From NCBI GenBank assembly GCA_026988575.1, contig JALSKZ010000002.1:1-64000 (forward strand): 64,000 nt of DNA, given 5' to 3'. Of the stretch, positions 1-64,000 are shown piece by piece. A program made the position numbers and the translations under genes. Source of the stretch: Thermodesulfobacteriales bacterium. GTDB taxonomy: Bacteria; Desulfobacterota; Thermodesulfobacteria; Thermodesulfobacteriales; Thermodesulfatatoraceae. The notes under the pieces are model-generated. The model was not told the DNA's origin. It saw nothing but the letters and a program-made list of their open reading frames with translations, and did no database searches. Position 1 is the first letter of the stretch. Each line of letters starts with the position of its first letter.

Positions 1-938
1 GAAACAGCCCGGCTATACAGCGGGTTAAAGAAGAAATAGAGCGTGTAGCCCCCACAGATGCCACCGTACTTATTATGGGAGAATCAGGGGTTGGCAAAGA
101 AGTAGCAGCAAGGATGCTCCATGATCTATCTCATCGTCGAGGAGGACCCTTCATCGAGGTCAATTGTGCCGCCATACCTGACGAACTCATTGAAAGCGAG
201 CTATTTGGACACGAAAAAGGGGCCTTCACCGGAGCCAACAGGGCCAAAAAGGGGAAATTTGAACTGGCCCACGGGGGGACCCTTTTCCTAGACGAAATCG
301 GTGACATGAGCCTACCAGCCCAGGCCAAGGTATTGCGCGTATTGCAGGAAAAACGTTTCGAACGTTTAGGGGGAACTCGTTCTATTGAAGTAAACGTGCG
401 CGTTATCGCGGCCACCAACAAAAACCTGCCCCAAGAAATCAAGGCTGGTCGTTTCCGAGAAGACCTTTTCTTTCGTTTGAATGTCGTTCCTATAATGATT
501 CCTCCTTTACGCCAAAGGCCCGAAGACGTACCGGAACTTATAGAAGAATTCCTACACGAATTGGCCCAAAATACCGGCTTGGGCCTCAAACGAATTCATC
601 CAGAGGCCTTAGAGATTTTGAAACGCTATCCTTGGCCGGGAAATGTCCGAGAATTACGCAACTTAATCGAACGCCTGGTCATTATGGCCACTGGTCCCGA
701 AATTACCGTAAAAGACTTACCACCAGAAATTTGCCAGAAAGATTCCAGCCCCTCCACCGAGGCCCCCTGGTTTTCCTGCGATAATTTTAAAGAGGCCCGT
801 CAACTTTTTGAGAAAGAATTCTTAAAGCGCAAGATAACCAAATTTCGGGGCAATATTTCCCAAACAGCCGAAGCCATAGGTCTTGAACGCAGTTATCTAC
901 ACCGCAAACTCAAAAGCCTGGGGCTCATTAGGGGTTAA
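1..938 (+). CDS. Sigma-54-dependent NtrC-family regulator, 5' partial
   Basis: AAA+ activator of sigma-54 RNA polymerase. The reading frame is open from base 3, so the start and any receiver or sensor domain lie left of the window. Visible in order: Walker A GESGVGKE, the sigma-54 contact loop GAFTGA, Walker [12 protein letters not shown], the sensor and arginine-finger region, and a C-terminal Fis-type helix-turn-helix ending near [13 protein letters not shown]. All ATPase motifs look intact. The stop is 2 bp before the next gene, so the regulator is probably co-transcribed with the methylenetetrahydrofolate reductase, although its target cannot be read from this window. Whether it is a response regulator is unknown without the N terminus. 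Confidence 0.95.
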
Positions 939-940
939 TC

Positions 941-2497
941 ATGGCCCTATGTTCGACGTTTAGAGACAGCATCCGGGACCCAAACCACTTCACCCTCACG
1001 TTTGAATTGGTACCAGGTCGGACTCGTAAGAGAGATTTCGACCAGATAATATGCTTTGCGGAAGAGGCTGCCCGACAGGGACGCTTAAATGCCCTTTCCA
1101 TAACCGAAAATGCCGGTGGGCATCCGGCCCTTTCTCCTGCGGTGGTGGGCCGAGAAATACAAAAATTGGGCTTAGAAGCCCTTATCCACTTCTCCTGTAA
1201 GGATAAAAACCGTAACCAGATCGAAAGTACCCTCTTTGCCCGATATCGGGAGGGTCTGCATACCCTGTTGATTATGACGGGCGATTTCCCGCGTTACGGG
1301 TTTATGGGACAGGCCAAACCAGTATTTGATCTCGATGCAGTGCACCTCTTACAAATGATCACCCAGATGGAAAAGGGGTTTGAGCTCCCCACCGAGGCCC
1401 CTGGCGGAGGGGTAAAATTACCCCCTATGCCCTTTTTTAAGGGTTGTGTAGTATCGCCCTTTAAACGACTGGAAGCAGAAGTAATGACTCAATACTATAA
1501 GCTCCACCGCAAGGTCGCTGCTGGGGCCCACTTCGTCATCACCCAGGTAGGCTTTGATGCCCGTAAATTTGACGAACTAAAGCGATATATGGGCCGAGAA
1601 GGATTAAATATACCCCTCATCGGGGGAGTAATGATCCTTTCTCGAGGCCTGGCCCGCTTAATTTATCAGGGTGCTATTCCTGGTATCTATATATCTAAAA
1701 AGCTATTATCCCAAATAGAAAAGGAATATGCATCACCCAAAGAAGGCTATAAAGCCGCCCTACGACGGGCAGCTCGTCTGGCGGCAATATTACACGGACT
1801 CGGGTATAACGGGGTCCATTTTTGTGGTATGCGTCCTCGCTACGAGGATATGGCCTATCTTCTGGCCAAAATGGACGAATATCTGCCCTCCTGGAGAGAA
1901 TTTGTCCCAGAATTTCAAAACAGCCCCGAAGGCACCTTTTACTATTTTCAAAAGGATCCCCAAACAGGCCTTAATACAGACGAACCCACACCGCGCCCCA
2001 AGCCCAAAAAACCGCCCGTTTTCTATATGATTAACCAACTATTTCACGATATGTTCTTTGAACCCCACAAGAAATTCTACCCTCTAGCCCAGAAGATAGC
2101 CCGAAAAGTCAAGGGCTCCCGCCTAGAGTACATCTTTACCCGCTGGGAATATGCCCTCAAGTGGCTCCTTTTTAACTGCCAAGAGTGTGGCGACTGTGCT
2201 TTAGGAGAACTGGCTTATCTTTGTCCCCACAGTCAGTGTGCTAAGGGGCTAAGAAATGGACCTTGTGGGGGAAGCATTAATGGGTGGTGTGAGGTCTATC
2301 CAGGACGAAAACGCTGTTTTTATGTACAAGTTTACGAACGCCTTAAGGCTGTAGGTCGTGAAGAAGAGCTCAAAAACGGGTTTATGCCCCCTCGCGACTG
2401 GTCTCTGGACAAGACCTCCTCTTGGCTCAATTTCTATCTGGGTCTTGATCACCACCGATTTAAAAAATCTAGTCTTCAAAAATCTAAAAACACCTAA
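941..2497 (+). CDS. metF: Methylenetetrahydrofolate reductase fused to a MetV-type C-terminal domain
   Basis: Reduces 5,10-methylene-THF to 5-methyl-THF. The first about 300 residues are a MetF-like TIM barrel, beginning TFELVPGR with the conserved acidic residue. The C-terminal third has a Cys-rich MTHFR_C/MetV block with many cysteines: CQECGDC, then a CPHSQC segment and NGPCGGS. In many acetogens MetF and MetV are separate polypeptides; here they form one 518-residue protein. The MetV domain is thought to link the reductase to its electron donor or to the methyltransferase step of the Wood-Ljungdahl pathway. It follows the sigma-54 regulator by 2 bp. Family assignment is firm; the in vivo electron donor is unknown. 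Confidence 0.88.
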   Translation: MALCSTFRDSIRDPNHFTLTFELVPGRTRKRDFDQIICFAEEAARQGRLNALSITENAGGHPALSPAVVGREIQKLGLEALIHFSCKDKNRNQIESTLFARYREGLHTLLIMTGDFPRYGFMGQAKPVFDLDAVHLLQMITQMEKGFELPTEAPGGGVKLPPMPFFKGCVVSPFKRLEAEVMTQYYKLHRKVAAGAHFVITQVGFDARKFDELKRYMGREGLNIPLIGGVMILSRGLARLIYQGAIPGIYISKKLLSQIEKEYASPKEGYKAALRRAARLAAILHGLGYNGVHFCGMRPRYEDMAYLLAKMDEYLPSWREFVPEFQNSPEGTFYYFQKDPQTGLNTDEPTPRPKPKKPPVFYMINQLFHDMFFEPHKKFYPLAQKIARKVKGSRLEYIFTRWEYALKWLLFNCQECGDCALGELAYLCPHSQCAKGLRNGPCGGSINGWCEVYPGRKRCFYVQVYERLKAVGREEELKNGFMPPRDWSLDKTSSWLNFYLGLDHHRFKKSSLQKSKNT

Positions 2498-2518
2498 TAT
2501 TTTCCTTTAATATTTTCA

Positions 2519-2546
2519 TTGCCAAAAGGGTATAAGTTCGTATAAA
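2519..2546 (+). promoter_or_regulatory. Sigma-70-like promoter of the OprI-like lipoprotein
   Basis: TTGCCA at 2519-2524 and TATAAA at 2541-2546 with a 16-bp spacer, about 34 bp before the start codon. A strong ribosome site (AAGGAGGT) follows at about 2567-2574. This fits an abundant lipoprotein. Confidence 0.5.
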
Positions 2547-2579
2547 AGAATCTTCAATAAAAAGCTAAGGAGGTAGGCA

Positions 2580-2918
2580 ATGAAAGGGTTGAAAAAAGTG
2601 GTGGCCTCGGTGGGATTAGCCTCCCTTTTGATCCTTCCTGTAGGATGCGGTTTATCTAAGGAAGATCGTACTCTCATGAAAGAAGCCATTGAGGCTTCCA
2701 AAGAAGCCAAGGAAGCAGCGGCCCAGTGTCAGAAGATTCAAGAAGCCATTGCTCGTATAGAGGCAGCCGCCCAACGGGCTGAAGCCGCCTCTCAGGCCGC
2801 TGCTATGGCCGCGGAAAGGGCTGATGCCGCTGCTAACCGAGCAGCCAAAGCAGCCGCTAAGGCCGACGCTGCAGCTACGAAAATAGAACGCGTATTCGAA
2901 AAGGGTTTACGTAAATAA
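2580..2918 (+). CDS. Alanine-rich OprI/Lpp-like outer-membrane lipoprotein
   Basis: Small lipoprotein of 112 residues. It has a signal peptide with lipobox LPVGC (lipidated Cys at about residue 23). The mature part is almost entirely Ala/Glu/Lys helix with heptad-like spacing, which suggests a coiled-coil trimer. The C terminus is FEKGLRK, close in pattern to the C-terminal lysine of Lpp and Pseudomonas OprI that is linked to peptidoglycan. Family knowledge: such proteins tether the outer membrane to the wall. The convergent neighbour is an L,D-transpeptidase, the enzyme class that makes the Lpp-peptidoglycan bond, which supports this role. Start chosen by strong SD and good spacing. Confidence 0.75.
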   Translation: MKGLKKVVASVGLASLLILPVGCGLSKEDRTLMKEAIEASKEAKEAAAQCQKIQEAIARIEAAAQRAEAASQAAAMAAERADAAANRAAKAAAKADAAATKIERVFEKGLRK

Positions 2919-2922
2919 CAAT

Positions 2923-3837
2923 TTAGTGGTGTCTCCACCGAACTTCACCTATAACGGTGGGGACACCGCTATGGGCCTTGAGGGTGTCTTTGATTTTTAA
3001 GATGTCTACTTGTACTGGGTAGTTTATTTTAGATTCTAAGAGATTTATCTGCCGTAAGACCTCAAAGAGGGGGTGTTTGATCTTTTTTTCAAAATCAGGG
3101 AAGGCTTGTAAATAAATTTTTCTTCCTCTTAGGCCCACTTTATAAGGCTGGTAGATAATAAAAACAGGAGTACCCACAGGCACTAAAGGGAAGAGGCTTT
3201 TTATGTCTTCGGGGTAAAGACGTATACAACCGTGACTGACCCGGCGTCCAATACCCCATGGCTTGTTGGTCCCGTGAATGGCATAAGACTCTCGAGACAA
3301 ATAGAGGGCGTAGTTCCCTAAAGGGTTCGAAGGGCCTGGAGGAATCACCTCGGGCAAAGAGGGATCTTCTTTACGAATCGATTCCGGCACATGCCAAAAG
3401 GGGTCTTTAACCTTGCGTATAATGGTATACACCCCTAGCTTGGTAAGTTTACCTTCAGTTCCCACCCCAATAGGGGCTGTATACACTACTTGTTTGCCGG
3501 CCTCGCAACGGAAAAAATAAAGGCGCATTTCCGCCAAATTAACCACTATACCCGCCCTATAAAGGGGTAATACATACGAAGAAGGTATTAGGACTTGCTT
3601 GCCCACCGGAGGGAGCCATGGATCAACACCAGGATTGGCCAAGACAATTTGATTGTAACCAAGATCATAATAGCGAGCGATATCCAAAAGTGTTTCTTTG
3701 GGTTGCACGGTATGCCAAGTGGGCTCCCCCACCACAGAAGAATCAAGGGGAATCAGAAAGCGCTCCAAGCCCCAGGCAAGCCTCAAAGACCAGCAAGACA
3801 AAACAAGCACCCATATTATTAAACTTTTGGTTCTCAT
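2923..3837 (-). CDS. LysM-L,D-transpeptidase (YkuD family)
   Basis: Periplasmic or outer-surface peptidoglycan cross-linking enzyme of 304 residues. An N-terminal signal segment is followed by a LysM motif (WHTVQPKETLLDIARYY) and then the YkuD domain. The catalytic block is IHGTNKPWGIGRRVSHGCIR with the conserved His and the SHGC cysteine. It resembles ErfK/YbiS-type enzymes, some of which attach Lpp to peptidoglycan. The gene overlaps the upstream radical SAM gene by 4 bp and lies at the end of a folC - radical SAM - transpeptidase transcription unit. Its 3' end abuts the convergent OprI-like lipoprotein gene, a plausible substrate. Confidence 0.9.
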   Translation of the reverse strand: MRTKSLIIWVLVLSCWSLRLAWGLERFLIPLDSSVVGEPTWHTVQPKETLLDIARYYDLGYNQIVLANPGVDPWLPPVGKQVLIPSSYVLPLYRAGIVVNLAEMRLYFFRCEAGKQVVYTAPIGVGTEGKLTKLGVYTIIRKVKDPFWHVPESIRKEDPSLPEVIPPGPSNPLGNYALYLSRESYAIHGTNKPWGIGRRVSHGCIRLYPEDIKSLFPLVPVGTPVFIIYQPYKVGLRGRKIYLQAFPDFEKKIKHPLFEVLRQINLLESKINYPVQVDILKIKDTLKAHSGVPTVIGEVRWRHH

Positions 3838-5135
3838 CGCAAAGGTGGATTAAAGTAACCAAATCTCAATCGAGGAAAGCGCTGAGCAAGCCTTTTCAGC
3901 AACCCTTTGATCCCTAACCTGTTTCCTGCCGATTGGTAATTAATTCTGCCCAGATACCAAATAGGGTCTATAGCATGATTGCGTAGTTGTATAAAATCTA
4001 CCCCGTAAGACACAACTTCTTCCAATGCTTCGGCCTCTTCCTCTTCATCGGTTATTCCGGGAAAAATAAACAAATTTAGGGAAACAAAGCCCCCTAGGGA
4101 TTTAAATCGTCTTATACTCATTTTTACGTCGTCTAATCCATACCCTTTGGGTCTGAAGTAGGCCTCATAATAACGAGGACGCGCACTTACTAGACTAACA
4201 CGCATACTATCAAGCCCTACCCGCCCCAATTGTGTTACGACCTCGGGCAGACTGGCGTTGGTATTCAAGTTGATAGTACCCTGGTTTGTACTAGAACGCA
4301 GCAATCTTATCGCCTGGGCCAAAAGAGCCCCTTGCAATAGGGGCTCTCCTTCACACCCCTGGCCAAAAGACACTATAGCACGCGGGGCCCTTTTGAGATG
4401 AGGGACCATGGCCTCCGCTATCTCTTCAGGAGAGGGGATAAATTCAAGCCGCTCTTGCGCCACATGGGGACCATCTTGTCCTTGCCACGAAAGGCAACCC
4501 AGACAGCGCGCGTTGCAAACCGGTGAAGTGGGAATAGGGGCCTCCCACCGACCGAGGACAAAATTACGTGCTGCCGGGCATCGATAACGTAATACGCAGT
4601 TCTCTACCAGGTGTCTCACCAGACGATTGCGGGGATAAGCCTTTATTTTTTTCTCCGCCGCCTGCACAATCTTTTTTTCGTCAAAAAAACGTACCTCTTG
4701 GCGGTGATCAAAATCAGACCTAAACGCGGTCACCCAAAATCGCCCCTTCCACCACCCCACACAGGCATACGAAAAAAGGGGCAACGGAGGAAGGGATTCT
4801 CGGCCCTCTTGATAAGGGGCAAGAAATGTTTGGGTATGGGCCGGGGCCAAATAAGCCGCTACAGCATAGGCCGGCTGGCCTTCCTCAAAAGGGTTCTCGT
4901 ATACTATTTCTACCTCCTCCCGTTGGGGATCAAGACCAATGGGGTATCGATCAGGAAGCACATAGAGCGCACTTCCCTGGGGTAGAGGAATAAAATCTTC
5001 CGGAGTAGGAAGCACAAGATCAAGGCCCGTAAGCCCCAAGGCTAACAGCTTAGGATGCTCAAAAATACGCCCGTGAATATCGGCAAACAATAAGCGTGGA
5101 TGTCTCTGGGGATGCACATCAAGTCGAGGCCACAT
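3834..5135 (-). CDS. Radical SAM protein of unknown substrate
   Basis: 433 residues. The 4Fe-4S-binding CxxxCxxC motif appears as CNARCLGC in the middle of the protein (about residue 210), after a long N-terminal region without recognised motifs. A further pair of cysteines (CVLRYRC) precedes it. The downstream barrel has a glycine-rich SFGQGCEGEP segment typical of radical SAM AdoMet binding. I do not recognise the specific family. It is 20 bp from folC upstream and overlaps the transpeptidase gene by 4 bp downstream, so it is co-transcribed with both; this does not define its job. Confidence 0.8.
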   Translation of the reverse strand: MWPRLDVHPQRHPRLLFADIHGRIFEHPKLLALGLTGLDLVLPTPEDFIPLPQGSALYVLPDRYPIGLDPQREEVEIVYENPFEEGQPAYAVAAYLAPAHTQTFLAPYQEGRESLPPLPLFSYACVGWWKGRFWVTAFRSDFDHRQEVRFFDEKKIVQAAEKKIKAYPRNRLVRHLVENCVLRYRCPAARNFVLGRWEAPIPTSPVCNARCLGCLSWQGQDGPHVAQERLEFIPSPEEIAEAMVPHLKRAPRAIVSFGQGCEGEPLLQGALLAQAIRLLRSSTNQGTINLNTNASLPEVVTQLGRVGLDSMRVSLVSARPRYYEAYFRPKGYGLDDVKMSIRRFKSLGGFVSLNLFIFPGITDEEEEAEALEEVVSYGVDFIQLRNHAIDPIWYLGRINYQSAGNRLGIKGLLKRLAQRFPRLRFGYFNPPLR

Positions 5136-5155
5136 GTTACCCTCTACCCCTTTAT

Positions 5156-6454
5156 TCAGAAAGCAAAACCATACCGCCGTAGGGCCTGGCGGACATAGCC
5201 TACCAAATATAATGAGCCCGTGACTAAAAGAGGTACATCAGAAAAAACTAAAGCCTTTTCTAGGGCCTTTTGCCAAGAAGATTCTAGGAAAAACGCAGGG
5301 GCCCTGGGGGCTGAAGAAAAGATTTTCGGTAAGGCCTGTTTCCATTCTTCTATGGTTACCGGACGCCTGGGCCCTGGGGGCTCACATAAAAAAACCCTCG
5401 CTGCCCCTGGTACCAAGTAGGCTAACATCTCCCTAAAAGGTTTGGTCTCCCCTTCGTTAGAAGCAGCAAAAAGCAGATCATAGCGCCTAATACCATCTTC
5501 CCTCAGGGAGTATATAAGGGCCTTTATACCGTCTATATTGTGCGCTCCATCTAAAATGATCTTTTTATCTCGAAGAGAAAAAATCTCGTAACGGCCAGGC
5601 CAAATAACCGCCTGTAAGGCACGCGTTATTGTATCTTTTTGAATAAGCAAACCACGCTGTTCCAGCAGTTCGCTCACTTTTAGGGCCAGGGCCAAATTAA
5701 TCCTCTGATAGGTACCTCTAAGCCTTAGGCCAAGGCCAGAGAACACCTTGTCTCCTTTGTAGACAAGCCCCTCTTGGGCCTTTAAAACACAAAAATCCTC
5801 TCCATAGAGCCAAACCTTGGCCTCCCTCTCTCTGGCCCGAGACAAAATGACCTCTAAGGCCTCCTTGGGCACCGGCCCCACCACTACAGGCACCCCCCTT
5901 TTGATAATGCCGGCCTTCTCGGCGGCAATTTGGGCCAAACTATGCCCCAAAAATGCTTCGTGATCTCTGCCTACACTGGTAATCACCGTCACCCAGGGGC
6001 TGACCACATTAGTGGCATCCAGGGCCCCTCCCATGCCACACTCCACTATCGCTACCTCTACCCCGAGCTGAGCGAAAAGAAAAAAGGCCATGGCCGTAGT
6101 GAGCTCAAAATACGTGACCGCAAGGCCCCTTAAAGATCTTTTAATCTCTAAACACAAATGGACAAACTCTTCCGGAGAGATGGGCTTACCATTTATCACA
6201 AAACGTTCACAAATAGAAAACAAGTGCGGCGAGGTGTATAAGCCCGTGCGCAGGCCGTGATGGCGCAAAATCGTCTCCACTATAGCCGCCGTTGATCCCT
6301 TGCCGTTGGTGCCTGCAATATGGATGACAGGAAATTTCTGTTCAGGACGCCCTAAACGCCGCAATAGGGTGCAAATACGCTCAAGCCCGGGCTTGATCCC
6401 AAAGAATTGAAAACCGCAGAGCCATTTGTAGGCCTCTTCAAAATTCATCTCCAT
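5156..6454 (-). CDS. folC: Folylpolyglutamate synthase / dihydrofolate synthase
   Basis: Mur-ligase-family enzyme adding glutamate to folates, and probably also to dihydropteroate. The 432-residue length is normal. The ATP-binding P-loop is HIAGTNGKGST, followed by the Mur-type central block VECGMGGALDATN and the C-terminal Mur ligase domain with ILDGAHN. Start codons at 6454 and 6448 are both possible, and neither has a clean Shine-Dalgarno. First gene of a leftward unit with the radical SAM protein and L,D-transpeptidase. It is divergent from lptF across a 142-bp gap. Folate supply fits the C1-metabolism genes elsewhere in the window. Confidence 0.93.
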   Translation of the reverse strand: MEMNFEEAYKWLCGFQFFGIKPGLERICTLLRRLGRPEQKFPVIHIAGTNGKGSTAAIVETILRHHGLRTGLYTSPHLFSICERFVINGKPISPEEFVHLCLEIKRSLRGLAVTYFELTTAMAFFLFAQLGVEVAIVECGMGGALDATNVVSPWVTVITSVGRDHEAFLGHSLAQIAAEKAGIIKRGVPVVVGPVPKEALEVILSRAREREAKVWLYGEDFCVLKAQEGLVYKGDKVFSGLGLRLRGTYQRINLALALKVSELLEQRGLLIQKDTITRALQAVIWPGRYEIFSLRDKKIILDGAHNIDGIKALIYSLREDGIRRYDLLFAASNEGETKPFREMLAYLVPGAARVFLCEPPGPRRPVTIEEWKQALPKIFSSAPRAPAFFLESSWQKALEKALVFSDVPLLVTGSLYLVGYVRQALRRYGFAF

Positions 6455-6596
6455 TTATTCACCAAAAGGGTTATGCCCAAGGACTCCATAGATCAAAAAA
6501 TAAAGACCTTGTACAGACCGACATTAAAAGTAAAATTTGGGAAAATTTTCTAATCTGGTTAAGATCTAAAAACATTTTCGTATAAAGGGGTCCAAT

Positions 6597-7697
6597 TTGA
6601 TCCTGTGGCGCTATATAAGCCGTGAAATATTCCTCCTTTTTATCGTTAGTTTGTTAACTTTAAATAGCTTATTGGTAAGTATTCGGTTAGCCACTTTAGT
6701 CTTAACCCTTTCCCAAGAGCACCTTTATTTTCGCGATTATGTGCATCTTTTTAGCTATTTAATGCCGTATTTTTTGACCTTTACCCTCCCTTTAGCAGGA
6801 CTAATAGCGGTACTTTTTACCTTTATGCGTCTTTCTCAAGACCAAGAGATATTGGCCTTTCAGAGTCTGGGCATCCCCTTTCGTAAATTATTACCTCCCG
6901 TGATAACTCTGGCCTTGTTAACTTTTTTGCTCTCTTTTTGGGTAACCTTAAACCTTATGCCTTGGAGCAAAAGGGCCTTGCGCAATTTCCTCTTTGACCT
7001 CACTCAGCGCAAGCTTGCCCAGGGCATACCGCCTAAAAGTTTTATCAACTGGATCCCTGGTTTTTCTATTTTTGTACAGCAAAGTTGGCATGGAGGCAAA
7101 AATTTTGCGTCGGTCTTTATTGTAGACCGATCTACCCCCAGCAAGAGAGGTCTTATTTTTGCCTCTAAGGGACAAATGGAACTACACGGTAAGCAAGTCA
7201 TTTTTAGACTCTTTAACGGTTGTATCCACCTGGTAAACCACAAATATAACGAAACCGAAGAACTTCGTTTCAAAGAATACGTTTATCGGTTTGATTTAAC
7301 CCATTTACAACATTCCCGAAGCCCAAGCCGAGGGGAACTCTCTCTGTCCACCTTAAGGGCCATGGCGAAAAAATTTCCTCCCCGTAGCCCAAAACGGCTA
7401 AAATACCTCATAGAATACTGGAAGAGATTGGCTTTCCCGGGAGCGGCCTTTTTTCTCGCCCTCCTAGGAGCTCCTTTAGGAATAACCATGCGGGCCTCGG
7501 GAAAGGGTCTAGGTCTTTTATTGGCGGTTATGTTGTTTTTGCTTTACTATTTCTTATTTTCTGCCGCCACCAATATTGCCCAGCGGGGCCTGATACCTCC
7601 GGGCTTATCTCTAAATATACCCAATATGGTCATGGGAGGGATATCCCTATTATTACTCTGGTTTGCAGATAAAGGTAAATTGGGGTTTAAACCGTGA
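6597..7697 (+). CDS. lptF: LPS export ABC transporter permease LptF
   Basis: Inner-membrane permease of the LptB2FGC complex that extracts lipopolysaccharide from the membrane. 366 residues with N-terminal membrane helices, a large periplasmic beta-jellyroll region (about residues 120-260) and C-terminal helices, as in the YjgP/YjgQ family. The start is TTG, with a GGGGT ribosome site about 7 bp upstream. It overlaps lptG by 4 bp. The pair shows that the organism makes an LPS-containing outer membrane. Confidence 0.9.
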   Translation: MILWRYISREIFLLFIVSLLTLNSLLVSIRLATLVLTLSQEHLYFRDYVHLFSYLMPYFLTFTLPLAGLIAVLFTFMRLSQDQEILAFQSLGIPFRKLLPPVITLALLTFLLSFWVTLNLMPWSKRALRNFLFDLTQRKLAQGIPPKSFINWIPGFSIFVQQSWHGGKNFASVFIVDRSTPSKRGLIFASKGQMELHGKQVIFRLFNGCIHLVNHKYNETEELRFKEYVYRFDLTHLQHSRSPSRGELSLSTLRAMAKKFPPRSPKRLKYLIEYWKRLAFPGAAFFLALLGAPLGITMRASGKGLGLLLAVMLFLLYYFLFSAATNIAQRGLIPPGLSLNIPNMVMGGISLLLLWFADKGKLGFKP

Positions 7698-8770
7698 GCC
7701 TTTATACCCGCTATTTACTCCATCCCTATTTCAGGGCGATAGCCCTTATACTCCCCTTGATAACCGGGACGTATTTGCTCATAGAATTCTTTGACAAGAT
7801 CGACAACGTAACCAATAGTGGGCTTTCCTATGCTTTTCTGCTGCATTATCTGTCGTTCCAGATACCCCAAATACTTTTTGAGACCTGGCCCATAATTCTA
7901 AGCCTAAGTGGTCTCTTAGGCATGGCCTTCTTGGCTCGGGCAGGAGAGTTATTGGCTTTTCGTACCCTTGGGTTTTCGGTTTGGTCCTTGGCGCGGCCGT
8001 ATATCTTGGCCACCCTAATCCTTTCGCTGATCTTTGTGGCCCTAGAGGAGCTCGTACTACCCCCCTCTACCTATCATCAATTATACCTCTGGGCCACCAA
8101 GGTAAAAAAACGGCAACCCAAAGGACTGCTCTTGAAAGGTGAACTCTATTTTAAAGGGGTGGATTCTTTTTTCGTTGGTCACGTGCTTGATACCGAAGGC
8201 CTACACCTGAGAGACGTCGTCTACGTAAAGATAGACCAACACGCCTGGCCTGTTTTCATTATCTGGGCCCCAAAGGCCACTTACCAAGGGAATAACCTTT
8301 GGCTTTTTAAAAACGGACTCTTGAAAAGACGCGCTAAAGACTTTGTTCCCCAGTGGTTCGACAAACATATTCTGCGTCTTGATTTTAGTCCGGAAACCGT
8401 CCTTATAGTAAAGAGAATACCTCGTACACAACACCTATGGGAGCTCTGGAAGCAAATACTCTTTCTCAAAAAGGCCGGACTTCCCACCCGTTTAACCGAA
8501 GCAGAAATAAGCTACCGTGTGTTTTACCCTTTATTGGCCCCGTTTTTATTGGCCTTAGCCCTGGTCATGCTCTTACAAGAACGGGGGCGTCATGCCTTGG
8601 GTAAAGGAGTAACCAAGGGGTTGTTGGCCATCTTTTCCGGCCTGGCCCTCTACTTAGGGATAAAGGCCTTGGGAGACACCGGCCACATCCCCCCTTTAAT
8701 GGCCTCTCCTCTGGGCCTAGGCCTCCTCGCCCTCTTAGATACCATATTATTCTACCAAGAGCGTCTTTAA
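7694..8770 (+). CDS. lptG: LPS export ABC transporter permease LptG
   Basis: Second permease of the Lpt transporter, 358 residues, YjgP/YjgQ family, with the same layout as LptF: helices, periplasmic domain (about 100-265), helices. The start is GTG within the GTGA overlap with the lptF stop, which implies translational coupling. lptB, lptC and lptA are not nearby. The 3' end overlaps the convergent pgeF gene by 4 bp. Confidence 0.9.
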   Translation: MSLYTRYLLHPYFRAIALILPLITGTYLLIEFFDKIDNVTNSGLSYAFLLHYLSFQIPQILFETWPIILSLSGLLGMAFLARAGELLAFRTLGFSVWSLARPYILATLILSLIFVALEELVLPPSTYHQLYLWATKVKKRQPKGLLLKGELYFKGVDSFFVGHVLDTEGLHLRDVVYVKIDQHAWPVFIIWAPKATYQGNNLWLFKNGLLKRRAKDFVPQWFDKHILRLDFSPETVLIVKRIPRTQHLWELWKQILFLKKAGLPTRLTEAEISYRVFYPLLAPFLLALALVMLLQERGRHALGKGVTKGLLAIFSGLALYLGIKALGDTGHIPPLMASPLGLGLLALLDTILFYQERL

Positions 8771-9522
8771 CAAAGTACCGCTACCGAACCAAACCTCCCG
8801 GTAACCTTTTCGCGGCGGTAAGAATAAAATTCTCTATGACACTTATTACATAAACCAGAGGTTAAAATCCTGGCGGGATTAAGCCCTTTGGCACGCAATT
8901 TGTGGACGGATAAGGACCACAAATCAAAATAATTGGGCTTTATCTGGAAGGGCCAAAAGGAAGGGGGAAAAAGCTCTTTATAACCGCGAAACTCGGCACA
9001 ACACGGACCGAGAGAAGGAAAGACCGCGGCCCACAGGTCCTCAACCTTAGAACCAAAACAGCGTTGCATAAGCTCCACCGCTTCTTCCAGAATGCCCGCC
9101 ACCAAACCTCGCCAACCTGCATGCCCCAAGGCCAGAGAGTGCTGGCGTTCATCATATAACATAAAGGCCTGACAATCGGCTTGTTTGATAAGAACACCTA
9201 CACCTTGTTGATCAGTAAGGATCAAATCGCAGCCCTCTATCTCTATATCTTTTTTCAAGGGGCTAGAACAAAGAAAATATCGTTTGCCATGGACTTGCTT
9301 GGCCGAAACTAACCGTGACACCCCAAGGGCCTGTTTAATGCGGTAACGGTTTTCATACACGGCCTGGGGGTCATCTCCCACTTCAAAACTCAGATTCAGA
9401 CTAGAATAGGGCCCCTTACTAACCCCACCAAAGCGGGTAAAAACAGCATGACGCAACGGGAACTCTTTTAGATCGGAAAATTCGTAATATGTTAAGTCTT
9501 GGTAACAAGATCTTTGGAACAT
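8767..9522 (-). CDS. pgeF: Peptidoglycan editing factor PgeF (YfiH/laccase-domain)
   Basis: 251-residue protein of the YfiH / Cu-oxidase_4 family. Conserved parts: KQVHGKR, the ADCQAFMLYD block with a metal-ligand cysteine, GHAGWRGLVAGIL, and a C-terminal CNKCHREFYSYRRE. The E. coli member hydrolyses wrongly incorporated amino acids from peptidoglycan precursors; other members act as purine nucleoside phosphorylases. The start codon lies next to that of mqnA on the other strand, so the two share a very short divergent region, or one starts further in. No operon partner is seen. Confidence 0.88.
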   Translation of the reverse strand: MFQRSCYQDLTYYEFSDLKEFPLRHAVFTRFGGVSKGPYSSLNLSFEVGDDPQAVYENRYRIKQALGVSRLVSAKQVHGKRYFLCSSPLKKDIEIEGCDLILTDQQGVGVLIKQADCQAFMLYDERQHSLALGHAGWRGLVAGILEEAVELMQRCFGSKVEDLWAAVFPSLGPCCAEFRGYKELFPPSFWPFQIKPNYFDLWSLSVHKLRAKGLNPARILTSGLCNKCHREFYSYRREKVTGRFGSVAVLC

Positions 9523-9538
9523 AATGAGGATTATTAAA

Positions 9539-10348
9539 ATGAAACTACGCGTTGGTCTAGTCTCTTATCTCAATACGGCACCCTTGTTGTTTAGCCTAAG
9601 GGAAGAAGCTAGGAATGCGCAGTGGGAACTCTTTGAAGCCCATCCCACCACCCTAAATAAGGCCCTGGCCCAGGGGGAGATCGACTTAGGTTTGGTATCT
9701 TCCTATGAATATGCCCTGGGAGACTATTTGTTACTTCCTGACATATCAATAAGCGCCACGGGACGGGTGGGAAGTGTATTATTATTTTCCTCTTGGCCCT
9801 TAGATAAATTAACAGCAAGAGAGATACTGCTCACCAAGGCCAGTGCCACCTCGGTAGCCCTCTTAAAACTCCTGTTAGAAGATTTCTGTGGTCAGCGGCC
9901 TATTTATCGCCGAGGTTATTTACAAGATTTAAAAGATAAAGACGCCTATTTAGCCATTGGCGATGAGGCCTTGAAGTTGCGTCATTATCCGCCACGACCT
10001 CATGCCTATGATCTTGCCTCTCTTTGGATGGAACACACAGGACTCCCTTTTGTCTTTGCTGTTTTTGCCGTAAGGCCCGAGTCTTGGGCCCAAAAGGCCG
10101 CGGAAATAAGAAACTTTGCCACAGCCTTGTACCTATCCAGGGCCAAAGGCCTGGCGGCCTTGACCGGCTTGGCCAGCCAATGCGTCAAACTCTCGGGACT
10201 CTCGTCTAACGAATGCCTCCTCTACCTCAAAGGCATCGAATATGACCTTTCCGGGCTTAAACAGGAGGCCCTGAAAGTCTTCTTTCAACACCTCAAACGC
10301 CGCCAGGAAATACCGCACTGTAAGGAACTGCGCTTTATAGACTTATAG
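9539..10348 (+). CDS. mqnA: Chorismate dehydratase MqnA (futalosine pathway)
   Basis: Converts chorismate to 3-enolpyruvyl-benzoate, the first step of futalosine-type menaquinone synthesis. It is a periplasmic-binding-protein-like fold beginning KLRVGLVSYLNTAPL, the family signature. The ATG at 9539 is preferred because TGAGGA sits 8 bp upstream; an upstream in-frame ATG at 9524 would place that motif inside the gene. With the chosen start the product is 269 residues. mqnE lies 19 kb away in the same window; together they show a menaquinone-dependent anaerobic respiratory chain. Confidence 0.92.
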   Translation: MKLRVGLVSYLNTAPLLFSLREEARNAQWELFEAHPTTLNKALAQGEIDLGLVSSYEYALGDYLLLPDISISATGRVGSVLLFSSWPLDKLTAREILLTKASATSVALLKLLLEDFCGQRPIYRRGYLQDLKDKDAYLAIGDEALKLRHYPPRPHAYDLASLWMEHTGLPFVFAVFAVRPESWAQKAAEIRNFATALYLSRAKGLAALTGLASQCVKLSGLSSNECLLYLKGIEYDLSGLKQEALKVFFQHLKRRQEIPHCKELRFIDL

Positions 10349-10356
10349 GCCCCTAA

Positions 10357-10485
10357 AAAAGGATCTTTAGACGTTTATTTTCAAAAAAAGGGCGCTTAAA
10401 GCTCTTTCTAAACACCTTTCCCCTGTTGACTCTCCTCTTGGGCTGTGCTAAGGGGGAGAGGTCTATAATTTTTGTGGATAGCTGA
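10357..10485 (+). other. Short lipoprotein-like open frame without a normal start
   Basis: The frame is open from 10357 and would read a basic stretch, a hydrophobic core and a lipobox-like LLLGCAKGE, ending in a TGA that overlaps the atpZ ATG by one base. No ATG, GTG or TTG lies upstream of the hydrophobic core in this frame; a TTG at 10426 is inside it. It may be a relic of a lipoprotein leader, or chance. The same gap holds a TATAAT at 10464-10469. Confidence 0.2.
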
Positions 10486-10727
10486 TGGGCGAAAATTTTA
10501 AATATTTTTTGGGTCTGCTAGGAGACTTTTTAAGTATAGGTCTGGCAGTTGGTGGGGCCGTATTTGCAGGCCTTATTACAGGGTGGTTTTTAGATGAAAA
10601 GGTCTTTCACGGACGTTTTTCTCCCTGGTTGACCATAATTTTTGCGGCCTTTGGGATTGCGGGAGGGATCAAGAATATTTTTGTTATGACCAAAAAACGT
10701 TTTCGTAATAAAGAGAAAAAGAGATGA
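10485..10727 (+). CDS. AtpZ/AtpQ-like F0F1-ATPase accessory subunit
   Basis: 80 residues with two predicted membrane helices (about 20-40 and 50-68) and the glycine-rich pattern GGAVFAGLITGWFLD ... FGIAGGIKNIF typical of the AtpZ/putative F0F1-ATPase subunit family (DUF3552-unrelated small AtpI-type proteins). It starts the F0 cluster and overlaps the next gene by 4 bp. Family members are found at the head of atp operons and may assist c-ring assembly or Mg2+ supply. Confidence 0.75.
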   Translation: MGENFKYFLGLLGDFLSIGLAVGGAVFAGLITGWFLDEKVFHGRFSPWLTIIFAAFGIAGGIKNIFVMTKKRFRNKEKKR

Positions 10728-11155
10728 TTCGTTTAGAAATTAACGAAAATTTCCTAAAAACTCTAGAATATACCACCTATTTGCTTTTAGTAACTCTGGC
10801 TCTTGTTTATTATCTTCTTTCCGGGTCTCTGGTGGATTTATTTAGCGTACTAATTGGAGGGCTTTTGGCTGTATTGAATTTTCGTTCGGCCAAAAAAGAC
10901 GTACGTTCTATACTCAAAGAAGTTGCTACACGCCGCCCTGCGCCGCGGCGATCTAGAAGTTATCTCTTCCAATATTTACTGAAATATTATTTGCGTTTAA
11001 TAGCCACGGCTTTTGTCCTGTTTTTTGTGATAAAGGTCCGAATTGTCCATCCTTTGCCCCTTTTAGTGGGTATTTCCGTGGTTATAGTAAATATTTTACT
11101 TTGCTTTTTTAGAGAGGTCGGACGTAATTTCTGGCTAAAATTTAAGGAGGGTTAG
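10724..11155 (+). CDS. ATP synthase I-like membrane protein
   Basis: 143 residues with four predicted membrane segments (about 17-36, 37-55, 85-103, 108-126), matching the ATP_synt_I / AtpI layout that normally lies between atpZ and atpB. AtpI acts in c-ring assembly in other bacteria. It overlaps atpZ by 4 bp, and atpB starts 4 bp downstream. Assignment rests on position and topology more than on strong motifs. Confidence 0.68.
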   Translation: MIRLEINENFLKTLEYTTYLLLVTLALVYYLLSGSLVDLFSVLIGGLLAVLNFRSAKKDVRSILKEVATRRPAPRRSRSYLFQYLLKYYLRLIATAFVLFFVIKVRIVHPLPLLVGISVVIVNILLCFFREVGRNFWLKFKEG

Positions 11156-11159
11156 AAGT

Positions 11160-11915
11160 ATGGAGCATCCTCTGTTTTTTCTGTGCTTCTTGTTGCAACT
11201 GTTGGGTATTCCTTCGGGGCCTCATTATTATGAGGAAGCCTCGCATTGGGGTATAATGGCCTACATTTTTGCCCCCCACATGGTAAATAGCTATTTCGTA
11301 TGTATCTTGATCATTGTGTTAATCAAATGGGGGCTCAGCAAACGGGAGTTTATCCCGCGCGGGGGACAAAATTTTTGGGAATTCGTGGTGGAATCTCTGT
11401 ATGATTTTACCAAAGACAACGTACCCCACGAAGAAGGTCCGGGTAAAATCAATTTGGTCCCCTATGTCTTTCCGCTCATTGTAATGTTTGCCGTTTATAT
11501 ATTGTTCAGCAATTATCTCGGTCTTATTCCTGGTTTTATGTGCCCCACCGCCAATATTAATGTCACGTTGGGGCTTACCCTTATAACCATTGTTTACTAT
11601 CACTTTTTGGGTCTTCGTTTCCAAGGATTAAAGTATTTCAAACAATTCTTAGGGCCTATACCGGCTTTAATCCCCTTGATTGCCCCGGCAGAAATCTTCG
11701 GCCACGTAGGCCGAATTATTTCTCTCTCTGTACGACTCTTTGCCAACATGATGGCCAAAGAATCGCTCATTGGTATTCTCTTAGTCTTGGGAGGACCTTT
11801 TCTGGCTCCCTTACCTATCTTGGCCTTGGGCGTTCTAGTGGCCTTTGTACAGATGCTCATCTTTATAACGCTTTCTCTGGCCTACTTTGCGGGAGCCGTG
11901 GAGGAAGAACATTAA
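11160..11915 (+). CDS. atpB: ATP synthase F0 subunit a
   Basis: 251-residue membrane subunit forming the ion half-channels. The late helices carry the conserved segment SLSVRLFANMMAKE with the essential arginine that faces the c-ring, and a C-terminal helix ending YFAGAVEEEH. The SD is AAGGAGG. The remaining F0/F1 genes (b, delta, alpha, gamma, beta, epsilon) are not in the window, so the ATP synthase genes are split between at least two loci. The 89-bp gap to atpE contains a GGGGAT / ATCCCC inverted repeat (about 11930-11960). Confidence 0.93.
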   Translation: MEHPLFFLCFLLQLLGIPSGPHYYEEASHWGIMAYIFAPHMVNSYFVCILIIVLIKWGLSKREFIPRGGQNFWEFVVESLYDFTKDNVPHEEGPGKINLVPYVFPLIVMFAVYILFSNYLGLIPGFMCPTANINVTLGLTLITIVYYHFLGLRFQGLKYFKQFLGPIPALIPLIAPAEIFGHVGRIISLSVRLFANMMAKESLIGILLVLGGPFLAPLPILALGVLVAFVQMLIFITLSLAYFAGAVEEEH

Positions 11916-11980
11916 TATAGAGATCAAACGGGGATGCGGAGCCAAACTTTGTATCCCCTTCTTTGTAGACAAAAAATTAA

Positions 11981-12358
<378 letters not shown>

Positions 12359-12378
12359 CAGCAACTAAAAAAGACTTT

Positions 12379-12413
12379 AAAAGGCCGTGGGGCAAATACC
12401 TCACGGCCTTTTT
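12379..12413 (+). terminator. Rho-independent terminator of the F0 cluster
   Basis: Stem AGGCCGTGGGG (12382-12392) pairs with CCTCACGGCCT (12399-12409) around a 6-nt loop with one G-T pair, followed by a T run. It ends the atpZ-atpI-atpB-atpE unit before rex. Confidence 0.9.
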
Positions 12414-12475
12414 CATTTCCGCCCGTTTCATCTCGTTCTAATCCATCTTCTCAAGAGTTTTTTTTAGGTTATTAT

Positions 12476-14139
<1,664 letters not shown>

Positions 14140-14157
14140 GCTTAAAGGCTGGTTGAT

Positions 14158-15303
14158 ATGCAGGAAAGATGTCTTTATTTACGCAAGGTCTTTCGTCTGG
14201 TGGTCAAAGTAGGCAGTGCCGTGATTACCGGCCAAGACGGCCTGGAACGCTCGGTTATTGAAAATCTGGCCTCAGAACTATCTCGTTTCTGCCGGCAAGG
14301 CTACGAAGTACTCCTGGTTTCTTCGGGGGCCATTGCCTGTGGCCGTAAAAAAATGGGGTTTCCCCGCCGTATTTTCTCTTTGAGCGAAAAACAGGCCTTA
14401 GCCGCCACAGGACAAGCTAGTTTGATCCAGTTTTGGGAAGAGGCCCTAGAAAAATACGCCCAGAAGGCCGCCCAAATACTACTTACACGTACGGATCTCG
14501 AAGATCGTAAACGCTATCTTTTGGCCCGTAATACCCTGCAAACGCTCCTAAATTGGCGGGTAATCCCCATAATTAACGAAAACGATACGGTCTCTGTGGA
14601 AGAAATCCAGTTTGGGGACAATGATCTTTTGGCGGCCATGGTAGTAGGTTTAATCCAGGCCGATCTTCTGGTCTGTCTGTCCGACGTAGATGCCTTATAC
14701 GAAAAGGATCCCCGCGAAGCCCCTGAGGCTAAACGCATACGTTTTGTCAGTAAAATAGACCCAGAAATAGAAGCCATGGCCGGCAAGCGCCCGGGACGCT
14801 TTGGGCGCGGAGGCATGGTTTCCAAAATTAGGGCCGCCAAAATGGTCACTTCTTTGGGTATACCCATGATTATAGCCCCCGGTCGGGAGCCTCTTGTCTT
14901 AGAAAGGATCTTTGCCGGAGAAGAGATAGGGACCTTTTTTGCCCCCCACAAACCTTCCTTAACGGCCCGCAAATTTTGGATCGCCTACCACCAAAAACCT
15001 ACAGGCACCCTAATCTTGGATCAGGGAGCCGTTAAGGCGTTACAGCAAAAAGGCTGTAGCCTACTGCCTGCCGGTATCAAAGAAGTACAGGGGGACTTTC
15101 CTCCTGGGGCCTGTGTGGCCTGTTGTGACGAAACAGGACGACTGGTAGCCATGGGGTTTTCTAATTATTCTTCTGGTGAATTACGCCGCATCCTGGGGCG
15201 TCACAGCCGAGAGATATCGCGCCTCCTAGGCACCCAAAGAAAAGAAGAAGTCATTCACCGGGACAATCTCGTCTTGGCCGATAACCTTTATCAAAAGGAG
15301 TAG
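14158..15303 (+). CDS. proB: Glutamate 5-kinase
   Basis: Phosphorylates glutamate in proline synthesis. 381 residues: an N-terminal amino-acid-kinase domain ([32 protein letters not shown]) and a C-terminal PUA domain from about residue 285. The length matches the PUA-containing form. It follows obgE closely. proA is not in the window. Confidence 0.93.
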
Positions 15304-15305
15304 AT

Positions 15306-15800
15306 ATGAAAAAAGGCCTAAAATGCCCCCATTGTGGCCAAGAAGTATGGACTTACCGCAACCCCTTTCCCACAGTGGATATTATTATCGAAATAAAAGA
15401 TCAGATAGTCTTGATAAAACGCCAAAATCCCCCGCATGGGTGGGCCCTGCCGGGAGGTTTTGTAGACTACGGCGAAAGTCTCGAAGAGGCTGCCTGTAGA
15501 GAGGCCTTAGAGGAAACCGGTTTATCTATAGAATTAATTTGCCAGTTTTATACCTATTCTTCTCCCGACAGAGACCCCCGCTTCCATACCATTACCACCG
15601 TATTCATTGCCCGTGCGCAAGGGACACCACGCGGTGGCGACGACGCTGCCTTGGCCTGTTTATTCCCTCGCCATCAAATTCCCTTTGAAGAATTAGTATT
15701 TGATCATTCGGCCATTCTTGCCGATTATCTTTCCTGGAAAGATGGACAAAATAAATTATTTACTAAATACCGAAAAGCTTCGCTTCCTCGTTGTAGATGA
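15306..15800 (+). CDS. Nudix hydrolase with N-terminal CPHC motif
   Basis: 164 residues. The Nudix box is complete: GFVDYG-ES...REALEETGL, preceded by WALPGGFVD. The short N-terminal [19 protein letters not shown] is the pattern of ADP-ribose/NADH-pyrophosphatase-like Nudix proteins, but only two of the usual zinc-ribbon cysteines are present. Substrate not determined; ADP-ribose or another nucleoside diphosphate derivative is likely. It starts 2 bp after proB, and its end overlaps the start of the diguanylate cyclase gene by about 59 bp. Confidence 0.85.
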
Positions 15801-16686
15801 CGAAATCTTCATCGTGGAGTTATTAAAAGATTATCTTCAAACCCTTGGTTATTCCTGTATGACGGCCCTTAACGGGGAAGAGGCCTTGAGTATTTTACAA
15901 CAAAAGGGGCCCTTTTCCGTGGTTATTACCGACATTTGTATGCCCAAGTTAGATGGTCTAAGGCTCATTGAAACCATCAAAAAACAATTTCCCGATACAG
16001 ACATCATAGCCATGACGGGCTATACCAGAGACTATAGCTACACAGACGTAATTCGTGCCGGAGCCAACGATTTTATCAAAAAGCCCTTCGACCTGGACGA
16101 ATTAGAAGCAAAAATAAACCGTATTTTAAAGGAACGCCACCTGCGCCAAAAGTTGCAAGCCCTGATAATTTTTGACCCTCTTACAGAAATTTTTAACCGT
16201 CGCTATTTCGAAGAAAAAATACAAGAAGAGAGCTATCGAGCCTGGCGGCAAAAATACAATCTCCATTTGGCCATGATAGACATCGATAATTTCAAAAGCT
16301 ATAACGATTATTACGGGCACCAAGCAGGAGACCGGCTCCTTAAGTACCTGGCTCGAATAATGTTAACCTCTACCAGGCGTCATGTAGACCTCTCTTTCCG
16401 TTATGGAGGAGATGAATTTGCTATTTTGATCCCCCAATGCAATACCGAACTCGCCCTAAAAGCAGCTTGGAGGATATGTAGGCGTTTCAAAGAGGAAGAC
16501 TTTTCCCCTGCCTCCTTATCGATAGGTCTGGCTCTTTTTCTCAAACCAGACGAAAAAAGCCTGACTTCCGCTATAGACGACTTCATTCTACGTGCCGATA
16601 ACGCCCTCTACGAGGCCAAAAAACGGGGAGGTAATCAAGTAGTAGTAGACCCAAAATCCCTAATGGGCCAAAAAGGCACGTACTAA
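15742..16686 (+). CDS. Response regulator with GGDEF diguanylate cyclase domain
   Basis: Makes cyclic di-GMP under control of an unknown histidine kinase. From the ATG at 15742 it has 314 residues: a receiver domain (acidic pair DDE, phospho-Asp D64 in ITDICMP, AMTGYT, Lys in KKPF) and a GGDEF domain with intact RYGGDEF (222-226). The product-inhibition I-site RxxD is present as RHVD (213-216), exactly five residues before GGDEF. The start lies inside the Nudix gene; GGAAAG touches the start codon. The 3' end overlaps the convergent exonuclease gene by 27 bp. No kinase is nearby. Confidence 0.9.
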
Positions 16687-18660
16687 ATCTTCTCTAGGAT
16701 TTATGTTCTTTAAGACCACACGGAGAGACATACCAACTTTAGGCGTAAACGTAGGGGGGAGAGGGACATCTACAGTAAGCATATAGTCAGGCAATAAGAC
16801 TCTGGCCTTCCGTTGATAAACCTCTACGACCAAACCCGAAAGTACTTTCCCCTTGGCTTCTTTTTGGAGATATTTTAACAGCCAGTAACGAAAAGTACGG
16901 GACGAAATATTACTTGCGGCCTCTAAAACAGACGAGAGGTTTCGTAAATAATTAGTTAATTCCTGCGCAGAAAAACGTGGTTTGCCACTTAAAAGATGGC
17001 TCAAAATCTGGTGTTCCATCAAAAGGTCTACTATTCGTCTAATAGGAGAAGAAATCGTGGTATAAACCGGCAAGCCCAGGCCATGATGAAATTCAGGTGT
17101 AAGGATCAATTCTCCTTTAGACAAATGCCGGACCTGGAGAAAATTCTTTAAGAGATCATGCTCTTCGCCATCTATAAGGCGTTCTCGGGGTTTGGCCTGA
17201 CACCTATATATGGCGGGTAAATTGTGCTTTTGAAAATATCTTGCCGCTACAAAATTGGCCAGGATCATAAATTCCGAAACCAAAAACCGGGCTGGAGTAA
17301 ATTCCAGACGTTCTAGGGTAATTTGGCCGTCCCGAACGCGAATTTCTATTTCGGGAAGTAGTACCGGTAGGGCCCCAGAGGCCAAGCGTCGTGCAAATAA
17401 TTTGCGGGCCAGTTCGTGTAAAACCTTGAGGACTTCATCAGTAGCTAGAAGATTATCTGCCTCTTGATAAGTAAGCCTTTTAGCTACACACACCACTGAA
17501 GGAAAAATCTCGTAAGAGATAATCTCTGCCTCTTTGGAGAGACGTATCAAAAAAGACAGGGCTGGCCTTTGTTTACCCACTACTAAGCTTGCTGCCTCTT
17601 CGGACAGGCTACGAGGTAGCATGGGTATAATGCGCTCGGGCAAATAAAGGGTGGTTCCCCGCCTTAGGGCCTCTTTAAACAGGACGGATTGGGGTTCAAC
17701 AAAGGTAGCCACATCGGCTATGTGAATACCCACAACTAAAGAGTCCGCTTCGTAATGAAGAGACAAGGCATCATCAAAATCTCGTGTTTCTGGACCATCA
17801 ATGGTTATTAATGGCAGGTGCCGTAAATCTCGTCGTCCCTCCCAAGAGAAACCCCGCGCGACTACTCTTTGGGCCTCCGCTTCCACTTCGGGGGGGAAAG
17901 ATTCTTTGATGTCGTAGCGTAAGAGTTCAATGTTTTCGTCTTCGGCAAACAGACCGGCTTTATGTAATATTTGAAAGATAAGCCCTGGACGGGTAATACC
18001 TGCTCGTTGAAGCAGTTCTTTGGTCTCCCTGGCTCCTTGAGCCTCTTCACCATAAAGATAAAAGTCTTTAAGGGCCTTTATCCAATAATTTTTTGTCTTT
18101 TTAGAGATATCTTCCTCTCTGTCTTCCCAAAAAGCCGTTAACCAACGCAGCCCCTCTTCTTGACGTTGGAGGCGTTCTTCTTCCTTACGCCGGGCCTCTT
18201 TTAGCCGTTCTACCTCCTGTCTAGAATGGATGAGGACGCGACCTTCACGATAACGAAAAAAGAATCTATCTTCTAAAACGGCCCTTAATATGGCGGCTAT
18301 TTGGTCATCGTCGACCTCTGAACCAAAGTACACCTTGGCTAATTCTTCGGGGCTCATTTCTTCAGTTTCATCCACCACCACTTCCCATAATTCCTCCATG
18401 ATGAGCTCCTGCTTCAACTCTTCACGACGCCTTTCCCGCAGGGCCAGCAAGGCAAGCTGTTCTTGTCGGGTGGAGGCCTTATATGGGAAACGAGAAAGAC
18501 TCAAGATCCGGGTGCGCGGTATTAGTTCTTCACGCCCTGTTTGCAATAAGACCCTTAACCGACGGTCTTTATGCCCCAGGACATAGGCCGCTTGGACTTT
18601 GCCGTGTTCGACAAAATCCACCACATGACCTATTAATTCTTTCTCTTTACCTTTCTTCAT
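16660..18660 (-). CDS. RNase II/R-family 3'-5' exoribonuclease
   Basis: 666 residues. The RNB catalytic domain is central (about 280-560) with the metal-binding aspartates in TIDGPETRDFDDA and the downstream YTTISSPIRRIVDL motif. The C terminus is a short S1-like domain. The N-terminal about 270 residues include a long charged, helix-rich stretch (KEARRKEEERLQRQEE) and lack the classical paired cold-shock domains of E. coli RNase R, so this is the divergent RNB type seen in Desulfobacterota and cyanobacteria. It degrades single-stranded RNA. The 3' end overlaps the diguanylate cyclase on the other strand. Confidence 0.9.
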   Translation of the reverse strand: MKKGKEKELIGHVVDFVEHGKVQAAYVLGHKDRRLRVLLQTGREELIPRTRILSLSRFPYKASTRQEQLALLALRERRREELKQELIMEELWEVVVDETEEMSPEELAKVYFGSEVDDDQIAAILRAVLEDRFFFRYREGRVLIHSRQEVERLKEARRKEEERLQRQEEGLRWLTAFWEDREEDISKKTKNYWIKALKDFYLYGEEAQGARETKELLQRAGITRPGLIFQILHKAGLFAEDENIELLRYDIKESFPPEVEAEAQRVVARGFSWEGRRDLRHLPLITIDGPETRDFDDALSLHYEADSLVVGIHIADVATFVEPQSVLFKEALRRGTTLYLPERIIPMLPRSLSEEAASLVVGKQRPALSFLIRLSKEAEIISYEIFPSVVCVAKRLTYQEADNLLATDEVLKVLHELARKLFARRLASGALPVLLPEIEIRVRDGQITLERLEFTPARFLVSEFMILANFVAARYFQKHNLPAIYRCQAKPRERLIDGEEHDLLKNFLQVRHLSKGELILTPEFHHGLGLPVYTTISSPIRRIVDLLMEHQILSHLLSGKPRFSAQELTNYLRNLSSVLEAASNISSRTFRYWLLKYLQKEAKGKVLSGLVVEVYQRKARVLLPDYMLTVDVPLPPTFTPKVGMSLRVVLKNINPREDLVRAFLAH

Positions 18661-18750
18661 GGGTAAATTCGTACTTAATTCGAATAGAAAATATTCTGCG
18701 TGGTTTTTATGGTGTCTTTAGCAGATGGGATAATTTGTGCAAGGAAGAAA

Positions 18751-19491
18751 TTAACCCTGTTGAGCCACCTGGATAGCCTTACGAAGATCTAAGGCCCCTG
18801 TGTAAATGGCCCTACCCACTATTACCCCTTCTAACCCCATCGATTCCAAAGGCCGTAAAAGTTTGATATCTTCCAGACTAGAAACCCCACCAGCAACATA
18901 AACAGGGAGGTTAACCGTCTCTAGCAGGGGCTTTAAACGAGAAATATTGACTCCCTTCTGCGTACCATCTCTAGTAATATCGGTAAATATCAAAGACCTG
19001 AGACCAACATCGTCAAAAAGTTTGGCAAGTTCAATATAGTGCATCGAACTATCTTCTACCCAGCCCGACACAGCTACCCTATCGCCTCTTACATCAATAC
19101 TTACTACTATATGCCCTGCAAACATCCGGGCTGCCTCTTTAACCAAAGAAGGTTGACGGCAAGCTATGGTACCCAAAATTACCCTGTCAACCCCATCTTC
19201 TAGATATTTTTCTATAGTTTTTAAATCTCTAATACCTCCTCCGACCTCTACGGGGACATCTACTTGGTGAACGATCTGCCGAATAATATCCCGGTGCACG
19301 GCTCGTCCCTCTTTGGCCCCAGAAAGATCAATAATGTGAATCAACTGGGCCCCACATTCTTTAAAAGACCGGGCCACGGCCACTGGATCGTCACTGTAAA
19401 CCGTCTCCTGGGTATAATCCCCTTGATATAAGCGAACACACTTTTGATTTATTAGATCTATAGCCGGAACTATTAACATCTTTTTCCTCAA
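18751..19491 (-). CDS. hisA: ProFAR isomerase HisA
   Basis: Isomerises ProFAR to PRFAR in histidine synthesis. 246-residue TIM barrel: begins VPAIDLINQKCVRLYQGDY; catalytic Asp in that VPAIDL strand; GGGIRD and TDITRDGT loops present. It overlaps the upstream epimerase gene by 4 bp at the end of the exopolysaccharide transcription unit, away from hisI and hisG (36.8-38.1 kb), so the his genes are dispersed. Confidence 0.95.
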   Translation of the reverse strand: MRKKMLIVPAIDLINQKCVRLYQGDYTQETVYSDDPVAVARSFKECGAQLIHIIDLSGAKEGRAVHRDIIRQIVHQVDVPVEVGGGIRDLKTIEKYLEDGVDRVILGTIACRQPSLVKEAARMFAGHIVVSIDVRGDRVAVSGWVEDSSMHYIELAKLFDDVGLRSLIFTDITRDGTQKGVNISRLKPLLETVNLPVYVAGGVSSLEDIKLLRPLESMGLEGVIVGRAIYTGALDLRKAIQVAQQG

Positions 19492-20450
19492 ATAAGGTCT
19501 CGAGCTTCTTCTTTATACCAAGCTATAAAACGCCTGATACCTTCTTCAATAGGAACTTGCGGATCATACCCCAAAAGGGAGCGGGCCTTGGAAATATCAG
19601 CATAGGTCACTTTTACATCCCCAGGCTGAAAGGGCAAGTGTTTGATTTTGGCCCTTTTACCCAAATTCTCTTCAATTAAATGGATTAACGTCATCAAATC
19701 TGTGGTTTTAGACTCGCCGAGATTGAAAATTTCGAAACCAAAATCTTTTTCGTGGGCCGCGATGATCCCCTGAATAATGTCGTCTATATAAGTATAATCC
19801 CTTCGTGAAGACCCATCGCCAAACACCGGTATTTCTTGCCCTTGATCGATGAGACGGGTGAATTTGTGGATGGCCATTTCCGGACGCTGGCGGGGGCCAT
19901 AGACCGTAAAAAAGCGTAGACAAACGACCTTTAGGCCAAATAAGTGGTGATATGTATAGCACATCAACTCATTGGCCCTTTTGGTAGCGGCATAGGGAGA
20001 TACTGGTTGAGCACAACAATCATCTTCCGAAAAGGGCACCTTGCTTGTATCTCCATAAACAGACGAGGAACCACCATAGATAAACTTGTCTACCTTATAC
20101 TGCCGACACAATTCCAGCAAATTTACCGTACCCAGACCATTTACTTCTTCATACAAGATGGGGGCCTCCAGAGAAGGACGCACCCCGGCACGAGCGGCCA
20201 GATGTATTACTTCACCTACCTGATAGCGCTTAAATATACGTTCTAAGAAAGGGAAATCTCTAATATCACCTTGTTCCAGATGAAAAAGGGGATTTTCAAG
20301 GACATTTCTTAGATTACGCCATTTTATTTTAGGCGAATAGTAGTCATTAAAATCATCCACTACTACTACTTCTTCACCCTGTTGAATAAGCCTTTCTACC
20401 AGGTGTGAACCAATAAAACCCGCCCCACCAGTTACCAAGATAACCGCCAT
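19488..20450 (-). CDS. NAD-dependent UDP-sugar 4-epimerase (UDP-glucuronate type)
   Basis: 320-residue extended SDR protein. N-terminal NAD motif TGGAGFIGSHLVERL, catalytic YAATKRANE with the Tyr-xxx-Lys pair and upstream GSSSVYG, matching GalE/UDP-glucuronate 4-epimerase. The VVDDFNDYY start favours UDP-glucuronate epimerase. It probably supplies a sugar nucleotide for the adjacent exopolysaccharide locus. It lies 4 bp from glmS and overlaps hisA by 4 bp. Confidence 0.88.
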   Translation of the reverse strand: MAVILVTGGAGFIGSHLVERLIQQGEEVVVVDDFNDYYSPKIKWRNLRNVLENPLFHLEQGDIRDFPFLERIFKRYQVGEVIHLAARAGVRPSLEAPILYEEVNGLGTVNLLELCRQYKVDKFIYGGSSSVYGDTSKVPFSEDDCCAQPVSPYAATKRANELMCYTYHHLFGLKVVCLRFFTVYGPRQRPEMAIHKFTRLIDQGQEIPVFGDGSSRRDYTYIDDIIQGIIAAHEKDFGFEIFNLGESKTTDLMTLIHLIEENLGKRAKIKHLPFQPGDVKVTYADISKARSLLGYDPQVPIEEGIRRFIAWYKEEARDLI

Positions 20451-20454
20451 AGGT

Positions 20455-22302
20455 TTACTCCACGGTCACGCTCTTAGCGAGATTGCGTGGCTGATCTACG
20501 TCACAGCCCCTAATTACTGCTACTTCATAGGCCAATAGTTGTAAAGGTACGGTATACAAAATAGGGGAAAGCTCCCATTCACATTCGGGAAGCAAAACGG
20601 TATGATTAGCCAATTTTTCTAAAGCTTCGTCTCCTTCGGTGCCAAAGGCCAAGATTTGACCGCGACGAGAACGCACTTCTTCTATATTGCTAATCATTTT
20701 TTCGTATACGTGGTGGTTTCTAGGGGCCAAAACCACTACCGGCATATCTTCGTCGATGAGGGCTATAGGTCCGTGCTTCATTTCCCCTGCTGCGTAACCT
20801 TCGGCGTGAATATAAGATATTTCTTTTAATTTTAAGGCCCCCTCTAAGGCCACGGGAAACAATATATTACGCCCTAAATACAAAAAATGTTGTTTGCGGT
20901 GGTAATCGTAGGCCATATCCTGGATAAGAGGATGAACTGTCTGTAACAGGCCTTCAAGTTGTTGAGGTAATTGAACGAGGCCCCTGATAATACGCCGGGC
21001 CTGATCCTGCCCTAAATGACCCCTTATCTTCCCAAAATAGAGGGTCAACAAAAGCAATGCTGTAAGCTGACTAGTAAAGGCCTTGGTAGAGGCCACCCCA
21101 ATTTCTGGACCAGCATGGGTATAAATTGTCCCATCGGTTTCCCTAGTAAGGGTACTCCCCAACACATTACATATAGCAATAGCCTTGGCCCCTGTCTGAC
21201 GGGCCCGGCGCAAACTGGCCAACGTGTCTGCTGTCTCACCTGACTGGGATATGGGGATGACCAAACTACGCTCATCTAATAAAAAATCTCGGTAACGAAA
21301 TTCAGAGCCCAGGTCTACCTCCACAGGCAATTGGGCCCAACGTTCCAGAAGATACTTGGCTACTAATCCTGCATGATACGAGGTACCGCAGGCCAGGATG
21401 CATATCTTGTTGAGGGCCTTGATCTCCTCGGGAGATAGCTGAATTTCAGGGATATCTACCTCTGCCGTCTCGGGATCTAAACGGCCTCGAAAGGTATTTA
21501 AAATGGCCTGCGGTTGTTCATAGATCTCCTTAAGCATAAAGTGTTTATAACCGGCCTTTTCAGCCATGGAGGCATCCCAATTAACCACCTTGGGCTCTTT
21601 AGTCACCGGAGTCAAATCATCCAAACGAAACAGTTGACATTGTTCTGCCCTAAGGAGGGCTATTTCGCCGTCATCTAGGAACAAAACCTTGTTGGTCCAG
21701 GGCAAAACCGCCGGGATATCCGAGGCGATAAAATTTTCCCCTTCCCCAAGCCCGATGACCAAAGGACTTTGGTTCCGGGCAGCTACTAAAGTCTTGGGGT
21801 CGCGCAACCAAAGAACACCTATAGCATAGGCCCCTTCCACCCTTTTGAGGGCTTGTCCCACGGCCCTTAAAAGATCGTTAGTATGCTTCAGTTCTTCCTC
21901 AATGAGGTGAGGGATCACCTCGGTGTCTGTCTGTGAAGTAAAGACATGGCCTTGGGCTTCTAATTCTTGGCGTAAGGCGTGGTAATTTTCGATAATTCCG
22001 TTGTGCACCACCACCACTTCCCCGGTACAATCCCTATGAGGATGGGCATTGGCCTGGGAAGGTTCTCCATGGGTGGCCCAGCGTGTATGCCCCAAACCAA
22101 TACCTTTAGGCCGTGCTGCATAGCTATCTAGTATTTCTTGTAACTGGATCAACTTTCCCAAGGCCCTAATCACCTCTAGACGACCTTCATTGATGATAGC
22201 TATCCCTGCTGAATCATATCCTCTATATTCAAGACGCCTAAGCCCCTCTAAAAGCACCGGTATAACCGAACGTTTTCCTACATAGCCGACAATTCCACAC
22301 AT
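20455..22302 (-). CDS. glmS: Glutamine:fructose-6-phosphate aminotransferase
   Basis: Makes glucosamine-6-phosphate for peptidoglycan, LPS and exopolysaccharide. 615 residues: N-terminal glutaminase with catalytic Cys2 (MCGIVGYVGKR), two SIS isomerase domains (ACGTSYHAG, SQSGETADTLA) and the conserved C-terminal KSVTVE. The start codon touches the stop of the sugar-transferase gene, so it is translated as part of the exopolysaccharide unit. No glmS ribozyme is visible upstream, because there is no untranslated gap. Confidence 0.97.
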   Translation of the reverse strand: MCGIVGYVGKRSVIPVLLEGLRRLEYRGYDSAGIAIINEGRLEVIRALGKLIQLQEILDSYAARPKGIGLGHTRWATHGEPSQANAHPHRDCTGEVVVVHNGIIENYHALRQELEAQGHVFTSQTDTEVIPHLIEEELKHTNDLLRAVGQALKRVEGAYAIGVLWLRDPKTLVAARNQSPLVIGLGEGENFIASDIPAVLPWTNKVLFLDDGEIALLRAEQCQLFRLDDLTPVTKEPKVVNWDASMAEKAGYKHFMLKEIYEQPQAILNTFRGRLDPETAEVDIPEIQLSPEEIKALNKICILACGTSYHAGLVAKYLLERWAQLPVEVDLGSEFRYRDFLLDERSLVIPISQSGETADTLASLRRARQTGAKAIAICNVLGSTLTRETDGTIYTHAGPEIGVASTKAFTSQLTALLLLTLYFGKIRGHLGQDQARRIIRGLVQLPQQLEGLLQTVHPLIQDMAYDYHRKQHFLYLGRNILFPVALEGALKLKEISYIHAEGYAAGEMKHGPIALIDEDMPVVVLAPRNHHVYEKMISNIEEVRSRRGQILAFGTEGDEALEKLANHTVLLPECEWELSPILYTVPLQLLAYEVAVIRGCDVDQPRNLAKSVTVE

Positions 22303-23717
22303 TAGCGCGCTCCTTCACCAAATAAGACAATTTTTACCGTCTTAAAAATAATATAAAAGTCAAACATAGTAGACATGTATTTGATGTAATAAAGGTCATA
22401 TTTAAGCTTTTCCAAAGCGTCTTTTTCCGAAGCCCCGTAAGGGTAACAAATTTGAGCCCATCCCGTTATGCCGGGCTGCACCGTATGCCTTTGGTCGTAA
22501 AAGGGTATTTTTTGGCGTAATTGCTGAACAAAAACCGGTCTTTCCGGCCGCGGCCCTACAAAGGCCATATCCCCTTTTAGGACGTTCCACATCTGAGGAA
22601 TCTCATCGATACGCAGTTTGCGAATAACTCGACCCACCCGGGTTACCCGAGGATCATTTTTGGTGGCCCACCGGGGACGGTCTTTTTCGGCATCTACTTT
22701 CATAGAACGAAATTTATACAGCCTAAAAACCTTCCCGTCCTTACCCACCCTTTCTTGCACAAAAAGGATCGGCCCTTTGGAGTCTAATTTAATAGCTAGG
22801 GCAACCAAAACTGTAAGTGGTAAGGTTAGAATTAAACCTACAGAGGCCAGCAAAATCCCCAGTACGCGTTTAAAAAAAAGGGTGTGCCAAGATTTACGAA
22901 AACCTTGGTGAAAAATTAGCCAACTGGGTCTTATTTTTTCCACAATTATCTTACCGGTTAAATGCTCGTAAAAGGTTTCCCCCTCGACAATATCCAAGCC
23001 TTGCATACGACAATATAGCAATTCATCTACGGGTAATCCTCCACGACGTTCGTCTAAACATACCACAATTTTATCAATCCCTTTTTCAAAGCATACATCA
23101 TAAATTTTCTCAAAAGAGGTATGGATATCAAAAGGGTGACGAGATAAACTTCTAATACGATCTAATTCTTTTTTATTATTTTGATCATCGCTGGATATAA
23201 TAAAAAGATTAACCCAAAAACCACAGTCGATCTGATTATTAATCTCAAAAAATATTTCTTTAGCTAAGTCACCAAAGCCTAGAATAGCTACTTTTTCATT
23301 AAAAAACCCCTTTTTTAAGAAAAAGAAATAAACAAGTCGCCAAGAAACAGCCAAGAAAATAATCAAAAAGAGAAAAACCATGAAAGACCAAGAACTAATC
23401 ATTAATGAGGGAAAAATAAAATAAATAATACCTATCAGAAAGGTAGCTATACCTATAGCTTCTAATAAACGAAAAAAGATTTCTATTAAATTATCATCAT
23501 TCCGAAAGGAATAGAGGTTAAAATAATATAACCATAATTGCAAGAAAAGGACCAGAAAGACTATTTTGAATAAAAAATCTAAGGAAAATACATAAGCGGG
23601 AATATAGTGATTGTGTAAATAGAAAGCCAAAAATATAGTGATTATTATTAATAAAGTCTCAACCACAAAGAATATAAGTTTTCTAGCTGGATAATAGCGA
23701 TGAAATAACCAGATCAT
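22302..23717 (-). CDS. Polyprenyl-phosphate sugar-1-phosphate transferase (exopolysaccharide initiation)
   Basis: 471 residues. The N-terminal half has 4-5 membrane helices plus a Rossmann-like region. The C-terminal half is the bacterial sugar transferase domain (KRVLGILLASVGL, LYKFRSMKVDAE, KLRIDEIPQMWNVLKGDM, GPRPERPVF). It starts polysaccharide assembly by moving a sugar phosphate to the lipid carrier. The overall layout matches the PEP-CTERM/XrtA-associated EpsB-type transferases. The N-terminal half is AT-rich and the catalytic half is of ordinary composition, with the change near 22950. Overlaps the kinase gene by 4 bp. Confidence 0.9.
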   Translation of the reverse strand: MIWLFHRYYPARKLIFFVVETLLIIITIFLAFYLHNHYIPAYVFSLDFLFKIVFLVLFLQLWLYYFNLYSFRNDDNLIEIFFRLLEAIGIATFLIGIIYFIFPSLMISSWSFMVFLFLIIFLAVSWRLVYFFFLKKGFFNEKVAILGFGDLAKEIFFEINNQIDCGFWVNLFIISSDDQNNKKELDRIRSLSRHPFDIHTSFEKIYDVCFEKGIDKIVVCLDERRGGLPVDELLYCRMQGLDIVEGETFYEHLTGKIIVEKIRPSWLIFHQGFRKSWHTLFFKRVLGILLASVGLILTLPLTVLVALAIKLDSKGPILFVQERVGKDGKVFRLYKFRSMKVDAEKDRPRWATKNDPRVTRVGRVIRKLRIDEIPQMWNVLKGDMAFVGPRPERPVFVQQLRQKIPFYDQRHTVQPGITGWAQICYPYGASEKDALEKLKYDLYYIKYMSTMFDFYIIFKTVKIVLFGEGAR

Positions 23718-24550
23718 GATCCATTTTTTCGGTAATATTTTTTGGAGAGATGATAGTATTTAAATCTAGAAGAAATGATATTTAAAGAAGAAATATTGAA
23801 TCCATTAAAAACCAAACCCAAAATTTTTGATCTACCAATTTTTTCCACGGCATCATTAATACCATCACGATCAGAATAACCATAACGAGCTACCATAAGA
23901 ACACCATCAACCAGACGTGACAAATAGATAGGTTCAGATGCTACTAATACGGGAGAAGAATCAAAAATGACAAAAGATTTAGGAAAGTATTGACGTAACT
24001 GATCCAAAAAAATAACTAATCTTTCAGAAGCAAAAGCATCGCTAGCTTCTTCTATAGTAAATCCTGCTGGTATTAAATATAAATTAGGAAAATTGGTTTT
24101 ATAAATAATATCTTTTATAGAAACCTTTTCTAGAAGGGCATCTGAAATACCTTCGGCAAAAGAACATTCAAGCCAAGTAGAAAAAGAAGGGTTGCGCAAA
24201 TCGCTTTCTACCAATACGGTTGATACACTTCTTGCAAAAGAAAACGCCAAATTTAAAGAAACAAAAGTTTTTCCCTCTCCAGGAATAGCACTAGCTACCA
24301 TAACAAATTTAGAAGGAAGTCCCGTACGGGGATGCAATATATTACTTCTCAGAATCTTAAAATTTTCCGCGACTATACTATCTGGTTTATGATAAACCAT
24401 TATGCGCTGATCTATTTTTGAAATTTCTACATAAGGCAACAAATCGGTATCAATGGCCGGAGCACCATAAATCGCGTTTTTATTATTTTGAGGGGCCTCT
24501 GCCTCTTCTAGAGGTCCTACTCGCCGAAAAAAATTGGTAAGCTTACCCAA
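23714..24550 (-). CDS. Exopolysaccharide tyrosine-kinase-like ATPase (CpsD/BY-kinase type)
   Basis: 278 residues. Walker A ASAIPGEGKT (about 86-95), Walker A' with an unusual Glu as VESDLRNP where VDADLR is typical, and Walker B FVIFDSSPV. The C terminus has a tyrosine cluster (YYHLSKKYY) that could be autophosphorylated. It controls chain length and polymerisation together with the Wzz-like protein, as in XrtA-associated loci. The gene is AT-rich relative to its neighbours and overlaps both flanking genes by 4-8 bp. Confidence 0.85.
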   Translation of the reverse strand: MGKLTNFFRRVGPLEEAEAPQNNKNAIYGAPAIDTDLLPYVEISKIDQRIMVYHKPDSIVAENFKILRSNILHPRTGLPSKFVMVASAIPGEGKTFVSLNLAFSFARSVSTVLVESDLRNPSFSTWLECSFAEGISDALLEKVSIKDIIYKTNFPNLYLIPAGFTIEEASDAFASERLVIFLDQLRQYFPKSFVIFDSSPVLVASEPIYLSRLVDGVLMVARYGYSDRDGINDAVEKIGRSKILGLVFNGFNISSLNIISSRFKYYHLSKKYYRKNGS

Positions 24551-25511
24551 AAAATTCCTCCCCCAAGGGTATTTGATGGCGATAAAACCAGAGTAGTATT
24601 ATAATCGACAAAATTAAAATAATTATTAATAACCATTTTTTTCCAATTTTTGGAGCCAATCGGGTATTAGGCGATCCCTTTAACGGGATATCTTCTAAGA
24701 GATGTTTCACCTCAGGCAGACACTCTTTTACCACGTCTTCGTCAACCACCGCCTGCTCTTTTAAGTAGGCCGTTAGCAAACTGTGGTCGGCCAAAATATT
24801 AATCAACCGCGGGACCCCTTTAGAATAACGATAAATGAGCTCAATGGCCCCTTCCGTAAAAATCTTTGTCTTTGGTGACCCAGCCCTAAGAATCCTGGTG
24901 ATCAAATATTGCGATACATCTTCAGGAGACTCAAAGGGGCCCAAGTGATATTTGTAGGTGATACGTTGTTTTAGGGCGTAAAGCTCTGCACATTCTAGTT
25001 TATTTTCAAGTTCAGGCTGCCCTACCAGGATAATAATGAGTCCCTTTCCCCCCTCTGCTAAATTGGAAATTAGGCGTAATTCCTCCAGCAGCTCCACCGA
25101 AGCCGCCTGACATTCGTCAAAAATTAATACCAAAGTACGACCTTTTTCTACCAGCTTGTGTAATATTTGGCGAAAGGAAAGCAAAAAATGGGCCTTTTTA
25201 TTCGCTTGTGGTATTTTTAGTTCTGCCGCTAATACGGCATAAAACTCTTCCAAAGACAGTCTAGGATTTAAAAAAGGTATGACCAAAATATTGTTCTTCT
25301 TGCGTAAAGAGGCGATAAAATAATTCAAAATCGTTGTCTTACCCACCCCCACGTCGCCGGTGAGCATCAAAAATGGTTTCTGCATAAGAACACAATATGT
25401 AAGGTGGGAAAGGGCCTCCCGATGCTTATCACTCAAATAGAGAAACTTTGGGTCGGGATGGATATCAAACGGGTTCTTTTCTAGACCAAAAAATTTGTAA
25501 TACATGCACAA
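24543..25511 (-). CDS. ExeA-like ATPase of the polysaccharide/XrtA type
   Basis: 322 residues. The N terminus YYKFFGLEKNPFDIHPDPKF is characteristic of the ExeA/PEP-CTERM-locus ATPase group. Walker A is GDVGVGKTT, Walker B LIFDECQA. A single membrane helix lies near the C terminus (about 293-310). Role in secretion or assembly is unproven; members always accompany Wzz- and kinase-like genes in these loci. Start at 25511 (MCM) or 25505 (MYY). Composition is ordinary, unlike the AT-rich kinase gene beside it. Confidence 0.85.
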   Translation of the reverse strand: MCMYYKFFGLEKNPFDIHPDPKFLYLSDKHREALSHLTYCVLMQKPFLMLTGDVGVGKTTILNYFIASLRKKNNILVIPFLNPRLSLEEFYAVLAAELKIPQANKKAHFLLSFRQILHKLVEKGRTLVLIFDECQAASVELLEELRLISNLAEGGKGLIIILVGQPELENKLECAELYALKQRITYKYHLGPFESPEDVSQYLITRILRAGSPKTKIFTEGAIELIYRYSKGVPRLINILADHSLLTAYLKEQAVVDEDVVKECLPEVKHLLEDIPLKGSPNTRLAPKIGKKWLLIIILILSIIILLWFYRHQIPLGEEFFG

Positions 25512-25513
25512 TT

Positions 25514-27064
25514 TTACATCTGGTATCCCTTTAGGACCAGATACATTAGAAAAATATTTGCCGACAAACCTAACATGCTTATCAGAGAGAGCAATCCTGA
25601 TTTAAGTAGAGCACGCCTACGCTCCACAGGTAATACCACTTGCGGGATCGTAGCCAATACTTTAATCCCGGTTGTCTTTTCCAAAACCACCTCATCGTAA
25701 ATACGTCTATCCAGAAAAAATTCTAGGACAAAAGCCATACCCAATCCGGTACCCAAGGCCAAAATGAACCCCATAATAAGTATCTTCTTGGGGTTAGGTT
25801 TTATAGGTACCTGGGGGACCTGCGCCGGATCAATAATCTTAAACTGCTCCCCTTGCTGCCGTCTTTCCAGAGTTTCCGCCATAGCCGCCTGGATCTTTTT
25901 ATCTAAAAGCATTCGATAAGTCTTCATTAAATTATCATAATCTCTACTCATATCCTTAAGTTCCTGTTCACACTTAGGAATATTTTCCAGCCTCTGCTGA
26001 TACATTTGTATCTCAGATTGCACTTTTTTATATGCCTGTGTTACATGTAAAATTTCTTTGTCAATTTCCGCAAGTTGTGCTCTAAATTGTTCTGTAATAG
26101 ACATATTAGTGACTTCTGACTTTTCTTGTTTATTATCATTATTTGTACTCATCTTAGCTAATTCTTTTTTTCTAGCTTCTATCATCTTTTTTAATCTAAT
26201 AACATCTGGGTGCTTTTCTGTGTATTTTAATTTGAGCGCTTCATACATTTGAATCAATTTACCTAAATCTTGTATAGACCCTGTGTCATTATTTTTAGAA
26301 CTGGAAGGCAAAAATGTCCCCATTTGCTTTGCCATTTTCAGCTGTTCTAAAATAGAAACTTTTCTATCTTCTAACATCTGTTTACGCATTTGTAGAGCTT
26401 CACTTTCCTTCTGTAAACGATCAAGAGTAGAAATAATTGACTGTTTTTGTTCAGGCAATTCATTCATATGCTTCATTTTATATTCCTGAATCATAATTTC
26501 TCGCTTACGTAACTCGCCTTCTATACGACGTAGCTCTTCATCTAAGAAGGCAGTAATAGTTTTTGCTTGTTCTTCTCGAAGTTTCATATTTTCTTCTATA
26601 AAAATATTTGCTATCCTATTAACAATTTTTGCACATAATTCTGGATTAGTATATTCAAAGCTTATAACAAAAACGTTTCTTCGCCCCCCTCGAGGTCTAG
26701 ACACATGTATTGCACGACGCATACGTTCCACTACGGATTCCATGGGAAGCTTATCAACTAAAGAGGGATATAAATTATATTCGCGAATTAAAGCTTCTAA
26801 ATTTCTTCTACTCGTAATTTCTTGCCAAATAGCATGTATTAAAGATTCTAGATCTCCAGATACTGTTGATCTAACATAAGCTGAAGGAACCTTTTGAGGG
26901 ACTATGGAAAGGGTTATTTCGGCCCTATAAACTCGTGGCGACCTTAGAATATATATTTCAGCTAAAGCAAATATAGGGATAAACAGAAAAATTATTAACC
27001 ATTTACGCCGCCATAAAAAAGCTAATAATTGATAAATATCTATTTGTTGCTTTTCTTCTACCAT
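25514..27064 (-). CDS. Wzz-type polysaccharide chain-length protein
   Basis: About 516 residues from the ATG at 27064 (MVEEKQQ); a start at 27082 would overlap the upstream gene by 25 bp. An N-terminal Wzz segment with a membrane helix (WLIIFLFIPIFALAEIYIL) is followed by a long periplasmic coiled coil (about residues 160-410) and a second C-terminal helix pair. It is the large form (XrtA-system chain-length determinant) rather than the short O-antigen Wzz. DNA for the N-terminal and coiled-coil part (about 25960-27064) is AT-rich, while the C-terminal part is ordinary. Confidence 0.87.
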   Translation of the reverse strand: MVEEKQQIDIYQLLAFLWRRKWLIIFLFIPIFALAEIYILRSPRVYRAEITLSIVPQKVPSAYVRSTVSGDLESLIHAIWQEITSRRNLEALIREYNLYPSLVDKLPMESVVERMRRAIHVSRPRGGRRNVFVISFEYTNPELCAKIVNRIANIFIEENMKLREEQAKTITAFLDEELRRIEGELRKREIMIQEYKMKHMNELPEQKQSIISTLDRLQKESEALQMRKQMLEDRKVSILEQLKMAKQMGTFLPSSSKNNDTGSIQDLGKLIQMYEALKLKYTEKHPDVIRLKKMIEARKKELAKMSTNNDNKQEKSEVTNMSITEQFRAQLAEIDKEILHVTQAYKKVQSEIQMYQQRLENIPKCEQELKDMSRDYDNLMKTYRMLLDKKIQAAMAETLERRQQGEQFKIIDPAQVPQVPIKPNPKKILIMGFILALGTGLGMAFVLEFFLDRRIYDEVVLEKTTGIKVLATIPQVVLPVERRRALLKSGLLSLISMLGLSANIFLMYLVLKGYQM

Positions 27065-28323
27065 AATGAGCGACCTCGCCAAACATTATAGCGTAAAACC
27101 AAAAATATTGTATTTTCTTCGTAACCTGGGACAAAACTATGCCCAGAAGGAGACTGTTTTCTATAAGAATATTCGGTTGAAAGATACAAATCCTTGAGTA
27201 AAGTTTTTTGGAGATGGGCCGAAAATTGGTATGTATCAGCCATAGAATTTTCGTCAGTAAAATCTTCATGACGATACATACTGGATAAAGAACCAGAAAA
27301 AGTCCGGGTAATTTCCCGTGAAATACTCATATTAATTAAATAATATTTGGTAAAACCTGGATTATATGACTCTCCGTACTCGTAACGATAACCTCCATTA
27401 CCACTAACAGAAAAAACAGAGTGTCTAAATTGTTTAACATAATTTAGACTATAACTAAAACCATTACTGTTCCCACCCTTAGATGCGTCCATTTTACGTT
27501 CATAATAACCAAAAGAAAAACCTATTTGTTGATCTTTTGAATATTGGCAACTATAATTTAATTGCATATTATAGACCCAATAGTCATTAATACCTGGAGC
27601 ATAATTTTGTGTTCTTTCTGCTGAAAAACTTAAAGACAAACTTTTATTATAAGCAACATTATAACTGCCAGTTAGTGCATAACTCCAAGTATTAACTTGG
27701 GGAGTACGTTCCATTTCTCGCTGAGTTGATTGAAAAGATACACCAAAACTATACTTAGAAAACCCCTTAGTAATTCGCATAAATTCATTATATATTCGCG
27801 CATCTTCTATATTAGGATCTTTATTTTGTAAATAATTAATACTAGAACCAATAGACAACACGGAATTACGCGCAAAATTGTAGTCGATATTAGAACCAAC
27901 ATTAAGCCGATAATAGGTCTCTCGTCTACCGATACGTTCTCTAAAAACATCTTGATTTCTTTCAATAGATTCCTCACTAAAATTATAAGAACTAGAAATA
28001 TTAAAACCAAGCTTGCGAGAAAGTCTACGACTATAAGAAAAATTCAAAAAATGCCTATTTGTATTGTTATCTGGAAAACGCCAATATTGAGCTCGCTCAA
28101 AATTATATGAAAATTGCAAAGATCTTAATTTCGTCATATTATTAGCGTTAAAAATAAAACCAAACAAACTTAACCAATCGTCTACCTTATCAGAAGAAGT
28201 AAGGTATAAATTATCTGTATATTGTGTAGAGACTGATAAGCTAAGACCATATTCACTATAAGCGTAAACATAAGTACTATAAACAAAGAAACTTAATAAG
28301 AATAAAATTATATACTTTTTCAT
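27058..28323 (-). CDS. Outer-membrane beta-barrel protein of the exopolysaccharide locus
   Basis: 421 residues with an N-terminal signal peptide (FLLSFFVYSTYVYA). Then many alternating hydrophobic/polar strands ending in aromatic residues (YSYSR, SYNFS, GYRYEY, TYQFSAH), and a terminal strand LVLRYNVWRGRSLW. This matches the PEP-CTERM-system-associated outer-membrane family (TIGR03016-like). It may form the export pore or anchor. Very AT-rich. It overlaps the Wza-like gene by 4 bp. Confidence 0.78.
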   Translation of the reverse strand: MKKYIILFLLSFFVYSTYVYAYSEYGLSLSVSTQYTDNLYLTSSDKVDDWLSLFGFIFNANNMTKLRSLQFSYNFERAQYWRFPDNNTNRHFLNFSYSRRLSRKLGFNISSSYNFSEESIERNQDVFRERIGRRETYYRLNVGSNIDYNFARNSVLSIGSSINYLQNKDPNIEDARIYNEFMRITKGFSKYSFGVSFQSTQREMERTPQVNTWSYALTGSYNVAYNKSLSLSFSAERTQNYAPGINDYWVYNMQLNYSCQYSKDQQIGFSFGYYERKMDASKGGNSNGFSYSLNYVKQFRHSVFSVSGNGGYRYEYGESYNPGFTKYYLINMSISREITRTFSGSLSSMYRHEDFTDENSMADTYQFSAHLQKTLLKDLYLSTEYSYRKQSPSGHSFVPGYEENTIFLVLRYNVWRGRSLW

Positions 28324-28991
28324 GGGACAAGTATAATATCATCTGGTTTTAAAAAGAAATCATTAATGTTTTTACCTTTTGCCGCATCCTCATAATTAAA
28401 ATAAAGTATTTTGTGCCCTTTAGGAGTAAAACGGAAAACCATTATGTGGTCTTTTTTGGCCCATTCAGTAAAACCCCCAGCTATAGCCAAGGCCTGCAAA
28501 ATAGTTACTGGTTTATCCATAGCATATTGTCCTGGCTTTGCTATTTCTCCAATCATATAGTATCGCTTACTAGCCAGGCTTTTTACTATTACTGTAACCT
28601 CGGGGCTATCAATATAATTAGCAAATTCTTTTTCTAATTTTGATTTTAATTGTATAGGAGTCAAACCAGCAGCCATTACATCATCTATTAAAGGAAGGGT
28701 AATACGACCGTCTGGACGTACAGTTACCTCCCTAGAAATATCCGGTTCTTTCCAGACTATAATTTCTAAAACATCGCTGGGACCTATTAAATATTTTTTA
28801 AAAAGGTTTATTTGTTCCTGTTTGGCCTTCTTTTTTAAGATGCTCGATTGGTTATCTTCATAAACTGGTATCTCTTCACTTTCTGGAATACTACTTTTAT
28901 CGATGGTAAAGGCGAAGACAAAACTTTTGAATACAAAAAAGGCCAATAGAAGGGTTATAAATATAAAATTTTTGCTAAATATTCCCCTCAT
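28320..28991 (-). CDS. Wza-type polysaccharide export protein
   Basis: 223 residues with an N-terminal hydrophobic segment but no clear lipobox. The Poly_export domain IGPSDVLEIIVWKEPDISREV is followed by VRPDGRITLPLIDD and a SLBB-like YYMIGEIAKPGQYAM. It forms the periplasmic/outer-membrane polysaccharide conduit. It overlaps the HNH gene by 17 bp and the barrel-protein gene by 4 bp. Confidence 0.88.
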   Translation of the reverse strand: MRGIFSKNFIFITLLLAFFVFKSFVFAFTIDKSSIPESEEIPVYEDNQSSILKKKAKQEQINLFKKYLIGPSDVLEIIVWKEPDISREVTVRPDGRITLPLIDDVMAAGLTPIQLKSKLEKEFANYIDSPEVTVIVKSLASKRYYMIGEIAKPGQYAMDKPVTILQALAIAGGFTEWAKKDHIMVFRFTPKGHKILYFNYEDAAKGKNINDFFLKPDDIILVP

Positions 28992-29301
28992 TTTCTCCCC
29001 CTAACGACTTATTTCTCAACTTGGCCAAATATTCTTCCCATTCCCAAGGCAATAGGTTTTTCTTCTTGATATTACACTCTTTACAGGCAGGGACCAAATT
29101 TTCCCGAACACTTTGTCCCCCTCTAGAAAGGGGTATTACGTGGTCCATAGTCAGCTCAGAAGGTGATACCTTTCGCCCGCAATAGTAACAACGGCCTTGG
29201 GCACATTTTCGGCGCCACCACCTGGTCCGACGCAATTTGCGGGCCTTTTCCTTTTCGGCCCTCAAAAATTCTTCTGGTAAAATTATTTCTCTAGTGGTCA
29301 T
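28975..29301 (-). CDS. HNH endonuclease-family protein
   Basis: 108 residues. The HNH core is MDHVIPLSRGG ... NLVPACKECN, flanked by zinc-binding pairs CYYCGRK and CKEC. The Lys/Arg-rich N terminus suggests nucleic-acid binding. It is the first gene of the leftward exopolysaccharide unit and overlaps the export gene by 17 bp, an odd partner for polysaccharide genes. No methylase or prophage gene is beside it. The opposite start region overlaps the upstream part of the mqnE frame. Function unknown. Confidence 0.85.
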   Translation of the reverse strand: MTTREIILPEEFLRAEKEKARKLRRTRWWRRKCAQGRCYYCGRKVSPSELTMDHVIPLSRGGQSVRENLVPACKECNIKKKNLLPWEWEEYLAKLRNKSLGGENEGNI

Positions 29302-29344
29302 AGACCCTTGCCACTTATTAAACTATCTGATACGCCTTATAGCA

Positions 29345-30433
29345 ATGAGCGCCCCAAAGTACATAGTTGATTCTGACCTAAAAGACATCTTGGAAAAAGT
29401 AGAGGCTGGAGAACGCCTCTCCTTTGACGACGGGTACAAATTGTTCCGAAGCCACGATCTACTTAGTATAGGGTACATGGCCACCCTGGTCAGGGAACGT
29501 CTTCACGGAAAAAAGGTGTATTGGGTATTTAACCAACACCTCAATTATACTAACGTGTGTTTAAATTTGTGTAAATTTTGCGCCTTTGGAAAACCCAAAG
29601 GGCATCCTGAAGCTTACGAAATAGACATCGAAGAAGCCGTTAAAAAACTTAAATCAGGAGCCCCTGTTCGAGAGATCCACATAGTGGGAGGCCTACACCC
29701 CGACCTGCCTTATTCTTACTATCTAGAATTACTCCAAAGGATAAAAGAGGCCTTACCCGAGGTACAAATCAAGGCCTTTACTTGTGTTGAAATCGCGCAC
29801 CTGGCCAAGATTGGACGTAAATCCATAAGAGAAGTCTTACAAGATCTCCAAGCCGCGGGCCTGACTTGTCTGCCTGGGGGAGGAGCAGAAATCTTTGCCG
29901 AGCGTATCAGAAAACAATTGTGTCCTAAAAAAATTAGCGGCCAAGAATGGCTAGAGATTGCCCGGACAGCACACTCCTTGGGCATCCCTACCAATGCTAC
30001 CATGCTCTACGGACACATCGAGACTATAGAAGAACGTTTGGAACACCTCCTGGCCCTGCGTGAATTACAAGACGAAACTAAGGGGTTTTTGTGCTTTATA
30101 CCCCTACCTTTTTTGCCTCAAAAGTCTTATCTCCGAGGAGAGGTGGCCCCCACCACGGGTTTTACCGATCTAAAAATGATAGCTATTTCTAGATTAATGC
30201 TGGATAATATCCCCCATATAAAGGCCTACTGGCTCTTTCTAGGGCTCAAACTGGCCCAAGTAGCCTTAAAATTCGGTGCCGACGATTTACACGGCACAGT
30301 CATTGAAGAAAAAATTAGTGAACTCTCTGGGGTAGACGAAAAGAAAGCCCTTTCTCGCCGAGAGCTGGAACGCCTTATCTCTGAAGCCGGCTACATACCC
30401 GTAGAAAGAGACGCCCTTTACAACCCTGTCTAA
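29345..30433 (+). CDS. mqnE: Aminofutalosine synthase MqnE (radical SAM)
   Basis: Joins 3-enolpyruvyl-benzoate and SAM-derived adenosyl radical to aminodeoxyfutalosine, the step after MqnA. 362 residues from the ATG at 29345 (MSAPKYIVD). Radical SAM CxxxCxxC as [16 protein letters not shown] and [11 protein letters not shown] are typical of MqnE. The ORF can be extended to 29237, but that part overlaps the HNH gene antisense and has no family similarity. mqnC and mqnD are not in the window. It ends 4 bp into the convergent gyrA. Confidence 0.93.
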
Positions 30434-32856
30434 TCTTTTTCAGCAAGTCTGGCCAAAGAAACTATTTTTTCTCCCGGAGATATCATAAAGAGCTTTACCC
30501 CCTGCGTTACCCGACCCTGTATAGGAATATCGCGGACACGGAGTCTTATTATCTGACCAGAAGAGGACAATAACATGACTTCGTCCTCATCGTTTACCCG
30601 CAAACACCCTACCAAATTCCCTGTCCGGCGGTTGAGTTTCATGGCCATAATACCCTTGCCACCCCGCTTTTGCTGCCGAAACTCCCCAAGTAACGTCCTT
30701 TTGCCGTAACCTAATTCGGCTACCGTTAATATAGAGCTGTCTTCTTCAGGCTCAAAAATTTCTACCCCCACCACAAAGTCGCCTTCCATTAGGTCTATTC
30801 CCTTCACACCAGCAGCCATACGGCCCATGGCCCGCACTTCTTCTTCGGCAAAACGGATACATTGCCCCTTATAAGTCACCAACAGGACGTGGCGTCTCCC
30901 GTCGGTAAGAGCTGCCCCTACTAATTGGTCACCTCCTTTCAATTGTATAGCCACAATCCCTGTAGAACGAGGATGAGAAAAGGCCGAAAGCGGAGTCTTT
31001 TTAACAAGACCTTCCCGGGTGACAAAAAATACACAGAGACGATCATCAAACTCCTTTACCGGAAGGATAGTAGCCACGGTTTCGTTGTCGGCCAGGGGGA
31101 GCAGATTTCTAAGGGCCGTGCCCCTTGCCGTCCTCCCTGCCTGAGGAATATCATACACCTTAAGCCAATACACCTTACCTAAGTTGGTAAAACATAAAAA
31201 TTGTTCGTGTGTAGAGGCTACATAAAGTTGGGTAACTATGTCTTGTTCACCTGTCTCAATACCTCGTTTACCGCGACCTCCTCGGTGTTGGCTACGGTAA
31301 GTAGAGGCAGGAAGACGCTTTATATAGCCTCGTAACGTCAAAGTTACCACCATCTCCTCTTCGGCAATCAGGTCCTCTACAGTCAAGTCTTCGGTATTGG
31401 TGATAATTTCTGTCCGACGGGGATCTGCGTATAGTTCTTTAATTTTTAGCAACTCTTCCTCTATTACCTTCAGGAGGACCTTCTCATCCGAAAGGATCTT
31501 TTCGTACCAGGCTATCTGTCGTTTCAATTCTTCGTATTCCGCACGGATCTTTTCTTGCTCGAGATTGGTAAGTCTCTGTAAGCGCATATCTAAAATAGCC
31601 TGGGCTTGAATGGGCGTAAGATTAAAGCGCCCAATCAATCGTTCCTTGGCCTCGGAGGGAGTTTTAGAGGACTTAATGAGCGCGATAACTTCATCTAAAT
31701 GGGCCAAAGCTATCATGAGACCCTCTAAAATATGCGCCCTTTCACGGGCCTTGCGCAGATCATATAGAGTTCTCCTGGTGACCACTGTACGTCGGTGATC
31801 TAAAAAGTGCCTCAATAACTCATAAAGATTTAGCTGTTCCGGACGGTTATTCACCAAGGCGAGCATGATAATGCCGTAGGAACTCTCCATGGGGGTATGC
31901 TTGTAAAGCTGATTAAGAATAACAGGCGCGAAATCTTGTTTTTCACGCTTTAGTTCTACCACCACCCGCAGACCTTCTCTATCGGACTCATCCCTAACTT
32001 CGGCAATACCCTCAATCTTTTTGTCCCGCGCAAGCATTGCTATTTTCTCTACCAACTTGGCCTTATTAACTTGATAGGGAAGCTCTGTGATGACTATAGA
32101 CCTCTTGTTCGCCCCTTGCTTTTCAATGTGGGCCTTGGCCCTGAGCTTGATCAAGCCTTTTCCTGTGGCGTAGGCCTCCTTTATGCCCGCTGTACCACAA
32201 ATAAAGGCCCCTGTAGGAAAATCCGGTCCTTTTATGTATTGTAATAATTCGTCTATGGTTATATCTGGATCCCTTATCATAGCCACTAACGCGTCGATTA
32301 TTTCTCCTAAATTATGCGGAGGAATGTTAGTGGCCATCCCCACGGCTATGCCCGAAGAACCGTTTATTAAAAGATTAGGAATTTTGCTGGGCAGTACGCT
32401 GGGTTCTTGGAGGGTATTATCGTAATTAGGCACAAAATCTACGGTTTCTTTGTCAATATCAGCCATTAATTCGTGGGCAATCTTAGAAAGCCTTACCTCG
32501 GTATAGCGCATGGCCGCTGGAGCATCACCATCTATAGAACCAAAGTTACCCTGGCCGTCCACCAAGGGATAACGCATAGTAAAGTCTTGGGCCATACGTA
32601 CCAACGTATCGTAAATGGCCATATCCCCGTGAGGGTGATACTTACCCATTACATCACCGACAATACGAGCACTCTTTTTATAGGGCTTATTCCAGTCGTT
32701 TTTGAGTTCGTACATGGTATAGAGGATACGCCTTTGTACAGGTTTCAAACCATCTCGCACATCGGGGAGCGCCCGGCCAACAATTACACTCATGGCGTAG
32801 TCTAGATAAGCTCGCTTTAATTCTTCCTCTATAGGAACCGTTACCACTTCGCCCAT
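30430..32856 (-). CDS. gyrA: DNA gyrase subunit A
   Basis: 808 residues with the winged-helix and tower domains and a C-terminal beta-pinwheel. The catalytic tyrosine is in [10 protein letters not shown], and the GyrA-box QKRGGKG (near residue 745) marks gyrase rather than topoisomerase IV. In the quinolone-interacting loop the residue equivalent to E. coli Ser83 is Met ([10 protein letters not shown]; codon at 32620-32622), while Asp87 is conserved. It is divergent from hrcA; a strong SD (AGGAGGG) precedes the start. Ordinary base composition, unlike gyrB. Confidence 0.97.
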
Positions 32857-33009
32857 GAAACCCTCCTGTTCTAAGCTTCGCCCTGTTTATACCACGAATC
32901 TGGACATTTTGTCCGGAGTAACAAAATTAAATAAAGGCGAAAATGCGCCTCATAATAAAAACACCTTTCACTCTACAATTAGGTTAAAAATCAGTATACA
33001 ATTGAATTT

Positions 33010-34044
33010 ATGGTTTTAGGATATAACCTATCTGAAAGGTACCAAAAGGTATTGGCCCTTACTGTAGAACGATATATTCGCTGTGCTGAACCGGTGGGTT
33101 CACGCGTAATATCCAAGTGCATTAAACCCCCCCTTTCTCCGGCAACAGTACGAAATATAATGGCTGACTTAGAAGAGTTAGGGCTTTTGATTCAACCTCA
33201 CGTCTCCGCAGGTCGTATACCGACCGAAGACGGTTTTCGCTATTACATCGAAAATATTTTAGACAAAACGGACCTTCCTGAACAAACTAAAGAAAAAATC
33301 CAAAACTCTTTAGAAAGAGAAGAAATAGACGATTTTTCTGATTTATTAAAGATAGCTTCACGTATTTTATCTCAAGTTACGGGTTTTCCGGCTGTAGTAA
33401 CGACGCCCAAATTGGCCAACGAACCCCTGTGGCGGATGGATTTCCTCCCTTTGAGCGAAGGTCTAGTCCTAATTGTTGCCGTCACCAGGGCAGGCACCGT
33501 GGTAAACCGCCTCTTGAGGCTCTCTCACCACATATCTATGGAGGCCTTAACCCGCCTTTCAGAATATCTAAACAGCAAACTCCCTACCATGAGTCTGGAA
33601 GAGGCACGAGATGAACTCCTGAAAGAAATAGAAGCCGATAAACGCTTTTTAGAACAAATATTTATAGAATTAGAGGAAAACAAAGATAAAGCTGAACCCA
33701 TTGTGGAGGGAGTGACCAAACTGTTGGATCTTCCTGAATTTAGAGATACTAAACGACTAAAGGAGATCCTTGAGGCCTTTGAGGAAAAAAACATCCTCTT
33801 AAAGATCATTGATCGATGTCTTAATTGTACAGGAGTCCAAATCCTCATTGGTGAGGAGACAGGTCTGTGTAATTTCCGAAATTGTAGTGCTGTAGCCAGC
33901 TCTTATAAACACAAAAAGACCCCCTTGGGAGGGTTAGCGGTAATTGGTCCCATCCGCATGGACTATTCCAAAGTAGTTCCCGCGGTTGATTATACCGCTA
34001 AAATTTTATCTCATCTTCTGGACAAACTAGGTCCGCGCACTTAA
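33010..34044 (+). CDS. hrcA: Heat-inducible repressor HrcA
   Basis: 344 residues: an N-terminal winged helix (AEPVGSRVISK, SPATVRNIMADLEELG, HVSAGRIPTEDGFRYY) and a C-terminal GAF-like domain. Repressor of the CIRCE regulon in other bacteria. It heads hrcA-grpE-dnaK. The start has no Shine-Dalgarno. A TATACA at 32995-33000 ends 9 bp before the ATG, so the mRNA may be almost leaderless. No TTAGCACTC-N9-GAGTGCTAA operator is seen upstream. Confidence 0.94.
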   Translation: MVLGYNLSERYQKVLALTVERYIRCAEPVGSRVISKCIKPPLSPATVRNIMADLEELGLLIQPHVSAGRIPTEDGFRYYIENILDKTDLPEQTKEKIQNSLEREEIDDFSDLLKIASRILSQVTGFPAVVTTPKLANEPLWRMDFLPLSEGLVLIVAVTRAGTVVNRLLRLSHHISMEALTRLSEYLNSKLPTMSLEEARDELLKEIEADKRFLEQIFIELEENKDKAEPIVEGVTKLLDLPEFRDTKRLKEILEAFEEKNILLKIIDRCLNCTGVQILIGEETGLCNFRNCSAVASSYKHKKTPLGGLAVIGPIRMDYSKVVPAVDYTAKILSHLLDKLGPRT

Positions 34045-34160
34045 CTTTTCTCTCGCCAAGAAAATAACGAAAATAACCGATAGGGGTGGTGAATATGGGC
34101 GAGGTTTATCACCTCTATCGTGGTGGTTTTCCTCAAGAAATAAAAAAGGAGGGCGAAAAC

Positions 34161-34760
34161 GTGATGGAAGTCAAAGAGTCTGCTGAAAAAGCACAGCAGA
34201 CCCAAGAGCAAAGGGCCTCTGAGGACGGTTACCCAGAATCTAGAGAAGAGCTCATCGAGCTCTTAAAGCAGAAAGAGGCCGAGGCAAAACAAAACAAAGA
34301 CCTTATGCTGCGCTACGCAGCAGAGGTGGAAAATCTCAAAAAAAGCTTTAAACGAGAAAAAGAAGAATATTTTAAATACGCACTGGAAACTTTCATGAAA
34401 GAGCTCTTACCCTTTATAGACAATCTAGAACGGGCCCTAGAGGCCACTAAAAGTACTCAAGATGTCAAGGCCTTGGTAGAGGGTATTGAATTAACCCTCA
34501 AGGGTCTTATCCAGACACTGGAAAAGTTCGGTTTAAAACAATTTGAAGTGGCCATAGGAGAATCTTTCCGCCCGGATTTACATGAGGCTTTAGCCGTTGA
34601 AGAGACCCACGAGCATCCTGAGGGCACGGTAGTAAGGACCTTTCAAAAGGGTTATACCTTACACAACCGTGTGATACGACCTGCTTTGGTCTCGGTAGCC
34701 AAAAAACCAAGTGAAAACAATACATCGGAGGCCTCAAACTCCGATGTAAAACAAAATTAA
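34161..34760 (+). CDS. grpE: Nucleotide exchange factor GrpE
   Basis: GrpE co-chaperone promoting ADP release from DnaK. A coiled-coil N terminus leads to the beta domain: LPFIDNLERALEA, GLKQFEVAIGESFRP, HEALAVEETHEHPEGTVV. The GTG at 34161 is preferred because AAGGAGG sits 8 bp upstream; the adjacent ATG at 34164 is an alternative. The frame is open to 34086, which would add about 25 residues unlike GrpE and might instead be a short leader. It lies between hrcA and dnaK. dnaJ is not in the window. Confidence 0.94.
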   Translation: MMEVKESAEKAQQTQEQRASEDGYPESREELIELLKQKEAEAKQNKDLMLRYAAEVENLKKSFKREKEEYFKYALETFMKELLPFIDNLERALEATKSTQDVKALVEGIELTLKGLIQTLEKFGLKQFEVAIGESFRPDLHEALAVEETHEHPEGTVVRTFQKGYTLHNRVIRPALVSVAKKPSENNTSEASNSDVKQN

Positions 34761-34779
34761 TATAAAGGAGGGATGAAAA

Positions 34780-36714
34780 ATGAGTGAAAAAAATATTAGT
34801 AAGCCCTTAGGCATAGACCTTGGTACTACCAATTCTTGTATGTCTATATTTGAAGGCGGTGAACCCAAGGTCATTACCAATCAAGAGGGTTCTCGTACTA
34901 CGCCTTCAGTAGTGGCTTTTCAAGAAAATGGGGAAATTCTAGTAGGTCAATTAGCCAAAAGGCAGGCCATTACCAACGCCGAAAACACAATTTTTGGTAT
35001 AAAGCGCCTAATGGGAAGAAAATTTAAGGACCCTGTGGTCCAGGAATGGGCCAAACGTGTACCATATAAGATAGTAGAAGCCCCAAACGGCGATGCCCAC
35101 GTAGAGGTAAGGGGCAAGCGGTACAGTCCTCCAGAAATTTCGGCCATGATCCTGCGTAAAATTAAAAAGGATGCCGAAGAATATCTTGGTCATGAGGTTA
35201 AAGAAGCGGTAATTACCGTTCCGGCCTATTTCGATGATACTCAGCGCCAGGCCACCAAAGATGCCGGGCGTATTGCAGGACTAAACGTATTGCGTATCAT
35301 CAATGAACCCACAGCAGCCTGTTTGGCCTATGGTTTAGACAAAAAGAAAGAAGGTACGGTGGCTGTATTTGACCTAGGAGGCGGTACGTTTGATATTTCT
35401 ATCCTGGAAATTGGCGAAGGGGTCTTTGAGGTAAAGTCTACTTCGGGAGACACCTTCTTGGGGGGCGAAGATTTCGACATGCGCATTGTTGATTACGTGG
35501 CCGAAGAGTTCAAAAAAGAACACGGCATAGATCTTCGCCAGGATCGTATGGCCCTTCAGCGTCTAAAAGAAGCTGCGGAAAAGGCCAAAATAGAGCTATC
35601 CACGGTGCAGGAAACCGAAATAAACTTGCCTTTTATCACTGCCGATGCCAGTGGTCCCAAACACCTGGTGATGAAACTAACACGTGCCAAACTTGAGAGC
35701 CTGGTGGCCGACTTGATCGATCGCTTAGAAGAACCCTGTAGGATAGCCATGAAAGACGCGGGAGTAACTCCTCAAGATATCAATGAAGTACTCCTGGTGG
35801 GTGGTATGACCCGTATGCCCGCGGTGCAGCATAAAGTGAAGGAAATTTTCGGTAAGGAACCTGTAAAGGGCGTAAACCCAGACGAAGTGGTAGCCATGGG
35901 TGCATCTATTCAGGCCGGTGTCTTAAAAGGAGAAGTAAAAGACGTCTTATTGCTAGATGTCACTCCTCTATCTTTGGGTATCGAGACCTTGGGTGGGGTA
36001 TTTACCGTTATCATCCCGCGAGGGACTACGATACCGACTAAAAAGAGTCAGATTTTTACTACCGCTGCGGATAACCAGACGTCGGTAACTATTCACGTCT
36101 TGCAGGGCGAACGTCCCATGGCCAAAGATAATAAGAGTATTGCTCGGTTTGAATTGGTAGGTATACCTCCTGCACCTCGTGGAGTACCTCAAATAGAGGT
36201 AACCTTTGATATAGATGCCGATGGAATTCTCCATGTAACCGCCAAAGATTTGGCCACCGGTAAAGAACAATCCATTGTGGTACAACCATCTTCTGGCCTT
36301 TCTGAAGAAGAAATTCAGCGCATGATCAAAGAGGCCGAGATGCACGCGGAAGAAGATCGTAAACGCAAAGAGCTCATAGAAGTGCGCAATCAGGCAGACA
36401 GCTTGATCTATTCTGTAGAAAAATCTCTGGCTGACTTAGGAGATAAAGTACCAGAGGATCTCAAGAATGAGCTCCAAGAAAAGATTCAGGCCTTAAAAAA
36501 GGCCATGGAGGGAGAAGACATAGGAGCTATAAAGAAAGCTTCCGAAGAGCTTACACAAGCTTCTTATCGTTTAGCAGAAATGGCTTATAAACAAGCTGGA
36601 GCGCAAGCAGGAGGATCTAGTTCTGCCGCAGGCGGGACTGGTTCCTCCACCGAAAGTAGCGATAAGAAAAACAACGATGATGTAATAGATGCAGACTTTG
36701 AAGAAATGAAATAG
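34780..36714 (+). CDS. dnaK: Hsp70 chaperone DnaK
   Basis: 644 residues. The nucleotide-binding domain has [28 protein letters not shown] and [11 protein letters not shown]. The substrate domain follows, then a lid and a Gly/Ser-rich tail ending [12 protein letters not shown]. Length is normal. SD AAGGAGGG is 6 bp before the ATG. Last gene of hrcA-grpE-dnaK, closed by a strong terminator. Confidence 0.98.
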
Positions 36715-36733
36715 ATACAAAATTTTTGGAAAT

Positions 36734-36766
36734 AAAAAAGGGCGGTCTAGACCGCCCTTTTTTATT
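36734..36766 (+). terminator. Terminator after dnaK
   Basis: A palindrome GGGCGGT CTAG ACCGCCC (36740-36757) is flanked by A-run and T-run, so it can form a stem of about 7 GC-rich pairs plus A-T extension with a 4-nt loop on either strand. On the plus strand it ends in TTTTTTA after dnaK. Confidence 0.92.
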
Positions 36767-36831
36767 TTTATACCCTGGAAAGGCCCAAAATTTGGGTTAT
36801 AGTCACGGTCAAATTGAAGAAGGGGTAGAAA

Positions 36832-37212
36832 ATGCTTAAACCAGACTTCGAAAAGATGGGCGGTCTAGTGCCAGTAATAGCCCAAGATTGGAAAACCGGT
36901 GAGGTGCTGATGTTGGCCTTTATGAATGACGAAGCCTGGGAAAAAACTATTAAGACGGGTAAAGTGCATTATTATAGCCGAAGCCGCCAAAAAATTTGGT
37001 TAAAAGGTGAATCTTCTGGTCACATACAAATAGTTAAAGAAATATATCTAGATTGTGATAAAGATACAATTCTTATAAAGATAGAACAAATTGGAGGAGC
37101 TGCTTGCCATAAAGGCTATAAGAGCTGTTTTTATAGAAAACTAGAAAACAATGAATTAAAAATTGTAGGAGAAAAAATTTTTGATCCAGAGGTGGTTTAT
37201 GGCAAAAAATAA
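36832..37212 (+). CDS. hisI: Phosphoribosyl-AMP cyclohydrolase
   Basis: 126 residues, HisI-only form. Conserved [18 protein letters not shown], the metal-binding D-C-D segment [10 protein letters not shown], and [11 protein letters not shown]. It opens the AMP ring of PR-AMP in histidine synthesis. It is followed directly by hisG (14-bp overlap). The 5' part has the ordinary composition of the region and the 3' part from about 37000 is AT-rich. Confidence 0.95.
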
Positions 37213-38077
37213 ATTAAAGTTAGGCATCCCTAAAGGTAGTTTAGAGAAAGCAACTATTGAATTATTTGAGAAGTCTGGTTGGCATATAAATGTCCATCAC
37301 CGGAGCTACTTTCCTGATATCGATGACGAAGAAATTGAATGTGCCATATGTCGAGCACAGGAAATGAGTCGTTATGTAGAACAAGGAATTCTAGATTGTG
37401 GTATAACTGGTAAAGACTGGATTTTAGAAAACAATTCTAAAGTAGTGACTATAACTGATCTTGTATACTCAAAAGTAAGCAAGAGACCAGCAAGATGGGT
37501 TTTAGCTGTACCAGCAAACTCACCTATTAAAAAAATAGAAGATCTAGAAGGGAAAAAAATAGCTACGGAATTGGTAAATTTTACAAAAAGATATTTCAGT
37601 GAAAGAGGAATAAATGTCGAAGTAGAATTTTCTTGGGGAGCAACAGAAGCTAAAGTCGTACAAGGTCTGGCTGACGCAATAGTTGAAGTTACAGAAACAG
37701 GTAGCACTATACGTGCTCATGGATTAGTAATAATAAAAGAACTAATGGAAACATGTCCAAGATTAATAGCAAATGAAGAAGCATGGAAAAATGAATGGAA
37801 AAGGAATAAAATAGAACAATTATCTATAATGTTGAAAGGTGCATTAAGAGCACATCATTTAGTTGGCTTAAAAATGAATGTAGCTAAAGAAAATCTAGAT
37901 AAAGTAGTAAAAATATTGCCAAGTCTAAATGCACCGACTATTTCTCCTTTATACCAAACAGACTGGTTTGCAATAGAAACAGTAGTATCCGAAGATAAAG
38001 TTAGAGAATTAATTCCGAAATTATTAACGGCAGGCGCTCAAGGAATTATTGAATATGCATTAAATAAAGTCATATAA
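37199..38077 (+). CDS. hisG: ATP phosphoribosyltransferase, long form
   Basis: First step of histidine synthesis. About 292 residues: N-terminal [21 protein letters not shown], and [18 protein letters not shown]. It has the C-terminal ACT-like regulatory domain (long HisG), so it should not need HisZ and is probably feedback-inhibited by histidine. The start is set at ATG 37199 (MAKNKLKLG) with a weak AGAGGTGG upstream. Strongly AT-rich. The stop overlaps the next start by one base. Confidence 0.95.
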
Positions 38078-38865
38078 TGAAAAAGGTATTTTTATTAGTT
38101 TTAATAAGTTTAACTATAATTTCTTGCAATTCCACTAAAGATAAATTTTCTATCAATAATAAAGAGCAAGCCAGATTATTAAAAGAGAGAGCTTTAATTC
38201 TTTACAAAGCGGGAGAACTACCTGGTGCTTATAAAGAAGCATTAATTGCTAATAAAATTGACCCTAAAGATCCAGAAATATACAATTTATTAGGTCTTAT
38301 AGAGCTTAAACAAAAACATTACAAAGAGGCCTTAATTTATTTTAAAAATGCTATAAAAATAGATAAAAATTATTCAGAATCTTTAAATAATATAGGTTCT
38401 ATTTATTTAATAGAAGGTAAAATAGATAAAGCTATACAATATTTTAAAAAAGCTCTTAATAACCCATTATATCAAAATAATTATATAGCTTTTACTAATT
38501 TAGCCTATGCCTTCTATTTAAGAGGAGATTACAATAAAGCTTTAGATTATTTAGATAAAGCTTTACATTATAATCCACGTTATTATCTAGCTTACTTTTA
38601 TAGAGGACTTATGCTTTTTAACCAAGGAAAATGGAAGGAAGCTTTGTTATATTTTAAAAGAGCTGTACGTTTTAACAGAAAAGATATGCAATCCAGATAT
38701 TATTTAGCAATAACATATTTCCGTTTAGGAAACGAAAATATTGCTATTAAAATATTACATTCAATTACCGAACTAGATCCAGATAGTATATGGGCATTAA
38801 AAGCAGAGCAAATGTTAATCTTTTTAGAAAATGATTCATCTCCTAAAGAACAAAGAAAATATTAG
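38077..38865 (+). CDS. TPR-repeat lipoprotein
   Basis: 262 residues. Signal peptide with lipobox IISCN (Cys at about 18), then about five tetratricopeptide repeats (for example NLLGLIELKQKHYKEALIYF, NNIGSIYLIEGKIDKAIQYF). This is a PilF/PilW- or YfgC-like scaffold for a protein complex at the inner face of the outer membrane; the partner is unknown. Very AT-rich. It overlaps hisG by 1 bp, probably by composition-block co-occurrence rather than function. The 3' end overlaps the convergent DUF2905 gene by about 30 bp. Confidence 0.78.
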   Translation: MKKVFLLVLISLTIISCNSTKDKFSINNKEQARLLKERALILYKAGELPGAYKEALIANKIDPKDPEIYNLLGLIELKQKHYKEALIYFKNAIKIDKNYSESLNNIGSIYLIEGKIDKAIQYFKKALNNPLYQNNYIAFTNLAYAFYLRGDYNKALDYLDKALHYNPRYYLAYFYRGLMLFNQGKWKEALLYFKRAVRFNRKDMQSRYYLAITYFRLGNENIAIKILHSITELDPDSIWALKAEQMLIFLENDSSPKEQRKY

Positions 38866-39060
38866 AGTAAATAATAAACTTAAAATAATACAAGTAACAA
38901 CAGGAAAATAAAAAGTAAAATTACCTTTTTTAATTATAATATCTCCTGGAAGACGTCCTAGAAAGGGTATTTTACCACCTATTATCATCAATAAACCTAT
39001 AAAGGCAAGAAGCAGACCCATTAATATAAGCAATTTACCTAAATAATCAAAAGGGTTCAT
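38836..39060 (-). CDS. DUF2905 small membrane protein
   Basis: 74 residues with two membrane helices (about 10-29 and 50-70) and the family signature between them: GGKIPFLGRLPGDIIIKKGNFTFY-like loop. Function unknown. It overlaps queH by 14 bp on the same strand, so it is translated with it, and overlaps the convergent TPR gene by 30 bp. Confidence 0.85.
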   Translation of the reverse strand: MNPFDYLGKLLILMGLLLAFIGLLMIIGGKIPFLGRLPGDIIIKKGNFTFYFPVVTCIILSLLFTLIFSLFFRR

Positions 39061-39640
39061 TACTACTTGCCTCCTTCTTTAATAGTTTACGAAATTTTTT
39101 ATCGTAGCGCTCTTGTTCACTATATATACAACCACAATAGGGCTGCCTGTATATACCCAAAGAAATAGCTTCCTTTTGGCCCTCTTCCCATCCATTACGA
39201 AAATCTCTATATAAAAAAGGAATTTTGAAACGGTAAGAAAGGTCTTCGGCTATTTCTCTTATAAGATTATGCTTTTGATAGCGGCTGTAAAGAAGGGTAG
39301 AGGTAAAGGCTTCGGCCCGCATTTCCAAGGCCTTTTTAACCGTCTCCGACAAACGCCAGTAATAACATTCTTCACACCGAACATTTTCCTTGAAAACAGT
39401 GCGACGAAGAAAGGGACGTAACCCATAGGTTTTATCCCAGAATATTTCAATCCCTTTTATTTGGCTTACCTCCTCCAGGGCCCGAATACGTTTACGGAAT
39501 TCCCGAAAAGGGTGTATATTAGGATTGAAAAAAAAGCCCGTAACCTCAATACCCTCTTCCTTTAACACCCTTATAGGATAGAGAGCACAGGGACCACAAC
39601 AGATATGTAATAAAACACGTCCCTTTCGCATCGTAGACAA
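39047..39640 (-). CDS. queH: Epoxyqueuosine reductase QueH
   Basis: Reduces epoxyqueuosine to queuosine in tRNA. 197 residues of the former DUF208 family. N-terminal LLHICCGPCALYP with adjacent cysteines, FFNPNIHPFREFRKR, CEECYYWRL and the YRQPYCGCIYSEQER motif; these cysteines bind a 4Fe-4S cluster and a second metal. It replaces the cobalamin-dependent QueG in many anaerobes. It has ordinary composition between AT-rich genes. The start is ATG 39640, or 39631. Confidence 0.92.
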   Translation of the reverse strand: MSTMRKGRVLLHICCGPCALYPIRVLKEEGIEVTGFFFNPNIHPFREFRKRIRALEEVSQIKGIEIFWDKTYGLRPFLRRTVFKENVRCEECYYWRLSETVKKALEMRAEAFTSTLLYSRYQKHNLIREIAEDLSYRFKIPFLYRDFRNGWEEGQKEAISLGIYRQPYCGCIYSEQERYDKKFRKLLKKEASSNEPF

Positions 39641-39884
39641 CTTCGGCTTGTAAAAAAGGACCTTTTTGCTATATTAGGCCTTAATAACTTTATTTTGAGT
39701 TTTTCAACCGTTTTATGTTTTAATTTTTGTTGAAAATTAGGGTATTTTTTTATTATAAAGTTTTTAACAAAAAATTCAACAACCAAAAGCTTTGGTTTTT
39801 AAAGAAGTGTATGAAGATCCTAACAATTTTAAAAGCTATACAAAAATAAGACTTTTAAATAATTAAAAGATATAGGAGTGATAT
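39641..39884. other. AT-rich intergenic region between queH and dnaN, possible origin-like
   Basis: About 240 bp, very AT-rich. It has an 8-bp inverted pair TTTTCAAC (39701-39708) and GTTGAAAA (39729-39736), and a hairpin AACCAAA-AGC-TTTGGTT (39781-39797) followed by Ts. I see no clear DnaA box cluster (TTATCCACA-type). It could hold the dnaN promoter, a terminator or an origin element; the evidence is limited. Confidence 0.25.
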
Positions 39885-43407
<3,523 letters not shown>

Positions 43408-43422
43408 CTTTAGGAGGTTGTT

Positions 43423-43626
43423 ATGGAGTGCCAAAAAGAAAAAAATCTTTTACGTTGTAACTGCACTTATGAACCTTGTCCTAAAAAAGGTATCTGTTGT
43501 GAGTGTATTAAATATCATCTTTCTATGCGTCAATTACCAGCTTGTTGTTTTCCAGCATCAGCAGAAAAAACTTATGATCGTAGTTTTGAACACTTTGCCA
43601 AGTTAGTTAATGAAGGAAAAATTTGA
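43423..43626 (+). CDS. Cysteine-rich DUF6485-like small protein
   Basis: 67 residues with nine cysteines within the first 42 positions: C3, C12, C14, C19, C25, C26, C28, C41, C42. The pattern [16 protein letters not shown] and LPACCF, then [12 protein letters not shown], resembles the DUF6485 family. Likely a metal or Fe-S binding protein; function unknown. SD AGGAGG with 6-bp spacing is clear. It follows gyrB by 15 bp, and its TGA overlaps the TTG start of the next gene. Confidence 0.78.
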
Positions 43627-44261
43627 TCTTTTTAACCGTAAATTTTATGTCTATCTCTTTCTTGAGCTGGTTTACTGATCCTTCAAATTTAGTCACTCTA
43701 GTTGAAAATTATAAACACTTAGCGCCTCTTGTTTTTATAGCTATCCAGGCCTTACAAGTTGTAATTGCTCCTATACCAGGGGAGGTCACTGGTTTTGCCG
43801 CCGGTTTTTTATTTGGCCCGTGGTGGGGGCTTTTATACGCTATGATTGGTTTGGTTTTGGGGTCTTCGATAGCCTTTGCTTTAGCACGTTTCTTTAGACG
43901 ATACTTTGCCCAACGTTTTTACAAATCACCCTATTTTCAGAGGCTTTCTCGGTTTATGATACGTAGAGGTGTTATAGCAGCCTTTTTTTGTTTTCTGATT
44001 CCTGGTTTTCCCAAGGATTATCTGTCTTATTTTTTAGGTCTTTTCCCCATATCTTGGCCTACTTTTATTATCATAATGATATTAGGTCGTTTACCGTCTA
44101 CGGCCGCCCTTACCTTAGAAGGGGCGGCCCTTTACGAGAAAAATTGGCCTCTTCTCCTCGCTATTTTGGGTTTGAGCGTCGTTGCGGCGGCCATTTTTTA
44201 CCTCTTACGGGAGAGGTTTTTGGTTTATATGGGGGGTAATGATGCCCGTGGCTTATCTTGA
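43623..44261 (+). CDS. DedA/VTT (TVP38/TMEM64) membrane protein
   Basis: 212 residues with about five membrane segments. The VTT/SNARE-associated domain has [36 protein letters not shown] and the re-entrant [16 protein letters not shown]. Families of this type act in lipid scrambling or undecaprenyl-phosphate recycling and in proton-dependent transport. The TTG start at 43623 has AAGGA five bases upstream and overlaps the preceding stop (TTGA). The 3' end overlaps larC by 20 bp. Confidence 0.85.
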
Positions 44262-45474
44262 TCTGGTAGGTGGTCTTTCAGGCGACATGTTTCTTGCCGC
44301 ATTGCTAGACATTGGTCTGTCTAAGGAAGATTTATACGGTTTTTGGCGACAACTGCCCTTTGCAATAGATTTACACCTTGAAAGGGTCCAAAGAGGTGGT
44401 TTTTCAGGATGCCAGTTAGTTATTAGGGCCCTTAATAAGGGACCTTTTCCTCGTACATATTCCGATATTTGTGCTCTTCTACAAAAGATAGACTTGGATC
44501 CTCTATTATTTAAAAAGGCTCAAAGTGCCTTTCGTTTACTCTTTGAAGCCGAGGCCTGGGTACACGGTAAGTCCCTAGAAAACGTTCACCTTCACGAACT
44601 GGCCTCTTATGATACTTTAGCTGATATCTTAGGGGTTCTCTACGGGATAACAAAGCTTTCTATAGAGGAATTTTGGATGGGTCCAATACCTTTGGGGCGT
44701 GGTTTGGGCATGAGCGATCACGGAGCCCTACCTTTACCTGCCCCTGCTGTGCTAGAGCTCCTTAAGGGGTTTGTGGTTTATGGTATAGAGGACGAGGTAG
44801 AAACCATTACCCCTACGGGAGCAGTCCTTTTGCGGATATTAAACGTTAAACAAGGCCCTATACCGCGGATGTGTCTGAAAAACATAGGGGTGGGAGTTGG
44901 TCAGCAGGTGATAGAGTCTAGACCAAATATTTTGCGAATTTTTTATGGAGAAAAAGAGTTTACTATTAAAGACCTTTTTCTGGAATATGTTTGCGAATTA
45001 GAGGCAGACATCGATGATCAGAGTCCGGAGTTGCTGGCCGAAGCAGCTGTCCGTTTACGGGAAAAGGGGGCTATAGATGTGGTGGTTATGCCCTTGCTTA
45101 TGAAAAAGGGGCGACTTGGTTCAAAGATTAAGGTCCTTGTAACGCCTGATCAAACTCTATCTTTGTCCCAAGAATTATTAAGAGAAACGGGCTCTTTAGG
45201 TGTGCGTCTAAAGGAAGTAAAGCGATTTACGCTGCCGAGAAAGATAAAGAAGGTAAAGACCCCCTGGGGTAATTTAAGGGTAAAATTTGTTCAGAGTAAA
45301 GATTTTTTATATTTTAAGCCCGAGTTTGAAGACGTAAAGGCCTTGGCTCAAAAGAGGGGTCTTTCTTTACCTTCTTTTTATCGAGAAATAATAGGCTTTC
45401 TTGAGCATAATAAAAAGACTATTTTTTCTGACATTGACGACAAACACCCCGAAATTCCAAATAAAGTTGATTAA
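44242..45474 (+). CDS. larC: Nickel-pincer cofactor biosynthesis protein LarC
   Basis: Inserts nickel to make the Ni-pincer nucleotide cofactor of lactate racemase and related enzymes. About 410 residues. N-terminal [29 protein letters not shown] and AEAAVRLREKGAIDVVVMPLL mark the DUF111/LarC family. In L. plantarum LarC needs a ribosomal frameshift to join LarC1 and LarC2; here it is one uninterrupted frame. GGGGGGT precedes two ATGs (44239, 44242). larB and larE are not in the window. It overlaps the DedA gene upstream and the perR-like gene downstream (convergent, 56 bp). Confidence 0.9.
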   Translation: MPVAYLDLVGGLSGDMFLAALLDIGLSKEDLYGFWRQLPFAIDLHLERVQRGGFSGCQLVIRALNKGPFPRTYSDICALLQKIDLDPLLFKKAQSAFRLLFEAEAWVHGKSLENVHLHELASYDTLADILGVLYGITKLSIEEFWMGPIPLGRGLGMSDHGALPLPAPAVLELLKGFVVYGIEDEVETITPTGAVLLRILNVKQGPIPRMCLKNIGVGVGQQVIESRPNILRIFYGEKEFTIKDLFLEYVCELEADIDDQSPELLAEAAVRLREKGAIDVVVMPLLMKKGRLGSKIKVLVTPDQTLSLSQELLRETGSLGVRLKEVKRFTLPRKIKKVKTPWGNLRVKFVQSKDFLYFKPEFEDVKALAQKRGLSLPSFYREIIGFLEHNKKTIFSDIDDKHPEIPNKVD

Positions 45475-45880
45475 TCTTTCCCCATTTTTTGACTTGATCA
45501 GGTATTTTTATATTTTTAATTTCAGGCCAATAGAAGTCTAATATTTTTTGGCATTTAGTACATATTAAGTGAAAATGTGGTTTGGTATTAGGATCAAACC
45601 GGGCCTTATCGTCAAATAGATAGAATCTCTTTACCAGTCCTAATTCTTCAAAGGTGGTTAAAGTGCGGTATATAGTATCTAAAGATATAGTGGGTACTTT
45701 TTCTTTTACACGGGCATATATTTCTTCGGCTGTGGGATGGTCAGTAGAAGAAAGCAAGACGCGGAAGATCTCTAGTCTTTGATAAGTGAGTTTTATACCA
45801 TGCTTTTGACATAATAGACGAAATTGTTCCAGAGTATTTTCTTCAGGAGAATTAGTATTGGTAGGAGACGCAAGTATCAT
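45419..45880 (-). CDS. perR: PerR-type Fur-family repressor
   Basis: 153 residues. Winged helix (SLDTIYRTLTTFEELG). Metal-sensing part RFDPNTKPHFHLIC followed by CTKCQKILDFYWPEI and CRQCQKK. The Asp in ILDF corresponds to PerR Asp104 (Fur has Glu), and both structural zinc CxxC pairs are present, so peroxide-sensing PerR is more likely than Fur. The ATG at 45880 has AAAGGGGT five bases upstream; the GTG at 45886 is an alternative. It overlaps larC antisense. Confidence 0.82.
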   Translation of the reverse strand: MILASPTNTNSPEENTLEQFRLLCQKHGIKLTYQRLEIFRVLLSSTDHPTAEEIYARVKEKVPTISLDTIYRTLTTFEELGLVKRFYLFDDKARFDPNTKPHFHLICTKCQKILDFYWPEIKNIKIPDQVKKWGKINQLYLEFRGVCRQCQKK

Positions 45881-45894
45881 AAGCACCCCTTTAT

Positions 45895-45909
45895 CTATAA
45901 TTATGATGC
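45895..45909 (-). promoter_or_regulatory. Candidate PerR box upstream of perR
   Basis: CTATAATTATGATGC matches about 10 of 14 specified positions of the PerR operator TTATAATNATTATAA. Its position, 15-30 bp before the perR-like start, would suit autoregulation. Similarity is moderate and the region is AT-rich, so chance is possible. Confidence 0.3.
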
Positions 45910-45950
45910 TGTGTAACTTTATTTCGGAAGATGGAGGGGAAAAGATAAAT

Positions 45951-45985
45951 GGGAAGGAGGGGGGACTGTCCCCCCTCCTTAGGTC
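45951..45985 (-). terminator. Terminator of htrA
   Basis: Perfect 12-bp stem AAGGAGGGGGGA (45954-45965) and TCCCCCCTCCTT (45969-45980) with a 3-nt loop, directly after the htrA stop. On the minus strand it is followed by a mixed T-rich stretch (ATTTATCTTTTCC). Confidence 0.8.
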
Positions 45986-47506
45986 TTATTTGATTTCTAT
46001 GGCTACGTAATGGCGGAAGCCGTTGGGATCACGGACTAAAAAGAGTACGGAACCGGTTTTTCTACTTTCCATAAGGGCCACCATGAATTCACGCATGTTA
46101 TGTACGCGGTGGCGGTTGACTTCTTCAATGAGCATTCCGGGACGCAAACCAACCATAGCGGCTGGGCTATTGGGGGCTACACCGGTAATTACTACACCAT
46201 CATTTAGGCCGTAACCCAATTTATCGGCCAACTGAGGGGTAAGCGGTTCTACGGTCAGACCCAGTCGATGCAAAATTTCATTTTGCGAGCTCAAAGCCAG
46301 AAGGTTTTGGGGCTGGGTCCCAATTTCTACCTCTATTTGTTTACGGTGGCCGTTTCTCCATATGGTCATGGTAACCTTAGTACCTGGCTGTGTCATAGCC
46401 ACTAAAGTACGTAGTTCGGACACATTCTTTATGGGCTTACCGTTGTAAGTCAAAATAATATCTCCCCTCTTTAAGCCTGCCTTTGCCGCAGGAGAATGTT
46501 CGGCTACCTCAGTGACTAGGGCACCTTCGGCTCGGGTGAGGCCAAAAGATTTGGCCAGGTCCTCGTTTAGGTCCTGAACAACAACGCCTAACCACCCTCT
46601 TATGACCTTTCCTTTGGTGATGAGCTGTTTCATTATCACCTTGATCATGTTTATGGGTATGGCAAAACCGATACCCATATAACCACCAGAGCGCGTAAAT
46701 ATGGCGGTATTCATACCAATGGCTTCCCCACGCATGTTTACTAAAGGACCACCAGAATTGCCTGGGTTGATAGCGGCATCGGTCTGAATAAAGTCTTCGT
46801 AATCGGTAATTCCTACCCCTGAACGACCTTTGGCACTTATCACACCTACAGTAACCGTTTGCGTAAGGCCAAAGGGGTTCCCAATAGCCATGACGAATTC
46901 GCCTACCTTGATCTTGTCTGAGTCTCCCAAGGGAAGAACGGGGAGATTACGGGCGTTTATTTTGATTACTGCTACGTCTGAAGCCGGATCAGTGCCGATT
47001 ATTTTGGCTTTAAATTCGCGTCCATCGGCGAGTTTGACGATGATTTTGTCTGCGTGGGCGACCACGTGGTTGTTTGTCAAAATATAACCGTTTGGGGATA
47101 CAATAAAACCAGAACCTGCGGCCATTTGTTTAAACTTATGAGGAAACTGGTTCTGGAAAAAACGTTGAAAGAATTCCGGACCAAAGAAATCAAAAGGGCT
47201 GGCAAAGGGAAAGGGAAATTCAGAGGGTCCTTTCCGGATTACGGTCTTTTCCACTTTTACAAATACAACGGCTGGTTCAGCCTTTTTAGCTACCAAGGCA
47301 AAGGCTTGAGATAGTTTAAGGGCTTCTTGAATAGCCTTATTCTCGTCGCTGGTTAAGGAATTATGCGGATGTCCCTGAGAAGAAGGTTCCTCGATCTTTT
47401 TGACCTTAAATAACTCCTGTAAAAAAGATTCCTTACCGTAAGAGCTGGAAACAGAAGTGCCGAAAACCCAAACAAATAGCACTAAAATACTTACAAACCT
47501 TTTCAT
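45986..47506 (-). CDS. htrA: Periplasmic serine protease HtrA/DegP
   Basis: Periplasmic protease/chaperone, about 506 residues. The ATG at 47506 (MKRFVSILVL) has AAGGAGGC upstream. A signal peptide is followed by the trypsin-like domain with the catalytic triad: His in NNHVVAH, Asp in PASDVAVI, Ser in NPGNSGGPL. Two PDZ domains follow (from about residues 300 and 410), as in DegP/DegQ. It degrades misfolded envelope proteins. It is 16 bp downstream of the HPF-sigma fusion gene, so probably co-transcribed, and is closed by a strong terminator. Confidence 0.95.
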   Translation of the reverse strand: MKRFVSILVLFVWVFGTSVSSSYGKESFLQELFKVKKIEEPSSQGHPHNSLTSDENKAIQEALKLSQAFALVAKKAEPAVVFVKVEKTVIRKGPSEFPFPFASPFDFFGPEFFQRFFQNQFPHKFKQMAAGSGFIVSPNGYILTNNHVVAHADKIIVKLADGREFKAKIIGTDPASDVAVIKINARNLPVLPLGDSDKIKVGEFVMAIGNPFGLTQTVTVGVISAKGRSGVGITDYEDFIQTDAAINPGNSGGPLVNMRGEAIGMNTAIFTRSGGYMGIGFAIPINMIKVIMKQLITKGKVIRGWLGVVVQDLNEDLAKSFGLTRAEGALVTEVAEHSPAAKAGLKRGDIILTYNGKPIKNVSELRTLVAMTQPGTKVTMTIWRNGHRKQIEVEIGTQPQNLLALSSQNEILHRLGLTVEPLTPQLADKLGYGLNDGVVITGVAPNSPAAMVGLRPGMLIEEVNRHRVHNMREFMVALMESRKTGSVLFLVRDPNGFRHYVAIEIK

Positions 47507-47522
47507 GAGAGCCTCCTTACGC

Positions 47523-48578
47523 TTAATCAAGTTTTTTTTCGGTTTCTTCTTCTATGTCTTTGGGCTTGGGGCCCAACAATTTCCACTTTTCGGTGATGTA
47601 TCGTCGTACTTCTTGAATATCTTTTTCAACCTCTTCTTCTGTACGCCCTTGGAGCTTGGCAATTTCTATAGGGGAATAGCCATCCAACACGTGCCAGACA
47701 AAGGCCTGGCGCTTTTCTTCTGGTAGGCGAGACATTTCCCGCATGATCAAGTTGCTTAGTTCCTCTGCGGAAAGGAATTCTTCGGGTTCCACAACTTCTT
47801 CGGCGGGTAATACATCTTCCCAGGAGAGGATTTCTGTTTCAAAGAAGGGGTTTTCTATATCTTCCTTGAGTTTGTAGCGTATGTCGTCAAGGGGCAGGGT
47901 ATCTTCTACCGGTATGGCTTTGTGACCCTGTTCCCGTACTTTTTTGATTTCTCTGTGGATTATATCCATAATTTTATGGTGTAAAGCAAAGGAAAGATCT
48001 CCTGTCCCAACGATTTCATCATAATGGTCGTAAGCCCAAAGTACTGCTTCATCCACCACATCACCAGGGTCTAAATATCCAGGTGGTAGATCTCCGGTGA
48101 GTTGGAAAAATAGTATTTCGCGGCGGGCAAGACGATAAAGGTGTCGTAAGAGGGGCCGCAGCCGGTCCATAAAACGTTCTTTGAGATTGGCTGATTTATC
48201 CACCGCTAGATCAGGTAGAGCACGGGTAATTTCTTTGACATAGCGCTGCTTACGCTTGTATACATGTTCGCCTCTTAGTTCAGAAAGGTGTTTTCGCAGT
48301 TCCTTCTCCAGTCTTTCGCGGGCTATTTTAAAGGCCGCTTTCATTTGTTTATGTTCACCTCGGGCAGCTAGGGTGACTCCAGGTAAGGACAAATTTAGTT
48401 GGACATAAAAGGACTTTTTTTTCTCAAAACCCTCTACCACTACGCGCAAAATTTTGGCGTCTTCGTCAAAGTTTTTGGTCAGCCGATCGAAGCGTTCTAC
48501 CAAACGTTGGATATAGGCCTCGGCTATTTTACGATCAGCCGGACTAATATCACGAAATATTACTTGGTGTCGTAACAT
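47523..48578 (-). CDS. HPF/RaiA-like domain fused to sigma-70 regions 2 and 4
   Basis: 351 residues with two unrelated parts. Residues about 1-100 look like the S30AE/HPF fold: SPADRKIAEAYIQRLVERF, then FYVQLNLSLPGVTLAAR and KAAFKIARERLEKELRK. Residues about 135-212 look like sigma region 2 (RPLLRHLYRLARREI, LDPGDVVDEAVLWAYDHYDE, LHHKIMDIIHREIKK). Residues about 283-335 look like sigma region 4 (LPEEKRQAFVWHVLDGYSPIEIA, EEEVEKDIQEVRRYI). HPF proteins dimerise and silence ribosomes; ECF sigma factors direct transcription. I know of no characterised protein of this architecture. SD AGGAGGT is 6 bp from the ATG. Neighbours: a nuclease upstream, htrA downstream. Confidence 0.75.
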   Translation of the reverse strand: MLRHQVIFRDISPADRKIAEAYIQRLVERFDRLTKNFDEDAKILRVVVEGFEKKKSFYVQLNLSLPGVTLAARGEHKQMKAAFKIARERLEKELRKHLSELRGEHVYKRKQRYVKEITRALPDLAVDKSANLKERFMDRLRPLLRHLYRLARREILFFQLTGDLPPGYLDPGDVVDEAVLWAYDHYDEIVGTGDLSFALHHKIMDIIHREIKKVREQGHKAIPVEDTLPLDDIRYKLKEDIENPFFETEILSWEDVLPAEEVVEPEEFLSAEELSNLIMREMSRLPEEKRQAFVWHVLDGYSPIEIAKLQGRTEEEVEKDIQEVRRYITEKWKLLGPKPKDIEEETEKKLD

Positions 48579-48598
48579 GGTTTCACCTCCTAATTTTT

Positions 48599-49375
48599 TT
48601 ACTTTCCGCAGGAGACCGTAAGAGCAGCAACTTTGCCTGTCAAGGTAAATTGCATTAACCCCTGATAGGCAATATCAGCCAAATACATGAGGTTTAGGAC
48701 GTCTTCCCGGTTATATTTAAGGAGTTTTTCAAGCGCCTTTGTCTTACCTTTACGCCATTTTTTCCACAATAAAACAGCTTGATAACCATCCATTTGGGCT
48801 ACCTCTTCGGGACGAGCCAGTCCTAAGGCCTTTTCTATGCGTTTTAGGCCGCCTTTTAGGCCCAGTCGTCTCAAGAGCGGGCACAGATCCAGATGAATCG
48901 GTGGAGGAGAAAGCCACGGATATTTGGCCTGTAAAAAGGGTAGATCAAACTGTGCCCCTCCGAAAGTTATTATCATGGAGGATGAATTTATAATGGGTAG
49001 GGCTTCTTCTAGGTTTTCATGGGCTACAAAGGCCCGGTAAATTCCTTTTTTGGCCAGACCAATCACGGTTATTGCACTCTGTTGTCGAGAAAGACCGTTG
49101 GTTTCTATATCGAGAAAGAGGGCGCGTTCTTTAAAACGTTTATATAGGCGCCAATGATGTCTCTTAGGGATCAGGTTTCCCATGGCAACGAGGTCTTCTT
49201 TTAAGGCAATAGATTGTTGAAGGACGGTCTTGGCCTGTTTGAGCCTCCACGGACTAAATCCGTGGAGGCTCCTAGCCGCTAATAGGTCCCACCAATCTTC
49301 TATTCCTTGTTGCCAGAGATATCTTTCTCCTTGTTCTCCACAGCCTGGGAGATGCAAGAAAGTCCGGTAAAGCAT
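48599..49375 (-). CDS. RNase H-like exonuclease domain protein (YprB-type)
   Basis: 258 residues. The DEDD exonuclease pattern is visible: ALFLDIETNG, then FGGAQFDLPFL, HLDLCPL and YNREDVLNL. This matches the YprB ribonuclease-H-like family; the substrate is unknown. Its start codon abuts the stop of ppiC (no gap), so it is translated with it. A perfect 13-bp inverted repeat lies inside the gene (49241-49271). Confidence 0.82.
   Translation of the reverse strand: MLYRTFLHLPGCGEQGERYLWQQGIEDWWDLLAARSLHGFSPWRLKQAKTVLQQSIALKEDLVAMGNLIPKRHHWRLYKRFKERALFLDIETNGLSRQQSAITVIGLAKKGIYRAFVAHENLEEALPIINSSSMIITFGGAQFDLPFLQAKYPWLSPPPIHLDLCPLLRRLGLKGGLKRIEKALGLARPEEVAQMDGYQAVLLWKKWRKGKTKALEKLLKYNREDVLNLMYLADIAYQGLMQFTLTGKVAALTVSCGK
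49241..49271 (-). repeat. Perfect 13-bp inverted repeat within a coding region
   Basis: GAGCCTCCACGGA (49241-49253), 5-nt spacer, and the exact complement TCCGTGGAGGCTC (49259-49271). It is inside the exonuclease gene, whose frame stays open through it. No T run follows on either strand, so it is not an ordinary terminator. Confidence 0.7.
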
Positions 49376-50269
49376 CTAATTTAAGCGGTCGGGATAAATT
49401 TTAATGGGATGTTTCACTTCCAGCTGTTTTATGACCATCCGTAAGGCCATCTCTTGGTGTTGTTGTAAGAGGTTCTGTTTAATCTGTTCTTTGACCTCTG
49501 AAAAGCTTTTCTGTTTAGCAGGCCTTATCTCTTCTACTTTTATGATATGGTAACCAAAGGCGGTGCGTACGGGTTTGCTTATCTCTCCGGGCTTTAAAGA
49601 AAAGGCCGCTTTTTCGAAAGATTCAATCATTTGTCCTTTGGTAAAAAAGCCCAGATCTCCACCCTTGTCCTTTGTCCCTGGATCGGCCGAATATTCCCTG
49701 GCCAATTTAGCGAAATCTTCACCTTTTAGAAGTCTCTGCCGGATCATTTCGGCCTTTTTTAGGGCCTCGTTTTCCTGTTTTTTGGTGGCCTTTTCCGGTA
49801 GGGGGATGAGAATATGACGGGCGTGAATGGACTCAGGGGTCATAAATTCAAGTTTGTGTTGTTCATAGTAGGCTTTTACCTCTTTTTCCGTAACGGGCTT
49901 TACTTTGGGAAGTACTTTTTGAGATAGAAATTGTTGCGCGAGAAGGCGATCAACTACATCTTGAATTTGGGCTTTGACGGCTGGGTCTTTATCTATGCCC
50001 TCCTCCCTAGCGGCTAAGGCCAAGAGGGTTACCTCCGCCCATCGACGTAATAGTCCTTTTTTGAGGGCTGGTTGTTGGGCCAGAATCATTTGGATCTGCG
50101 GGGGGGCATTTTTTACCATTTCCTCAAATTCGGCCTTGGTCAGTTTATAAGGTCCTACTTGGGCCAAGATGACGTTGGCCTCGTTGGCTTTTGTCCCTTT
50201 TTGGGTGGCCATAGCCGGGTTACAAAATAAAAGGATACTCAAGAAGGACACCACTAACAGTTTGTACAT
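49376..50269 (-). CDS. Periplasmic PpiC-type peptidyl-prolyl isomerase / foldase
   Basis: 297 residues. N-terminal signal peptide (LLVVSFLSILLFCNPAMA). A SurA_N-like chaperone segment is followed by the parvulin domain about 140-240 (IHARHILIPLP, AREYSADPGTKDKGGDLGFF, AFGYHIIKVEE). Helps fold envelope proteins, like SurA/PrsA. SD AGGAGG 7 bp upstream of ATG. First of a three- or four-gene run with the nuclease, HPF-sigma protein and htrA. Confidence 0.92.
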   Translation of the reverse strand: MYKLLVVSFLSILLFCNPAMATQKGTKANEANVILAQVGPYKLTKAEFEEMVKNAPPQIQMILAQQPALKKGLLRRWAEVTLLALAAREEGIDKDPAVKAQIQDVVDRLLAQQFLSQKVLPKVKPVTEKEVKAYYEQHKLEFMTPESIHARHILIPLPEKATKKQENEALKKAEMIRQRLLKGEDFAKLAREYSADPGTKDKGGDLGFFTKGQMIESFEKAAFSLKPGEISKPVRTAFGYHIIKVEEIRPAKQKSFSEVKEQIKQNLLQQHQEMALRMVIKQLEVKHPIKIYPDRLN

Positions 50270-50312
50270 AAAAAAACCTCCTAAGTTTTATTTGAAAAAG
50301 TCTAGTTTATCC

Positions 50313-51110
50313 CTAACGTAGGAAGCTACGAGGCGGAAAGACTCCTGGGCCTACGGTGGTATTGGGGAGGATCAAGGACTCTGGTCCTACTATTGTGCCT
50401 GGGTTGGTTACGGAATTGCACCCTGTCTGTACTTTGTCGCCGAGGATAGCTCCTAGTTTTCTTAAGCCGGTATCTATTAGTTGGTTGTCTAAACGGATTT
50501 TTATATTGGTTCCGCGCAATTTGAGGTTGGCCAGTTTGGTACCTGCGCCTAGATTTACTTCGAGCCCCAGAATACTGTCTCCGATGTAGGCAAAGTGCCC
50601 TGCTTTTGATCCGTCCAGCATGACCGTACTCTTTAATTCAGTGGTATGACCCACTACACATTTCTCACCGACGAAACAGTTACCCCTTATATAAGCCCCT
50701 TGACGTACTTCGGTGTAGTTACCTATCACCGTAGGACCTTTTATCAGTGCGCCGGGTTCTATCAAAACCCCTTTGCCTATTTCTATATCCTGGTCCATAA
50801 AGACCGCACCCGCACAGAGCACACTGGCTCCTTGGAGGGCCCGGCCCTTATACCAGACTTTCAGGTTACCCTTGGTAGCATCACCGAATTCTATGTCTAC
50901 TTCTTTTTGGGGAATTATTTCCCCTTCGATCAGTACCAGGCCTTCTTCTAGGGGCTGAGCAGGGACAAGGGCCCCCAAATTAGGAACGATAATATCCTTT
51001 AAGATTTTTTTTAGGCGGCCTAGGGTTTGCCATACTGGTTTATCTAGCTCAAAGAGATCCCTAAGACGAAGGAAATCTTGCTGGGGAAAAAGGTCGTGTG
51101 GGAACAACAT
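50313..51110 (-). CDS. Left-handed beta-helix acyltransferase-like protein (GlmU C-terminal type)
   Basis: 265 residues. Hexapeptide repeats (from about residue 95) include VLIEPGALIKGPTVIGN, VGHTTELKSTV and a HFAYIGDSILG block with the His expected of an acetyltransferase active site, as in the C-terminal half of GlmU. The N-terminal about 80 residues are not a nucleotidyltransferase, so it is a stand-alone acetyltransferase-like protein. It abuts the KaiC-like gene and lies 2 genes from glgC. Substrate unknown; a sugar nucleotide is likely. Confidence 0.72.
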   Translation of the reverse strand: MLFPHDLFPQQDFLRLRDLFELDKPVWQTLGRLKKILKDIIVPNLGALVPAQPLEEGLVLIEGEIIPQKEVDIEFGDATKGNLKVWYKGRALQGASVLCAGAVFMDQDIEIGKGVLIEPGALIKGPTVIGNYTEVRQGAYIRGNCFVGEKCVVGHTTELKSTVMLDGSKAGHFAYIGDSILGLEVNLGAGTKLANLKLRGTNIKIRLDNQLIDTGLRKLGAILGDKVQTGCNSVTNPGTIVGPESLILPNTTVGPGVFPPRSFLR

Positions 51111-51992
51111 TTATTGACCCCTTTTGCCTTTCATTATTTCGGTTAAAGGCGGCCCAATCTCTACTAAGCCAGCCTCGGAGATGTACATCAGGTGGATCTT
51201 GGTATCATGACCGCACATTCGGCACCCGTCAATACGAAATAAACGTATTATTTCGCCTATTGTAGCTTGATAAGTCTGTGCCGCACGGGCAGAAAGAATA
51301 AGCTCTTTGGAGAGGACCATGGAGCAATCTAATATGTGTCCTACCGCGTAACCTCCCGCAGCCTCGGCCGATAATTCTTCGTGAGAGCTCCTTTTTTGGG
51401 AAATAAAGAGGGCGGTTTGGTACCATTTTTTACAAAAAGTATAAAGGGCCCTTACTACGGTACGGGCAAGCATTTCCCGTGCTTCGTAAAGTCCCGTGAC
51501 CGAATCAATAACCGTGCGCCGGACTTTATACGTCCTATACACATGGGCCAGAGTGTCTAGCAGGGTGGGCATATCTTCGCGTAACCTGGTATAGCTGGCC
51601 GCATCAAGTAGGATCAGGCGGTCTTCAATCTCTTTAAAGTCAATACCTAGGGCCCGTGCCCGTTGTTCAAGCCCCACGGAGACATAAGCAGCAGGTGTTT
51701 CTACGGTAACAAAACAGACACTTTCTCCTAAAGAGGCCTGCTTTACAGCAAATTGCTCCCCAAGCAGGCTTTTTCCCGTGTCGGGCAAACCGGTTACGTT
51801 GGCTATACACCCAAGAGGTAGCCCCCCTAGAGGCCTTTGTACAGGCTTTTTGCCTTCCCAATCCAATACGAAAAATAAATCATCTAGCCCCTTTACGCCG
51901 GTGGGAACCCCTTTTAAAGGGGGGGCCTTCTCTCGTGCTTGTCCAGAGGTGTAAATAGCGTCGTAGATGATGTGTCTTTCTTTTTCTTCCAT
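51111..51992 (-). CDS. KaiC/RadA-like RecA-fold ATPase
   Basis: 293 residues. P-loop GLPDTGKSLLGEQF, Walker B TVIDSVTGLY with an acidic residue, and a C-terminal C-x-x-C (CRMCGHD). PTGVKGLDDLF at the start is the KaiC/RadA entry motif. It contains a single RecA-fold domain and no DNA-binding zinc domain as in RadA. Function unknown; KaiC-like ATPases outside cyanobacteria occur in signalling and regulation. It lies 1-2 bp from both glgC and the hexapeptide gene, so it may regulate polysaccharide synthesis. Confidence 0.82.
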   Translation of the reverse strand: MEEKERHIIYDAIYTSGQAREKAPPLKGVPTGVKGLDDLFFVLDWEGKKPVQRPLGGLPLGCIANVTGLPDTGKSLLGEQFAVKQASLGESVCFVTVETPAAYVSVGLEQRARALGIDFKEIEDRLILLDAASYTRLREDMPTLLDTLAHVYRTYKVRRTVIDSVTGLYEAREMLARTVVRALYTFCKKWYQTALFISQKRSSHEELSAEAAGGYAVGHILDCSMVLSKELILSARAAQTYQATIGEIIRLFRIDGCRMCGHDTKIHLMYISEAGLVEIGPPLTEIMKGKRGQ

Positions 51993-51993
51993 T

Positions 51994-53253
51994 TTAGATC
52001 TCCAAAGTTTCGCCGTCAGGCAAAGAAAAATCCTCTGGGTAGTGTTCTACCCTGATATTGGGGTAAATAACGCAATTGCGGCCAATGGAGGCTCCAGCCG
52101 GGACAACCGCTTCTTTGCCGATAAGGGTTAGTCCTGTATAAAGGTGTTTGGGAAAACGTTTGTTAATTACAGAGGCGTCACCCTGACCTACCACGGCTTC
52201 AGGGCCTATATATACCTGTTTGTCTGCTATGATACGGTGCAGTTTGGCGTGTCTACTCACGATAGTGTCATGCATCAAGATAGAATCTACCACTTCGGCA
52301 CCTTTTTCCACACGAACTCCGGGAAAAAGTACGGAGCGTATTACCTTACCAGCGATTTCACATCCTGGCGCGATAACGCTCTCTTCTATCTGTCCACTAC
52401 AATGGATTCGGGAAGGGGGCCAATCATAGGTAAGGCCGTGGGAAAAATGGTTGGTCATTACCCCCCAGTTTTCAGGATCAAGCCCGGAGTCTGGTCGGAG
52501 AAGATCCATATGGGCCTGAAAAAAGGCTTCTAGAGTGCCCACGTCCCGCCAGTATCCAGAAAAAGGAAAGGCGTATACATGGGCCTCTTTTAGGGCCTGA
52601 GGGAGTATGTGCATGCCAAAATCTTCCTCTTTTATACGGGTAAGTATGTCTACCAGATACGTGGTATCAAAGACATAGACGCCCATAGAGGCTAGATTAG
52701 ATCGTGCTTTTACCGGCTTTTCTTCCCAATCTATGATCCGTCCGTCTTGATCGGTGATGGCTATGCCAAAGTGATGGGTTTGGTCCCAAGGCACCGGCAT
52801 CATGGCCACGGTGACCTGGGCCTTTTTGGCGCGGTGATAAGCTATTAATTTCCGGTAATCCATGTAATAGACATGGTCTCCAGAAAGGATAAGAACCTCT
52901 CTTGAAGGTCTACGTAGGAGAAAATCAAGATTTTGGCGTACAGCGTCGGCCGTCCCCTTATACCAGTCCCATTCTTTTTCCCCTGTTTTAGGGGGTAAGA
53001 TACGTATTTCCCGGGTGCGTCCCGCCAGGTCCCAGGCAGACCCGTCACCAATATGATCCATGAGAGACAGAGGTTTATATTGCGTTAGAACAGCCACGCA
53101 GTTGAGATCGGAATTGGCGGCGTTAGAGAGAGTAAAGTCTATAATCCGGTAATTTCCTCCAAAAGGTACGGCAGGCTTGGCCCGTTTTCGTACCAGAACG
53201 TTTAGTCTACTGCCTACTCCACCCGCCAGTAATACGGCCAAAACGTTACGCAT
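51994..53253 (-). CDS. glgC: Glucose-1-phosphate adenylyltransferase
   Basis: Makes ADP-glucose for glycogen. About 419 residues from the ATG at 53253 (MRNVLAVLLAGG), with AAGGAG 6 bp upstream; the frame reaches 53298. The nucleotidyltransferase domain (AGGVGSRLNVLVRKRAKPA, SGDHVYYMDY, GTADAVRQN) is followed by a beta-helix C-terminal part. First gene of a leftward run: glgC, KaiC-like ATPase, hexapeptide protein. glgA and glgB are not here. Confidence 0.93.
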   Translation of the reverse strand: MRNVLAVLLAGGVGSRLNVLVRKRAKPAVPFGGNYRIIDFTLSNAANSDLNCVAVLTQYKPLSLMDHIGDGSAWDLAGRTREIRILPPKTGEKEWDWYKGTADAVRQNLDFLLRRPSREVLILSGDHVYYMDYRKLIAYHRAKKAQVTVAMMPVPWDQTHHFGIAITDQDGRIIDWEEKPVKARSNLASMGVYVFDTTYLVDILTRIKEEDFGMHILPQALKEAHVYAFPFSGYWRDVGTLEAFFQAHMDLLRPDSGLDPENWGVMTNHFSHGLTYDWPPSRIHCSGQIEESVIAPGCEIAGKVIRSVLFPGVRVEKGAEVVDSILMHDTIVSRHAKLHRIIADKQVYIGPEAVVGQGDASVINKRFPKHLYTGLTLIGKEAVVPAGASIGRNCVIYPNIRVEHYPEDFSLPDGETLEI

Positions 53254-53457
53254 AAGTACTCCTTCTGAGAGTTTGGCACTCTCTGTTGGAGAAGTCAATG
53301 CTCAGATTATAAATTTTATTTAATCAAGGCATCTTGGCATGACAACCAATTGTAGAGATCTGCTCTGGTTCCTTAAACTTTTTACGCGGTTTTTTAAGGC
53401 TTGTATTAAGTCTTGGTTTTATAAAGCTCGTTAGTCTCTTGGCCGATTTTTTAGAGT

Positions 53458-54150
53458 GTGGCTGTTGGGGATCTGATTAGTATCTTGTGGTCTTTTTTCT
53501 TTCCGGCCTATTGTGAAGGGTGCGGCAAGATCATCCCTGAGCCCGGTTGGTGTTCATCATGTCTCCAAAAACTACCTTTTTTGGAATACCAGTGTGTACG
53601 TTGCGGGGTTCCTCTTTTGGCCGACGATCATTTATGCGGTTCTTGCTTGCAACACCCACCGCCGTTTAAGAAAGTATATGTTAGTTTGCATTATGAAGGT
53701 TTATGGGCAGCAGCCCTGCGTAGACTCAAGTTTCACAAGGCCTTTTGGTTATTGTCTCCTATAATCAAGGTATGGAAGGAGGCCTTAAAAGGGCCTATAC
53801 CGCAGGGAGATGTGGTAGTACCGATACCGTTGCACGTGAAACGCTTACAACAACGGGGTTTTAATCAGAGTAGGCTTCTTGCCCAAGAGCTTTACGGAAA
53901 AAAGGTGGTAAAGGACCTTTTAGTGCGGGTGCGTTATACGTCTTCACAGTCAAAACTCGGGGTGCGAGAACGTCTGGCCAATGTACGGAAGGCCTTTGCC
54001 CCTCATCCGCAGGCCCTGATCCAGGGTAAAAAAATCATTTTATTTGACGATGTTATGACTTCCGGGGCTACGGTCAAAGAGGCAGCTAAAGTGTTAAAGA
54101 AGGCCGGGGCCCGAGAGATTGTGGTGGTTGTTATGGCCCGCGCAGGGTAG
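53458..54150 (+). CDS. comF: ComF-family phosphoribosyltransferase-like protein
   Basis: 230 residues. An N-terminal zinc-ribbon pair (CEGCGK ... CSSCLQ, CVRCG ... CGSC) and a C-terminal PRTase domain with VVVPIPLH, GFNQSRLLAQ and the PRPP loop IILFDDVMTSGATVKEA. ComF proteins act in natural transformation, joining single-stranded DNA uptake and repair. The GTG start lacks a good SD. A parS-like site is embedded in the gene (53829-53842). Confidence 0.9.
   Translation: MAVGDLISILWSFFFPAYCEGCGKIIPEPGWCSSCLQKLPFLEYQCVRCGVPLLADDHLCGSCLQHPPPFKKVYVSLHYEGLWAAALRRLKFHKAFWLLSPIIKVWKEALKGPIPQGDVVVPIPLHVKRLQQRGFNQSRLLAQELYGKKVVKDLLVRVRYTSSQSKLGVRERLANVRKAFAPHPQALIQGKKIILFDDVMTSGATVKEAAKVLKKAGAREIVVVVMARAG
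53829..53842. promoter_or_regulatory. Second parS-like site, inside comF
   Basis: GTTGCACGTGAAAC fits the degenerate parS core GTTNCACGTGAAAC at all fixed positions. It is about 3.9 kb from the site at parA. Because it is coding DNA (IPLHVKR), selection for the protein could also produce it. Confidence 0.5.
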
Positions 54151-54172
54151 CTTTTTGAGCTACCCTTTTGGC
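54145..54172 (+). terminator. Terminator of comF
   Basis: Stem GGGTAGCT (54145-54152) / AGCTACCC (54158-54165) with a 5-nt loop and TTTTGGCTTTT after it. It overlaps the comF stop codon. Confidence 0.85.
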
Positions 54173-54187
54173 TTTTCAAATTTTTCC

Positions 54188-54745
54188 TTACCAGTCGTAG
54201 GGCTTGGCCAAGATTTCCCTTATCTTGAGGTCAAAGAACATGTTTGAAGGCTTTGCTTCAATGATACTTACTGTATCAGCACCTCGGGCGGTACCAGCCA
54301 CCGCAATTACGTCTTCTGGAGGTATGAGCCCTGCGTCGCAGGCCATGAGCACGATCTCTACACATACCTTTATACCCTGTCCCAGTATTCGCAAGGTGTT
54401 GGCGATTAGGTCTTGTTGGGAATAGCTTTGTCGTGTCCGGATGGCCGTCCCAATACTACGAAAAACCATGGTGCCGGTATACACACGGCCGTCCATAGAT
54501 TCTATTTGGGCCCGCGTTGTAGGTGACATCTCTAGAGAGCCAGGCTCTTTAAAGCCTACGTTGTGGGTCACCACCACCAGATTGGCCCCGGTGCCTTGAA
54601 ATAGTTGGGCGGCTGCTAGGCCTGTGTCGCCGTACGTAGAGGCTACCACAATGTGTCTTATCCCACGTTCCTTATAGGCCCTAAGGGCTATTTCTAGGGC
54701 CTTGGCGGTATTTTCTTTTCCTGCTCTGGCAAAGGTTATACCCAT
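54188..54745 (-). CDS. Pyruvate-kinase C-terminal-like domain protein
   Basis: 185 residues of the stand-alone PK alpha/beta (PK_C) fold found in Archaea and anaerobes: ALEIALRAYKERGIRHIVVASTYGDTGLAAAQ, then VVTHNVGFKEPG, and a C-terminal AVAGTARGADT. It lacks the catalytic barrel of pyruvate kinase, so it is unlikely to have that activity. Ligand unknown. It is transcribed toward comF and has no operon partner. Confidence 0.8.
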   Translation of the reverse strand: MGITFARAGKENTAKALEIALRAYKERGIRHIVVASTYGDTGLAAAQLFQGTGANLVVVTHNVGFKEPGSLEMSPTTRAQIESMDGRVYTGTMVFRSIGTAIRTRQSYSQQDLIANTLRILGQGIKVCVEIVLMACDAGLIPPEDVIAVAGTARGADTVSIIEAKPSNMFFDLKIREILAKPYDW

Positions 54746-54904
54746 GATTACCCCCGGTCTTTTTATTAATCCGCAAAGATTTTAGCTAATTCTGTCGGAA
54801 AAGACTATATTTTTGCTTACCTAAATTAAAGGAAAGGGTTTAATTATTGATCATTACCTGGTAACAAGGCTTCTATTTGGATCCTAAACCAGGAAGGAGA
54901 TTCC

Positions 54905-55579
54905 ATGTTGCCGCGGGATATTTGGTCGCAGATAGAAGTGGTTTTTTTTGATGCCGAGGGCACGCTTTTCTTAATAAGACCTTCTGTGGGCCATATATAC
55001 GTTCGGGTTTGCCAAAAATTTGGTTTGAAAGCCTCCCCCAAGGATTTGGGCCAGAGTTTTAAGAGGGCTTTTGCACGTTATAGCAAACGTTTAAAGGCCG
55101 GAGAAGTGGAATTGTCGCCGCAGGGTTGTCTGGAAAGCTGGCGGCGGGTCTTTTTGGAGGCTGTAGCCCCTTTTGGTACACTTACTGATCCGGATAAAGC
55201 CTTCAAAGAGTGTTATGAGGCCTTTGCGCAGCCTGAGGCTTTTGCTTTGGCCCCGGGTGCCCGGGAGGTCCTGGAATCTCTGCGTCAAAAAAATAAAAGG
55301 CTTACTATTATTTCCAATTGGGATGAGCGGCTAAGGCGTTTATTAAGGGCCTATGGCTTAGACGAGTTTTTTGAGAGGCTTTTTATTTCGTGTGAGGTGG
55401 GGCTATTAAAGCCCGCTGTGGATTTCTACCAACTGGCCTGTAGCCAGATGGGCGTGGCCCCCCACCATGCTTTAATGGTAGGCGATAATCTTGACAATGA
55501 TATTTTGGCCGCCCGTCGTGCTGGTCTATGGGCCTTACATTATACTGGAGGAGACTTGCGTTTTTTGTTTCCCGACTAG
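54905..55579 (+). CDS. HAD-superfamily phosphatase
   Basis: 224 residues. Motif I is FFDAEGTLF (nucleophile Asp; the second acid appears as Glu), motif II TIISNWD, Lys in LLKPAVDFY, and motif IV MVGDNLDNDILAARRAG. The cap is helical (C1 type). It is a small-molecule phosphatase of unknown substrate. SD AGGAAGGA precedes ATG. Isolated between convergent genes. Confidence 0.87.
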   Translation: MLPRDIWSQIEVVFFDAEGTLFLIRPSVGHIYVRVCQKFGLKASPKDLGQSFKRAFARYSKRLKAGEVELSPQGCLESWRRVFLEAVAPFGTLTDPDKAFKECYEAFAQPEAFALAPGAREVLESLRQKNKRLTIISNWDERLRRLLRAYGLDEFFERLFISCEVGLLKPAVDFYQLACSQMGVAPHHALMVGDNLDNDILAARRAGLWALHYTGGDLRFLFPD

Positions 55580-55618
55580 GGGCGTTAACCTCTGGGGGTA
55601 ATATATCGGGAACCAGGG

Positions 55619-56113
55619 TTAAATCTTAGCCAGTTTGGCCAGCCGCTGACGGACCTTTTTGGGCAGTCGTTTGGTGGAAGGCAAATAGGGAGAGTCCCAA
55701 ATTTCGCCTTTCATTTCCTGATACAAGGCCAGCTCTAGCCGCTCGAGAAAATCTCGTGAACTCATGGAAAGGGCCCCGTGATTTTCCACGAAACTTCGAA
55801 TGGCCCGGTCGGAGGAGATTACCACTACCCGCTCTCTTTCTTTGGCGGCAACGCGCTTGATAAAATCGTCGGCTATTTCGCCGTGGGCGGTAAAGATCAC
55901 CCTTATACCCTTTTGGTTGCTTTCTGTGCGGGGTTCCTCGCGACCCCAGGCGTCAAAGACCACGGTGATCTTGTGACGTTTAATTTTTTGGTAGGTCCTA
56001 AGCTTTGAGAGTAAGGCCTGGCGGGCGGCCTCTGGATCTTCTTGCATGAGTAAGCTGAGCTCTGGAATTTGATGCAAGAGATTGTATCCGTCTATTAATA
56101 AATGGATGGCCAT
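55619..56113 (-). CDS. YacP/Rae1-like NYN-domain nuclease
   Basis: 164 residues with a NYN/PIN-like fold: LLIDGYNLLHQIPEL at the start, TVVFDAWGRE, VVISSDRAIRSFVENHG. The Bacillus homologue (YacP/Rae1) is a ribosome-associated endoribonuclease. It starts 1 bp before the parB stop, so it is translated after parB-parA. Confidence 0.85.
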   Translation of the reverse strand: MAIHLLIDGYNLLHQIPELSLLMQEDPEAARQALLSKLRTYQKIKRHKITVVFDAWGREEPRTESNQKGIRVIFTAHGEIADDFIKRVAAKERERVVVISSDRAIRSFVENHGALSMSSRDFLERLELALYQEMKGEIWDSPYLPSTKRLPKKVRQRLAKLAKI

Positions 56114-56114
56114 T

Positions 56115-56969
56115 TTACCCCCTTAGTTTGGCTAAAAAGGCTTCAAATTGGTCTGGGGTTTGAAATTCAATTACCAAGCGTCCCTTCTTTTTACCCCAAT
56201 TAAGCGAGACCTTCGTGCCAAGGATATGGCGTAATTCTTCTTCTAAGGCCACTATATTAGGGTCTTTAGGACAGGGAGACCGCGTTGTTTCTTCGGTACG
56301 CATTTTCCGCGCTGCCTTTTCGGTCTGGCGCACCGACAGGTGGTGGGCCACAACCAGGTCTCTTAGCCTGCGCATCTTAGAGGGCTCTTTTAGCGATAGT
56401 ATGGCCCGGGCATGGCCGGCGGTGATCCTTCCTGCCAGGAGGTCTTCCTGTATATCTTCGGGCAGGTTCAGCAGCCTTAGGGCGTTGGCGATAGTAGAAC
56501 GTTCTTTTCCTACCTTTTGGGCTATTTCTTCTTGAGTAAGGTGGAATTCGGTAATAAGGCGCTGGTAGCCCTTGGCCTCCTCCAGGGGGTTTAAGTCTTC
56601 GCGCTGGAGGTTTTCGATGAGGGCTAGTTCCAAGGCCTCTTGAGCGGAGAGGTCTCTGACGATTACGGGTACCCTTTCCAGCCCGGCTATTTTGGCTGCC
56701 CGCCAGCGCCTTTCCCCCGCCACTAATTCGTATAAGCCAGGAGTCAATTCTCGCACCAGTAGGGGTTGGAGGACTCCTTTTTCACGTATGGAAGTGGCCA
56801 GTTCCTGAAGGGTCTCCTCGTCGTAACTGGTACGTGGTTGCCAGGGTGAAGGACGTATGGCCTCCACCGGACAGAAAAACACTTCGGGGGTCTCTTGGAC
56901 GTCGGTATCTTCGGGGAGTAGGCTTGATAAGCCTCGTCCCAAGCCAAGTTTTTTATTGTTTTTGGACAA
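56115..56969 (-). CDS. parB: Chromosome-partitioning protein ParB
   Basis: CTPase clamp that spreads from parS. About 284 residues from a TTG at 56969 (LSKNNKKLGLGRGL), preceded by GGGAGG; the frame is open to 57047 but that would overlap parA. ParB motifs: GRGLSSLLP, GERRWRAAKIAG, NLQREDLNPLEEAKGYQ, RSTIANALRLLNLPE. The C-terminal dimer domain follows. Overlaps parA by 17 bp. Confidence 0.94.
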   Translation of the reverse strand: MSKNNKKLGLGRGLSSLLPEDTDVQETPEVFFCPVEAIRPSPWQPRTSYDEETLQELATSIREKGVLQPLLVRELTPGLYELVAGERRWRAAKIAGLERVPVIVRDLSAQEALELALIENLQREDLNPLEEAKGYQRLITEFHLTQEEIAQKVGKERSTIANALRLLNLPEDIQEDLLAGRITAGHARAILSLKEPSKMRRLRDLVVAHHLSVRQTEKAARKMRTEETTRSPCPKDPNIVALEEELRHILGTKVSLNWGKKKGRLVIEFQTPDQFEAFLAKLRG

Positions 56970-57729
56970 GGTAAGCCTCCCGTCGTAAAATTTCTTGAGC
57001 CAGGGACATATAAGCCCTTGCCCCCCTGGCCGATGGATCATAGGCAAAAATGGGTTTACCGTGGCTTGGCGCTTCGCTCAAGCGGATGTTTCGGGGAATG
57101 ACCGTGTCAAAAACCACCTTTTTGAAGTGGTGACGTACTTCCTGTTCTACCTGTCGGGTCAAACGATTACGTGCGTCATACATGGTAAGGAGAATACCGT
57201 ATAAAAATAAGCGGGGGTTAAAATTTCGTTTTACCAGCCGGACTGTATTGATCAATAGCCCCAGGCCTTCCAGGGCGTAATATTCACACTGAAGGGGAAT
57301 GAGTACTGCTTGGGCACAGGTCAGGGCGTTTACCGTTAATATGCCCAGGGAGGGAGGGCAATCAATGAATATGTAATCAAAGGCGTCTTTGATCTTGGAA
57401 AGGGTTTGGGCCAAGAGCAGTTCCCGACCCTTACGTTTGGCCAATTCCATCTCGCACCCGATGAGGTCTATTGAAGAAGGTAAAAGGTAGAGCCTCTCGT
57501 AGGAGGTTTTTTTTAAGGCTGGGGCGGAGGACCCTTCTTGCAGGAGTACATGATATAAATTGGGAGAGGCCTTTTGAAAACCAAGCCCACTGGTAGCATT
57601 GGCCTGAGGGTCTGCGTCTACAAGCAAGACCTTTTGGCCCAGAATGGCTAAGGCTGCGGCGACACTAATGGCCGTGGTTGTTTTACCCACTCCACCCTTT
57701 TGGTTGGCTATGGCGATGATGCGGGGCAC
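56953..57729 (-). CDS. parA: Chromosome-partitioning ATPase ParA
   Basis: 258 residues from the GTG at 57729, which has AAAGGAG five bases upstream. Deviant Walker A KGGVGKTTTAI, DADPQANATSGLG, and FIDCPPSLG as in Soj/ParA. The upstream part of the open frame (to 57759, MFHVKLKG) covers the parS palindrome and is less likely to be translated. Forms the parA-parB pair that segregates the chromosome. Confidence 0.94.
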   Translation of the reverse strand: MPRIIAIANQKGGVGKTTTAISVAAALAILGQKVLLVDADPQANATSGLGFQKASPNLYHVLLQEGSSAPALKKTSYERLYLLPSSIDLIGCEMELAKRKGRELLLAQTLSKIKDAFDYIFIDCPPSLGILTVNALTCAQAVLIPLQCEYYALEGLGLLINTVRLVKRNFNPRLFLYGILLTMYDARNRLTRQVEQEVRHHFKKVVFDTVIPRNIRLSEAPSHGKPIFAYDPSARGARAYMSLAQEILRREAYLVQKQ

Positions 57730-57742
57730 CGACACTCCTTTA

Positions 57743-57758
57743 AGTTTCACGTGAAACA
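57743..57758. promoter_or_regulatory. parS: parS site upstream of parA
   Basis: AGTTTCACGTGAAACA contains the perfect 14-bp palindrome GTTTCACGTGAAAC and agrees with TGTTNCACGTGAAACA except at the first base. It lies between the last codons of the cyclo-ligase gene and the SD of parA, and serves as the ParB loading site by family knowledge. Confidence 0.9.
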
Positions 57759-58418
57759 ATTTAGATTTTTGACACCGTCTTTAGGTTGTGTGTAACAAAT
57801 ATCTTTCGGTGTGACAATAATATCCACTTGTAGATCATGTTCGTCTTGGGGGAGGTCTTTTACAATCTGTAAAGGGTGCACCGTGGTTAGCACGGGAGTA
57901 GAGGGTTTGATTAGTTTCTTGTTAACCAAGAGGGCATATTCTCGGTCTGCAAAACCACCTCCCTTGCCCAATCTTTTCCCCGTTATAGTTACGGCTACAC
58001 AACCGGTAACAAAAAGATCGACAGGGGGTATATCTTCCAGATCTACAGCGACACCATAACGCAAAGCCCCTTTAATAGTAGCCGCCCTTAAGGGATGTAC
58101 ACGTAATTGTCTGGGATCTAGACGGAAAAAGGGCTTGGGGCTTTTTAGTTTTGGAGCAGCCATAAAAATAACTTTGCCTGCTTCCAGGGCCTTGACCCGT
58201 AAGGGAAACTGAGGGCTATCCGGATTTACCACAATAAAACGAGCCTTTTTAAATTCCGGTAAAGAGCTAGCCCTTAAAGCAGCAGCTTCTGCGCCTACGA
58301 AATTGGGTATGCGCCCAAAGGCTCCTGGAAACCGGGCTACCCCTCGGTTTACTAACAATTCCCAAATACTTTCGCGGATTTTCTCTTTGGCAAGGCTATT
58401 TTCAGTTATTTGAGGCAC
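57747..58418 (-). CDS. 5-formyltetrahydrofolate cyclo-ligase family protein
   Basis: 223 residues. RESIWELLVNRGVARFP, VDLEDIPPVDLFVTGCVAV, and GKGGGFADREYALL resemble the MTHFS/YgfA fold's conserved region. It lacks a strongly typical N-terminal P-loop-like motif, so this is a divergent member. It would interconvert 5-formyl-THF and 5,10-methenyl-THF, which fits the folate/C1 genes in the window. It is the first gene of the leftward unit with parA-parB-yacP, and its last codons overlap parS. Confidence 0.78.
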   Translation of the reverse strand: MPQITENSLAKEKIRESIWELLVNRGVARFPGAFGRIPNFVGAEAAALRASSLPEFKKARFIVVNPDSPQFPLRVKALEAGKVIFMAAPKLKSPKPFFRLDPRQLRVHPLRAATIKGALRYGVAVDLEDIPPVDLFVTGCVAVTITGKRLGKGGGFADREYALLVNKKLIKPSTPVLTTVHPLQIVKDLPQDEHDLQVDIIVTPKDICYTQPKDGVKNLNCFT

Positions 58419-58504
58419 AAAAGAATTATACCCGGTTGTAACTAAGGGCCAAGGGGGATATTAATCCTTCTATATCAGGCCTCTATGCTGTTAAGATATA
58501 ACTT

Positions 58505-59236
58505 ATGCAGCGGTGGTTTGGTTTTGTTTTGGTATTAGTCCTTTTAGGTGGTTGTGCGCCCCAAAAATCTCCCTCTCTTTCTCCTGGGGCGGTCCAACAA
58601 CCTTGGCTGCGTCCTTATCGGGTCAATGGTAAAACCTATTATCCCTTACCTTCCTCCAAGGGCTATGTAGAGGTAGGGTATGCGTCATGGTATGGGGCCA
58701 AGTTCCACGGCCGTTTTACGGCTAGTGGAGAGCGCTACAACATGTATGCCTTTACCGCGGCCCATCGTCTTTTGCCCTTGGGGACTTATGTACAAGTAAC
58801 TAACTTGGAAAACGGACGGCAGGTCATAGTGCGTATTAACGATCGCGGTCCCTTTGTCCAAGATCGTATTTTAGATTTGAGTTACGCCGCGGCCAAGGCC
58901 CTGGGAATGGCTAAAAAAGGTGTGGCTTTAGTCCGGGTGGTGGCCTTAGGTGAGGTCTCGCCCCGGGCCGGGCGTTTAGTTTTTAAGGACATAGAGCGGG
59001 TCCAAAGGGGACAATTTTTCCTGCAAGTAGGGGCTTTTAGTAATTATGCTAACGCTGTGGGCTTAAAAAATCGGTTAGCCAAGCAATATCGTATTGTCTT
59101 GATAGAACCCTTTTCTCAGAAGGGAAAAACCTTTTATAGGGTTCAGATATTTCTTGCCTCGGATCTTTCCACGGCCCGTACTTTAGCCCACAGGCTTGCA
59201 CACAAGTTCCCCACCTCTTTTTTAGTGGCTAAATAG
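58505..59236 (+). CDS. rlpA: Septal ring lytic transglycosylase RlpA
   Basis: 243-residue lipoprotein. Lipobox LGGCAP. Double-psi beta-barrel domain: GYASWYGAKFHGRFTASGE, YNMYAFTAAHRLLPLG, VRINDRGPF and LDLSYAAAKALGM. C-terminal SPOR domain (FFLQVGAFSNYANAVGL) binds denuded glycan at the septum. Active-site Asp and His-like positions of RlpA are present. Single gene. Confidence 0.93.
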   Translation: MQRWFGFVLVLVLLGGCAPQKSPSLSPGAVQQPWLRPYRVNGKTYYPLPSSKGYVEVGYASWYGAKFHGRFTASGERYNMYAFTAAHRLLPLGTYVQVTNLENGRQVIVRINDRGPFVQDRILDLSYAAAKALGMAKKGVALVRVVALGEVSPRAGRLVFKDIERVQRGQFFLQVGAFSNYANAVGLKNRLAKQYRIVLIEPFSQKGKTFYRVQIFLASDLSTARTLAHRLAHKFPTSFLVAK

Positions 59237-59238
59237 AC

Positions 59239-59841
59239 CTAGCGCTGACGCGATATTACCAAGACAAATATCTCTCGGCTGGAAGGACGTGTGCTCCGGG
59301 GGCGAAATCGTTTTACCGGTCCTAAACGGGTTTTTACCTGCTTTACGAAATCGGGAAAGGCTTCGCCTTCGAACACCTTGACCATAAAGGTGCCTCCTCT
59401 ACGCAGGAGGGCCTCGGCCAAGGCCAGAGCTTTTTCTGCTAAAGCAATAGAACGGAAGTGATCTCCAGAGCGGTCCCCTGTGGTTTTCGGGGCCATGTCA
59501 CTTAAAACTACATCGAAGTGGTCTTTCTCAATTATGGTATTTAGCTCCTGAGGGGAGAGCTGAAAGATGTCTTTTTGGACAAACCTATAACGGCTATGCT
59601 TGATGTTTACCGGGCTTAAATCTACCCCCACTACCAGGCCTTTGGGCCCTACCTTTTTAAGGGCGTATTTACTCCAGGAACCAGGGGCTGCCCCTAGATC
59701 CAATACTAGTTGGCCTGGGCGTAGTATTTTATATTTTTTGTCCGCCTCTTGGAGTTTATATACCGAACGTGCAGGATATTTCTCGGCTTTGGCCTTTTTA
59801 AAATAATGGTCTTGAGGACGATATTTCATAAATTCTACCAT
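59239..59841 (-). CDS. rlmE: 23S rRNA 2'-O-methyltransferase RlmE (FtsJ family)
   Basis: About 200 residues from the ATG at 59841 (59829 alternative). The frame stays open to 60036 but that extension overlaps livG antisense and has no family match. DHYFKKAKAEKYPARSVYKL, SAM loop LDLGAAPGSWSKYAL, SDMAPKTTGDR with the KDKE-type catalytic Lys and Asp, and C-terminal FMVKVFEGEAF. It methylates U2552 of 23S rRNA. Confidence 0.93.
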   Translation of the reverse strand: MVEFMKYRPQDHYFKKAKAEKYPARSVYKLQEADKKYKILRPGQLVLDLGAAPGSWSKYALKKVGPKGLVVGVDLSPVNIKHSRYRFVQKDIFQLSPQELNTIIEKDHFDVVLSDMAPKTTGDRSGDHFRSIALAEKALALAEALLRRGGTFMVKVFEGEAFPDFVKQVKTRLGPVKRFRPRSTRPSSREIFVLVISRQR

Positions 59842-59884
59842 ACCAGGAATGGGGGTTACTAACCAGGGCAGGGGATTGTAGAAT

Positions 59885-60655
59885 TTGTCTATGGGGCTTT
59901 TAGAGGTGGAAAATCTACAAAAACATTTTGAGGGTCTTTTGGCCCTCAAAGGTCTTTGTTTTTTCTTGGAAAGAGGGGAAATTGTAGGTCTTATAGGTCC
60001 CAACGGAGCAGGGAAAACCACGGTGATAAACATCATTACCGGTTTTGTTGCTTCCGATGCAGGAAAAATCCTTTTTGAAGGCCAAGATATTTCTGGGTGG
60101 CCGTCTCATGTTATTGCCCGAGCCGGAATAGCGCGTACTTTTCAGCATGTGCAGGTCTTTGATGAGCTTACTGTCTTTGAAAATGTCCTCTTAGGGACCT
60201 ACCGACGTCAAAGAGTTCCCTTTTGGCAGGCCTTTTTAGGTACACCGCAGGCACGACGGGAAGAGAGGGCCTTAAGAGAAGAGGTACGGGATCTTTTGCG
60301 ACGCTTTGGTCTGGCGCACTTAGCTGGTTCCATGGCCAGTGCCTTACCTTATGGGGACCAACGCCGTGTGGTTTTGGCAAGGGCTTTGGCGTCCAAGCCT
60401 AAACTCCTTTTGTTAGATGAACCTGCAGCGGGTCTTTCTCCGGCAGAAGCTCGCGATTTAGTGGCTCTGCTCAGGGAGATAAGGTCTGCGGGCCTGACGA
60501 TTATGATAGTCGACCACGATATTGAGCTAATTTTGGAATTATGTGACCGCATCTTAGTCTTGGCCTCTGGGGAACTCATTGCGCAAGGTCGTCCAGAGGA
60601 GATCCGTCGTGATCCCAGGGTAATAGAGGCCTATTTAGGGGAGCAAGGGTGTTGA
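59885..60655 (+). CDS. livG: Branched-chain amino acid ABC transporter ATPase LivG
   Basis: 256 residues. Walker A GPNGAGKTT, the Q-loop region with TFQHVQVF, signature ALPYGDQRRVVLARAL (SGGQ replaced by PYGDQ, common in LivG) and Walker B LLLLDEPAAG. TTG at 59885 has AGGGGA 9 bp upstream; ATG at 59891 also fits. livF follows with overlap. livH, livM and a binding protein are not beside it. Confidence 0.9.
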   Translation: MSMGLLEVENLQKHFEGLLALKGLCFFLERGEIVGLIGPNGAGKTTVINIITGFVASDAGKILFEGQDISGWPSHVIARAGIARTFQHVQVFDELTVFENVLLGTYRRQRVPFWQAFLGTPQARREERALREEVRDLLRRFGLAHLAGSMASALPYGDQRRVVLARALASKPKLLLLDEPAAGLSPAEARDLVALLREIRSAGLTIMIVDHDIELILELCDRILVLASGELIAQGRPEEIRRDPRVIEAYLGEQGC

Positions 60656-61341
60656 GGGTAGAAAATATTGCGGTGGGCTACGGCCTGGTAAGAGTGCTAA
60701 CGAACATATCCTTTGGGGTAGAGCCTGGAGAGGCGGTAGCCATATTAGGCCGTAACGGTGCCGGCAAGACCACCCTCTTGAAGGCCTTGATGGGGGTTTT
60801 ACCCTTGCAGAAAGGACGGGTGTTTTTTGATGGCGAAGACATTTCTCCCCTCAAGCCTTGGCAAAGGGTGGAGAGAGGAGTGGCTCTAGTGCCTGAAGGG
60901 CGCCATATTTTTGCCCCCCTAACGGTGAGAGAAAATCTCGAGCTGGGGGCTTTTCACTGCTCAAAAGGGGCTAGTGAACGTTTGGAAAAGGTCTTGGCCC
61001 TATTCCCGGCCTTGAGGAGACGGCTTAAGGTGAGGGCCGGGGTCCTTTCTGGGGGAGAGCAACAGATGTTGGCCATTGGTCGGGCCCTTATGAGCCAACC
61101 GCGATGTCTCTTCCTGGATGAACCATCCATGGGGCTTGCTCCTAAAGTAGCCCACTTTATTTTTGATGTCCTTTCCCAAATCAAAAAAGAACTGGCCCTT
61201 TTGATAGTAGAACAAAATGTTTCTCGGGTCTTGAAGATTGCCGATCGCCTATTGGTCCTAGATGATGGGCAGATCAAATGGGAATTTTCCGGGAAAGAAG
61301 CGGACATTTCACGGGTTGAAGAGGTCTATTTTGGTAAATAA
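60649..61341 (+). CDS. livF: Branched-chain amino acid ABC transporter ATPase LivF
   Basis: 230 residues. Walker A GRNGAGKTTLLKAL, signature LSGGEQQMLAIGRALM, Walker B CLFLDEPSMG, as in LivF. GTG start inside the livG stop region. No permease or binding-protein gene follows; instead the stop codon is directly next to the 3' end of a tRNA gene on the other strand. Confidence 0.92.
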   Translation: MLRVENIAVGYGLVRVLTNISFGVEPGEAVAILGRNGAGKTTLLKALMGVLPLQKGRVFFDGEDISPLKPWQRVERGVALVPEGRHIFAPLTVRENLELGAFHCSKGASERLEKVLALFPALRRRLKVRAGVLSGGEQQMLAIGRALMSQPRCLFLDEPSMGLAPKVAHFIFDVLSQIKKELALLIVEQNVSRVLKIADRLLVLDDGQIKWEFSGKEADISRVEEVYFGK

Positions 61342-61415
61342 TGGATCCGGGGGGTGGATTCGAACCACCATTCTGGGAGCCAAAATCCCATGTCCTGCCG
61401 TTAGACGACCCCGGA
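61342..61415 (-). tRNA. tRNA-Gln (anticodon UUG)
   Basis: 74 nt with an encoded CCA. Acceptor TCCGGGG / CCCCGGA; anticodon loop TTTTGGC on stem TGGGA / TCCCA gives anticodon TTG, reading CAA/CAG Gln; T arm GGTGG-TTCGAAT-CCACC. Its 3' end abuts the livF stop (61339-61341). Confidence 0.96.
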
Positions 61416-61425
61416 ACTAGACAAA

Positions 61426-61453
61426 AAGATAACCGGAAAAGAGAGCTTTGCAA
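61426..61453 (-). promoter_or_regulatory. Candidate promoter of tRNA-Gln
   Basis: On the minus strand TTGCAA (61448-61453), a 16-bp spacer and TATCTT (61426-61431), ending 10 bp before the tRNA 5' end. Confidence 0.35.
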
Positions 61454-61482
61454 GATTTGGTCTTTGCTTTTCCACATAGTAA

Positions 61483-61509
61483 CCCTTGGGGAGCAAGGGG
61501 AGCATTTTT
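61483..61509 (+). terminator. Possible terminator downstream of livF
   Basis: CCCTTG (61483-61488) and CAAGGG (61494-61499) can pair around GGGAG; a GAGCATTTTT run follows. It is about 140 bp after livF and past the antisense tRNA. Confidence 0.35.
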
Positions 61510-61703
61510 CTTGTTAAATCGTCATCGCAAGGCCACGTGGTGGCCGTAGAGAACTTGCCTAAACTCGATCTTGCACGACTCCTTATCCTGTCTTGACGAG
61601 AACAAGATTGCCGCGGCGTTCTCAGGAATTGCTTCGGTTTGTTCGTCATGCCCAAAGGGAGAGGGGTTTGCCCTGGACATGTTCAAAGGTCAGCTGAGGG
61701 GTG

Positions 61704-61814
61704 TCCTGATAAAGAATTTGATTCTTGTTCTTCTGGAGCTTGATGATTCTTGAGATATCTTATCGAGTAGCATAAAAATTAAACTTGGTACTTTAAATTT
61801 AGCTTTTATCAGGA
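61704..61814. repeat. 10-bp inverted repeat pair
   Basis: TCCTGATAAA (61704-61713) and exact complement TTTATCAGGA (61805-61814), about 91 bp apart. May be the ends of a small mobile-element remnant, or chance. Confidence 0.35.
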
Positions 61815-62111
61815 TAGCCTTCATACGCTTCCCTATCTCTTTTACTCTTTTCTTTTTTTCTTTAGCTTCGTTTCGGTTGTCCGCATTCATCGGAAAGAAG
61901 GTCTTTTGGGCACACGAACAAGAGTAAAGACTGGATGAGACGCCAATTCAAGACTGTCTAATATAATTGATTGATGTAGAATTTTGTGAATTAATGCTCA
62001 TATGATAAGAGTCTTTTTATACGAAAATATGTAGACAATAAGGTTACAGAACAAAAAGGCTAAGGCCGATTTATATACGGTGAAAATCCTATTTCTATAG
62101 GAGAGTTGTTT

Positions 62112-62222
62112 ATGGGGTGGGTAAACAGTGTGTTTGGAGAGCTTAAGGTTGACATAATTAAGCATCTTATGCTAACAGACAGAAAAATAATCTATTTTTC
62201 TCTCAAAGGAGAAGTCCGATGA
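62112..62222 (+). CDS. 36-residue ORF translationally coupled to porG
   Basis: Starts ATG at 62112 with TAGGAGA about 8 bp upstream; it encodes a basic, partly hydrophobic peptide beginning MGWVNSVFGELKVD. Its TGA overlaps the porG ATG (ATGA). There is no domain match. It may be a leader peptide or small subunit. Confidence 0.45.
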   Translation: MGWVNSVFGELKVDIIKHLMLTDRKIIYFSLKGEVR

Positions 62223-62770
62223 TCGAAGTGAGACTTCATGGTCGTGGTGGACAAGGTGCAGTGACATCGGCAGAACTCCTGGCCATTTCGGCCATTAACC
62301 AGGGTAGATATGCCCAGGCTTTTCCTAGCTTTGGGCCGGAGAGACGAGGGGCCCCGGTAATGGCCTTTGTGCGGGTTAGTGACCAAGTAATTCGTACGCG
62401 GGAGAAAGTTTATCATCCTGATATCGTAGTGGTCTTAGATCCTTCCCTGCCCACTATAGTAGATGTGGTCAAGGGATTAAAAGAAAATGGGTGGGTGATA
62501 TTAAATTCTCATAAAGACGAAAAGACCCTGCGCGAGGTCTTGAAGGGTTATGTAGGCAATTTGGCGGTAGTAGATGCGACCAAGATCGCCATGGAAGTAT
62601 TGGGTTTGCCTATTACTAATACCACTATGCTAGGTGCTCTGCTTAAGGCTACAGGTTTAGTAGAGCTCAACTATCTAGAAGAGGCCTTGGAGCACCGTTT
62701 TGGACGTTTGGCAGAGAAGAACAAGGCCGCTATGAAGCGGGCCATGGAAGAGACCAAAGTCTATCAGTAA
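62219..62770 (+). CDS. porG: Pyruvate:ferredoxin oxidoreductase subunit gamma
   Basis: 183 residues: IEVRLHGRGGQGAVTSAELLA, QAFPSFGPERRGAPV, NTTMLGALLKATGLV, typical of the PorG/2-oxoacid:acceptor oxidoreductase gamma family. The first of por G-D-A, with 10 bp to porD. Works with PorA and PorB to oxidise or, in autotrophs, synthesise pyruvate from acetyl-CoA and CO2. ATG overlaps the small upstream ORF; SD AAAGGAG. Confidence 0.92.
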   Translation: MIEVRLHGRGGQGAVTSAELLAISAINQGRYAQAFPSFGPERRGAPVMAFVRVSDQVIRTREKVYHPDIVVVLDPSLPTIVDVVKGLKENGWVILNSHKDEKTLREVLKGYVGNLAVVDATKIAMEVLGLPITNTTMLGALLKATGLVELNYLEEALEHRFGRLAEKNKAAMKRAMEETKVYQ

Positions 62771-62780
62771 GGAGAGGGAA

Positions 62781-63074
62781 ATGGGAAAAGATCAGGCCCT
62801 TATGTCGTGGAAGGATGTACCTTTTGGGCTTTATATCTTTGAGCCAGGCAATAGTGCCCAGTTTAAGACGGGAGACTGGCGTTCTATGCGGCCCGAACTC
62901 GACAAAGAAAAATGTGTAAAGTGTGGCTCCTGTTATATCCTTTGTCCTGATATGTGTTACGAGGCCGATGAAGAGGGTTTTTATCAGGTGAATTTGTTTT
63001 ATTGCAAGGGCTGCGGGATATGTGCGGCGGTATGCCCTAAAGGGGCGATTACCATGGTTTTGGAGGAGGTATAG
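62781..63074 (+). CDS. porD: Pyruvate:ferredoxin oxidoreductase delta subunit (2x[4Fe-4S])
   Basis: 97 residues with two CxxCxxCxxxC clusters: CVKCGSCYILCPDMC and CKGCGICAAVCPKGA. It carries electrons from pyruvate to ferredoxin. SD AAGGAGAGGG upstream. Start of porA follows 2 bp after the stop. Confidence 0.95.
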   Translation: MGKDQALMSWKDVPFGLYIFEPGNSAQFKTGDWRSMRPELDKEKCVKCGSCYILCPDMCYEADEEGFYQVNLFYCKGCGICAAVCPKGAITMVLEEV

Positions 63075-63076
63075 CC

Positions 63077-64000
63077 ATGGGAAAGAGAGTAGCAATGGAA
63101 GTGTCTATAGCGATTGCCGAGGCGGTTAAACTTGCGCGTGCGGAAGTGATAGCGGCGTATCCCATTACCCCGCAGACCCATATTGTAGAACATCTCAGTG
63201 AATTGGTGGCCAATGGGGAGTTAGATGCTGAATATGTGACTGTGGAATCAGAGCACTCGGCTATTAGCTGTTGCCTAGGCTCTGTGGCTACGGGGGCGAG
63301 GACATTTACCTCTACGAGCTCTCAAGGGCTGGCCTTGATGCACGAGATTCTTTTTATAGCTTCGGCTCTGCGTTTGCCTGTGGTTATGGTGGTGGCCAAC
63401 AGGGCCCTTTCGGCACCTATTAGTATTTGGAATGACCACAGCGACATTATGGCCCAAAGAGATATAGGCTGGATACAGACTTTTGCTGAAAACGGCCAAG
63501 AAGCAGTGGACTTAGTGCTTCACGCCTTTAGGGTGGCCGAGGACAGGAACGTTATGTTCCCCATGATTGTAAATATAGACGGTTTTACTCTTAGTCACGT
63601 TATCGAACCCATAGTGTTACCTGATCAAGAAGATGTAGATGCCTTTTTGCCTCCGTTTCGTCCCAAATACAAATTGGATCCCCGCAAACCCATTTCTATA
63701 GGGGCGGTAGGTGTTCCGGAAATCTATTTTGAGGCCAAAAAGGCCCAGGACGAGGCCTTTAAAAACTCTAGACGGGTAATCCTAAGGGCCTGGAAGGATT
63801 TTGCCACCCGGTTTGGTCGTGAATACCATCCGGTAGAGACTTACCGCATGGAAGATGCGGAAGTAGGGCTTTTGATCATGGGAAGTCTAGCAGAAACGGC
63901 CATGACCGCGGTGGATAAGATGCGCGAAGAGGGTAAAAAGGTTGGGCTTATCCGTTTACGTTTGTGGCGACCTTTCCCCACCAAGGAATTTAGAAAGGCT
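63077..64000 (+). CDS. porA: Pyruvate:ferredoxin oxidoreductase subunit alpha, 3' partial
   Basis: ATG at 63077 with GGAGGT upstream. 308 codons are visible to the window edge. AAYPITPQTHIVEHL and TVESEHSAISC, TSTSSQGLALMHE and ANRALSAPISIWNDHSD are typical of the PorA alpha subunit that binds substrate. Ordinary por order is G-D-A-B, so porB would lie right of the window. Confidence 0.93.
   Translation, partial: MGKRVAMEVSIAIAEAVKLARAEVIAAYPITPQTHIVEHLSELVANGELDAEYVTVESEHSAISCCLGSVATGARTFTSTSSQGLALMHEILFIASALRLPVVMVVANRALSAPISIWNDHSDIMAQRDIGWIQTFAENGQEAVDLVLHAFRVAEDRNVMFPMIVNIDGFTLSHVIEPIVLPDQEDVDAFLPPFRPKYKLDPRKPISIGAVGVPEIYFEAKKAQDEAFKNSRRVILRAWKDFATRFGREYHPVETYRMEDAEVGLLIMGSLAETAMTAVDKMREEGKKVGLIRLRLWRPFPTKEFRKA

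Follow-up and report, generated by a model that had tools for sequence, protein, structure and literature searches.

A protein joining a ribosome-hibernation-type domain to a sigma-like module in a Thermodesulfobacteriales bacterium and in mobile heat-resistance islands

Analysis of a 64,000-nucleotide stretch of DNA from a Thermodesulfobacteriales bacterium (GCA_026988575.1, contig JALSKZ010000002.1, positions 1 to 64,000; hereafter the window) indicated that this heat-loving bacterium encodes a single 351-aa protein in which an S30AE/HPF-type N-terminal domain is fused to a degenerate RNA polymerase sigma factor comprising regions 2 and 4. The same uncharacterized protein is found in mobile heat-resistance islands of Escherichia coli and Klebsiella and may help to shut down or link protein and RNA synthesis under stress. 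The original prediction, made from the sequence alone, had described an HPF/RaiA-like part followed by ECF-like sigma regions 2 and 4 in a gene located directly before htrA and two genes after ppiC, and this observation was confirmed. Its interpretation, that the protein could silence ribosomes and redirect RNA polymerase in an RpoE-degP-surA-like envelope-stress circuit, was only partly supported: the architecture, the link to stress proteins and the absence of a characterized member all hold up, while a working ECF sigma factor running such a circuit is not supported. The coordinates of all features are given in the table.

Features of the fusion gene and its surroundings in the window
Coordinates	Strand	Feature	Evidence
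47523..48578	-	HPF-sigma-like fusion CDS, 351 aa	Pfam, NCBIfam, orthologues
48273..48578	-	N-terminal S30AE/HPF-type domain (residues 1-102), strongly basic (net +11 over residues 1-118)	Pfam PF02482; AlphaFold2 fold; Foldseek; charge
48159..48272	-	Basic hinge and extended helix (residues 103-140; ...LRGEHVYKRKQRY...)	Alignments; low pLDDT
47934..48158	-	Sigma region 2-like domain (residues 141-215)	NCBIfam TIGR02937; RpoE/SigW alignments
48048..48065	-	Sigma 2.2 motif GDVVDE (residues 172-177); acidic position kept, near-universal Gln replaced by invariant Asp176	Comparison with ECF controls
47775..47933	-	Acidic linker between the sigma-like domains (residues 216-268), with a family-conserved motif near 246-258 (FYQPDxxLxLEDV in island members)	Between-clade identity 0.43 at 246-258, the highest of the segments measured
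47580..47774	-	Sigma region 4-like domain (residues 269-333)	Pfam PF08281; 2h27 TMt 0.80 over 63 columns
47595..47639	-	Degenerate, acidic recognition helix EEEVEKDIQEVRRYI (residues 314-328)	Net charge -3
45986..47506	-	htrA/degP, Do-family periplasmic protease; starts 16 bp after the fusion stop	NCBIfam degP_htrA_DO 5.6e-158
48599..49375	-	RNase H-like exonuclease (RNase_H_2), upstream gene in the operon	Pfam 2e-31
49376..50269	-	ppiC/PrsA-type peptidyl-prolyl isomerase, in the operon	Pfam Rotamase 1.7e-33
45954..45980	.	Strong terminator-like hairpin (12 pairs on +, 9 on -) just past htrA; probable operon end	Hairpin search
45419..45886	-	Fur-family regulator-like gene just beyond the htrA terminator	Named from its sequence

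The open reading frame lies on the minus strand, starts with an ATG at 48578 and is preceded by a GGAGG sequence 7 nt upstream. Pfam searches identified S30AE at residues 20-100 (E 1.2e-6, 29.6 bits against a cut-off of 23.7) and Sigma70_r4_2 at residues 277-326 (E 6e-8, 32.6 against 25.7), while NCBIfam identified the sigma70-ECF superfamily (TIGR02937) at residues 144-330 (E 2.7e-12, 46.6 bits, cut-off 42.9). On the contrary, the curated HPF/YfiA model TIGR00741 scored below its cut-off (24.6 bits, cut-off 40.9) and Pfam Sigma70_r2 did not match, region 2 being detected only by profile: a profile of the family found RpoE, SigW, HPF and RaiA structures and aligned region 2.2 of RpoE with residues 168-207. 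AlphaFold2 on seven sequences predicted an HPF fold at pLDDT about 86 and helical sigma-like domains at about 65-86, although the linkers and the relative placement of the domains are unreliable (pTM 0.46). Foldseek searches against the PDB retrieved HPF structures (3tqm, 4hei, 8uu7) for the N-terminal part and ECF sigma structures (6jcx, 5wuq) for the C-terminal part. Modelling of the C-terminal part alone improved the pTM to 0.67, but Foldseek E-values stayed above 0.001.

In transcription order, the genes are glgC-like, KaiC-like ATPase, hexapeptide protein, ppiC, RNase H-like exonuclease, fusion and htrA, separated by gaps of 0 to 43 bp, and the fusion and htrA are probably cotranscribed. 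No separate htrA promoter is evident, a promoter scan gave no excess over shuffled sequences and an Rfam search of the operon returned nothing. Full-length orthologues with 59-73% identity are present in all 10 sampled genomes of the same family and in one genome of a sister family (G010; numbers with G denote genomes and numbers with L denote loci of the comparison set), which ruled out chance and an assembly or frameshift artefact, while no full-length copy was found in 30 genomes of a third family of the order. Named close relatives include Thermodesulfatator autotrophicus. The order ppiC, RNase H, fusion, htrA is kept in Thermodesulfatator-type genomes and in G010. In some of the Thermodesulfatator-type genomes a DacZ-like diadenylate cyclase gene, absent from the window and from this gene order in G010, sits between the RNase H-like gene and the fusion (L053:5032-5985, L054:5033-5983, L068:7192-8151 and L061:10001-10999; shown by Pfam for L068, DAC 6e-22 and DacZ_P 5e-10). 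A contig labelled Heimdallarchaeota (L051, JAMOVR010000056.1) carries an 82%-identical fusion with the same operon and is almost certainly a mis-binned Thermodesulfobacterial contig. The homologue of the Fur-like gene also follows htrA in L051 and L054.

We next asked whether the protein belongs to a wider family. A profile search of 395 genomes of the phylum yielded full-length distant members in G041, G080, G115, G095 and G397, of which the G115 copy (L064:10901-11929) is read through an internal TGA and is either a pseudogene or a sequencing error. The copy of G397, a desulfobacterial assembly, sits in a tLST-like island (L058:411-13119, contig C51) and is 100% identical to a Pseudomonas fragi plasmid protein, indicating recent transfer or contamination. 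A tblastn search with that protein found 303 plasmid records, 263 of them with at least 80% coverage, mostly from Klebsiella, Enterobacter, Acinetobacter and Escherichia, and a copy with 80% coverage or more is present in 144 of 5,426 complete E. coli genomes. In these islands the gene is the hypothetical protein between hdeD-GI and trx-GI, called orf11 in the literature (gene order in PMC8290217; ORF10 in PMC7685784). The window protein itself matched plasmids of Shinella, Agrobacterium, Methylorubrum, Roseomonas and Burkholderia, where the genes lie in islands with Hsp20, FtsH, a ClpK-like AAA ATPase and HdeD, or with Hsp20, GroESL and DnaK, and are annotated as sigma-70, FliA or sigma-28.

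Alignment of the desulfobacterial and tLST profiles with hhalign joined the two ends of the family directly over 328 columns (20% identity, E 8e-21), and a profile of the non-tLST members found orf11 at 2.6e-30 over residues 1-328. A phylogenetic tree of 22 members separated the Thermodesulfobacterial, tLST and alphaproteobacterial groups with full support, while the order of the deep forks is uncertain. The tLST orf11 is under purifying selection (E. coli versus P. fragi, dN/dS 0.23). A phage origin was not supported, since no match was found in 50,697 phage records. A scan of genome contigs found only close and desulfobacterial copies, the Planctomycetota hit covering region 4 alone. Short HPF-only proteins (about 118-136 aa; L065:9182-9592, L066:9058-9414, L067:4224-4583) resemble the N-terminal domain of the fusion without a sigma part, and HPF-only proteins in G074, G123 and G051 were examined as possible split versions, but no sigma-like gene was seen beside them.

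To establish whether the sigma-like part could read promoters, 18 clade-representative members were compared with 12 ECF controls (11 desulfobacterial sequences and RpoE) at RpoE positions. The region 2 Asn80 is Asn in 12/12 controls and 0/18 members, the region 4 Arg176 is Arg in 11/12 controls and 0/18 members (one Lys, in G095), the region 2.2 Gln51 is Gln in 12/12 controls and Asp in 18/18 members, and Asp48 stays acidic everywhere. Of the core-binding D-x-x-Q-E motif of region 2.2, the Asp/Glu are kept while the Gln is replaced. These positions contact the -10 element, the -35 element and the polymerase clamp. The recognition helix has an average charge of +2.0 in the controls and -2.7 in 22 members, although the p-value of this comparison ignores relatedness. 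Between clades, the core-facing sigma 2.2 segment is about as conserved as among true ECFs (0.39 versus 0.44), while identity drops to 0.20 in the -10 region (ECF 0.36) and to 0.27 in the recognition helix (ECF 0.42). The most conserved family-specific features are Arg153, Gly162, Asp176, Leu251/Asp255 in the acidic linker, and Arg290.

The N-terminal domain is basic in all 13 members examined (net charge +6 to +13), but none of these 13 carries the DMYxAID helix motif, which is present or near-identical in E. coli HPF/RaiA and in the ordinary HPFs, and the long-HPF C-terminal domain is lacking. The window genome also encodes an ordinary long HPF elsewhere. Searches with regions 2 and 4 found no other ECF sigma in the window genome: four sigma-70-type proteins contained region 2, and two of the region 4 hits were LuxR-type regulators. 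No NepR was found in eight fusion-bearing Desulfobacterota genomes, a Caulobacter control being positive, and no zf-HC2 anti-sigma was found in six.

The explanation that fits best, held tentatively, is that the protein is a stress-linked adaptor built from a diverged HPF-type domain and a sigma factor that has lost promoter reading. The computations themselves establish the two-part architecture, supported independently by sequence and by predicted fold, its full-length conservation, membership in a family carried by protein-quality-control operons and mobile heat-resistance islands, tLST orf11 included, the loss of the -10 and -35 reading residues in every clade, and a strongly basic N-terminal domain in every member examined. 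It is by inference only that the basic domain would dock on rRNA or the 30S subunit, and that the sigma-like part, which keeps the sigma fold and the acidic region 2.2 surface facing the polymerase clamp, would dock on core RNA polymerase or on a partner that recognizes sigma. In this view, under heat or proteotoxic stress the protein would hold, park or tether the transcription and translation machines without opening promoters, while the chaperones and proteases encoded beside it do their work. Protein-quality-control neighbours occur in four separate settings (ppiC/htrA; tLST; Hsp20-FtsH-ClpK-like AAA-HdeD; Hsp20-GroESL-DnaK), and there are precedents in HibA, which joins an HPF/RaiA domain to CBS modules (PMC13324472), and in E. 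coli, which coordinates Rsd (transcription) with RMF/HPF (translation) hibernation (PMC6904343).

Some evidence weighs against this explanation. Since the sigma-hallmark Gln is Asp in all members, core binding may be altered or lost, and since the DMYxAID signature is missing, a canonical 30S site is not assured. Furthermore, orf11 is not among the seven tLST1 genes whose single deletion in E. coli MG1655 lacZ::LHR reduced heat or chlorine resistance (PMC8407380), and LHR2 carries a disrupted orf11 (PMC5383660), although those assays measured acute killing and not recovery or ribosome preservation. Proteomics detected eleven LHR proteins including one hypothetical protein, without stating in the text whether this is orf11 (PMC7010813). 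In the furthest-reaching form of the explanation, which is possible but less likely than not, one polypeptide would physically link the small ribosomal subunit to core RNA polymerase through an HPF-type domain and a promoter-blind sigma module, would park transcription and translation together during heat stress, and would have been spread among bacteria as orf11 of heat-resistance islands.

A less likely alternative is a ribosome-only or RNA-only stress factor, in which the HPF-type domain does the work and the sigma-derived part is a reused helical scaffold (dimerization, regulation) with no contact to RNA polymerase. The loss of the promoter-reading residues and of the region 2.2 Gln, the consistently basic N-terminal domain, and a tLST sigma part that falls below Pfam cut-offs agree with this view. 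On the contrary, the sigma-like parts are at least as conserved as the N-terminal domain among the Thermodesulfobacterial copies (0.76-0.78 against 0.70), and the acidic 2.2 patch and the linker motif persist between clades. Somewhat more doubtful is a sigma mimic in the manner of PhyR, in which the sigma-like part would sequester an anti-sigma factor and so free a real sigma factor, with the HPF-type domain as input or anchor. PhyR sigma-like models match members (G095 protein, 28.6 bits, cut-off 27), a PhyR structure is the best PDB hit of the G095 protein (9by5, 3.5e-7), and the isolated C-terminal part models closed, as in anti-sigma complexes (5uxx, TMt 0.68). Nevertheless, neither NepR nor zf-HC2 was found in the genomes searched, no other ECF sigma was detected in the window genome to be released, and Pfam revealed no receiver domain. 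An active ECF-type sigma with an N-terminal HPF regulator, transcribing its own operon or an envelope-stress regulon that includes htrA, is the least likely, since despite the NCBIfam score, the resemblance of htrA and ppiC to sigma-E targets and the existence of ECFs with fused regulatory extensions (PMC8103513, PMC3426412), the -10 Asn and -35 Arg are lost and the recognition helix is acidic in all clades, no separate htrA promoter is evident and no anti-sigma gene lies nearby.

These results give a testable identity to one of the unexplained genes of the tLST, an island that makes Enterobacteriaceae resistant to heat and chlorine, and show that the automatic sigma factor labels on the alpha- and betaproteobacterial copies are probably misleading. 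If the mechanism holds, the protein would be a single-protein link between ribosome hibernation and RNA polymerase. Reviews of ECF sigma factors with fused extensions do not mention S30AE or ribosome-hibernation domains (PMC8103513, PMC8999054), and the main text of the HibA paper, which looked for domains fused to HPF/RaiA, does not mention sigma fusions (PMC13324472), although only open-access articles without their supplements were covered, so that an earlier note elsewhere is possible.

Among known systems, tLST orf11 is a full-length homologue with the same two-part layout that lies among heat-shock, protease and DegP genes, but it is plasmid- or island-borne, has a more degenerate sigma part and is annotated only as a hypothetical protein, while the window copy is a chromosomal gene of a probable operon. 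The plasmid-island sigma-70/FliA/sigma-28 proteins of Shinella, Roseomonas, Paracoccus and Burkholderia are the same fusion beside Hsp20, ClpK-like AAA ATPase, FtsH, HdeD or GroESL/DnaK, with about 20-25% identity to the window protein, and are annotated as sigma factors without mention of the HPF half. HPF/RaiA shares the predicted N-terminal fold and a remote sequence match, but the fusion lacks the DMYxAID motif and the long-HPF C-terminal domain and carries a sigma module. The ECF sigma factors RpoE and SigW share regions 2 and 4 by profile and predicted fold, without region 3, whereas the fusion has lost the promoter-reading residues, has Asp for Gln in region 2.2, has no anti-sigma partner found and possesses an extra N-terminal domain. 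The PhyR sigma-like domain is likewise a sigma fold detached from promoter reading, with weak to moderate region 4 similarity, but the fusion has no receiver domain and no NepR in the genomes tested. HibA also joins an HPF/RaiA domain to another regulatory module, but it is archaeal, its HPF domain is C-terminal and its partner modules are CBS rather than sigma.
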